NCBI GenBank assembly: GCA_021821045.1
Contig: JAKACW010000037.1
Span: forward strand, 1-39,621
Direction of reading: 5' to 3'
Source: Pseudomonadota bacterium
GTDB taxonomy: Bacteria; Pseudomonadota; Gammaproteobacteria; JAADHS01
DNA length: 39,621 nucleotides
Of the stretch, positions 1-39,621 are shown one piece after another. Numbering within the stretch: the stretch's first letter is position 1; each line of letters begins with the position of its first letter. Under the pieces are notes generated by a model, which was not told where the DNA came from, did not search any database, and saw only the letters and a program-made list of their open reading frames with translations. A program made the translations under genes and the position numbers.

Positions 1-2
1 TT

Positions 3-1220
3 TGCGATCGCATGCTGGTCCGCGCCGGGCAGCGCGAGGGGCCGCAGCGATTGGCCGCGCTGTCCGAAATTTGCACCGAGGGTGAGCGCGGCCTGTTCGC
101 GGTGGTGCTGCCTATCGGTGGATTGCGTCCGGCGGGTTATCTGCAGATCGTCGCTGATCCCGTCCATAACCTAAAGCCCATCCAGTCGGTGCTTGGCGTG
201 AGTTTGCAGGTTCAGTCCATGAACGGCGACGTCGCCTATCGGGCCGACAACTGGTCGCGGTGGCAGGGGCGCGATTCGACGTTGATGGCGGAGTATGTCG
301 CTGCCACGCCCGATGGGCAGCCTGCTTTGCGACTGCTCGCTCAGCGTGACGTGTCGGACTTCATCGGTGAGCTTAGTCGCACGCGAAACATCGCCGTGGC
401 CGTCGCCGGTGCCGTGACCCTCATTACCGTGCTGCTCGCGTTGTGGATCGTCCAGAACACGACGCTGCAACCCCTGCAGAAATTGACGCGGCAGCTGCAA
501 AAGGTGCGACAGGATCGTTCGCGGCTGGGCGATCCCATCGAGGTCGGCGGCAGCGCGGAGATCAGCGAGTTAGCCACGGTCTTCAACGACATGAGCGGCG
601 AGCTGGCCCGTCTTTACAACAAGTACAAACAAATGGCCTATACCGATTCACTGACGCTGCTGCCCAATCGCGAGCTTTTTCATCGCCGGATGTCGTCACT
701 GCTGCGAGACAGTCGCCAACACAACCGCACGTTTGCCGTGCTGCTGCTCGACTTGGACGGATTCAAAGAAGTCAACGACACATTGGGGCATCACGTTGGC
801 GATGCGCTGCTGCGCCAGGTGAGCGACCGGCTGCGAAACATCATCGTGTCCGTGACCCACGCGGGTTGGGGCAACAATGCGGGCGAGCAGGCCATCGAAG
901 GCGTCATGGTGGCGCGACTTGGCGGGGACGAATTCGCCATGGTGGCACCCGGCGTCGGCGGCATGAAAACCATCGAGCGCCTCATCGGCTATACGATCGA
1001 TCGTTTGACGCCGCACTACGACATCGAAGGCCAGGTCATTGGAATTGCCGGTACATTCGGCGTCGCGATCTATCCGGAGCACGGTCTTGACGGTGATACG
1101 TTGTTGCGCCGAGCGGATGTGGCCCTTTACGCCGCCAACGGGCTCAGCAGCGGTTCGCGGTGTATGACCAAAGCCTCGATCAAGACAGTCTCACTCAGCT
1201 CACACTTAAGACGGAATTGA
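3..1220 (+). CDS. Membrane-anchored GGDEF protein, 5' partial, N-terminal half of a frameshifted GGDEF-EAL protein
   Basis: The reading frame is open to the left edge, so the true start lies outside the window. The visible part reads as the end of an extracytoplasmic sensor region, a transmembrane helix (about residues 125-147 counted from the ATG at 12), a HAMP-like linker and a GGDEF domain. The GGDEF domain has an intact RLGGDEF active-site loop near residue 303 and the usual DxDxFKxxND-type element ([11 protein letters not shown]). Members of this family make cyclic di-GMP from GTP at the inner membrane. The frame leaves GGDEF homology just after ADVALYAAN (about 1139) and runs into an unrelated tail ending at 1220. 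An EAL domain begins in the next frame, so this is best read as the first half of one GGDEF-EAL protein broken by a missing base. Whether the break is natural or a sequencing error cannot be told here. Confidence 0.8.
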
Positions 1221-2002
1221 GTCATGCGCTGGCCGAGGGTCAGTTGGCCTTGGTGTATCAGCCGAAGCTGAACCTGCGCAATGGCAAAGTGCAAGGCGTC
1301 GAGGCGCTGTTGCGCTGGCGCCATCCGGAGCGCGGGATGATTTTACCCGGACAGTTTATTTCATTGGCTGAACAGCGCGGGCTGATGCATCATCTCACGC
1401 AGTGGGTGATGAACGAGGCCTTGCGGCAGCACCGCGAGTGGGCGGATCAAGGCGTCAAGTTGAAGGTGGCCATCAACGTATCGACCAGCGTCTTATACGA
1501 TTTGGATTTGCCCGACAAAGTTGCGCAGCTGTTGTCGCGCTGGGGTGCGCCGCCCACGGCATTGGAGCTTGAGATCACCGAAGAGGCCACCATGCGGGAC
1601 CCGGAGCGCGCGCTGACTATCCTCTCGCGGTTGAGCGCAATGGGTGTGAGCCTGGCGATCGACGACTTCGGCACCGGCTATTCGTTCCTCGGCTACCTGA
1701 AGCGGTTGCCGGTCAACAAGATTAAAATCGATAAATCGTTCGTGGTCGAGATGCTGTCCTCAGACAGTGACGCGAAGATTGTGCACGCCACCATTGATCT
1801 GGCCCACAACCTCGGGCTGCACGTTGTCGCCGAAGGCGTGGAGTCCGAAGCGATTCTGCGCAAGCTGTCCCGAATGAACTGCGACATTGCCCAGGGTTTA
1901 GGCATCAGCTCGCCATTGGCCGGCCGCGACATGCTGGCGTGGTTGGCCGCCGGCGTCTCCGCCACGGAGATCCAGCCAATCCCATCGGTTTTTCCGGCGT
2001 AG
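1160..2002 (+). CDS. EAL domain (c-di-GMP phosphodiesterase), C-terminal half of the frameshifted GGDEF-EAL protein
   Basis: This is a complete EAL domain of about 280 residues. Residues expected for metal and substrate binding are all present: E48 in VEALLRW, N106 in INVS, E138 in EITEE, D168/D169 in [10 protein letters not shown]189 in KIKID and E225 in VAEGVE. It should therefore be able to hydrolyse cyclic di-GMP. The nominal GTG at 1160 has no convincing ribosome binding site. The frame upstream of it (AQQRFAVYD, from 1142) is typical GGDEF-EAL linker sequence, so this is not an independent gene start. The piece belongs to the upstream GGDEF half, which overlaps it in another frame. A REP element lies just downstream at 2058-2080. 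Confidence 0.85.
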
Positions 2003-2057
2003 CAGGCTCCTGTCGAACTTTTTGGGTGGGCGCTATCTCGCGTTGGGATGATGCGGC

Positions 2058-2080
2058 ATCGCGGTAGGAACCCGCTCCCG
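2058..2080 (-). repeat. Diverged REP element
   Basis: ATCGCGGTAGGAACCCGCTCCCG is a degenerate copy, in reverse orientation, of the REP unit seen repeatedly later in the window (GTGGGAGCGG...CCGCGAT). It lies between the EAL gene end and the convergent exported-protein gene. It shows the element family is present at this end of the window too. Confidence 0.55.
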
Positions 2081-2106
2081 CGACGATTCGCGGTGAGAAA
2101 TGCGAC

Positions 2107-2700
2107 TTAGGGGTTCTGTGCCGGGTCGCGGAAGGAACTCCAGTCGACCGAATGGACGGGGTCGATGCTGCCATCGAAGTAGGTGTAGGTTCCGCCCAAG
2201 CCGGTGGTGCGATCCGGCGTCCAGGTATAACGACCGGCACTGACGTTTGTGCCGTCGTTGAGGTTGTCGCCGACATTGAACGTGGGCGATCCCGGAATGC
2301 CGGGGCTGTTGACGGTCAGTCGATTGGTGAGCTTGCCGGAAACGCCATCGGTGTCATAGTCGATTTCGCTCATGTCCACCGCAAATTCAGAATTGATCGT
2401 GGCGTCGGTGACGTTCTGCCTAATAATCGGCTTTTTGTCGAAGAACGGTTTGATGTACTCCTGACTGAAACCATTTTCGGGCTGGTTGACGACTTGGCGC
2501 ATCATGATGGCCCGCGGGTTGCCCGTGCCGTTGCCGGTAAAGCGCGCGTCACTGCGCAGCGGATCCGTTGCATTGTTGGCGGCCATACAGGCGGCGCGGA
2601 AATCGGAGGGATCGAAGGGCCCCGGAAAACAGGTGCTGCCGCCGCTGTCGGTGAATGCAGGATTCTGGAAGTTGGCGCCCGCAACGCCGCCGCCTTTCAT
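2107..2700 (-). CDS. Unrecognised protein with extracytoplasmic character, downstream half of a split gene
   Basis: 197 residues, rich in Asn, Asp, Gly, Thr and Pro, with two Cys close together (STCFPG, AACMAAN) and one DxDxDG calcium-loop-like motif (DYDTDGVSG). I do not recognise the family. It has no signal peptide of its own although its composition is that of a secreted or periplasmic protein. Its ATG overlaps the stop of the upstream piece as TAATG, with no good ribosome binding site. Inserting one base there would give a continuous ...QEFYMKGGG..., and a similar string (FSQEYIKPFF) occurs further along this piece. I therefore think it is the C-terminal part of the protein begun at 3062, split by a one-base deletion. 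Translational coupling of two separate genes is the alternative. Confidence 0.6.
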   Translation of the reverse strand: MKGGGVAGANFQNPAFTDSGGSTCFPGPFDPSDFRAACMAANNATDPLRSDARFTGNGTGNPRAIMMRQVVNQPENGFSQEYIKPFFDKKPIIRQNVTDATINSEFAVDMSEIDYDTDGVSGKLTNRLTVNSPGIPGSPTFNVGDNLNDGTNVSAGRYTWTPDRTTGLGGTYTYFDGSIDPVHSVDWSSFRDPAQNP

Positions 2701-3062
2701 TAAAACTCTTGGGTGAAGCCCTGGCCCTGTTGATCGATCATGACGTGGTAATAGTTGACGCCCTGAATATTGACCACCTCCTGGAGGAACGAGGTCGTGA
2801 AATCGTCAGCGAAATTGCCCTGGAAAAACCACTGCTCGCGGATATTGCACTGGAAGTTGGCTTGCCCCGGTATGTTGCAGATTACGTACGGGCGAAATGA
2901 CAGCGAGTTCTGCACCCGGTTTGGTGCATCGGCGGGAAGGGGCTGCATATCGAACTTGAAGTCGTCGGTTGTGATGGATGGTGTCTGAGCCCCGACCGTT
3001 CCCGGCCCGGCGACGAACAACGCCACCCCTGCCCAAACGTACCAACGCCGCTGCATTCCCAT
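2700..3062 (-). CDS. Exported protein of unknown function, N-terminal half of a split gene
   Basis: 120 residues from the ATG at 3062, which is preceded by GAGGGGACGG, a good ribosome binding site; a second in-frame ATG lies at 3056. The N terminus is a clear Sec signal peptide (basic QRR, then a hydrophobic stretch, then GAQ as the likely cleavage site). The mature part is short, with two Cys (VICN and FQCN) that could pair in the periplasm. It ends at GFTQEF and the stop overlaps the ATG of the next piece. No family recognised. The pair is probably one exported protein of about 315 residues interrupted by a frameshift. Confidence 0.65.
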   Translation of the reverse strand: MGMQRRWYVWAGVALFVAGPGTVGAQTPSITTDDFKFDMQPLPADAPNRVQNSLSFRPYVICNIPGQANFQCNIREQWFFQGNFADDFTTSFLQEVVNIQGVNYYHVMIDQQGQGFTQEF

Positions 3063-3829
3063 CCGTCCCCTCACCTTATGTGTCGTTGTTGTCGGGCGGC
3101 TTCGCGTTACTCGAATCTCTGTTCGGTCGGGTACCCGTCCCCTTGCGGGACCGGCCCAACTACTGAGTACAACGCAGAAACGCGTTGATTTCAAACAGAT
3201 TATCAAGTCGCTCGCGCCACCGTCGGCATCGCTTCCATGCTGCCGTGCCCCGCTCGGAACTGGGGTGATATTCTCTCACAGTCAATCCGCAACGCCACCC
3301 TCTCGGTCGACTTGACCAACCAACATGCGGATTTTCGAACCACTGCCCAGAGTCCCCCTGCCAGGACCCCAACACCCTACAAATTTAATCTCTCTCCCCG
3401 CAGTCGCCGCATGGCGCTCGCGACTGCGACCGAGATTCGACTGAGTTTTTTCGGTTCATCTATCGCGTCGCCCGATCAAATTTAGGCTTGCTAAGGGTAG
3501 CCCTTTCCCAAGATTTTCTGGCTCCGGGAAAACCCTAATTCTGTGCGTTGCCGCCAGTTATTTCAACTGTGTGAAGGCACAGCAAGCAATAAGTGTCACC
3601 CTAACGCGAATCGCGACACCAATTATAATCAATTGTTTTAGAGAAAAAAGTGCGACGAACCGCGTCTGTGATCCCGCAGCTAGCTGTAAGTTTTTTATGG
3701 CAATTGGGCCTGTGTATAATGCCGAACGATCGCGAGGGGCTCGGGCTGACGTTCTGTTGGCCCGCGTTCTGGGTTCGCTAAGCGTTGTCACCAGTCCGGT
3801 TAAGCCGGGCGATTGTAAGCGGAGCAATT
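3063..3829. other. Long intergenic region with an AT-rich stretch and a 9-bp inverted repeat
   Basis: About 770 bases lie between the divergent exported-protein gene and the adenylate cyclase. No reading frame here looks like a protein. There is a perfect inverted repeat, CGCAGTCGC (3399-3407) and GCGACTGCG (3420-3428), around a 12-nt loop, with a T-run about 17 nt further on (3446-3451). The part from about 3540 to 3720 is clearly richer in A+T than the surroundings. It should hold the promoters of both flanking genes and has room for a regulatory leader. Confidence 0.5.
3715..3720 (+). promoter_or_regulatory. Candidate -10 box (TATAAT) for the adenylate cyclase gene
   Basis: An exact TATAAT at the end of the AT-rich stretch, about 110 nt before the cyclase start. 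The matching -35 region (around 3692-3697) is only a T-rich run, so the assignment rests on the -10 alone. Confidence 0.3.
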
Positions 3830-5338
3830 TTGGAAGCAGCGAATACGACTGTAGCGGACTCCATCGACAAGTTGCGGCTTTGGCACCGCTTTCATGTGCG
3901 ATTGACAGTGTTGTTCGGCGGCGCGGTGCTGGCCACTCTGGTTGGCATGGGGGTCCTCGCATACCAAATCGGCGTTGCGACCGAGGTCGACGGGCTGCGC
4001 AAACGTGTCCAGGCGATCGTGACCAGCTTGGCGGAGACGCTGCCGGCCGATGCCATTGCTCAAATTCCCGCCGAGACCACCGAGATGACTCCCCTGCATG
4101 AAGCGCTGCTCGATCAGTTCGCGCGGATAGGGAAGGCCGATCCTGACATCGATTCGATCTACATTTTTCGCCCGACCCTCGAACCCACGAAATTGCGTTT
4201 TTTCGTGGACTTTGCCAAGCGGGACGAGCACGGCAAACCGGGCGAAGCCTATTCGGCCAAGGGGGTGCCGGTTTTGCTGCGAGGGTTCGAAGAGGTCGCC
4301 ATCGAGGAGCGGCCGTTCATGGACAAATTCGGTCTTACCTTGTCCGGCTATGCGCCCATTCTCGGTTCCGATGGTCGCGCGGTGGGGCTGGTCGGCGTCG
4401 ACGTTTTAGTGGATCGGATTCACATGCTCAAGCAGCGCGTCGCGGAGGGAACCTTGTGGCTGTTCGGCGTAGCTGTGGTGTTGGTGGCCATTTTGTCGTG
4501 GATCGTCGCGCGCAGCATTCATAATCCGTTGTCGCTGATGATTCGCGCTACCTCGGCGATCGCGCGAGGCCATCTCGATACGCGTCTTGCGATGGATCGC
4601 AGCGATGAGTTTGGTTTGCTTGCGACCCACTTTGATCACATGGCGGCGGACCTAAAAGAACGAGAATTCTTGCGTGAAACCTTCGGCCGTTATGTCAGCA
4701 AGGATGTCGCCCGTGTGGTGATGGCCGCGGGCGTGCCCGATTTGGGCGGCGAAGAGCGGGTCGTCACCATCGTGTTCATCGATCTTAAGGACTACACGAC
4801 CATCAGCGAGCATTTGTCCCCAGTGCAGATGGTTGAAATGTTGAATCGCTACATCGGCGCAATGAGCGAGGTGATCGACCGCCATCGCGGTTGCGTCATT
4901 GAGTTTCTCGGCGATGCGATTCTCGCCGTTTTCGGCGCGCCGCAGTATTTCATCGAGCACGCGGAAGAGGCCGTGAAGTGCGCCGCAGGCATGCGCGACC
5001 GACTTGACGAACTAAACCAGGAGTGGGGCGATCTGGGGTTGGCGTCACAGTGGCAGCGCAATGGCGTTAATCGAATCCAAGCCCGCATCGGCATTCATAC
5101 CGGCACCGTGGTGGCCGGCAATCTCGGCGGACCGGCGCGGATGAAATATGCTGTGATCGGCGATTCGGTCAACGTCGCTGCCCGTCTCGAAGGACTCAAT
5201 AAAGAACTGGGTACCAGCATCCTGCTTAGCGAAGACGTCAAAAGTCGGTTGTCGAACGAGTGGTTCGAGCGTCTCACGGATCACGGTGAGCACAGCGTCA
5301 AAGGCCGCAGCCAGAAAGTCCGCGTTTATTCCTTATAG
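3830..5338 (+). CDS. Membrane class III adenylate cyclase with extracytoplasmic sensor and HAMP
   Basis: 502 residues from the TTG at 3830, chosen because GGAG lies 5 nt upstream; a TTG at 3785 would add 15 unremarkable residues. Order: transmembrane helix about 25-48, periplasmic Cache-like region with SGYAPI and VGVDVLVD near its end, second helix about 207-228, HAMP to about 275, then a class III cyclase domain. Both metal-binding Asp are present (D318 in FIDLKDYT, D362 in FLGDAILAVFG), as are the base/transition-state residues in YAVIGDSVNVAARLE (D445, N448, R452). The domain should be active and make cAMP from ATP in response to an external signal; adenylate rather than guanylate specificity is inferred from the family. 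It stands alone on a long leader and is followed by a response-regulator gene 115 nt on. Confidence 0.88.
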   Translation: MEAANTTVADSIDKLRLWHRFHVRLTVLFGGAVLATLVGMGVLAYQIGVATEVDGLRKRVQAIVTSLAETLPADAIAQIPAETTEMTPLHEALLDQFARIGKADPDIDSIYIFRPTLEPTKLRFFVDFAKRDEHGKPGEAYSAKGVPVLLRGFEEVAIEERPFMDKFGLTLSGYAPILGSDGRAVGLVGVDVLVDRIHMLKQRVAEGTLWLFGVAVVLVAILSWIVARSIHNPLSLMIRATSAIARGHLDTRLAMDRSDEFGLLATHFDHMAADLKEREFLRETFGRYVSKDVARVVMAAGVPDLGGEERVVTIVFIDLKDYTTISEHLSPVQMVEMLNRYIGAMSEVIDRHRGCVIEFLGDAILAVFGAPQYFIEHAEEAVKCAAGMRDRLDELNQEWGDLGLASQWQRNGVNRIQARIGIHTGTVVAGNLGGPARMKYAVIGDSVNVAARLEGLNKELGTSILLSEDVKSRLSNEWFERLTDHGEHSVKGRSQKVRVYSL

Positions 5339-5453
5339 TTCGCACCCGCCAAGGTGAATATTTCACAGCCGTCCTGTGCACAAAGTCATTTGTCGCCCCT
5401 CCCTGGACCCTTACGATGGTCCCGTTCTCAATACAACTATAGTGGAGTTAAAA

Positions 5454-6143
5454 ATGTATAACGTGTTGATTTTGGACGAACAGATGTTGGTTCGGGAGGC
5501 TCTGGGGGGCATGGTCGAGGCGTTTGGCGAATTCTGCGCTGTCGCGCGCGCGGCGGGAGAGCGGGAGGCATTGGAGTACCTGAAGGCCCACGAGGTCGAC
5601 GTTGTCGTGATGGAGTGGCGATTATCCGGAATGGGCGGCATCGAACTGCTGCAGCGGATCAAGCGGCTGCGGCGGCGTCCGCGGGTAGTGGTGTGCACGG
5701 CTTACTTCGAAAGCCCCTTGCCTGCCCGGGTGATGCAAGCCGGTGCCGATGTGCTGGTGTCGCGCAATGTGGCGCCCAGTGAGTTCGAGCACGCGCTGCG
5801 CTGTGCCGTGCGCGGGGCGACCTATATCAGTCAGGATGTCCAACCGGACTACATTGCGGCCACGCTGCAGCGCGGTGCGAACGACAACCCTTTCGGTGAG
5901 CTGTCCGATCGAGAGTTCCAGGTGCTGATGATGTATGTCGAAGGGGATCCGATCAAGGACATCGCGGCCAGGCTTTGCATCAGTCCGAAAACGGTGTGCA
6001 CCTACCGTTACCGCGCGTGCGAAAAACTTGGTGTCAAAGGGGAGGCTGCGCTGGCGCGGCTGGCGCTGCGCTACGGTCTGATGGAACCGCAAATCAGACC
6101 GACGAGTTTTCGCGGACCCGCTGGCGTGACCTACAACGCATAG
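5454..6143 (+). CDS. GacA/UvrY-like LuxR-type regulator with a degenerate receiver (E54)
   Basis: 229 residues from the ATG at 5454, preceded by GGAG with a 6-nt spacer; an upstream in-frame start at 5376 would add unrelated residues. The protein aligns end to end with GacA/UvrY/SirA: receiver, then ESPLPARVMQAG, then an HTH with LSDREFQVLMM and ISPKTVCTYRYR. In those relatives the DNA-binding domain activates csrB/rsmZ-type small RNA genes. The receiver has lost key residues: the acidic pocket is D8/E9, the phospho-acceptor position 54 is Glu (VVVMEWRLSG) and the conserved Lys104 is Arg, while Thr82 remains. It probably cannot be phosphorylated and may be locked in one state, as Glu sometimes mimics phospho-Asp. 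It follows the adenylate cyclase in the same direction but has its own leader. Confidence 0.85.
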   Translation: MYNVLILDEQMLVREALGGMVEAFGEFCAVARAAGEREALEYLKAHEVDVVVMEWRLSGMGGIELLQRIKRLRRRPRVVVCTAYFESPLPARVMQAGADVLVSRNVAPSEFEHALRCAVRGATYISQDVQPDYIAATLQRGANDNPFGELSDREFQVLMMYVEGDPIKDIAARLCISPKTVCTYRYRACEKLGVKGEAALARLALRYGLMEPQIRPTSFRGPAGVTYNA

Positions 6144-6158
6144 CGACTCCTGCATCGG

Positions 6159-6176
6159 CAGCGCATGGATGCGCTG
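6159..6176. repeat. Perfect 8-bp hairpin between convergent genes
   Basis: CAGCGCAT-GG-ATGCGCTG is a perfect stem with a 2-nt loop in the 42-bp gap between the convergent regulator and histidine kinase genes. It has no T-tract on either side, so it is not a standard intrinsic terminator, though it may still stop or stabilise both transcripts. The CATGGATG core is the same as in hairpins inside the composite REP elements. Confidence 0.6.
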
Positions 6177-6185
6177 TCCTGTTCC

Positions 6186-7574
6186 TCATCCCGCCTTTTT
6201 GAACAATACGTCCACCTGCAATCCGCCCAGACCCGCCTCGCCGAGCTTGATCGTCGCCCCGTGAATTTCCGCGATCCGCTGCACGATGGATAGACCCAAG
6301 CCGCTGCCCGGCACGGTGTTGGTGCTCAAACGCCGGTAGAAGCGTTGAAACACTTTGTCGCGATCCTCCGGCGGAATCCCCGGGCCGCTGTCGGCGACCG
6401 AAAGTTTGATGCCGTCGGGGTTGTCCGCCACGGTAACGTCAACGGTGCCGCCGGGTGGCGTGTAACGAATGGCGTTGAGCACCAGGTTGCGCGCCAAGAC
6501 GGCGATGAGCTCCGCGTTGCCCTTCACTTTGCCGCTGCACTGCTCACCGACGCCCAGGTCGACGGAGTTGGCCATTGCTTGAGGAGCCAGGTCCGCCACC
6601 ACGCCTTGTATCACCGCGCACATATCCGTTTCCTGCAGGGTCAACTGCTTGGTCTTGGGGGATTCGGGATCGAGGCGGGCCAATGTCAGCAATTGTTCGA
6701 CCAAGTGCGTGGCCCGGTCGACGCCGGCGACGACTTGGCGCAGCGCCTGCTGGTGTTCCGGGGCCTGCACGCTGTACAACGCGACTTGTGCTTGGGTTTT
6801 GATGGCTGCCAGTGGCGTGCGCAACTCGTGGGCGGCATCGGCGGTGAAGCGCCGTTCATTCTCCACCGACGATTTGACCCGCATAAAGAGTTTGTTCAAG
6901 GCATCGACCAGCGGCAGAGCCTCCTGAGGCACCTGCGCTGTATTGATCGGGTCGAGTCGGTCGACGCCGCGCAAGGTGGTTTCATGGGCGATGTCGCGCA
7001 ATGGTTTCAGGGCTCGACCGACGCCGAACCAAATGAGCGCCGCCAGAAATGGCAGCGCCAGCGCGACGGCGGCTAAGAATTGCGCGGAGATGGAAACGGC
7101 CAGTTCATGGCGGGCGTCGATACGCTCGCCGACGTGAACGGTCAGCGGTTTCTCCGGATCCGCGATGGCGTAGACGCGCCACGTCGCGCCGTAGATCTCG
7201 CGGTTGCTGAACCCACTAGCGACGCCGCTCATCGGCACGTCCGGTGCGCTGGCGGAGCGGGCGGCCAATTTCGTGTTGTTGATCCACAGTTGGAAGGCGA
7301 CGTTCTGTTCGTAATCGTGACTGGTGTCGAGTACGGTATCGTGAACCCTTTGTCGCACTTCGTCCGGCGACGCCGCGTCGAACGCCAGCTGTTCGTAGAG
7401 TTCGTGCTGGCTCAATACCAGCAGCGCCTTGGCCGATTGCACGAGCTGGGCGTCGAACACCTCTTCGATCTCGTGCAGGCTCTCCCTATAGCTCATGGTG
7501 GCGGTGGCGATCCAAATCACCAGCGTGCCTCCCAAGAGGAAGAGTAGGAGACGGTGGCGGATGGACGATGGCAT
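6186..7574 (-). CDS. qseC: QseC-like sensor histidine kinase
   Basis: 462 residues from the ATG at 7574. An N-terminal helix (about 8-27) and a second helix (about 165-186) flank a periplasmic sensor of about 135 residues. A HAMP-like linker follows, then the phospho-acceptor helix with AAHELRTPLAAIKTQ (His about 249), then a complete ATPase domain: N box RNLVLNAIRYTP, DSGPGIP, GSGLGLSIV. It should autophosphorylate on His249 and pass the phosphate to the regulator encoded just upstream (stop at 7595, 20-nt gap). The architecture matches QseC/PmrB/TctE-type kinases; the signal is unknown. There is no clear ribosome binding site, and a 16-bp GC palindrome (7589-7604) sits where one would be. 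The gene symbol is by family resemblance only. Confidence 0.85.
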   Translation of the reverse strand: MPSSIRHRLLLFLLGGTLVIWIATATMSYRESLHEIEEVFDAQLVQSAKALLVLSQHELYEQLAFDAASPDEVRQRVHDTVLDTSHDYEQNVAFQLWINNTKLAARSASAPDVPMSGVASGFSNREIYGATWRVYAIADPEKPLTVHVGERIDARHELAVSISAQFLAAVALALPFLAALIWFGVGRALKPLRDIAHETTLRGVDRLDPINTAQVPQEALPLVDALNKLFMRVKSSVENERRFTADAAHELRTPLAAIKTQAQVALYSVQAPEHQQALRQVVAGVDRATHLVEQLLTLARLDPESPKTKQLTLQETDMCAVIQGVVADLAPQAMANSVDLGVGEQCSGKVKGNAELIAVLARNLVLNAIRYTPPGGTVDVTVADNPDGIKLSVADSGPGIPPEDRDKVFQRFYRRLSTNTVPGSGLGLSIVQRIAEIHGATIKLGEAGLGGLQVDVLFKKAG

Positions 7575-7588
7575 GTCGTGGTTTGGCC

Positions 7589-7604
7589 GGCCGGCTAGCC
7601 GGCC
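7589..7604. repeat. 16-bp perfect GC palindrome over the regulator stop codon
   Basis: GGCCGGCTAGCCGGCC equals its own reverse complement. The TAG stop of the response regulator (7597-7595 on the minus strand) is at its centre, and it ends 15 nt before the kinase ATG. In RNA it could fold only between copies or as a very tight hairpin extended by the extra GGCC at 7585-7588. It may influence coupling between the two genes. Confidence 0.6.
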
Positions 7605-8260
7605 GATTTGTCGACGATGTAGCCGACGCCGCGAATGGTGCGTATCAATTCCGCGCCCAGCTTTTTGCGCAAGTGGTGAATGTGGACCTCGATGGCATTG
7701 CTTTCCACCTCCTCGTTCCATGCGTACAGGCTCTCCTCCAACCGGCTGCGCGATACCACGCGGCCGCTGTTGTCGAGCAGGGTTTGGAGCAGGGTGAATT
7801 CCTTAGGTGAGATGTCCACCACGGCGCCGGCTTTGGTCACGGTATGAGCGGCGGGATCGAGGACAATTTCGCCATGAGTGATGAGTGGAACCGAGCGGCC
7901 GGATTTGCGCCGTGCCAGGGCTCTGATTCGGGCCAGCAGTTCGTCAAGATCAAACGGCTTGATCAAGTAGTCGTCGGCGCCGCTGTCCAAACCGATGACT
8001 TTGTCCTCGGTGGTGTCGCGTGCGGTCAGAATCAGCACCGGCACGCTTTTCCCGCGGCCGCGCAAGTCTCTTAAAACGTCGATGCCGGATTTCTTGGGCA
8101 AGCCCAGATCGAGAACGACCAGATCGTACTCTTCGGTTTTGAGGGCGGCGTCCGCCTGTTCGCCGTCATATACCCAGTCGGCCGCGTAGCCTGCTTGGCG
8201 GAGGCCGTTCAGAACGCCATCGCCGAGCAGGCGATCATCTTCCACCAGGAGTACGCGCAT
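7595..8260 (-). CDS. qseB: QseB-like OmpR-family response regulator
   Basis: 221 residues, the usual length for OmpR regulators. The ATG at 8260 is preceded by AAGGA with a 5-nt spacer. The receiver is intact: acidic pocket E7/D8/D9 (VEDD), phospho-acceptor D51 in VVLDLGLP, Thr in LTARD and Lys in LIKPFD. The C-terminal winged helix carries the typical ISPKEFTLLQTLL, SNAIEVHIHHLRKKL and IRTIRGVGYIVD segments. It should be phosphorylated by the kinase encoded 20 nt downstream and bind DNA as a dimer. The QseB/PmrA-like assignment rests on whole-protein resemblance; the regulon cannot be read from the window. A small membrane-protein gene precedes it by 36 nt, so the three probably form one operon. 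Confidence 0.9.
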   Translation of the reverse strand: MRVLLVEDDRLLGDGVLNGLRQAGYAADWVYDGEQADAALKTEEYDLVVLDLGLPKKSGIDVLRDLRGRGKSVPVLILTARDTTEDKVIGLDSGADDYLIKPFDLDELLARIRALARRKSGRSVPLITHGEIVLDPAAHTVTKAGAVVDISPKEFTLLQTLLDNSGRVVSRSRLEESLYAWNEEVESNAIEVHIHHLRKKLGAELIRTIRGVGYIVDKSAG

Positions 8261-8296
8261 GATGGTCCTTTCGCGGCCGCCCGAGGGCCCGCCGGA

Positions 8297-8653
8297 TTAC
8301 TGGTGCTGGGTGGCCGTCGAGGTGCTGCCGCCCTTTAACTGTTTCGCGATGTCATCGTAAGTGCGGAAGTTATCCGCCCCGGTTCGAACCAGCGCCCATC
8401 CCGTGTCCAGCAAGGTCTGGGTGACGCGGGGCACGTTGTGCAGTTTCAGCAGCACCCATGCCAAGGCAGGGATTGCGACGATGGTGGCGAAAACGCCGTT
8501 AAATCCGATGGCCGACAGAATCTTTATCACGGCCATCAGCGCCGCGAGCGGGATCACGACGAGTGCCCCGGCGTACACGAATACGGCGAAAGTAAAGAAC
8601 AACATGGATGCCAACTGAACGATTCGTACCAACACGCCTTCAAGAATACGCAT
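8297..8653 (-). CDS. Small membrane protein of unknown function, first gene of the qseBC-like operon
   Basis: 118 residues. The ATG at 8653 has GGGAG about 9 nt upstream. Two long hydrophobic stretches (about residues 9-45 and 50-70) make two or three membrane helices. A polar C-terminal tail follows, ending in Ser/Thr/Gln. I do not recognise the family. It lies 36 nt ahead of the response regulator in the same direction, so it is likely co-transcribed with the two-component pair and may modulate the kinase or be part of its output. That role is a guess from position only. Confidence 0.7.
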   Translation of the reverse strand: MRILEGVLVRIVQLASMLFFTFAVFVYAGALVVIPLAALMAVIKILSAIGFNGVFATIVAIPALAWVLLKLHNVPRVTQTLLDTGWALVRTGADNFRTYDDIAKQLKGGSTSTATQHQ

Positions 8654-8964
8654 ACGATTTTCTCCCTCGATCCTGACGGGGTCCGTGTCAGATCGTGCGA
8701 TTATTGTTTAGAAGTATTCTTATGAACCCCTTAAGGAGCGTCCCTCCCCGTCGCTGGGCGCGAAAAACTCAGCGAATTTCGCCACAGCGCCGAGGGTTGG
8801 CAGTATAACCAACACACCCTATTCGGACAACGCGAGGGGCTGTCGGAAAACTTGCCAACGCGCCGGACCAACTCCGCTTGCCGATTTCTAACGTATTGTT
8901 GCGCGGATATTTTTTACCGCGGCACGGAATCTGCTTCGTGGTTAAGCGACCTAACTAGCAGGTG
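8654..8964. other. Divergent intergenic region
   Basis: About 310 bases between the qse-type operon and the DUF5658-like gene. No convincing coding frame, RNA or repeat is seen. It must hold the two divergent promoters; the A+T-rich part near 8700-8730 is the likeliest place for the operon promoter, but I cannot name boxes with confidence. Confidence 0.4.
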
Positions 8965-9444
8965 ATGAGCGTGGACACCAGACATGATTCAGCGGACCGC
9001 CTGAACGAAGAGCGCCGCGCGGCGGACCGCCGTGCTCGGGCCACCGCCCATCCCTTGGTCTGGCCCAGCTGGCAGGGGCAGCGGTGCGAGCCGCGGCGTC
9101 GCCACGAACGCTCCGACCACTTCGTCGACCGTTATCCGCCCTTGCTGCGCTATCTTGCCGTCGGTATCTTGCTGCTGTGCATTACGGATGCTTTTCTGAC
9201 ATTGCACATCCTGGACACCGGGGGCAGCGAACTCAATCCCTTGATGGATACCCTGCTCAACGCCAGTCTGCCGTCTTTCTTCTACACCAAGCTTCTGCTC
9301 ACGGCGCTGGGACTTACCGTGCTGATCGTCTACTACAATTTCCGCTGGTTTCGCATCGTTCGCGTCGGCTACCTTTTGTTTGGGTCGTTTTTCGTCTACG
9401 CGGCGCTAGTCGCGTATGAGATCGTCCTGATCACGAACGCATAA
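8965..9444 (+). CDS. DUF5658-like small membrane protein
   Basis: 159 residues from the ATG at 8965; a GTG one codon upstream is possible, and AGG lies just before. The first 55 residues are strikingly basic and acidic (many Arg, Asp, Glu, with repeated RRA/RRR), so the N terminus is probably a cytoplasmic or nucleic-acid or protein-binding tail. Three hydrophobic helices follow (about 62-82, 98-118 and 127-150). The stretch ITDAFLTLHIL...ELNPLM after the first helix is the pattern I associate with DUF5658, a family of unknown function. It is convergent with nhaD, with 43 nt between the stops. Confidence 0.7.
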   Translation: MSVDTRHDSADRLNEERRAADRRARATAHPLVWPSWQGQRCEPRRRHERSDHFVDRYPPLLRYLAVGILLLCITDAFLTLHILDTGGSELNPLMDTLLNASLPSFFYTKLLLTALGLTVLIVYYNFRWFRIVRVGYLLFGSFFVYAALVAYEIVLITNA

Positions 9445-9487
9445 GCAAGAGCGAGCACGCGCGCGATTTTCGCGTTAGCCGACCGGG

Positions 9488-10939
9488 CTACATCATCTTG
9501 GCGTTAATCACGAAATGGACCCCGATACTGGCGACATAGCCAAGTGCCACGGCCCAAGTCCATTTCAAGTGGCTGAAGAAAGTGTAGACGCCGCGCGCTT
9601 GGCCCATCAGCGCCACACCGGCGGCGGAGCCGATGGACAACAGCGAACCGCCCACGCCTGCGGTCATCGTGACCAGCAACCACTGGCCGTCGGACATATC
9701 CGGCAGCATGGTCAACACCGCGAACATCACCGGAATATTGTCCACGATAGCCGACAGCAAGCCCACCAGAATATTGGCGGCGGTGGGACCCAAATCGACG
9801 TATAACACCTGTGATAGTTGCGCCATATAGCCCAGGGCGCCCAGCCCGCCGACGCACAGCATCACCCCGTAGAAAAACATCAACGTATCCCACTCGGCGC
9901 GTTTCATGCTGATAAAGATGTCGAACGGTTTCGACTTCGGTTTGAAGTGTGTCAGCAATTGGTCTTTATCGACTTCCAAGCCGACCACGCCGGGATCGAC
10001 GTCGAACGAATTGCTCTTGAGGTCGTGCTTGCGCAGACGGTAGCCGTAGATCTTCAATATCCCCAAGCCGGTCATCATGCCGATCACGGGCGGCAGGTGA
10101 AGGAAGTTGTGCATGGACACGGCCATGGCGATGGTAAAAAGGAAAAGTCCGGCGACGACAAAGCCGCCCCTCTTGATTGTCGCCGTGTCGTGCACCGCTT
10201 CCGGTTTTTCCTTGGGCACGGCGAAAGACATGCAGAACGCGGGCACGGCCCAGTTGACCACCGAGGGAATGAACAGGGCGAAAAACTCCTCGAATTGCAG
10301 GACACCCTTCTGCCACACCATTAAGGTGGTGATGTCCCCGAACGGACTGAACGCGCCGCCGGCGTTGGCGGCAACGACGATGTTAATACAGCCCAGCGCG
10401 ATGAATTTGGCGTGACCGCGACCGACCGCCATCACCACCGCCGCCATGATCAACGCAGTGGTCAGGTTGTCCGCCACCGGGGAAATAAAGAACGCGAAAA
10501 GTCCGGTCAGCCAGAAAATGGCGCGCAGGGAAAAGCCCGATGAAACCAGCCAGGCCCGCAGCGCCTTGAACATGTTGCGCTCTTCCAGTGTGTTGATATA
10601 AGTCATCGCCGCCAGCAAGAACAGCATAAGTTCGACATATTCGAGCAAGGTGGCTTTGATTAGAGTATGGGGCGTGTGCGTATCGCCGTGTTGCGCGTAA
10701 ACGATCGCGACCAGAATCCAGATGATTCCACCGGCGACGATGACCGGTTTGGATTTGCGCAGATGCAGGAATTCCTCGCCGATCACCACCGCGTAGGCGA
10801 GCACAAACAAACCGACGCAAAACAGTCCGAGGGCGGTGCCGGTGTAGTCGGGCGTCGCGCCTGTCTCGGCGGCGAACGCCGCGCCCGGTAAAAGCATTGC
10901 CAATGCGACGAACGGACTAAACATGCGTGGAAGATTCAT
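9488..10939 (-). CDS. nhaD: NhaD-family Na+/H+ antiporter
   Basis: 483 residues from the ATG at 10939. It starts with a signal-like hydrophobic segment (MFSPFVALAML...GAAFAAE), then about twelve membrane helices. Family segments are clear: FFISPVADNLTTALI, VAANAGGAFSPFGDITTLMVW and, near the end, SAIVDNIPVMFAVLTM with GGSLLSIGSAAGVALMG. Buried acidic and polar residues in these helices (for example D in PVADN and in FGD) carry Na+ or Li+ and protons in NhaD. The protein should expel sodium in exchange for protons at the inner membrane, useful for salt or alkaline tolerance. It is monocistronic and diverges from the repair operon starting about 100 nt away. Confidence 0.9.
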   Translation of the reverse strand: MNLPRMFSPFVALAMLLPGAAFAAETGATPDYTGTALGLFCVGLFVLAYAVVIGEEFLHLRKSKPVIVAGGIIWILVAIVYAQHGDTHTPHTLIKATLLEYVELMLFLLAAMTYINTLEERNMFKALRAWLVSSGFSLRAIFWLTGLFAFFISPVADNLTTALIMAAVVMAVGRGHAKFIALGCINIVVAANAGGAFSPFGDITTLMVWQKGVLQFEEFFALFIPSVVNWAVPAFCMSFAVPKEKPEAVHDTATIKRGGFVVAGLFLFTIAMAVSMHNFLHLPPVIGMMTGLGILKIYGYRLRKHDLKSNSFDVDPGVVGLEVDKDQLLTHFKPKSKPFDIFISMKRAEWDTLMFFYGVMLCVGGLGALGYMAQLSQVLYVDLGPTAANILVGLLSAIVDNIPVMFAVLTMLPDMSDGQWLLVTMTAGVGGSLLSIGSAAGVALMGQARGVYTFFSHLKWTWAVALGYVASIGVHFVINAKMM

Positions 10940-11040
10940 ATACGATCCAATAGCGTCCTTGGCGATCGCGATTGCGCCGCTCCTGGGCGGCGGGTATTTT
11001 GGCACGGGTGTGCCCCCCGGTCCAGGTGGGGGCAAGAGCT

Positions 11041-13767
11041 GTGCTGTATAACGCGAGGGATATCTTGAACGAGGAGTTGATCGCCCACTTGGAAGCGGGC
11101 GCCACGTTGCTCACGGCGACGCGGCGGCTGGCGCGCGCTGTCGAATCGGAATACGCGCGACTGCAGCAACAGCGGGGAGCGCGAACGTGGGCGACGCCGG
11201 CGATCTACAGCTATCCGGCATGGCTTGGCCGGCTGTGGGGCGAGGCGGAGGACCTTGGCCTTGCGCGCCAGCGGTTGTTGGAGCCGCTTTTCGAGCGCAC
11301 GCTGTGGGAAAAATATCTCCATGAGGATCGCAGTGTTTCGGGTCTGTTTGACAAAAAGGTGGCCGCGGCGCAGGTCCAAGATGCCTACGCGGTGCTGCGT
11401 CAGCAGGGTAAAACCCTGCAACAACTGCCGCCGTATCTGTCGTTCGACGCCGCCGCATTCAAGGACTGGGCGCGACGGTTCGAGCGCGACTGCGCGAAAC
11501 ACAATTGGTTGCCGGCCGCGGAGCTCGAGTGGCGACTGGGTGAGCTGATCGCCGACGGGTCCTTGCGCTGCGCAGGCCCCGTCGTGTTTCAGGGCTTTGA
11601 CCAATTCACCCCGGCCCAGCTACACATCCAAGGCGCGCTCGATGCGGCACGGATCGAGTGGAGAGCTATCGACATTGCGGCGAGTCCCGCCGCGCAGGCC
11701 AGCGTGTCCGCCGCCGTCGATTCCTTGCATGAACTCACCGCCGCCGCGCGCTGGGCCCGCGACTTCTGCGAACGCGATCCGACGGCCCGGGTTGGGATTG
11801 TTGTCCTCGATCTTGAGCGCCGGCGCCGTTTAGTCGAGCGCGTCTGCCGCGACATTTTCGCCCCCGGCCCGTTGTGGCAAGAGGCATCTCTGGGAGAGCG
11901 GGTCAATTTCTCATTGGGCCGTTCGCTCGTCGACGAGCCACCGGTGAGAGAGGCGCTATGGTTGCTCGAGCTGTGCGCCGGCGAGGTGGAGTGGAGTCGA
12001 GTGAGCGCGTTGATGCGATCGCCGCATTTTTTTTCCGACGGCGCCCCGACAGCCGGCCAGTGCGCCTTGCGGGAGATTGCCTTTCGCGACTATGCCACGA
12101 CGACGGTGGGGCTGTCGGCGTTGGCCGATTGGGAAGGTAGGCGCAACCGTAAAGGCGAGGCCGATGTTGGAACGGCATGGTCCAAGGTTTACCAAGTGGT
12201 CAAGCAGTGGCCGGCGCGAGCCCGAGTGCGCCGGTGGCGCGAGCATTTCGATAGCGTGCTGGCGGCCGGCGATTGGCTGAGTCAGCGTGACGTTCCGTAC
12301 GCCGCGCATATTCGCGAATGGTGGGCCAATGTTGCCGATCGACTCAGCGGTCTGGATGGTTGGATCGCCGAAATCAATGCCGGCGAGGCGGTGGCTCGTT
12401 TAAAGCAACTGCTATCGGACGAAATCGTGCAGGAGGAAACGCCGTTCGCGCCGGTGCAGGTGCTCGGCGGTTTGGAGGCGGGTGGTTTGCGGTTCGACGC
12501 GGTGTGGGTGGCCGGGGCGCGCGATGATATCTTGCCGGCGCCGGTTCATCCCAACCCCTTTCTTCCCGCTCAGTGGCAGCGTCGCGAAGGTTTTCCGCGC
12601 AGCGATCCGCAGTTGGAGCGCGCCTATGCCATGGGTCGCATCCAGGGTTGGTTGGCCATGGCGCCGCGGGTTGTATTCAGTTACAGCCAAAAGGAAGGCG
12701 ATCAACAGTTCGGTCCCAGCCCGTTGCTGCGCGGGGTGCCGATCGTGAACGACCTCGCAACGGGCGGACGTTTCGCGGACCCTTGGTGCGAGGCGCAGTT
12801 TGGCGCCGCGCCCCTGGAACATTATCTCGACGAGCAGGGTCCGCCGCTGCCATCGAATATCAAACTTTCCGGCGGCACGAGTCTGATCAAAGCGCAATCG
12901 CTTTGTCCCTTCCAGGGCTTTGCCGCGGCGCAACTTGCCGCCGAACCGCTGTCCGAACCGGACGAAGGTTTCGACGCGGCGGAACGCGGCACCTTGATCC
13001 ATGAAGCGATGCGCGTGGTGTGGACACGCGTGAAGACTCAGTCGCAACTCAATGCGCTGGATGATGAAGGGCTGCGCAGAATCGTCGAAACCGCGGCGGC
13101 CCATGCTGTTGATGTGGTCGCCGCGCGTGCCAAGCGGACGCTGCCGCGGCGTCTGTTGCACCTTGAGCGTTTGCGTTTGACGGGCGTCGTCCGACGATGG
13201 CTCGAATTCGAGGCGACCCGCCCGCCGTTCGAGGTCGAGGCGGTGGAGCAGGGCCGCAGCGTGCGCATCGGCCCGCTGGAGCTGAACATTCGCGTCGACC
13301 GCATCGACCGGCTGTCCGGCGGCGCGCGGGTGATCATCGACTACAAAACGGGCAAGCCTGAAGTAAAGAATTGGTTTGGACCGCGGCCGGATGAGCCTCA
13401 ATTGCCGCTTTATGCCGTCACCGACGAAGATCGCGTCGACGGTCTGCTTTTCGGCCGAATTCGGCCCGGCGAGATGGGCGTGGTTGGATTGAGCGCGGCG
13501 TCCGATTGCGATGCCGGTGTGACGTCCTATCTCGGTTCGAAGTTTTGTCACGGCGATATGACGTGGTCCGATCAGCTCAATGAGTGGCGCGGCCGGTTGG
13601 AAGGGCTGGCGGGGGAATTGGCGGCGGGGGCCGCGCAAGTGGCGCCGAAGGACGGCGTCAAAACCTGCGCGCAATGTCAGCGCACAACTTTGTGTCGCGT
13701 ATTCGAGCTGACGCAGGTCGCGGACATGGTGGAGGAGGACGGCGATGAATCCGACGCATCCGCCTGA
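11041..13767 (+). CDS. AddB-like PD-(D/E)XK nuclease (probable DNA repair protein)
   Basis: About 908 residues from the GTG at 11041. A TTG at 11065 with GAGG 6 nt upstream is an equally good start, and longer in-frame starts reach 10972. The N-terminal part resembles the inactivated helicase fold of AddB: LLTATRRLARA sits where a Walker A would be and no GxGKT is present. The C-terminal nuclease has RVDRIDR and VIIDYKTGKPE followed by QLPLY (about residues 750-780). Four Cys are placed as in the iron-sulfur nucleases of AddB: one in LCPFQGF (about 621) and C-x2-C-x5-C near 874. The protein should work with the RecB-like helicase-nuclease encoded next, whose start overlaps its end by 23 nt, in double-strand break end processing. 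Confidence 0.88.
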   Translation: MLYNARDILNEELIAHLEAGATLLTATRRLARAVESEYARLQQQRGARTWATPAIYSYPAWLGRLWGEAEDLGLARQRLLEPLFERTLWEKYLHEDRSVSGLFDKKVAAAQVQDAYAVLRQQGKTLQQLPPYLSFDAAAFKDWARRFERDCAKHNWLPAAELEWRLGELIADGSLRCAGPVVFQGFDQFTPAQLHIQGALDAARIEWRAIDIAASPAAQASVSAAVDSLHELTAAARWARDFCERDPTARVGIVVLDLERRRRLVERVCRDIFAPGPLWQEASLGERVNFSLGRSLVDEPPVREALWLLELCAGEVEWSRVSALMRSPHFFSDGAPTAGQCALREIAFRDYATTTVGLSALADWEGRRNRKGEADVGTAWSKVYQVVKQWPARARVRRWREHFDSVLAAGDWLSQRDVPYAAHIREWWANVADRLSGLDGWIAEINAGEAVARLKQLLSDEIVQEETPFAPVQVLGGLEAGGLRFDAVWVAGARDDILPAPVHPNPFLPAQWQRREGFPRSDPQLERAYAMGRIQGWLAMAPRVVFSYSQKEGDQQFGPSPLLRGVPIVNDLATGGRFADPWCEAQFGAAPLEHYLDEQGPPLPSNIKLSGGTSLIKAQSLCPFQGFAAAQLAAEPLSEPDEGFDAAERGTLIHEAMRVVWTRVKTQSQLNALDDEGLRRIVETAAAHAVDVVAARAKRTLPRRLLHLERLRLTGVVRRWLEFEATRPPFEVEAVEQGRSVRIGPLELNIRVDRIDRLSGGARVIIDYKTGKPEVKNWFGPRPDEPQLPLYAVTDEDRVDGLLFGRIRPGEMGVVGLSAASDCDAGVTSYLGSKFCHGDMTWSDQLNEWRGRLEGLAGELAAGAAQVAPKDGVKTCAQCQRTTLCRVFELTQVADMVEEDGDESDASA

Positions 13768-16700
13768 TGCTTCGGCGCGTCAACGGGCGCTGCAAACCGA
13801 TCAGTCGTTCATCGTTCAGGCGCCTGCCGGATCGGGCAAGACCACGCTGTTGGTCTCCCGCTACCTGGCGCTGCTGTCGCGTGTTCAGACGCCCGAGGAA
13901 ATTCTTGCCGTCACGTTCACGCGCAAGGCGGCCAACGAAATGCGTGAGCGCGTGTTGGAGGCATTTGAACTGGCGCGCCGGGAGGTCCCGCCGACCGATG
14001 CCGGGGACGCCGCGCTGTGGCGGCTTGGCCAAGACGTCTTGCGGCAGAATCGCGCTCTGGACTGGGCGTTGGACGAGAACCCGTCGCGATTGCGCATCCA
14101 GACCATCGACTCGCTGTGCCACGCGCTGGCGCGGCAGATGCCCATGCTCTCGCGGTTCGGTCGTGTGCCGGCGACCCGCGAGGACGCGTCCGATCTCTAT
14201 CGCGACGCGGCGCGGCGGGCGCTGCAGCACGTCGGGGAAGATGTTGAGTGGGGCGAGGCGGTTGCGGTGCTCATGCTCCACTTGGACAACGATCACCAGC
14301 GCGTCGTCGACCTGCTGGCACTGATGCTTGCCAAACGCGATCAGTGGCAGCGGCACGTCCATCGCGCGGGGGGCAAAGACCGCCGTGAGTTGGAGGCGGC
14401 ACTGGCGAGCGTCATCAGCGCGGCTCTTGCCGCTGCGCGCGACGCCATTCCCGCGGACATCGGCGCTGAATTGCTGGCCGTGGTGCGCGAGGCCGCCGGC
14501 AATATTGACGGCGATTCGCCTCTGGCGCGGTGGCGGGACGTGACGGCCTGGCCGGGCACTGGCGGCGAGGACGTGCCAGCGTGGGTCGCGCTGCGTGATT
14601 TTGTACTGACCGACGAAGGGGAATGGCGCAAGCGGTACGACAAGCGTCAGGGCGTGCTCGCGCCGAGTTCGACCCGCGACAAGGAATTGAAACAGCGTTA
14701 TGCCCGATTGAAGGATCGCCTGCTAGCATTGAGCGAACACTTGCAAGCCAAGCACGATGGTCTGCGCCAACGCCTTAACGACCTTCCCGTCCTACCCAAT
14801 GCGGTTTACACCGATTCCCAGTGGACGGTGCTCAAGGCGTTGTTCGACGTACTGTTCACGGCCGTCGGTCACCTGCAGCTGGAGTTCATCGCCGAGGGCA
14901 GCGTTGACTTTGCCGAAGTGGCGCAGCGGGCGTTGGATGCCCTTGGCGACGAGCAGGCGCCCACCGATTTGGCGCTGGCCCTCGACTATCGTATCCAGCA
15001 CATTCTAGTTGACGAGTTTCAAGATACGTCTTTCGGTCAATTCGTGTTGCTGGAAAAACTCACCGCCGGCTGGACGCCGGGCGACGGGCGGACGTTGTTT
15101 CTGGTCGGTGATCCCATGCAGTCCATCTACCGTTTTCGCGAAGCCGATGTCGGCCTGTTTTTGTGGGCGCGGCGCAACGGGTTGGGCGGTGTGCCGTTGG
15201 AGTCGTTGACGCTGACGGCGAATTTCCGCTCTGACGCCGGCGTGGTGACGTGGGTGAACGAGACGTTTGAGAACGTGTTTCCCGCGCAAGAAGACATGGC
15301 CCGCGGCGCGGTTCCCTACAGTTGGGCGTCCGCCATGCGTGCTGCGCGCTCGACACCCGCGGTGTGCATTCATCCGTCTTTTGGCCGCGACGATCTTCAA
15401 GAAGCACGCCACGTGGTGAAGTTGGTCGACGCCGCGCTACGCGAGGATGCCGCTCAAAGCGTGGCGGTCCTGGTGCAGGCCCGTCCCCATGTGGCCCAGA
15501 TCGCCCAGATGTTGAAGAGCGCGGGTATTGCGTTCAGCGCGGTCGATATCGAATCCCTCGGTCGCCGGCCGCTGGTGCAGGACTTGCTGGCGTTACTGCG
15601 CGCGCTGACTCACTTGGGCGATCGGTTGGCGTGGCTGTCGGTGTTGCGCGCGCCGTGGGCGGGGCTCGCGCTGGCAGATCTGCGCGTCATTGCGCAGGAG
15701 GCGGGCGATGGAACCGTGTGGGATGCGCTGTGCAATCCAGCGGCGCCCCACGCGTTGTCGGCGGACGGACGGGCACGCTGGCAGCGCCTGCACGCCGTTC
15801 TCGAGAACGCGTTGACATGTGTTCCGCGATGGCCTTTGTGCGATGTTCTTCGTTCGACTTGGCTGGCGCTGGGCGGCCCGGCGATCGTGAGCCAAGCAAA
15901 CGACCTCGCCGATGCGGAAGCGTTTTTCGATTTGGTCGAGCGAACCGAACAAGAGGAACGGGCGGGCGTTGCCGAGCGCGTTGCTGCGGGCTTGGACCGT
16001 TTGTATGCGGCGCCGGTGGGCGACGCGTCGGCGCGCGTGCATATCATGACGATTCACAAATCCAAGGGGCTCGAGTTCGACACGGTCATCCTGCCCGGGT
16101 TGGCGCGAACCGGCGCGCGGGATGCTCAGCGTCTGCTCTACTGGTTGGAGCTGCCGTCGCCGCAACTCACCGGCAGGCTGCTGTTCGCGCCGATCAAGGC
16201 GGCCGGCGAGAAAGCGGAGAGCATCTCCGATTTCCTGCGCGATGTCGATCGACAGAAGGCGCGCTACGAACAAGCTCGCCTCCTCTATGTGGCCGCGACG
16301 CGTGCGAAACGGCGTTTGCATTTGATCGGCCACGCCGAGCGAGCGGAGAAGAACGGCGAAGTGAAGATCAACCCGCCGCGCGAAGGCACGTTGCTGCGGT
16401 TATTGTGGCATGTGGCCGAGCCCGAGTTTGCGCGCCTGTTGAGTGCAAGCGGTCCCGTCGATGCGGCTGGCGACGCCGAATCGGCCGCGTCGACCAGCGT
16501 GACGCATCCACCGCGATTGACGCGCGTCGCCGCCGGCTGGACTGTCCCATCGCCGCCGCCCGCCTTGCCGGTGGCGGTTCGGGAAAGTCTGAGTTGGACC
16601 GTGCGGCCGCCCATCGAAGTGGAATACGACTGGGCGCAGCGGCCGGCCCGCCTGGCGGGGACGGTGGTGCACCGCTTCATCAAGCGCATCGCTGACGAGG

Positions 16701-17167
16701 GATTGGAGACCTGGAGCCCTGCGCGGGTCGCCGAATCTGCTGCTGCGCTCAATTTGGCGTTATCGCGCCTCGGGCTGGAGGACGACGAGTTGGACCGCGC
16801 CACGCAACGGGCGCTGGCGGCTTTGAAGAAGACCGTCAGCGAGCCGCGCGGCCGTTGGGTGCTGTCGGCGCAGCATCGCGAGCCGCGCAATGAGTGGGCG
16901 CTGACCGGAATCGGCGAGGTCGGTTTAAAGCGCATCATCATCGACCGGACGTTCATCGACGGCGACGTGCGCTGGATCATCGACTACAAAACCGGCGTGC
17001 ACCTGGGCGAAGACGTCGACGGATTTCTCGATCAGGAAGTGGAGCGCTATCGGGGTCAACTCACCGAATACGCCGCGTTCGTGCAACGCTTGGACCCGCG
17101 GCCGATTCGGCTGGGATTGTACTACCCGCTGCTCGACGGCTGGCGGGAATGGTCGTTTGAGGGATAG
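13745..17167 (+). CDS. RecB/AddA-like UvrD-family helicase-nuclease
   Basis: 1140 residues. All SF1A helicase motifs are intact: Walker A APAGSGKTT (26-34), TFTRKAANEMRERV, VDEFQDTS (about 421), VGDPMQSIYRFREAD (about 453), ANFRSD (about 491), TIHKSKGLEFD (about 768) and YVAATRAKRRL (about 846). The C-terminal domain is a RecB-type nuclease, with GTVVHRFIKR (about 971), IIIDRTFIDGDVRWIIDYKTG (about 1060-1083) and a final QLTEYAAF helix. It should unwind and cut DNA ends in an ATP-dependent way. The start overlaps the AddB-like gene by 23 nt, implying translational coupling and a two-subunit complex. With a nuclease in each subunit, the pair has the AddAB layout rather than RecBCD. It is followed by a composite REP element. 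Confidence 0.92.
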   Translation: MNPTHPPDASARQRALQTDQSFIVQAPAGSGKTTLLVSRYLALLSRVQTPEEILAVTFTRKAANEMRERVLEAFELARREVPPTDAGDAALWRLGQDVLRQNRALDWALDENPSRLRIQTIDSLCHALARQMPMLSRFGRVPATREDASDLYRDAARRALQHVGEDVEWGEAVAVLMLHLDNDHQRVVDLLALMLAKRDQWQRHVHRAGGKDRRELEAALASVISAALAAARDAIPADIGAELLAVVREAAGNIDGDSPLARWRDVTAWPGTGGEDVPAWVALRDFVLTDEGEWRKRYDKRQGVLAPSSTRDKELKQRYARLKDRLLALSEHLQAKHDGLRQRLNDLPVLPNAVYTDSQWTVLKALFDVLFTAVGHLQLEFIAEGSVDFAEVAQRALDALGDEQAPTDLALALDYRIQHILVDEFQDTSFGQFVLLEKLTAGWTPGDGRTLFLVGDPMQSIYRFREADVGLFLWARRNGLGGVPLESLTLTANFRSDAGVVTWVNETFENVFPAQEDMARGAVPYSWASAMRAARSTPAVCIHPSFGRDDLQEARHVVKLVDAALREDAAQSVAVLVQARPHVAQIAQMLKSAGIAFSAVDIESLGRRPLVQDLLALLRALTHLGDRLAWLSVLRAPWAGLALADLRVIAQEAGDGTVWDALCNPAAPHALSADGRARWQRLHAVLENALTCVPRWPLCDVLRSTWLALGGPAIVSQANDLADAEAFFDLVERTEQEERAGVAERVAAGLDRLYAAPVGDASARVHIMTIHKSKGLEFDTVILPGLARTGARDAQRLLYWLELPSPQLTGRLLFAPIKAAGEKAESISDFLRDVDRQKARYEQARLLYVAATRAKRRLHLIGHAERAEKNGEVKINPPREGTLLRLLWHVAEPEFARLLSASGPVDAAGDAESAASTSVTHPPRLTRVAAGWTVPSPPPALPVAVRESLSWTVRPPIEVEYDWAQRPARLAGTVVHRFIKRIADEGLETWSPARVAESAAALNLALSRLGLEDDELDRATQRALAALKKTVSEPRGRWVLSAQHREPRNEWALTGIGEVGLKRIIIDRTFIDGDVRWIIDYKTGVHLGEDVDGFLDQEVERYRGQLTEYAAFVQRLDPRPIRLGLYYPLLDGWREWSFEG

Positions 17168-17182
17168 GTGCTTTGCCAATTC

Positions 17183-17259
17183 GAATCGCGGTAGTCGCTA
17201 CGGGCATCCTGCCCTCTCGCGACATTCGCACATCCATGTGCATCGGAAACCGCTCCCAC
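17183..17259 (-). repeat. Composite REP element with 51-nt multi-hairpin insert, copy 1
   Basis: Read on the minus strand, it starts GTGGGAGCGGTTTCC and ends TACCGCGATTC, the two parts of the ordinary 26-nt REP. Between them lie 51 nt that fold as GCACAT-GG-ATGTGC and, inside GTCGC/GCGAC, GGGCA-GGA-TGCCC. Total length 77 nt. A copy differing at one base lies at 37993-38069, and a diverged copy of the same length at 31012-31088. It follows the repair operon directly and may end its transcript. Confidence 0.85.
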
Positions 17260-17272
17260 AGCACAGCCAACC

Positions 17273-17296
17273 GTGGGAGCGAATCGTTGTTTCGCT
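17273..17296 (+). repeat. REP-like hairpin at the 3' end of the STAS gene
   Basis: GTGGGAGCGAA starts a REP-like unit whose stem is GAGCGAA (17277-17283) with TTCGCTC (about 17289-17295). It overlaps the last bases of the STAS gene, which ends at 17296. With the composite REP beside it, it forms an inverted pair between two convergent genes. Confidence 0.6.
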
Positions 17297-17601
17297 CAAT
17301 CGATCTTGAACTTCTGCCCGAAGTGAGTGATCTCGAGGACTTTCTTGATCCCCGGATTGCAGCGCGTCAGACGAATTTTGGCTTTTTCGCCGCCGGCGAA
17401 TTTCCATAAGTGCAGCAACATGCCCAGGGCGGAGCTGTCCATGTAATCCGCCTCGCCCAGGTCGACCACATAGTTCGCCGCAGGTTTGTTCAAATCGCTG
17501 TAGGCGTGGCGAAAGTCCTGAACCACGTTGAAATCGAAGCGGCCCTTGACCCTGATCGTGACCAGGTTGTCCTTGTCATTGAATTGGCTGGTGATGGGCA
17601 T
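17296..17601 (-). CDS. STAS-domain protein (anti-sigma-factor antagonist-like)
   Basis: 101 residues from the second of two adjacent ATGs (17601), which sits 4 nt from GGAGG; the first, at 17604, is too close. It is a single STAS domain: beta strands, VVDLGEADYMDSSALGMLL with the serine pair that SpoIIAA-type proteins phosphorylate, then KIRLTRCNPGIKKVLE. No other domain is present. The gene begins 11 nt after the chemoreceptor-like gene, so the two form an operon. Family members switch partner kinases or carry regulatory phosphate. Here the likely partner is the receptor or a kinase elsewhere; no anti-sigma kinase is in the window. The gene name cannot be fixed. Confidence 0.88.
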   Translation of the reverse strand: MPITSQFNDKDNLVTIRVKGRFDFNVVQDFRHAYSDLNKPAANYVVDLGEADYMDSSALGMLLHLWKFAGGEKAKIRLTRCNPGIKKVLEITHFGQKFKID

Positions 17602-17615
17602 CATGCCTCCAAATT

Positions 17616-18803
17616 TCAGAACAGTTCCACGTCGGCGGATTCTCGAGCGCCGACTTTGTTGCGCTCGACTTCGTGCTGCTGGCGCAGCGCCGCGATGCGG
17701 GCGCTGATTTCAGACAATTGGTTGTTGCGCGACTTGTCATCGTTTGGCAAGCGCTGCATCTGCCCCAGCAGCAGTTTCAGACCCTTGACGGTGGCGCTGA
17801 GGGTGCCGATTTGTTGCGTTACGATGTCCTCGAATTGCAGCGCTTCCACTGCGGTGTTTACGTTGTCGTGGATGACAACGGCGGTCTGGCGAGTGTTTTC
17901 CAACACGCCGGAAATGGACCTGTTTAGATCCTTGAGTTCAGTCAGCATGTCGTCGGCCTGGCCTTTGGCGCGTATGGCCATATTCATGTCGATGGAGGCC
18001 ATGGCGCCGATGATGGTTTGGACGTCGCCGATGGTGCTGTTGGTAGCCTCGACTTGTTCGCGAATCTGCGAGTTAAGTTCATTGGAGTCGACGGACAGTT
18101 TGCGCACTTCCTGGGCGACCACGGCGAATCCTCGGCCCACGTCGCCTGCGCGCGCCGCTTCGATGGCGGCGTTCAGGGCCAACAGGTTGGTTTGATCGGC
18201 GATGCCTTTGACGTCGCCGATCAGATCGAAAATGACTCGCAACTGGTTGGTCATGTCCTCAGTCTTGTGAGCGCTTTCGATACTTTTGTCGCTGACCTCG
18301 ATCAGCAAACTGGTGAAGTGCTCCATGATTTCGCGGGTTTCCGACGCGATGGACTCGATGGTGAGCTTTTTCTTATGCTCGTCGTGCGCGTCGCGTTCCC
18401 CCGTGAGCTGGCTAAGCAGATCGTGCATCGCCGTCTGTTGTTGTCCCGAGTTCTCGGAAAGCGTGGTGAATGCGCTGTTTAAGCGCGCGGTCGCTTCCCG
18501 CACGTGGCGTTGAATCTGTTCGAGGGTGGCGTGTACCGTCGCTAACTCGCCGGCCATCGACTCCACGATGGTGCCAATGAGCTTTGAATTGGCGTTGGCG
18601 AGATGGTCGGTGTCCGGATGGCGGTCGAAAGGCTTGGGTTGATCCTCCTGACGGCGGTTGCGACGGGGAATCGTCGCCGCGACCAACCACAATATGGAGA
18701 GCACGGTGACAATGACAATGGACAACGGCGCCGCGTCGCGCCATACCATGACGACAATCGCCACGAGGCTTGCGCCGCATGCCGTCCAAACCAGCTTGTG
18801 CAT
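17616..18803 (-). CDS. Chemoreceptor-like protein with a CheZ-like C-terminal motif
   Basis: 395 residues from the ATG at 18803 (AAGGAC about 9 nt upstream; a TTG at 18809 is weaker). Two short membrane helices (about 5-21 and 28-45) leave almost no periplasmic loop, so it lacks an external ligand domain. A long coiled coil leads to a receptor hairpin tip (about 200-235) with [17 protein letters not shown] and [15 protein letters not shown], the CheA/CheW contact region. The trailing helix carries [12 protein letters not shown] (D326, Q330), matching the spacing of the CheZ phosphatase helix (FQDLTGQ, Asp-x3-Gln). That resemblance is mine and untested. It is co-transcribed with the STAS gene. 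It may sense membrane or cytoplasmic state rather than a solute. Confidence 0.85.
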
Positions 18804-18966
18804 AGACAAGTAAGTCCTTCCATCGCCACCTAAATGCTCAAATTTTGTCGGCGTCCTGGGCGATTTGCTTTAGCATTGCAATGATGGGAATTCATGGGGA
18901 ATTGAAGTCGGCCGTGCTTGCGCAGTGTTACTATTGGACGTTCGTTTTGACCACCATGGATTTTAA

Positions 18967-20907
18967 ATGGCTATTCAATTTAGAACTTCACGCCAGGCCG
19001 AGGTCTCTTACAAGCGCCTGCGGCCGCGCTTAGAAAACCGCTTCAAGAATCAAGTCGACGCCAACGAGTGGCAGGCGTTCGAGCAGCGCCTGCATGAGAA
19101 CTTCGGACGCCTGTTTGATTGTCTGCACCAGCTCTATGGCACGCACTACGATTTCTTCTTCCATTTGGAGAACATTCTGGCGTCGGCGACCGAGATGTGG
19201 ATGGCGCGCCCGTCGGATCTGAAAGCGCTGGACGCGCTGCGCGAGGCCGATCCGTATTGGTATCAATCCCACCGCATGGTCGGGGCGATGTGCTACGTCG
19301 ATTTGTTCGCGGGAAACTTCTCCGGGCTGCGGGACAAGATTCCCTACCTTACCGAGCTTGGCATCAGCTACCTGCATCTCATGCCGGTGTTCAAAGTGCC
19401 GGAGGGGGACAACGACGGCGGCTACGCGGTGAGCAGCTACCGCGAGACGAATCCCGCGCTAGGTTCAATGGATGAGCTGCGAGAGCTGGCCGGTGAGCTG
19501 CGGCTGCACGGCATCTCGTTGTGCCTGGATTTCATCTTCAATCACACGGCGGACAACCATGAGTGGGCCCGGCAGGCATTGGCGGGGGACGGCGACTTCC
19601 AGGAGTACTACTGGATGTTCGACGATCGCACACAGCCCGACGCCTTCGAAAAAACATTGATCCCGATTTTTCCCGACGAGCATCCGGGATCGTTTACCTA
19701 CCGCAACCGCATTCGCAAGTGGGTGTGGACGAGCTTTCACAACTACCAATGGGATCTCAATTACAGCAATCCGATTGTGTTCGGCCGAATGCTGGAAGAG
19801 ATGTTGTTCCTGGCCAATCAAGGCGTGGAGATCCTGCGTCTCGATGCCGTCGCATTCGTTTGGAAGAAATTGGGAACCACCTGCCAAAATCTCCCAGAGG
19901 CTCACGTCATCATTCAAGCGTTCAATGCCTTGGTGCACATCGCGGCGCCGGCCATGGTGTTCAAGTCCGAAGCGATCGTGCATCCCGATGAAGTGCGCAA
20001 GTACATCAGTGAAGAAGAGTGCCAGCTCTCTTACAACCCGCAGTTGATGGCGTTGTTATGGGAGGCGTTGGCGACGCGGGACGTGCGAATTCTGCGCACG
20101 GCGATGGAACGGCGATTCTCCATTCCCGCCGGCTGTGCGTGGGTGAACTATGTGCGGTGCCACGATGATATCGGGTGGGCGTTCAGCAACGATGATGTCG
20201 CTGTCGTGGGGAACGATCCGGTCGCCCACCGCCGTTTTCTGAAGGAGTTCTATACCGGCAAATTCCCCGGCAGTTTCGCCCGCGGCGTGCCGTTTCAGGA
20301 GGACCGCGTTACGGGAGACGCGCGAATTTCCGGAACCTGCGCATCGCTGACCGGTCTGGAGCGGGCGTTAGCCGAGCATGACGAGCAGGAAGCGGAGCTG
20401 GCTATAAAGCGCATTTTGTTGCTGCACGGCGTGATCTTTACTATTGGGGGCATTCCGTTGATCTATCTCAGTGACGAACTGGGTGCAGTGAATGACTACG
20501 ACTACGAGCGTGACCGGACCAAAATCGGCGATACGCGCTGGCTTCATCGCGCGGCCTTCGATTGGGAGCGCGCGGAGCAGCGGCGGGATCCAAAATCGGT
20601 CGGCGGACGGATCTACCATGGTTTGTTGCGGCTGGTGCAGATCAGACAGCAGAATCTGGCGTTTACCCGCGCCCAAACGGACATCGTCGAAACGGCCAAC
20701 AAACATGTGTTCGGCTATTTTCGCAGCCAGAGCGAACACACGGTGCTGGTGCTGGCGAATTTCAGCGACTCGGCGCAGACCATCGAGGCGCGCCGCTTGC
20801 GTATGTTGGGCATGCGCAAGACAGTGGTCGATTTGATGGCCGGCCGGACCATTACCGCGGCCCACGAGCTTGTGCTCGAACCCTACGAGTTCTTGGTACT
20901 GGTGTGA
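18967..20907 (+). CDS. ams: Amylosucrase (GH13)
   Basis: 646 residues, matching amylosucrases in length and order: helical N domain, GH13 barrel and C-terminal beta domain. Catalytic residues fit the Neisseria polysaccharea enzyme with a constant +7 offset: nucleophile D293 (ILRLDAVAF), acid/base E335 (KSEAIVHPD), and H399/D400 in VRCHDDIGW. Other signatures are DNDGGYAVSSYRETNPALG, LDFIFNHTADNHEW and QLSYNPQLMALLW. The enzyme moves glucose from sucrose onto an alpha-1,4-glucan and releases fructose. No signal peptide is visible, so it is cytoplasmic; sucrose would have to be imported or made inside. It is monocistronic, convergent with the GNAT-nitrilase gene with 4 nt between stops. A Mak fructokinase that could use the fructose lies at 38293. 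Confidence 0.93.
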   Translation: MAIQFRTSRQAEVSYKRLRPRLENRFKNQVDANEWQAFEQRLHENFGRLFDCLHQLYGTHYDFFFHLENILASATEMWMARPSDLKALDALREADPYWYQSHRMVGAMCYVDLFAGNFSGLRDKIPYLTELGISYLHLMPVFKVPEGDNDGGYAVSSYRETNPALGSMDELRELAGELRLHGISLCLDFIFNHTADNHEWARQALAGDGDFQEYYWMFDDRTQPDAFEKTLIPIFPDEHPGSFTYRNRIRKWVWTSFHNYQWDLNYSNPIVFGRMLEEMLFLANQGVEILRLDAVAFVWKKLGTTCQNLPEAHVIIQAFNALVHIAAPAMVFKSEAIVHPDEVRKYISEEECQLSYNPQLMALLWEALATRDVRILRTAMERRFSIPAGCAWVNYVRCHDDIGWAFSNDDVAVVGNDPVAHRRFLKEFYTGKFPGSFARGVPFQEDRVTGDARISGTCASLTGLERALAEHDEQEAELAIKRILLLHGVIFTIGGIPLIYLSDELGAVNDYDYERDRTKIGDTRWLHRAAFDWERAEQRRDPKSVGGRIYHGLLRLVQIRQQNLAFTRAQTDIVETANKHVFGYFRSQSEHTVLVLANFSDSAQTIEARRLRMLGMRKTVVDLMAGRTITAAHELVLEPYEFLVLV

Positions 20908-20911
20908 CAAC

Positions 20912-22495
20912 TCACTTGCCGCGCCAGTGCACGTGATAGAGATCGAGCCGCCGGTCTTTTAGATTCCGCACCGTGCCGTTGCGCCGCGCTTCAATCAGGG
21001 TCGGCGGATGGATGTCGGCGATGGCGACTGTTTCTACGTTGGGTGTCGTGTCGGCGGCGATGCCGTCGCGGGCGAAGGGAAAATCGCAGGGCGTGAGGAT
21101 GCAGCTTTGCGCGTATTGAATATCCATGTTGGCGACATTAGGCAGGTTGCCGACGTTGCCGGACATCACGACGAAATATTGATTTTCCACCGCCCGGGCC
21201 TGGCAGCAGTAGCGCACCCGAAGATAACTTTGCCGCTCGTCGGTGCAGAACGGCACGAACAAAATGCCGATGCCTTGATCAGCCAAGTGGCGCGCCAACT
21301 CCGGAAACTCCGCGTCGTAACAGATCAGCACGCCGATCGGCCCGCAGTCGGTATCGATAGCGTTGAGCACGCTGCCGCCCTCGATGTTCCACCAATAGAC
21401 CTCGTTGGGCGTGGGATGAATCTTCGGCTGCTCATGTACGCGTCCGTCGCGCAGACAGATGTATGAAATATTCTCGACGCGCCCGCTTTCCACGCGGGTG
21501 GGGTGCGATCCGCCGATGATGTTGATGTTGTAGCGCAACGCCATGTCGCGCAGCGCGTCGCGCAGGCGCGGTGTGTACTTCGTCAACGCCTCGATGGATT
21601 GAGCCGGTGTCAGCCGTTGATCCTCGATGGAGAGCAGTTGCAGCGTGAACAGCTCCGGAAACACCACGAAATCGCCGCGATAATCCGCTACCACGTCGAC
21701 GAAGTACGCCACGTACTGCAAAAACTCGTCGAAAGAATTTACCCGGCGCTGCATATACTGGACTGTCCCGACGCGCACCGTCTCCGGCAAGCGGCCGCTG
21801 TATTTTTTGTTCTTCTCGCCGGGTTTGGTTTCGACGACACTCGGATTCTTCCAAACCAGATGCACGCCATAGCCCAAGGATTCGCGATCAGTGGCGAGGT
21901 AATTGGGAATCACGCCGATAATTTCAAAACCGTTGTGCAATTGGAAGGACAGCACCGGGTCGCGGTGCTTCTTTTGATTCACCGCCTCAACGTAGGCCTG
22001 CGCCGAACCGAACTTCCCGATGCGTTTGGCCAGCGTCGGCAACCGGCCGGCGAAGACGATGCCTTTCAATCCCAGGTTCTGGCATAGTTTTTTGCGCTCG
22101 TTGTATAGGCGCTGGCCCAGCCGGTAGCCCCGATATTCCGGGTCGACGCACACCTCCATGCCGTACAGCCACTCGCCTTCGGGATCGTGGCGCGAAGCAT
22201 AGCCCATGCCGGTGATCTCGGCCCAGGTGTGCGGTTTCAATGCGATGTCGCCGCCGATGCGAAAGGTCGCGCAGTAGCCGACGACTTTATCATCCATAGT
22301 CGCCACGAATTGGCCGTCGGGAAAATTGTTGATTTGGCCATTGATCAGACCCTCGGGATAACCGCGCATGCCGGTGCCCTCATAAGCCCGCGTGGTGAGG
22401 TCGGCGATGGCTGTTACATCGGCAAGCGTCGCATTACGGACGCTGAGACGGCTGGTTGGATTCTTGAGGCCGGTGCGTGTGGTTTGTGTCGTCAC
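20912..22495 (-). CDS. GNAT acetyltransferase-carbon/nitrogen hydrolase fusion
   Basis: 527 residues from the GTG at 22495, chosen because AAAGGA lies about 8 nt upstream; a longer frame reaches 22531 without a ribosome binding site. Residues to about 200 form a GNAT acyltransferase (YGMEVCVDPEYRGYRLGQRLY is the acyl-CoA-binding region). Residues from about 240 form a nitrilase-superfamily amidase with its Glu-Lys-Cys triad: Glu in VVFPELF, Lys in QPKIHPTPNE, Cys in GVLICYDAEFPE. Such fusions are known in many bacteria, but I know of no firm substrate. The pairing suggests acylation and deamidation of the same small molecule. No membrane segments. Upstream lies the porin gene, about 100 nt away in the same direction. 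Confidence 0.9.
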   Translation of the reverse strand: MTTQTTRTGLKNPTSRLSVRNATLADVTAIADLTTRAYEGTGMRGYPEGLINGQINNFPDGQFVATMDDKVVGYCATFRIGGDIALKPHTWAEITGMGYASRHDPEGEWLYGMEVCVDPEYRGYRLGQRLYNERKKLCQNLGLKGIVFAGRLPTLAKRIGKFGSAQAYVEAVNQKKHRDPVLSFQLHNGFEIIGVIPNYLATDRESLGYGVHLVWKNPSVVETKPGEKNKKYSGRLPETVRVGTVQYMQRRVNSFDEFLQYVAYFVDVVADYRGDFVVFPELFTLQLLSIEDQRLTPAQSIEALTKYTPRLRDALRDMALRYNINIIGGSHPTRVESGRVENISYICLRDGRVHEQPKIHPTPNEVYWWNIEGGSVLNAIDTDCGPIGVLICYDAEFPELARHLADQGIGILFVPFCTDERQSYLRVRYCCQARAVENQYFVVMSGNVGNLPNVANMDIQYAQSCILTPCDFPFARDGIAADTTPNVETVAIADIHPPTLIEARRNGTVRNLKDRRLDLYHVHWRGK

Positions 22496-22596
22496 AATGC
22501 ATCCTTTCGGTGTGCAGAAACACGTGCGCACACCATATCACGAAGGCCGAATTTCGTGGGAGGCACACGGATCGCTAGCCGTAGGAGCGATTCCTA

Positions 22597-23907
22597 TCAG
22601 AACTCCAATTGCAGCCGCAACAAGAACGCTTGCTCGACGACGATGCGGTCCTCGCTGGTCGGGTCGTTGATGTCCGGCGCCAGCGAGATGACCCAATTCG
22701 CCATCATTCGGGTCATCCTATTTGGGTACCAATTCAATCCTAGGGTCCAGGCGCTGCCGTTGTCGACATAGTCGTTGGCGCTCACGCCGGTCCAACCGTC
22801 GATGAGTTGGTTTGGAGCGAAAAAGTTTTCGCTGACGCTGAACCAGGAGTAACGCATCGCCAGCTCCCACGCGCCGATTTCTCCATTGCCAAGGGGATAT
22901 TCTACTTCCTGCTGACTGTTCACGCCTCTCTTGACGGTTCGCTGTTCGCCGGTGAGAAATATACTCGCGGTAACAAATCCCCCGGTCAGGCTTGCGGCAT
23001 CGTCAAAGCTGTACCGTGCCGAAAGCAATTCGCCCTGAAACATGGCGGGCCCGAGGAGGAACGTCCACTCCAGCCCAAATCGGGTGCGATCGTAGTCCAC
23101 GTCCTCGGGCAAGGCCGCTTCGAACAGGGTGGCTCCGCCGCCGGTTTCCGTTTCGACGGTGATGGTTTCATCGGCAACGCTGCGTTGCTGGCCGAAGTTC
23201 ATGGAGCCGCCGAGCCACAACTGAAAAAAGTCGCTCACATTGCGGGTGGGATTGATGGCCAGCCGCCCGGCGAAATCGAGGGAGTCGTTGTTGTCGCTGG
23301 TATTCACGCCGGCGCCGGCCAGAATGCCGAACTGGTAAAAAACGATGCCATCGAGCGGCATCCCGTGCAGGTTGAAGCCCCGATCGCGGCCGGCGGAGGT
23401 GGCCGAACTGATGGCCGCCTTTTCCATGAACTCGCGGTACTTCGACGAGCCGAAATTTTCCGAACCGAATGGATACTGGAACTGGCCGATCTTCAATTCG
23501 GCCCAGTCGGAAAACGCCAGATTGATGTAGGCGTCCCGCAATGCCGGCTGGCCGGTGAATTCGGCGCTGACCTTGGCTTCAAACATTTCGTCGACCGTGC
23601 CTCGTATCTCCAGGCGAGCGCGGTTGATGTCCAACAGATCCGTGGTGCGGTCGCGGGTGTAGGGGCTCGTTTCCGAATAACTGAAAAAGCGCGTGTCGGT
23701 TTGCACCCGTCCATTGATGGACAACGAATAGGCGCCGTCGTCGGTTTCGAGACGGAATCCATCGTCATAGCGCACGTCAACCGGGGGAGCGCGGTAGTGG
23801 ACTTTGTCGCCGGGTTTTTCGACCGGCTGCGTTTGCTGCGCCCACGGGACGCCCCACTGCCCCAATATCAATGCGCCGACCATCCAACAGGCGCAACGCA
23901 AATTCAA
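22597..23907 (-). CDS. Phosphate-selective porin O/P family outer-membrane protein
   Basis: 436 residues from a TTG at 23907. That start gives a normal signal peptide (Arg, then a hydrophobic run, then PWAQ); the ATG at 23883 would remove its basic end. The mature protein is built of alternating strands with aromatic ends, closes with Phe (LRLQLEF), and carries the OprO/OprP-type opening GFRLETDDGAYSLSINGRVQ and KIGQFQYPFGSENFGS. It should be a 16-strand outer-membrane channel. Family members pass phosphate, polyphosphate or other anions; specificity here is not proven. It lies about 105 nt after the MFS gene on the same strand. No Pho box is seen directly before it, though a candidate stands before the MFS gene. 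Confidence 0.85.
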   Translation of the reverse strand: MNLRCACWMVGALILGQWGVPWAQQTQPVEKPGDKVHYRAPPVDVRYDDGFRLETDDGAYSLSINGRVQTDTRFFSYSETSPYTRDRTTDLLDINRARLEIRGTVDEMFEAKVSAEFTGQPALRDAYINLAFSDWAELKIGQFQYPFGSENFGSSKYREFMEKAAISSATSAGRDRGFNLHGMPLDGIVFYQFGILAGAGVNTSDNNDSLDFAGRLAINPTRNVSDFFQLWLGGSMNFGQQRSVADETITVETETGGGATLFEAALPEDVDYDRTRFGLEWTFLLGPAMFQGELLSARYSFDDAASLTGGFVTASIFLTGEQRTVKRGVNSQQEVEYPLGNGEIGAWELAMRYSWFSVSENFFAPNQLIDGWTGVSANDYVDNGSAWTLGLNWYPNRMTRMMANWVISLAPDINDPTSEDRIVVEQAFLLRLQLEF

Positions 23908-24012
23908 TTTTCAGTACTCGGTGATGCAGGTAGCCGAGTCAGGTTATCGGCCGACGGCCTCGCAGCTTGTTTTTGCGGCGAAATTTCTCGGTTGGCAGCG
24001 CGGAATTCGCTG

Positions 24013-25233
24013 TTAACTGTTGCGGCGAACTTTCCGTTGCGCGACCCAAACCGCGTACGCTTCCGCCGCCACGGATAAGCCGATGCGGGCCGCGAACAGG
24101 GTCGCAATGCCGAATTCGTCCCACAGCCAACCCGCGAGCACCGGCCCTAGTGCTTCGCCGGCGGATTGCGCCGTGTCCATGTAACCCAACGTTCGTCCGC
24201 GGGTGCTTTTGTTGCTCTCCGCAATTTCCGCCGTCATGGCTCCCCAGGCCGGTCGAAACGCGGCTTTGCCCAGATCGTCGCAAACACGTCCCGCGACGAA
24301 TCCGCCAAAACTCGGCGCCAGCCAATAGATTGCCGTGGAGATGATGTTCAAAGCGGCGCGCAGCGACAGCACCAAATGGCGGCTGAACCGATCGGCCAAG
24401 TGACCAAACCAAGGTGCAGCGAAGACCGCGACGAGTAGCGAGAGTGCGAAAATGTAGCTGGTCTGGGCTTTGGTCAGACCCGCGTAGTCGACAGCCAGGA
24501 CCGGAAACAGTTGCACCAACATCGCCCCCGTTGTCGCCATGGCGATTCCCAAGATGGCGTACACGACCCACTCACTGTTCGGCGTCCCGTCGGCCCGCGA
24601 GTCAAGCGGACTGGGATGGTCGCCGGTGTCGTCGTCATGCGAGGTACGCGGGATGTACAGCATCGAAAGAATGAGCCCGACCAACGAGATCACCGCTGCG
24701 GCGAGGAATACCAGGGGATAGAAGTCATCGCTGGCGGTGAGCATAACGCCGGCGCAAACAATGCCCAGGGCCGCGCCCACTTCCCGCGCCGAACCGTACC
24801 AGGCAAAGGCCGTTGCCAATTTCTTTTTGCCGCCGTAGGTGGAGATCAGCAGGGCTGCGGCCGGATCGCGGGCCGCACTGGTTGCTCCATGGAGAAAGCG
24901 GATAACAAACAGGATCCAGACCTGCGACGCAACGACGAAAAGCGCCGCAACGATGCAACGCCCGACAATCGCACCGATGTACATTCGCCGCTGACCGATA
25001 ACGTCGGTCAAACGTCCCATGAGTGGTTTTAAGCCGACGGCGGTGAGGGGGCGCAGTGCGGCGAGGACGCCGATTTCCGCGTAGCTCATCCCCAGTTCCA
25101 AGCCATAGAAGGGCAAGGCGAAGGTAATCAACCCGAATCCGAATCGGGCCACAAGGCCGTCGGCGATCAAAGCGAGAAGCGCGGTTCTAGAGTTGCTTGC
25201 GGAGGTTGGAGTCACGACTTGGCATTCGAGCAT
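24013..25233 (-). CDS. MFS transporter
   Basis: 406 residues from the ATG at 25233, with twelve hydrophobic segments in two halves split by a charged loop of about 30 residues (SHDDDTGDHPSPLDSRADG). The MFS signature after helix 2 is present in both halves (PLMGRLTDVIGQRR and GHLADRFSRHL). The substrate cannot be told. The gene diverges from an ATP-grasp ligase gene, and the pairing of an exporter with a ligase often means the transporter handles the ligase product or its substrate, but that is inference. A PhoB-box-like sequence sits in the shared upstream region, and the phosphate-porin gene follows. Confidence 0.85.
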   Translation of the reverse strand: MLECQVVTPTSASNSRTALLALIADGLVARFGFGLITFALPFYGLELGMSYAEIGVLAALRPLTAVGLKPLMGRLTDVIGQRRMYIGAIVGRCIVAALFVVASQVWILFVIRFLHGATSAARDPAAALLISTYGGKKKLATAFAWYGSAREVGAALGIVCAGVMLTASDDFYPLVFLAAAVISLVGLILSMLYIPRTSHDDDTGDHPSPLDSRADGTPNSEWVVYAILGIAMATTGAMLVQLFPVLAVDYAGLTKAQTSYIFALSLLVAVFAAPWFGHLADRFSRHLVLSLRAALNIISTAIYWLAPSFGGFVAGRVCDDLGKAAFRPAWGAMTAEIAESNKSTRGRTLGYMDTAQSAGEALGPVLAGWLWDEFGIATLFAARIGLSVAAEAYAVWVAQRKVRRNS

Positions 25234-25362
25234 AACTCGCTGTCGGGAGTCCAGATTCCGAAGTTATCCGGCGACTAAGGCAGCGGTCTTAGGGTCCGGC
25301 TTGCGCCGCGCGGCCGGATACGTATGGACCCGCAGCGCCGTCCGCGCAAGCTCTTGTATTTT

Positions 25363-25380
25363 GTGTCACAGAACTGTAAT
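25363..25380 (+). promoter_or_regulatory. Candidate PhoB box between the MFS and ATP-grasp genes
   Basis: GTGTCAC-AGAA-CTGTAAT has the layout of a Pho box: two 7-bp half-sites with starts 11 bp apart. Against CTGTCAT the halves match 5 of 7 and 6 of 7. It is directed at the ATP-grasp gene, whose ATG is about 87 nt further on. A clear -10 is not seen. The nearby phosphate-type porin makes phosphate control plausible. Confidence 0.4.
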
Positions 25381-25466
25381 AAATTCGCCACATCAGTCAC
25401 TTACGTCTCGCATGTTTAAGCGGTAATTAAGTAACTTGCCGGCCATCGATCAACCGAAGGAAGCCG

Positions 25467-26348
25467 ATGATGAAGTTAGGCTTGTTGATGAAGAAGCAAG
25501 AGTATACCCACTCGACGCCTGTCATGGACGAGATGTTCCGCCATTTACGCAAACATGGTGTCGCCGTTTCCACCATCGTTCCGGAAGAGCATGTCATCGA
25601 GCTGCAACACGTTCGCGTCGAAAACGATCTCTATGTTATCCGGCCCGGCATCGAACTCGGGCTTTCCCTCGCTGGCGTACTGCACGAATTGGGCGCGCGG
25701 CTCATCAACAGTTATCCGGCTAGCGCCGTGCTGCAGGATAAAGTGTTGGTTACCCATCGCCTGATTCGAGCGGGCATTCCCACACCGCGTAGTTTCGTGA
25801 CCGGGAACGTGGACAAGACCATCGCGACGATTGCCGGCGAGCGTCTAATCATCAAGCCCCACCGTGGTTCCTACGGCATAGGTGTACGAGTGGTCGATCG
25901 CGCCGATGAACCCACGCCGCGCGGCGGCTACTTCGCGCAGCAGTTCAAGAAACCGTTGGGCCCGGATCTCAAGGTTTACGTCATTGGCGATGACGTGTTC
26001 GCCGTGCGGCGCAAGTTTCCGGCCGAAAGCTATGAAGACAAGTTGGGGCAACCCTGTATCGTCGACGAGTCCATTCGCATGATCGCATTGCGCATCGGCG
26101 ACTTGTTTAACCTGCAGATCTACGGCATCGATGTGATCGAACACGCCGATGGTTTCGACGTTATCGACGTAAACTACTTCCCGGGGTTCGTTGGCGTACC
26201 GAAGGCGGCGGAGAAGTTGGCAGACTATCTGTTCCGTTGTTTGGCGGATGAATGCGCGATTGACGGGGCGGCGGCTTTTCCGGCGCGGCCCGAGCGGACC
26301 CCGTCGAGCGGGATCGATGCGCCGTACCAATCTGTCACGCTATCTTAG
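25467..26348 (+). CDS. RimK-like ATP-grasp ligase/kinase of unknown substrate
   Basis: 293 residues. GAAGGA lies before two adjacent ATGs (25467, 25470). The middle and C-terminal parts are an ATP-grasp domain: RLIIKPHRGSYGIGV holds the ATP-binding Lys and glycine-rich loop, DLKVYVIGDDVFAVRRKFP follows, and FDVIDVNYFPGF carries the metal-binding Asp/Asn pair. ATP-grasp enzymes join a carboxylate to an amine through an acyl phosphate; a subset (ITPK-type) phosphorylate inositol phosphates, and the sequence does not separate these options. It diverges from an MFS transporter gene and may be phosphate-regulated. The last 25 residues are low-complexity. A terminator belonging to the convergent cytochrome gene lies just after it. 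Confidence 0.8.
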   Translation: MMKLGLLMKKQEYTHSTPVMDEMFRHLRKHGVAVSTIVPEEHVIELQHVRVENDLYVIRPGIELGLSLAGVLHELGARLINSYPASAVLQDKVLVTHRLIRAGIPTPRSFVTGNVDKTIATIAGERLIIKPHRGSYGIGVRVVDRADEPTPRGGYFAQQFKKPLGPDLKVYVIGDDVFAVRRKFPAESYEDKLGQPCIVDESIRMIALRIGDLFNLQIYGIDVIEHADGFDVIDVNYFPGFVGVPKAAEKLADYLFRCLADECAIDGAAAFPARPERTPSSGIDAPYQSVTLS

Positions 26349-26352
26349 GTCG

Positions 26353-26384
26353 AAAAAAAACTCCGGCGCTTTACAGCGCCGGAG
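26353..26384 (-). terminator. Intrinsic terminator of the cytochrome c gene
   Basis: On the minus strand a perfect 10-bp stem (CTCCGGCGCT with AGCGCCGGAG, 4-nt loop) is followed at once by eight T residues. It ends the cytochrome c transcript. On the plus strand the A-run comes first, so it is a weaker stop for the ATP-grasp gene. Confidence 0.88.
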
Positions 26385-26413
26385 GTGCCAAGTTGGTTGA
26401 GTGTAGTGTTGGC

Positions 26414-26743
26414 TTAAAGGGTAAAGATGTAGTCGACGAGCTTCTCGATGTCAGCGTCGGCGACACGGGGAGAGTAGGGAGGCATCGGCACGCCGCCGGT
26501 GACGTCGGTCCAGTTGCCCTTGCCGCCTTTCTTGACCTTTTCGATCAGGGTAGCTTTGGCGGCGGCGTCACCTTTGTATTTGGCGGCGACATCTTTCCAA
26601 GCCGGACCGACGACCTTTTTGTCTACGGCGTGGCATGCCATGCAGCCGGCTTTCTTGGCCAGTTCCAAATCGGCGTTTGCGGTAGTGACGGTGCCGAGCA
26701 GCGCCAAGCCCGCAAAAGTGCCCACTAGTGTGCGTGATTTCAT
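26414..26743 (-). CDS. Small periplasmic class I cytochrome c (c551/c5 type)
   Basis: 109 residues. GGGAG lies about 8 nt before the ATG. A signal peptide ends at TANA (about residue 24). The mature protein has one haem site, C34-M-A-C37-H38, and a likely sixth ligand, M87 in GGVPMPPY. This is the layout of cytochrome c551/c5-type carriers, about 85 residues when mature. It should carry electrons in the periplasm between a respiratory complex and a terminal oxidase or reductase; the partner is not in the window. It has its own terminator. The AbgT gene upstream on the same strand is 211 nt away, so it is probably transcribed from its own promoter. Confidence 0.92.
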   Translation of the reverse strand: MKSRTLVGTFAGLALLGTVTTANADLELAKKAGCMACHAVDKKVVGPAWKDVAAKYKGDAAAKATLIEKVKKGGKGNWTDVTGGVPMPPYSPRVADADIEKLVDYIFTL

Positions 26744-26954
26744 TTATTTTCTCCCAAAAGACCCATCTATTTTTGAAAGGCTTTGCCATTGGTCGGCGAT
26801 GGGGATGAAAAAATCCGCGACATCGTGGAGTTTTTCTTCCTCGTTACTTTCCCTCCGGCGAAGCGACCAAGGTTGGATTGAAGGGCGCTCGCAAAGTTCA
26901 ACGATTTTTATTGCATGATTGGTGGGGAAAATTACAGTGGTGCCGAGGCGTGGC

Positions 26955-28496
26955 TCAGTTCACCGGATACCACAGCGGGCCAGCCGGGCCCAGCGGAATT
27001 CCAGTGGCCATCCACAGCAGCAATAGGCTGATCCACACGACGGCGAAGACGATCACATACGGCAGCATTAGCGCCGCCAATGTGCCGATGCCGGCGTGGG
27101 GAATATAACGCTGCAGGAACGCGAGCACGATGACCATGTACGGATTGAGCGGAGTGATGACATTGGTAACCGAGTCGCCGATGCGGTAGGCCGCTTGAGT
27201 CAACTCGGGACTAATGCCCACTTGCATGAACATCGGCACAAACACCGGCGCGAAGAACGCGAACTTGGCCGACGCCGAACCAATGAACAGATTGCCCGTC
27301 ATGACGACTATGACGAACGCGGCGATCAACAGCCAAGGTGCGAACTCCGCCTGGGCCAGCCATTGGCCGCCGACGATGGCCAGCATCTCGCCGAGGTTGG
27401 ATTGTTTGAAGAAGGCGATGAACTGCGCGGCGAAGAACGCCAGAACGATGTAGGGCCCGAGGGACGCCATCGTTTCACTCATTAGCCGGGCGACGTCTTT
27501 TTCCGATTTCAGCGTGCGCGCCGCGAACCCGTAAGCCAAGCCGGGCACAGCGAAGAGCAACAAGATCAAGGGGACGATGGCCTCGATCCAGCGATCGAAG
27601 CGCTTGCCTGTGCCATGCAGCGGCGCGCCGGGAACAATGATCAACGCAACTATCAACGCGAGTGCAATGACAACGGCGACCAACGCCACCTTGAGGCCGC
27701 GCCGCATGTTCTCCGCACCGTCCGTTTCCGTGTTCGTGCTTTTGCTCTGCGCGTTGCCGCCGGCAGCAATGGACAAGCGGGGCTCGACGAAACGTGCGGT
27801 CACCCACCAGCCGACGAACGTCAGGAGAACGGTCGAAACAATCATAAACCACCAGTTGGCGGTTGCGCTGACCACATACGCTTCGTCCAACAACTGCGCG
27901 CCGGCTTGGGAGAAGCCCGCCAATAGTGGATCAAGTGCGGTGATAAACAGATTGGCGCTGAATCCGGCCGCCACCGCCGCGAACGACACCGCGATGCCCA
28001 CCACCGGCGAGCGGCCGGTCGCCATGTACAACGCCGCGGCCAGGGGCGGCAGGACGACGTAGCCGGCATCCAGCGTGAGTGACGACATGATGCCGAGAAA
28101 AAACACCATGGGCGTCAGGAATCGCTCGGGGGTCCGGGCGGCGGCCACATGCATTACCGCCGCGACCAATCCGCTGCGTTCCGCGATGCCGATCCCAATC
28201 ATGGCCACCAGCACCAAGCCCAGCGGCGGGAAGGACATGAAGCTGTCCACCATATTGCTGAGCACCCACCACAGGCCGTCGCTGTCCATTAACCCCACGG
28301 CCGCGACATCGACTTGGCGTTTTACCCCGTCGACACCAGTGACCGTTTTGGTGATTTGCCAGCCGGCAAATTCCGCCAGTTGGGATAAAAACATCACGCT
28401 GAGCGCGCAATATAAGAATAAGGTGGCCGGATGGGGCAGGCGGTTGCCGGCCCGTTCAATCCAGGCCAGGGCGCGGGCGGCGAATGGTGGTGTCAT
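26955..28496 (-). CDS. AbgT-family transporter
   Basis: 513 residues from the ATG at 28496; a start at 28535 would add 13 residues not typical of the family. Family segments are IERAGNRLPHPATLF at the N terminus, SFPPLGLVLVAMIGIGIAERSG, SLTLDAGYVVLPPLAA, GFSANLFITALDPLLAG and SASAKFAFFAPVFVPM. About ten to twelve membrane helices and two hairpin loops are expected. The E. coli AbgT imports p-aminobenzoyl-glutamate; other members such as MtrF and YdaH export sulfonamide-like compounds using the proton gradient. Which applies here is open, and no abgAB peptidase genes are present. The gene diverges from the rhodanese gene. Confidence 0.9.
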   Translation of the reverse strand: MTPPFAARALAWIERAGNRLPHPATLFLYCALSVMFLSQLAEFAGWQITKTVTGVDGVKRQVDVAAVGLMDSDGLWWVLSNMVDSFMSFPPLGLVLVAMIGIGIAERSGLVAAVMHVAAARTPERFLTPMVFFLGIMSSLTLDAGYVVLPPLAAALYMATGRSPVVGIAVSFAAVAAGFSANLFITALDPLLAGFSQAGAQLLDEAYVVSATANWWFMIVSTVLLTFVGWWVTARFVEPRLSIAAGGNAQSKSTNTETDGAENMRRGLKVALVAVVIALALIVALIIVPGAPLHGTGKRFDRWIEAIVPLILLLFAVPGLAYGFAARTLKSEKDVARLMSETMASLGPYIVLAFFAAQFIAFFKQSNLGEMLAIVGGQWLAQAEFAPWLLIAAFVIVVMTGNLFIGSASAKFAFFAPVFVPMFMQVGISPELTQAAYRIGDSVTNVITPLNPYMVIVLAFLQRYIPHAGIGTLAALMLPYVIVFAVVWISLLLLWMATGIPLGPAGPLWYPVN

Positions 28497-28727
28497 CGTT
28501 GCATCGCTGTGAATCCAAACCGTTTTGTAGCCCATGTTTGGCGCGGTAACAACCTGAATAAATACAAGCCAATGTGGCTTGATCTCGTGACAAACTCAAC
28601 CAAACTACGTATTGTCCGCCTCACTTAGACCGGGACTAAAATTCCCCGTGGAGCGGCCGCTACAGGACTTGCTCTACGGCACGTTACAAATTTCTTACGC
28701 TACTTTTGACATGGAGGCTTTTCGAAA

Positions 28728-29183
28728 ATGATCCGCACCCTTGCTACCCGTGTTGTACTGGCCGCCGCTTTGGCATTCGCTCCCGCCGCGTTCGCCGGGG
28801 ACGATCCGGAAACCCCGACTACACTGTCCGGTGGAAAAATCATCAGCGCCGACGAAGCCAAAAACTTAGCCGGCAAAGCAGCGTTCTTCGACATGCGCAA
28901 AGCCGTGAGCTACGGCAAGGGTCACCTGCCCGGAGCCCATCCGTTGCCTTACGGCCAAAAGAGCGATAAGTCGGTCAATTTCGACGCGTCTGTGGACACG
29001 TTCGATATGACTAAATTGCCCGGCGACAAAAGCGCCGCCATTGTTTTCTACAGCGACGGTCCCACCGGCTGGAAATCCTACAAAGCCGCGGTGACCGCGA
29101 TAAAAAATGGCTACACCAATGTGATGTGGTTTCGCGGCGGCACCGCCGAATGGGAAGCCAAGGGCATGAAGTACGAACAGTAA
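28728..29183 (+). CDS. Periplasmic rhodanese-like protein lacking the catalytic Cys
   Basis: 151 residues. GGAGG lies 10 nt before the ATG. A signal peptide ends at AFAGD (about residue 23), so it is exported. A single rhodanese domain follows: FFDMRKAVSYGKGHLPGAHPLP, then the active-site loop VFYSDGPTGWKSYKAA and WFRGGTAEWEAKG near the end. In active relatives the loop begins YC; here residue 109 is Ser, so sulfur transfer is unlikely. Such proteins may bind ligands or redox partners instead. It is followed 33 nt later by a chemoreceptor gene in the same direction, which suggests co-expression and possibly a sensing role. Confidence 0.88.
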   Translation: MIRTLATRVVLAAALAFAPAAFAGDDPETPTTLSGGKIISADEAKNLAGKAAFFDMRKAVSYGKGHLPGAHPLPYGQKSDKSVNFDASVDTFDMTKLPGDKSAAIVFYSDGPTGWKSYKAAVTAIKNGYTNVMWFRGGTAEWEAKGMKYEQ

Positions 29184-29216
29184 CCAAACCGCCGTGATTC
29201 AGAAAAGTAGGTGAGT

Positions 29217-30812
29217 ATGTCGTCTGAATTTTTCGGGAATCTAACCATCGCGCGCCGGATGCAAGTCGCCGGCGCGGCGATCTTTGCCTTGGTGACCGCC
29301 ATGGTGTGGTTCAACTGGAGCACGTTCCAGAAGGTGAGCTACAGCAATGAGGTGGCGATTCAGCTACAAGCCGGATCGGCCCACCTGCAGCTCATGCTGC
29401 GTGGCCTCAATGAGTCGGCGGTTACCCAAGGAGCCAGCGGCTCGGTGAAGAGCGCAGAAGACGGCATCGTCCGGTTCGAGCAGGTTTATACCGAGTTGGC
29501 CGCGCTCACGAAGAACGATCCGTCGGTCCACGACTTTCTCGTCGGCGAATGGCGCGACCGGTGGCAAGACCTGCGGTCGCGGGTGGAACAGTTTCTGGAT
29601 ACAAGCGAAGAAGTCGATTTGAACGACATCAAGCAAATGGTCGAGGTCGGCAAGCTCGTCGCCGGCGCGGGCGCGGTGGCGGACGAGATGGCGGAGTTCG
29701 CGCAGAAAACGCGAGACGGCGCCATTGCTAAGGAAAAGGCCGCCGCCACCCGCATGCTCACCGGCGCCGGGGGGATCTTTGTGGTTATCGTCGTGGCGTT
29801 TGTCTTGGTGACGCGCAGCGTGACCGGCCCCTTGCACCGGTTGGAATCGTTTATTCTCGCGGTGGAGCAGCGTTCGGATCTCACTCTGCGTTCGGAATTG
29901 ACGGGAGACAATGAATTGGGCCGCATGGGCCGCGCGCTGAACAGCATGCTCGGAAAATTTCAGCACATCTTGCGCGACGTGTCGCAAGCGATGACCCAGT
30001 TGAACGGCGAAACCGAGCGTTTGGGTCACGTATCGGAAACCACGTCCAAGGGCGCCGGCGAGCAGCAAAAGTCCACGATTCAACTGGCGTCGGCCATGCA
30101 CGAACTGGTCGAGACGGTCGGGCACATTGCCAACAACGTCTCGCGTTCCGCCCAGGACGCCGAACAGGCCAGAACGCGCGCCGATGAAGGGCGAACCGCC
30201 ATTACTCGCACCATGGGCAGTATCGAACAGTTGGTTGAGGCCGTGCAGCATTCCTCGGACGTGACCCGCGATCTCGATGCCAAGGCTGCCAGCATCGGCA
30301 AAGTGTTGGATGTCATTCGCGCCATCGCCGAGCAAACGAATCTGCTTGCCTTGAACGCGGCCATCGAAGCGGCACGCGCCGGCGAGCAGGGTCGCGGCTT
30401 TGCAGTCGTCGCCGACGAGGTTCGCACGCTGGCCACGCGAACCCAGGAGTCGACCAAAGAAATTCAGGGTATTATTTCGCAGTTGCAGACCGGCGCCGGT
30501 ACGGCTGTTCAAGCCATGGAGCGCGGCAGATCCCAGAGCGCAGGCACGATCGATGAGGCGGCCAAGGCCATGACCGCCATGGAGTCCGCGGCAGCGGCGG
30601 TGGGCGTCATCGCCGAGTCCATTACTCAAATCGCAGCCGCAACCGAAGAACAAAGCGCAACGGCCGAGGAGATCAACCGCAACGTGGTGACGATCAACGA
30701 AGTGGCCGAGCATACGGCGTCGTGCGCCAACGACTCCGCCGAAGTGAGCACGACGATTGACGCACTGGCGCGGCGGCTCGACGAAGCCGTGAAAACATTT
30801 AAAGTCGGTTAG
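29217..30812 (+). CDS. Methyl-accepting chemotaxis protein
   Basis: 531 residues from the ATG at 29217 (AGGTGAG just before; a GTG two codons upstream is possible). First membrane helix about 14-34, a helical periplasmic domain of about 145 residues, second helix about 178-200, HAMP ([13 protein letters not shown]...[14 protein letters not shown]), then a receptor signalling domain. The hairpin tip is complete: [38 protein letters not shown], flanked by Glu/Gln-rich methylation helices. There is no C-terminal CheR-binding pentapeptide. It should sense a periplasmic ligand and control CheA. It follows the exported rhodanese-like gene, which might present the ligand. REP arrays begin right after the stop. 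Confidence 0.92.
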
Positions 30813-30816
30813 ATCG

Positions 30817-30894
30817 CAGGAGCGGATTCATCCGCGATTCTTCGCCCGAATCGGCGTCATTGCTGCACTCAATCGCGGAATGATCCGCTCCCAC
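30817..30894. repeat. REPIN (inverted REP pair)
   Basis: A forward REP (CAGGAGCGGATTCATCCGCGATTC, 30817-30840) and a reverse REP (AATCGCGGAATGATCCGCTCCCAC, 30871-30894) face each other over a 30-nt spacer. Each has a GCGGAT...TCCGC-type stem. It lies just after the chemoreceptor gene. Confidence 0.88.
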
Positions 30895-30914
30895 AAAGCT
30901 GGGGCATGTTCACT

Positions 30915-30993
30915 GTGGGAGCGGTTTCCTACCGCGATTCTTCGCATGAATCATCGTCAGCGCCGAATCAATCGCGGAATGATCCGCTCCCAC
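30915..30993. repeat. REPIN (inverted REP pair)
   Basis: The forward unit GTGGGAGCGGTTTCC + TACCGCGATTC (30915-30940) has a GCGGT/ACCGC stem. The reverse unit (about 30970-30993) is the GCGGA/TCCGC type, so the two halves belong to different subtypes, as in several other pairs in this window. Confidence 0.88.
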
Positions 30994-31011
30994 AACACAG
31001 ATCGAGTCGCT

Positions 31012-31088
31012 GTGGGAGCGGTTTCCGATGCACAGGGAGGTGCGAGTGTCGCGAAAGGCATGGATGCCGAGAGCGACTACCGCGATTC
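31012..31088 (+). repeat. Composite REP element with multi-hairpin insert, copy 2 (diverged)
   Basis: 77 nt, identical at both ends to copy 1 but changed inside. The outer GTCGC/GCGAC stem is kept. The inner hairpin is GGCAT-GG-ATGCC instead of GGGCA-GGA-TGCCC, a 5-bp stem preserved through a one-base shift in register. The first hairpin keeps only its outer four pairs (GCAC/GTGC). Confidence 0.82.
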
Positions 31089-31092
31089 TTGC

Positions 31093-31866
31093 CTACGCCG
31101 CCCGTTGCGCTGCCACGACTTTCGGCCGGTAAAGCACGATGTTCTCGCCGCGCCGATACTCGGCAAAATCTTCCGCGGCCGTGGCGAGGTAAAACGCCCG
31201 ACTGCAGCCCGGCACGCGGCTGTCGTGCAGCTCCACCGCTAGCACGTCCACTTTGCTCAGCCAGCGACTCGAGTCGGCGTTAAAAATTTCCTTCTCTCCA
31301 CCTTCGACGTCCAATTTCAGCAAATCGATACTGTTCACGCCAAGCTCCTCGAGCAGATCGTCCATCGTGATGCCCTGAATCTGCAGACTGCCGCTGCTGC
31401 CGCTCACTTGAAAGCCATCCTTGGTTTCGTTCGCGGCATCGACGATAAATGCGGGTCCCGTGTGCGACCATAGGGCCTTCTGAATCGGCGTAATGTTCGC
31501 GTACGGTTGCGTGTTCAACTGAAGCATTCGGAAGTTGGACGGCTCGGGTTCGAGAGCGTAAATACGTGCGTTGGGGTAGGTGGTGGCGAAGTAAATGGCG
31601 GAAAACCCGGTGTTCGCGCCCACATCCAAAATGACGCGCGGACTAAATGAAAACGGTAACTCGTATTCCCGGTTGACGAAGATCTGCTCGAAGATGGCGA
31701 AGTCCGTGGTTCCGCGGCGCACGGTCAGGGGTGCGGCGAGTCCCGGGAGCTGGATGGCGATGTCCCCCAGCGCGGTCACTTTGCGCGTGCGGTAATGGGC
31801 ATACAGCTTGAGCGCCGTGCCCATGCCGAAGCGGCGGCTATAGCGCTTTATGCGTTTGGTGCTCAT
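31093..31866 (-). CDS. FkbM-family SAM-dependent methyltransferase
   Basis: 257 residues. The SAM-binding motif is VILDVGANTGFSAIYFA (about 78-94), followed by the acidic YALEPEPSNF (about 106-115) and DLLKLDVEGGEKEIF, the classic FkbM signature. There are no membrane segments and the N terminus is basic. FkbM enzymes methylate hydroxyls of sugars or small molecules, often in polysaccharide or O-antigen loci, but no such cluster is visible here; the gene is alone between two REP arrays. Its substrate is unknown. Isolation between repeats may mean it moved in on its own, though base use looks like that of its neighbours. Confidence 0.88.
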   Translation of the reverse strand: MSTKRIKRYSRRFGMGTALKLYAHYRTRKVTALGDIAIQLPGLAAPLTVRRGTTDFAIFEQIFVNREYELPFSFSPRVILDVGANTGFSAIYFATTYPNARIYALEPEPSNFRMLQLNTQPYANITPIQKALWSHTGPAFIVDAANETKDGFQVSGSSGSLQIQGITMDDLLEELGVNSIDLLKLDVEGGEKEIFNADSSRWLSKVDVLAVELHDSRVPGCSRAFYLATAAEDFAEYRRGENIVLYRPKVVAAQRAA

Positions 31867-31928
31867 GGGGCCTGATTGTCGTTGATTTGAGGTGCAGCAA
31901 CAAGCGGGGGTTGCGAGACTGCAGCGAA

Positions 31929-32000
31929 GAATCGCGGTAAGAAACCGCTCCCACAGCAGGATGGGGCGGTTGTTGTGGGAGCGGATTATTCCTCGATTCT
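31929..32000. repeat. Diverging REP pair
   Basis: A reverse 26-nt REP (31929-31954, GAATCGCGGTAAGAAACCGCTCCCAC on the plus strand in two parts GAATCGCGGTA and AGAAACCGCTCCCAC) and a forward REP (31975-32000, GTGGGAGCGGATTATTCCTCGATTC) point away from each other across 20 nt. The 26-nt unit shows what the composite elements look like without their 51-nt insert. Confidence 0.8.
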
Positions 32001-32020
32001 TAGTTGTTTCTAGGTTGCTT

Positions 32021-33247
32021 CTACTCGCGTCGCCCGCCCGGGCCCGGTCGGATCGAACCGATCGTCCCGCTCACGGCCGGAATGGGCGAGGCCAATCCCG
32101 CACCCGGTCGGGTGGCGAACCCGGGCGCGCCGGGCGGCACGGTTCCCGCGGAGCCGCAGCCGTTGATACAGACGTTACCGGCCGCGATGATCCCGCGCCA
32201 GGTGATGGTAAGGGTCGTGTCGATCGTGCCGTCGCCGTTTTCGTCCACCTCGACCAGCGCGAGTGCCTGCGGCTGGGCGGTGATGCGAATGAGGCGGTCG
32301 ATTCCCGCGGTGGGATCCTGTTCGCGAATTTCGATTGTTCCGCTGGCGGGCGCGGCACCGATACTGCCGGCTAACGGGGCGACGGTTTTGACGCTGAGCG
32401 ATCGGCCGCCTTGGACGGATGTGCTCACGTCAAAGGTTTTTGACAGGGTCAGCGTGTTTAGATCTGTCGTTGTTGCGAGGCTGAATGTACTTGAGCGGGT
32501 GGTCGTGCCGTTGGCATCGGTCACTGTCGCGGTCGCCGTGCCCGACACGTCGCGCTGGGTTGTTACGCCGTCGGCCGACGCGCTCTTGATTGTTGCGGTT
32601 GATTCTTCTTTGATCTGGCGTGCTGCGCTGTCGATGGTCAGATTGGTTGTGCGCGTCGTTTCCATGTTCCACGGCGCGGTCACGAACGGTGTGCCGGTCA
32701 TGCTGACCAGCGTGTTGACCTCAGTGCCGTTGATCGTGCGACCAAACTGCGTGCAGGCGTTGAAAGTTTCCGTCACCGAATCGCCAGTGGAACGTCCTGC
32801 AGGATCTTGGTCGTCGCGGGTGATGGTGATGCTGCCGTTGCCGGTGTCGACGTTGGCCGGATCGGTGCTGCTGCAGAAAAACGTGGTTGTGGTGACGGCC
32901 AGGCTGCCTACCTCTGATTGGTTCAACGATGTCGCGACGTTGAACGCGGCGACGTCGCCCTCCGCGCTGAACGGGTCATCTGAAAAGCCTGCATCGGCGC
33001 GAATCACGCCGGTCAGTCCGTCGCTGATGCCGGGTATGATGGGCGTGGGTAGGTTGCCGCCGGTTGGTCCGTTGGACAAGTCGGCCCCAAGACCAGGGCG
33101 CCTGGTTTCGCTTGGGGGATTGGGCGAGTTCGGGTCGCTCGGGGACGAGGATTGGTCTGACGAATCGTTGTCATCACTGCCGCAACCGGCCAAGCCGAGT
33201 GCGAGGACCAGTGCCAAAAAAAGCGAATGTTTAGCTTTGCCCGTCAT
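32021..33247 (-). CDS. Putative outer-membrane lipoprotein of unknown function
   Basis: 408 residues with a type II signal peptide: LGLAGC places the lipid-carrying Cys at 22, followed by a Ser/Asp/Pro-rich linker (to about 55). Gly/Ser after the Cys favours outer-membrane sorting. The body is rich in Thr, Ser, Asn and Gly with many beta-type repeats of T-x-T, five further Cys, and one calcium-loop-like motif, DENGDGTID. I do not recognise the family. A TATATA run and GGGGAG lie just before the start, a plausible promoter and ribosome binding site. The C terminus is Gly/Pro-rich. Many reading frames on the opposite strand here are shadows. Confidence 0.75.
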   Translation of the reverse strand: MTGKAKHSLFLALVLALGLAGCGSDDNDSSDQSSSPSDPNSPNPPSETRRPGLGADLSNGPTGGNLPTPIIPGISDGLTGVIRADAGFSDDPFSAEGDVAAFNVATSLNQSEVGSLAVTTTTFFCSSTDPANVDTGNGSITITRDDQDPAGRSTGDSVTETFNACTQFGRTINGTEVNTLVSMTGTPFVTAPWNMETTRTTNLTIDSAARQIKEESTATIKSASADGVTTQRDVSGTATATVTDANGTTTRSSTFSLATTTDLNTLTLSKTFDVSTSVQGGRSLSVKTVAPLAGSIGAAPASGTIEIREQDPTAGIDRLIRITAQPQALALVEVDENGDGTIDTTLTITWRGIIAAGNVCINGCGSAGTVPPGAPGFATRPGAGLASPIPAVSGTIGSIRPGPGGRRE

Positions 33248-33368
33248 CGCCGCTGTCTCCCCCCACTCTATATATATTGAATACAGCCACTGCTAGAGGG
33301 GTAAAACTATCACAGCGGCCGAAAGCGGGCCTATAGGTGGCATTCCTCATTGCGCCGAGAGTGCTGGG

Positions 33369-34031
33369 CTAATGCACAGGTATTACGCAGGCCGGGTCGT
33401 CAAATGAGGGTTTGTTCACGCGCCGGTCGACGGGGTAGGTCTCCATGTTGCCCTCCGAAAAAGGACGCAAAAGGTGCTCCAGCGGCGCTTTACTTTGAAT
33501 TTTGGGGTCGAGCCAGGTGGTAACGTCTTCCGGCGTCAAGATCACCGGCATGCGGTCGTGAAAGTCGAGGAGTTTGTTGGCGGTGGTGGTGAGCACGGTG
33601 AAGGTTTCCAAGTCTTGACCGTCGCCTTGCCAGTGATCCCACAGGCCGGCCAGGAACACCGGCGTTTGGTCGCGAAAATGGATGAAATAGGGCTGTTTGA
33701 CCTTGCCTTCCTCTTTCCACTCGTAGAATCCGTCCACCGGCACGATGCAGCGGCGGTGGCGGAACGGGCCGCGGTAAGCCGGCTTCTCGGCCACGGTTTC
33801 GGCCTTGGCGTTGATCATCTTGTAGCCGGTCTTCGGTTCTTTGGCCCAATGGGGCACCAGCCCCCAGCGCGGCAATGCCCACTCCAGATTACCCTCGGCA
33901 TCGCTTCGCACGACGGCGGCCGGTTGGGACGGCGCGATGTTAAAGCGCGGCGGCAGTTCGAAGCGCTTCAATATGCGCAACAGCTGTTCCGTCTTGCGAA
34001 TGGCGGCGGCTTGGGCGATGCGTCCACACAT
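33369..34031 (-). CDS. yedK: SRAP-domain DNA-protein crosslink protein (YedK/HMCES)
   Basis: 220 residues from the ATG at 34031, the only start that puts the catalytic Cys at position 2 after Met removal (MCGRIAQ). The SRAP active-site residues are present: Cys2, Asn74 (KMINAKAET), Glu104 (PVDGFYEWK) and His158 (LLDFHDRMPVIL). The protein links covalently to abasic sites in single-stranded DNA through Cys2 and so protects them from breakage. It diverges from recD2, another DNA-repair gene, over a 108-nt spacer, so the two may be co-regulated; I see no clear LexA site. Confidence 0.92.
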   Translation of the reverse strand: MCGRIAQAAAIRKTEQLLRILKRFELPPRFNIAPSQPAAVVRSDAEGNLEWALPRWGLVPHWAKEPKTGYKMINAKAETVAEKPAYRGPFRHRRCIVPVDGFYEWKEEGKVKQPYFIHFRDQTPVFLAGLWDHWQGDGQDLETFTVLTTTANKLLDFHDRMPVILTPEDVTTWLDPKIQSKAPLEHLLRPFSEGNMETYPVDRRVNKPSFDDPACVIPVH

Positions 34032-34139
34032 GTCAGGATTTTTCCGAGAGAAGCATTGCCATGCCGTTCCCCAATGATTTTCCGCCATTTATGGCACAAT
34101 GGACGGCGCTAGGAGAGTTTAACCGAATATCGCTACGAG

Positions 34140-36338
34140 ATGATGAACGGACCATCAGGCCAATTGGAATCCAAACCGGACGAATTGTTTTCCGGGGTGA
34201 TCGACCGTTTGGCGTTTCATAACGACGAAACCGGCTTTTCCGTTCTCAAGGTCCGTGCCCGCTCCAACCTGCCGACCCAAACCGTGATCGGTTTTGCCGC
34301 CCTGGTGAAGCCGGGCGACCACGTCGAGTGCGAAGGTGCTTGGGTGGTCGATCGCCAGCGCGGCCTGCAGTTCAAGGCCCAGCGCATCTCGGTCGTGCCG
34401 CCCAACACCCTGGAAGGTATCGAGAAATATCTCGGCTCCGGCATGATTCCGGGCATCGGCCCCGCCTTCGCCAAGCGGATGGTGGAGACCTTCGGCGCCG
34501 AGGTGTTCGACATCATCGAGCGCCAGCCCGAGCGACTGGGGGAAATCCCCGGTATCGGCAAGAAGAAACGCGAACAAATACTCGCCGCCTGGGCCGAGCA
34601 GCGCTCGGTGCGCGAGTTGATGGTGTTTCTGCAGAGTCACGGCATCGGTCCGGCCCGGGCGGTGCGCATCTACAAGACCTATGGCGATCAAGCCATCGCC
34701 CGCATCAACCGCGATCCCTATTGTCTCGTGCTCGATGTGCAGGGCGTGGGGTTCAAGCTGGCCGATCAACTCGCGCTCAAGTTGGGCATTGCGCCTGATT
34801 CGCCGCTGCGGGCGCGTGCGGCGGTGCGGCATGTGCTGCAAGAGTTTTCCCAGTTGGGCCACTGCGCCGTGCCGCGGGAGCGCTTGCGCCACGACACGGT
34901 CAAGTTGCTGGGCGCGACGGAAGACGTGGTGGAACACGCCATCGACAAGGAGATCAGCGCCGGCCGCTTGGTCAGCGAAGGCCGGGGCGATGACGCGTTG
35001 CTGTTCTTGATGTATTTGCACGAGGCCGAACAACAGATTGCGTATCACTTGCAGCGACTGGACGGACCCGAACCGCCGTGGGGTGGACTAGACATGGACG
35101 CGGCCATTCCGTGGGCGCAATCGCGGGCGCAGATCGAGTTGTCGGCGTCGCAGGCGGCGGCGGTGCGCATCGTGGTGGGTTCGAAAGTCGCGGTAATCAC
35201 CGGTGGTCCCGGCGTGGGCAAGACCACGGTGCTTAACACCATCCTGAAACTGCTGCGGGCGAAGGGCGTGCGCCCAGCCTTGTGCGCGCCGACCGGTCGA
35301 GCGGCGAAGAGACTGTCCGAATCCACCGGCCTTGAAGCGCGTACGATTCATCGCTTGTTGGAGTACGATCCGCATGCGCAAGCGTTCAAACGCGACGAGT
35401 CATCGCCACTCGACACCGATTTGGTGGTGGTCGATGAAGTGTCTATGGTGGATGTGGTGCTGATGGCCTCGCTGGTGAGCGCCATTCCCGATAATGCCGG
35501 TTTGCTGCTGGTGGGCGACGTCGATCAATTGCCGTCGGTGGGTCCGGGCGCGGTGTTGGCGGATATCATCAGTTCGGACACCATGCCGGTGGTGCGGCTA
35601 ACGGAGATTTTCCGCCAAGCCGCCTCGTCGCAGATCGTCATCAATGCCCACCGTATCCAACGCGGCGAGCTGCCGAGTTCGGAGAATCACGACAGCGATC
35701 TGTCCGATTTTTATCTGGTGAGCGCGCCGACGCCGGAGGCGATATTCGACAAGCTGATGCAGTTGGTGACCGAGCGCATTCCCAAACGCTTCGGCCTCGA
35801 CCCAGTGCGCGAGGTGCAGGTTCTGACGCCCATGAACAAAGGCGGGCTGGGAACGAAAAGCCTCAACGCCGTATTGCAGCAACGGCTCAATCCCCATCGC
35901 GAACCCAAGATCAGCCGCTTCGGTTGGGATTTCTGTCTGGGCGACAAGGTCATCCAAACCGTCAACAACTACGACAAGGATGTGTTCAACGGCGATATTG
36001 GCTTTATCGAGTTCATCGATACCGCCAATGGGCTGCTCAACATAAACTTCGATGGTCGGCAGGTGCAATATCAAACCGCCGATCTCGACGAAGTGGCGCT
36101 GGCCTATGCGACCACCATTCACAAATCCCAAGGCTCGGAGTATCCGGCCATCGTGATTCCGCTGTCGACGCAACACTACACATTGCTCGAACGCAATTTG
36201 CTCTACACCGCGGTGACCCGCGGCAAGAAGCTGGTGGTGTTGATCGCCCAGCCTAAGGCGCTGAGCATCGCCGTCAACAACGTGCGGGCGGCGGATCGGA
36301 TCACGCGCTTGAAATCGCGGCTCAAGGCGCTGTTCTGA
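34140..36338 (+). CDS. recD2: RecD2-type SF1B DNA helicase
   Basis: 732 residues, the length of RecD2 proteins. An N-terminal OB-like domain (to about 90) is followed by two helix-hairpin-helix motifs (MIPGIGPAFAKRM and IPGIGKKKREQIL), which are diagnostic of RecD2 rather than RecD. The helicase core has Walker A ITGGPGVGKTT (about 352), VVDEVSMVD, VGDVDQLPSVGPGAVL, ATTIHKSQGSEYPAI and YTAVTRGKKLVVL. It should unwind DNA 5' to 3'. The start is one of two adjacent ATGs (34140, 34143). ampD follows 9 nt later, so they are co-transcribed. The window has no recBC, so RecD2 is probably independent of the AddAB-like pair. Confidence 0.92.
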   Translation: MMNGPSGQLESKPDELFSGVIDRLAFHNDETGFSVLKVRARSNLPTQTVIGFAALVKPGDHVECEGAWVVDRQRGLQFKAQRISVVPPNTLEGIEKYLGSGMIPGIGPAFAKRMVETFGAEVFDIIERQPERLGEIPGIGKKKREQILAAWAEQRSVRELMVFLQSHGIGPARAVRIYKTYGDQAIARINRDPYCLVLDVQGVGFKLADQLALKLGIAPDSPLRARAAVRHVLQEFSQLGHCAVPRERLRHDTVKLLGATEDVVEHAIDKEISAGRLVSEGRGDDALLFLMYLHEAEQQIAYHLQRLDGPEPPWGGLDMDAAIPWAQSRAQIELSASQAAAVRIVVGSKVAVITGGPGVGKTTVLNTILKLLRAKGVRPALCAPTGRAAKRLSESTGLEARTIHRLLEYDPHAQAFKRDESSPLDTDLVVVDEVSMVDVVLMASLVSAIPDNAGLLLVGDVDQLPSVGPGAVLADIISSDTMPVVRLTEIFRQAASSQIVINAHRIQRGELPSSENHDSDLSDFYLVSAPTPEAIFDKLMQLVTERIPKRFGLDPVREVQVLTPMNKGGLGTKSLNAVLQQRLNPHREPKISRFGWDFCLGDKVIQTVNNYDKDVFNGDIGFIEFIDTANGLLNINFDGRQVQYQTADLDEVALAYATTIHKSQGSEYPAIVIPLSTQHYTLLERNLLYTAVTRGKKLVVLIAQPKALSIAVNNVRAADRITRLKSRLKALF

Positions 36339-36347
36339 AAGGACGCC

Positions 36348-36920
36348 ATGGCCGCGAGCAAAAGCGTGTTCTCAGTCGATGTTGCCACCGGTTGGCTGAA
36401 CGGGGCGCGGCGCGTGCCGTCACCGAATTTCAACGAGCGTCCAGCAGGCGTCAACATCGATTTGTTGATCATACACAACATCAGCTTGCCGCCCGGTCAG
36501 TTTGGCGGCCGCTACGTGGAGCAGTTTTTCACCAACCAGCTCGTCTGGGATGAGCATCCGTTTTTCGAGACGATTCAGGATGTGAAGGTGTCATCGCACT
36601 TGTTCATCCGGCGTAAAGGCGAAGTGGTGCAGTTCGTACCGTTTAACATGCGCGCCTGGCATGCGGGCCAATCTTGTTTCGGCGACCGAGAAAACTGTAA
36701 TGATTTTTCAATCGGAATCGAGTTGGAGGGCGCCGATGAAGTCGCCTACAAGGAAAAGCAATACGTCGCGGTGGCGGCGGTAACCAAGGCGCTGATGTTG
36801 GCTTACCCGGGCATTACGCCGGAGCGCATCGTCGGCCACAGCGATGTGGCGCCCGAGCGCAAGACCGATCCGGGTATCGCGTTCGATTGGACGAGATACC
36901 GGTACTTGATGAAGTCGTAG
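36348..36920 (+). CDS. ampD: AmpD, 1,6-anhydro-N-acetylmuramyl-L-alanine amidase
   Basis: 190 residues. It cuts the amide between anhydro-MurNAc and the stem peptide in the cytoplasm, the step that recycles cell-wall fragments and keeps ampC-type inducers low. Zinc ligands H43 (IIHNIS), H164 (VGHSDVAPERKTDPG) and D174 and catalytic E125 (GIELEGAD) and K172 fit C. freundii AmpD with a +9 to +10 offset. There is no signal peptide, as expected for AmpD rather than AmiD. It follows recD2 by 9 nt. Its TAG stop is the start of a REP (GTAGGAGCG at 36917), and ampE follows across a REP array. Confidence 0.95.
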   Translation: MAASKSVFSVDVATGWLNGARRVPSPNFNERPAGVNIDLLIIHNISLPPGQFGGRYVEQFFTNQLVWDEHPFFETIQDVKVSSHLFIRRKGEVVQFVPFNMRAWHAGQSCFGDRENCNDFSIGIELEGADEVAYKEKQYVAVAAVTKALMLAYPGITPERIVGHSDVAPERKTDPGIAFDWTRYRYLMKS

Positions 36921-37037
36921 GAGCGCAGTGTTGTCGGTGTGGTGTTTTGTGGGAGCGGATCATTCCGACTTTTTCTGTGGGAGCGGTTTCCTACCGCGAT
37001 TCTTTGCCCGACTCATCGCGGAATGATCCGCTCCCAC
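36917..37037. repeat. REP array between ampD and ampE
   Basis: A truncated REP start (GTAGGAGCGC, 36917-36926) overlaps the ampD stop codon. A degenerate forward REP (36949-36971) and a REPIN follow: a forward unit of the ACCGC type (36977-37002) and a reverse unit of the TCCGC type (37015-37037). The array separates two genes that are usually a tight operon. Confidence 0.85.
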
Positions 37038-37072
37038 AAGCAACAAGGCAGAGTGCAATTTAGGGGAGTTAC

Positions 37073-37942
37073 ATGAAATTCATCGCCATACTCATCGCGC
37101 TAGCTATCGAACGCTTCCTGCCGGCCATTCAATATTTCCGCGACAGCCGCCCGTTCGAACGCTACTGCAACTGGGTGCGCCGCGGACTGGGCAACGGGCC
37201 GTTCTGGGATGGGCCGATTGGCGTGATCGCCGTGCTCGCGGGCCCGCTGATTTTGACGTCGTGGCTGCAGGGCAAGCTGGATCACGGTTTTTTGATGGTG
37301 CTAGGGCTGCCGTTCTCCATCGGCATTTTGTGCGCCTGCATCGGGCCGCGCGATGTCGGCGCCCAATTGAGAAATTATCGTGATGCGGTTGTGCGCCATG
37401 ACGACGCGGAGGCGGAAAAGCAGGCACAGAAAATGCTGCCTAACAGCGTTCCTGTCGATCCGCGCGAACGCAACCGCAAGGTGGTGGAGTATGGCCTTGC
37501 CCATTTTCTCGATTGGCTGCCGGGCGTTCTATTTTGGTTTGTCGTGCTGGGGCCGGTGGGCGCGGTGCTGTTCCGGATGGCGGTGGTGATGTATCGCTGC
37601 GGTCTGCGGGACAACGACCAAAGCGATTTCATGAATACGGTGGAAGTGTTGTGCGGCTTGCTGGAATGGCTGCCCACACGGATCACCATTTTCGCGTTCA
37701 GTCTCACCGGCAGCTTCGACGACACATGGCAGCGCGTGCGCGCCATCGGCCGCGGCCTGCCCTGGTATCAACGGGACAGCGCGCTCCTCATGGCGGCGGG
37801 ATTGGGCGCGTTGAAGCTGGAGGATTCTGGAACCACCACTAGCACGGAGCAAGTCGATGCCACGCTGCAGTTATTCAGCCGCGCCGTCTGGGCGATGGTG
37901 GGGTTGATTGCGGTGATGACGTTACTGGGTTGGGTGAAGTAG
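37073..37942 (+). CDS. ampE: AmpE-like membrane protein
   Basis: 289 residues, colinear with AmpE: N-terminal FIAILIALAIERFLPAIQYFRD, four membrane helices (about 47-65, 75-92, 157-178 and 270-287) and a cytoplasmic region between. E. coli AmpE lies beside AmpD and is thought to signal peptidoglycan or beta-lactam state, but its biochemistry is not settled. GGGGAG lies about 6 nt before the ATG. The gene follows ampD but a REP array of about 120 nt lies between them. Its TAG stop is, like that of ampD, the beginning of a REP (GTAGGAGCGG at 37939). Confidence 0.9.
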   Translation: MKFIAILIALAIERFLPAIQYFRDSRPFERYCNWVRRGLGNGPFWDGPIGVIAVLAGPLILTSWLQGKLDHGFLMVLGLPFSIGILCACIGPRDVGAQLRNYRDAVVRHDDAEAEKQAQKMLPNSVPVDPRERNRKVVEYGLAHFLDWLPGVLFWFVVLGPVGAVLFRMAVVMYRCGLRDNDQSDFMNTVEVLCGLLEWLPTRITIFAFSLTGSFDDTWQRVRAIGRGLPWYQRDSALLMAAGLGALKLEDSGTTTSTEQVDATLQLFSRAVWAMVGLIAVMTLLGWVK

Positions 37943-37962
37943 GAGCGGATTTATCCGCGATC
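37939..37962 (+). repeat. REP overlapping the ampE stop codon
   Basis: GTAGGAGCGGATTTATCCGCGATC has the stem GCGGAT/ATCCGC. Its second to fourth bases are the ampE TAG stop, so the reading frame ends in the element itself. Confidence 0.85.
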
Positions 37963-37992
37963 GGAACCGACACCGACGATGCAGAGGGTGAA

Positions 37993-38069
37993 GAATCGCG
38001 GTAGTCGCTACGGGCATCCTGCCCTCTCGCGACATTCGCACATCCATGTGCATCGAAAACCGCTCCCAC
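37993..38069 (-). repeat. Composite REP element with multi-hairpin insert, copy 3
   Basis: 77 nt, one base different from copy 1 (17183-17259), in the same orientation. The 20 kb separation and near identity indicate a recent copy or ongoing gene conversion. Confidence 0.88.
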
Positions 38070-38089
38070 AGGTGCCTTGAATCGTCCTT

Positions 38090-38167
38090 GTGGGAGCGGG
38101 TCCTTCCGCGATTCTTCGTCCGATTCGTCGTTGGCGCTGAGTCAATCGCGGAATGATCCGCTCCCAC
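38090..38167. repeat. REPIN, first of two tandem copies
   Basis: Forward unit at 38090-38113, reverse unit AATCGCGGAATGATCCGCTCCCAC at 38144-38167. The spacer (TTCTTCGTCCGATTCG..) is nearly identical to that of the next REPIN, which begins exactly 100 nt later. Confidence 0.88.
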
Positions 38168-38189
38168 AGCAGAGCAGCGATCCTCCGTT

Positions 38190-38268
38190 GTGGGAGCGGT
38201 TTCCTACCGCGATTCTTCGTCCGATTCATCGTTGGCGCTGAGTCAATCGCGGAATGATCCACTCCCAC
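38190..38268. repeat. REPIN, second of two tandem copies
   Basis: Forward unit of the ACCGC type, reverse unit ending GATCCACTCCCAC (one change from the usual CCGCTCCCAC). The shared spacer shows it arose with the preceding REPIN by tandem duplication or conversion. Confidence 0.88.
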
Positions 38269-38292
38269 AGCCAGTGCAGTTAAGGGAAAAAC

Positions 38293-39183
38293 ATGCGCTA
38301 CGGCATCGATCTAGGCGGCACCAAAATCGAAATTATCGCGCTCGATGATTCGGGTGCCGAGCGTTTTCGAAAGCGCGTCGCCACGCCGCAAGGCGACTAT
38401 GACGGAACGATTGGCGCCATCGCCGCGCTTGTGGCCGACGCCGACAAAGCCGTCCACACCAAGGGATCCGTCGGCATCGGCATTCCAGGCGCCATCTCAC
38501 CGCTCACGGGAAAAGTGAAGAACGCCAACTCGGTGTGTCTCATCGGCCGTTCGCTGCGTGAAGATTTGGAGGCGGCGCTCAATCGCCCGGTGCGTTTGGC
38601 CAACGATGCCAATTGCTTCGCGCTATCCGAAGCAACTGACGGCGTCGGTGCGGGCGCAACAGTCGTATTTGGTGTGATTGTCGGCACCGGAACCGGCGGG
38701 GGCATCGTAGTGAACGGCCAAGTGATCAACGGCGCAAACCTCATCGCAGGTGAGTGGGGCCACAATCCGTTGCCGTGGATGCGCCCGGACGAATTGCCTG
38801 GGCGCTTATGCTATTGCGGCAAAGACGGCTGCATCGAAACGTTTCTCTCCGGCCCCGGCTTGGCGGCGGATTACGAAGCAGCGAGCGGGCATAAGATTTA
38901 CGGCGAAGAAATCGCGCGCCGTGCCGATGCAGGTGACACAGACGCGACCGCCGCACTGGAACGCTACGAAGACCGCATGGCCCGCGCGCTCGCATCCGTG
39001 ATAAATATTCTCGACCCCGATGTCATCGTCCTCGGCGGCGGCGTATCAAACATCAAACGCCTTTATTCCAACGTGCCGCAACGTTGGATGAACTATGTTT
39101 TCTCCGACGGCTGCGTCACGCGTCTCGTTCCCGCGAAGTACGGCGATGCATCCGGCGTGCGCGGCGCCGCGTGGTTGTGGTAG
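38293..39183 (+). CDS. mak: Mak-type ROK fructokinase
   Basis: 296 residues; colinear with E. coli Mak. The ATP-binding DLGGTK is at 7-12, the catalytic Asp is in LANDANCFALSEA, the sugar-binding EWGHNPLPWM and the zinc motif CYCGKDGCIETF follow, and NILDPDVIVLGGGVSN is near the end. It should phosphorylate fructose to fructose-6-phosphate in the cytoplasm; mannose or glucose may be minor substrates. AAGGG lies about 10 nt before the ATG. It stands alone after the REP array. It gives a use for the fructose released by the amylosucrase at 18967, though the two genes are 17 kb apart. Confidence 0.92.
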   Translation: MRYGIDLGGTKIEIIALDDSGAERFRKRVATPQGDYDGTIGAIAALVADADKAVHTKGSVGIGIPGAISPLTGKVKNANSVCLIGRSLREDLEAALNRPVRLANDANCFALSEATDGVGAGATVVFGVIVGTGTGGGIVVNGQVINGANLIAGEWGHNPLPWMRPDELPGRLCYCGKDGCIETFLSGPGLAADYEAASGHKIYGEEIARRADAGDTDATAALERYEDRMARALASVINILDPDVIVLGGGVSNIKRLYSNVPQRWMNYVFSDGCVTRLVPAKYGDASGVRGAAWLW

Positions 39184-39216
39184 TTGGGTATGATGTTCGT
39201 CGGTCTATTTACGCTA

Positions 39217-39621
39217 TCACGATCCTGGCAAAGTCGGCGCGTGGTCAGACAGCCACATTAGCGCCGCTTCATCCGCCGACGACGTGCTTGTTTCGGTTTG
39301 AGATTCCGCAGTCCCGTCTCCGTCCGCGTCAAAACCAACGGAAATACTTTCCAAAGCGGTGAATGCTGCTTCAACGGCAGCGGATTTGTCATCGATTTTC
39401 AACGTCCCCAGGGATGGCGCTTCGTATTTGGACGCACTGGCAAAAGGTTGCGTTGTCGAGACGTTCACGGCTCCAAAGGCGACGAATTCGATTACCGCAT
39501 CCATCGTTTGTGCCAACTCGCCTGTCGCGGGATCGATATTGGAAGAATACTCAATGTCGTACAGTGTTTGCTGCAGCGTTTTCGGCGAAGTGAAACCCGT
39601 TTCGGTGTAACTGAACTTGGG
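39217..39621 (-). CDS. C-terminal part of an unrecognised protein (5' partial)
   Basis: 134 codons are open to the right edge, so the gene starts beyond the window. The stop is at 39217. The sequence is acidic and rich in Ser, Thr, Ala and Asp, with no membrane segment, and contains FDADGDGTAESQTETS, a DxDxDG calcium-loop-like motif. The same kind of motif occurs in the lipoprotein ending at 32021 (DENGDGTID) and in the split exported protein (DYDTDGVSG). Composition suggests a secreted or surface protein, but the N terminus is needed to tell. Convergent with mak, with 33 nt between stops. Confidence 0.65.
   Translation of the reverse strand, partial: PKFSYTETGFTSPKTLQQTLYDIEYSSNIDPATGELAQTMDAVIEFVAFGAVNVSTTQPFASASKYEAPSLGTLKIDDKSAAVEAAFTALESISVGFDADGDGTAESQTETSTSSADEAALMWLSDHAPTLPGS

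Follow-up and report, generated by a model that had tools for sequence, protein, structure and literature searches.

Does a chemoreceptor that carries a CheZ-like helix act as a phosphatase, and does the STAS protein encoded beside it belong to the same signaling unit? The question is raised by a gene of a Pseudomonadota bacterium (Gammaproteobacteria; JAADHS01; assembly GCA_021821045.1). The window, i.e., the whole stretch of DNA that was analysed, is the contig JAKACW010000037.1 with a length of 39,621 nt. An earlier note on this DNA had described a receptor, here P0001, that has two short membrane helices, lacks a ligand domain and carries an Asp-x3-Gln segment as in CheZ, and had proposed a membrane sensor joined to a phosphatase-like function and a STAS switch. 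The features under discussion are:

17296..17604, minus strand: STAS anti-sigma-factor-antagonist-like protein, 102 aa, with DSSALG (PF01740 1.1e-11; PF13466; TIGR00377 8.2e-15)
17616..18803, minus strand: McpA-like chemoreceptor gene, 395 aa (MCPsignal PF00015 3.7e-24; hairpin profile A8 4.0e-61, the window row being one of the 15 seeds of this profile)
18672..18800, minus strand: two short membrane helices, residues 2-21 and 25-44 (hydrophobic segments; AlphaFold2 helices at 2-21 and 25-44, with low confidence there)
18468..18494, minus strand: N-helix residues A104, L108 and F112 (conserved in 89%, 89% and 94% of 88 receptors)
18093..18203, minus strand: hairpin tip, residues 201-237 (most columns at least 0.9 conserved)
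17808..17840, minus strand: CheZ-like helix segment of 11 residues, 322-332 (translation of the reading frame, family alignment)
17826..17828, minus strand: codon of Asp326, the motif equivalent of CheZ D143 (90/90 receptors)
17814..17816, minus strand: codon of Gln330, the motif equivalent of CheZ Q147 (89/90 receptors)
17619..17642, minus strand: C-terminal tail ESADVELF, residues 388-395 ([VI]xLF end in 83/89; F395 in 99% and L394 in 94% of 88 receptors)

The receptor, its STAS neighbour and their family

The anatomy given in the earlier note holds. Hydrophobic segments are located near residues 2-21 and 25-44, a ligand domain is absent, and MCPsignal is the sole Pfam domain of P0001 above its own cut-off. 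An alternative in-frame TTG start at 18809 would yield a receptor of 397 aa. The hairpin tip is, presumably, the contact region for CheA and CheW. By our estimate A104, L108 and F112 are placed roughly opposite the CheZ-like motif within the receptor hairpin. The AlphaFold2 model, calculated as a monomer, has a pTM of 0.34 and is too poor for measuring the exposure of Asp and Gln. Structure comparison of this poor model returned the receptor hairpin fold (2ch7_B, Z 14.2, rmsd 5.0, 293 residues aligned); no CheZ chain was among its best 50 matches, a result which excludes nothing.

The STAS gene lies 11 nt downstream of the receptor as described, with a gap at 17605-17615 between the two frames, and strand and spacing suggest that both genes are co-transcribed. 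The STAS protein scores 54.6 bits with TIGR00377 (cut-off 53.45), and the DSSALG serine site is present in 6/6 aligned STAS copies. The pairing extends to other genomes, for which a survey had been suggested: a same-strand STAS gene is found within 600 bp downstream at 46 of 89 McpA-like loci.

Judged by its sequence, the window receptor belongs to the known McpA-like group of F7 chemosensory systems. Both this family and STAS as its frequent neighbour had been missed. P0001 clades with the Vibrio F7-type cluster receptors L049 and L051, and its likeness to VCA1088 and PA0180 was taken from the descriptions of these proteins. A whole-protein search of 56 relatives identified about a dozen receptors of approximately 400 residues that share the motif position, the motif Phe being 109 residues past the Glu of the hairpin tip. 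With the McpA-like F7 receptors VCA1088, PA0180 (McpA, CttP) and SO_2117, P0001 shares the size of about 400 aa, a short membrane region and a conserved C-terminal extension which lacks the CheR pentapeptide and has Val at its second position. The tail of P0001 ends in ADVELF; absence of the pentapeptide and Val or Ile at its second position are common to 83 of the 89 McpA-like receptors. According to excerpts of a published study, the aromatic residue of the CheR-binding pentapeptide is replaced by Val in McpA, the C-terminus of McpA shows striking conservation and has a role called "important yet unclear", the contribution of McpA to the ancestral F7 system is likewise called unclear, and F7 arrays are unaffected by McpA deletion (PMC7184735).

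In relatives the gene order is cheB, McpA-like gene, STAS, receiver-SpoIIE (L020, L023 and the Vibrio loci L049, L051); a domain search of gene order covered L020, and the neighbours in L023, L049 and L051 were recognised from sequence signatures. The McpA-like gene is thus adjacent to the F7 cluster in these four loci, but not in the host genome, in which an F7-like cluster is located on contig C128. It comprises genes for a globin-PAS-HAMP receptor, CheD (ending in GEVDLF), CheB, STAS and a receiver-SpoIIE-HATPase protein. Between CheB and STAS on C128 there is no McpA-like gene; hence the McpA-like gene of the window and its second STAS copy stand apart from the system to which they presumably belong. 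Whereas in relatives the receptor gene sits between cheB and the STAS/serine-phosphatase pair, the P0001-STAS pair is away from the C128 cluster, which retains its own STAS and receiver-SpoIIE genes. The receptor on C128 (L158:13949-16855, minus strand) is Aer2-like, with an N-terminal globin domain followed by PAS, HAMP and MCP domains.

Conservation of the motif and comparison with CheZ

Profile A8 was built from hairpin columns alone; the motif was left out so that sequences were not picked by it. A search of 369 genomes of the host's class returned 90 McpA-like receptors in 81 genomes, about 80 of them outside the 15 seed rows, and all 90 sequences were read. The motif Asp is kept in 90/90 and the Gln in 89/90, at 111 and 115 residues after the Glu of the hairpin tip. 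In the one exception, L242, Arg stands in place of Gln and the hairpin tip is damaged as well (EAAG). D...Q is retained in L253, from which the tail has been lost. Column conservation, calculated from 88 aligned receptors, is 1.0 for the motif Asp; the motif Gln, the Gln preceding it and the terminal Phe are at 0.99. Counts of tails and STAS neighbours refer to 89 receptors processed by script. Apart from the hairpin region and positions 269 and 272, columns conserved to at least 0.9 are those of the motif (including 322, 323 and 324), of the tail (390, 394, 395) and of F112 and Q122 in the N-helix. The family signature is LQFxDxxxQ at a fixed distance from the tip, with the tail consensus (D/E)(V/I)(E/D)LF. 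No other receptor of the host genome among those listed by the script has the motif at this place. Conservation of Asp and Gln is more than expected by chance.

Wide occurrence of the motif in receptors had been named as an argument against a phosphatase-like function. A tree of 132 receptors calculated from hairpin columns without the motif by the quick FastTree method gives a different picture: 26 of the 132 bear the motif and 106 do not, and 25 of the 26 are in one clade (support 98). This clade has two branches, 16 McpA-like receptors and nine receptors with LQFQDRxSQ, here termed clade B. L162 bears the motif, yet is positioned outside the clade on a long branch. Clade B consists of L030, L040, L041, L055, L056, L063, L070, L077 and L152, with the variants FQFQDRTSQ in L152 and LQFQDRVNQ in L077. 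Its genes often precede a CheY gene, a divergent STAS gene and CheA, and its tails end mostly in FF.

The segment in P0001 was correctly likened to CheZ. F-x-D-(I/L)-x-x-Q-x-I matches DFQDLTGQII/VI of the host's own CheZ and of CheZ in 1kmi, the sole solved CheZ matched; 20 aligned CheZ sequences mostly read AQDFQDLTGQ(I/V)I. P0001 has D-x-x-x-Q with an aromatic residue at -2, by which CheZ is recognised. CheZ (PF04344; 1kmi) and the receptors have in common the aromatic at -2, the Asp and the Gln at +4, but the aliphatic residue at +1 is absent from clade B. The AQ pair and the invariant Gly ahead of the catalytic Gln of CheZ are not kept; in the receptors the position before the Gln is mostly R, T, S, G or N. 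The CheY-binding tail helix of CheZ, DDLLxSLGF (DDLLSSLGF), is absent from the receptors, whose tail is a different one, (D/E)(V/I)(E/D)LF (DVELF). CheZ forms a hairpin of its own, P0001 a receptor hairpin.

Like CheZ, McpA-like receptors show a change of the hydrophobic face along the helix, catalytic or equivalent residues opposite the core and a conserved tail ending in Phe. At the motif the hydrophobic face turns by about 145-150 degrees, as it does in CheZ. The direction of the hydrophobic moment goes from 154 to 359 degrees in McpA-like receptors, from 170 to 37 in clade B, from 164 to 14 in CheZ and from 166 to 56 in the stand-alone proteins treated below. Asp and Gln are 106-176 degrees away from the downstream hydrophobic face. 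In 38 ordinary receptors, 0 of 6000 combinations of set and centre had a flip of at least 140 degrees flanked on either side by strong moments. This measure was devised after the helix profile had been seen, i.e., it was not planned beforehand, and it replaced a correlation measure; CheZ flips elsewhere too, near its own hairpin turn. Burial in the coiled coil would have spoken against a catalytic role; the helix register instead turns Asp and Gln towards the polar face, where they are probably exposed. The correlation of hydrophobic profiles with CheZ was discarded as evidence: at the motif register it is 0.46-0.61 for McpA-like receptors, about equal to the best slid register when the motif columns are omitted.

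A search of the C-terminus against CheZ profiles had been proposed as a check, and it lent no support to membership in the CheZ family. The Pfam CheZ model has no match in P0001 at E≤10. Pfam CheZ scores of 20-24 bits on receptors are below the cut-off and were not counted as evidence because they also occur away from the motif. A second receptor in the window, of the HAMP type (29211-30812, plus strand), scores 20.4 bits with the Pfam CheZ model; the match is to its coiled coil and not near any such DxxxQ site. Profile-profile comparison of the C-terminus with CheZ gave a score of 30.6 (45% probability), but 30.7 was attained by one of 30 control sets made from ordinary receptor C-termini, although this set aligned to another part of CheZ; the score was not taken as proof of common descent. 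The full-length receptor scored 43.1, a value without a matched control, and clade B alone had a probability of 8%. Column-permuted alignments never exceeded 18.5 in 100 trials, which is a weak control because permuting destroys the helix periodicity. A candidate match of the N-helix to CheZ (P-x5-L-x6-T-E-x-A) had P 0.096, was estimated to be about 11 residues off in the hairpin, and was rejected. Membership of the receptor in the CheZ family is not supported by these comparisons. Because the profile score is at the level of the coiled-coil background, Pfam has no match and the N-helix is unmatched, P0001 may function in the manner of CheZ and yet stand outside its family.

Soluble motif proteins and CheD

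The motif is not confined to receptors. Profile A5, built on the motif, was searched in 56 genomes. Ranked below the receptors were small proteins, about 140-230 residues long, which contain QFxDxxxQ and have a Phe at or near the end of the tail; eight of them were read. In six aligned stand-alone proteins the invariant columns are Q-F-x-D-x-x-x-Q and the tail Phe. They are soluble and have no Pfam family above its cut-off. The set comprises L169:2987-3670 (minus strand; host genome, contig C95), L160, L161, L163, L164, L165, L167 and L168. Three of the eight (L164, L165, L167) are 0.8-1.3 kb from CheD within che clusters, whose CheR and CheB were recognised by reading the sequences. L160 resembles the C-terminus of McpA minus the receptor hairpin. 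A5 picks CheZ itself weakly in three of 21 CheZ-bearing genomes (E 0.018, 0.21 and 0.37), too weak to count by itself.

CheD has the same tail. In 15 of 21 CheD sequences (L170-L191) the end is (D/E)(V/I)(E/D)LF, followed in three of the 15 by one to five extra residues; a further two have FF or FFD as their last residues. The tail-bearing CheD loci are L170-L184 and, on C128, L158:12241-13089. The same tail in CheD and in McpA-like receptors suggests a shared binding partner. At a threshold of E≤1e-3, A5 matches are present in 13 of the 16 CheD-bearing genomes and in one of 40 others (p=3.9e-9, a value which overstates the evidence because the genomes share descent); the association may in part be due to descent. 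Among the 21 genomes with CheZ, the motif is found in 12/13 with CheD and in 0/8 without. Of 22 CheD genes, 10 have a motif protein no more than 12 kb away along the contig and one has a CheZ, about 12 kb away, by a comparison made by hand in which fragmented assemblies lower the counts. The threshold left out a match in G001 (E 0.0121), although it is a stand-alone protein adjoining CheD. A match in G004 (E 0.00168, above 1e-3) is a membrane protease as read from its sequence and was set aside.

A putative phosphatase in the receptor array

In CheZ, Gln places the attacking water and Asp orients the receiver active site. On balance we lean, by a modest degree, towards the view that the McpA-like receptor is an array-anchored, CheZ-like phosphatase of response regulators. 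The receptor would sit in the chemosensory array, as the intact tip and the published relatives indicate, and its membrane-proximal C-terminal helix would do what the active-site helix does in CheZ. Capture of a phosphorylated receiver domain would fall to the tail or else to this helix; Gln330 would then place the attacking water and Asp326 orient the receiver active site, and the phosphate would be lost. The most likely substrate would be a response regulator from within this CheZ-less system, either the F7 CheY or the receiver-SpoIIE-kinase partner of the STAS protein. Both are preferred because their systems do not encode a CheZ themselves: as far as the excerpts go, F7 systems have cheY and no cheZ (PMC7184735; PMC11940527), and in stage 1 and 2 organisms cheZ is in the F6 cluster only (PMC7184735). 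The receptor-STAS pair would set the duration of the output, i.e., the STAS partner-switch control of a sigma factor.

Several findings carry this reading: the near-invariance of Asp and Gln, the confinement of the motif to essentially one clade of receptors, the flip of the hydrophobic face, the tail, the stand-alone proteins, the tracking of CheD by the motif and the CheZ-less systems. The lack of a Pfam CheZ match, the profile score at background level, the missing Gly and AQ pair and the unmatched N-helix speak against it. Other data, too, go against a phosphatase. The host genome already has its own canonical CheZ, encoded on C128 (251 bits). In Shewanella, McpA was found with the F6 kinase and array, not with F7, and swimming was the same after its loss (PMC9855816). 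The F6 CheY may also be a substrate because Shewanella McpA is part of F6 arrays.

Alternatively, LQFxDxxxQ might be a site of adaptation or docking, its Gln residues being substrates of CheD, CheB and CheR, or the segment being bound by CheD. The motif does track CheD (13/16 against 1/40 genomes), CheD deamidates Gln residues of receptors (PMC11940527), and the CheD proteins of these systems have the same tail in 15 of 21 sequences read. Yet the Asp, for which a modification site has no need, is as invariant as the Gln, and soluble proteins which are not receptors keep motif and tail. Furthermore, the segment is unlike the consensus for receptor methylation, small-x-x-Glu/Gln-Glu/Gln. We consider a role in adaptation or docking unlikely. 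A structural role, in which the motif is a switch of coiled-coil register or a hinge near the membrane with Phe pointing into the core and Asp and Gln capping the change of face, agrees with the flip that is in fact observed at the motif. A hinge, however, rarely requires five fixed identities over such divergence (other receptors are 19-32% identical to P0001), CheZ flips likewise at its catalytic site, and the signature recurs in soluble proteins; a structural function is, in our opinion, quite improbable. Finally, P0001 could be an ordinary receptor with a seven-residue match to CheZ by chance and a conservation that reflects family descent. Coiled coils do yield spurious CheZ scores, as at 29211-30812, but Asp and Gln are kept in 90/90 and 89/90 receptors while neighbouring positions vary freely. 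This possibility is already disfavoured, and we regard it as very remote.

A wider version of the phosphatase reading is tentative, and we would sooner doubt than endorse it: McpA-like receptors, clade B and the stand-alone QFxDxxxQ proteins would constitute unrecognised CheZ-like phosphatases for CheZ-less systems, with the tail as a docking element common with CheD, and CheZ may derive from such a receptor helix or be its source. The bifunctional kinase-phosphatase of Rhodobacter is reportedly CheA3. It resembles the arrangement proposed here in that a phosphatase resides inside another chemotaxis protein, a kinase and not a receptor, as described in an excerpt (PMC2924250). From partial texts, a STAS protein encoded with a chemosensory system is part of the CrsA/CrsR partner switch (PMC9855816), to which the receiver-SpoIIE-HATPase protein on C128 would correspond in the host, and HsbA/HsbR is the same kind of coupling (PMC6482189). 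In the open-licence literature searched, a CheZ-like site in McpA-like receptors was not found. If the proposal is true, a receptor-borne phosphatase would answer two questions together, the role of the McpA C-terminus and the presence of an F7 CheY without CheZ. A receptor would then end a signal as well as start one, and there would be a direct link from chemosensory arrays to the control of sigma factors by STAS partner switches. The open role of McpA becomes testable through two residues.

Elsewhere in the window, at 20912-22531 on the minus strand, a GNAT acetyltransferase domain is fused to a carbon-nitrogen hydrolase domain.
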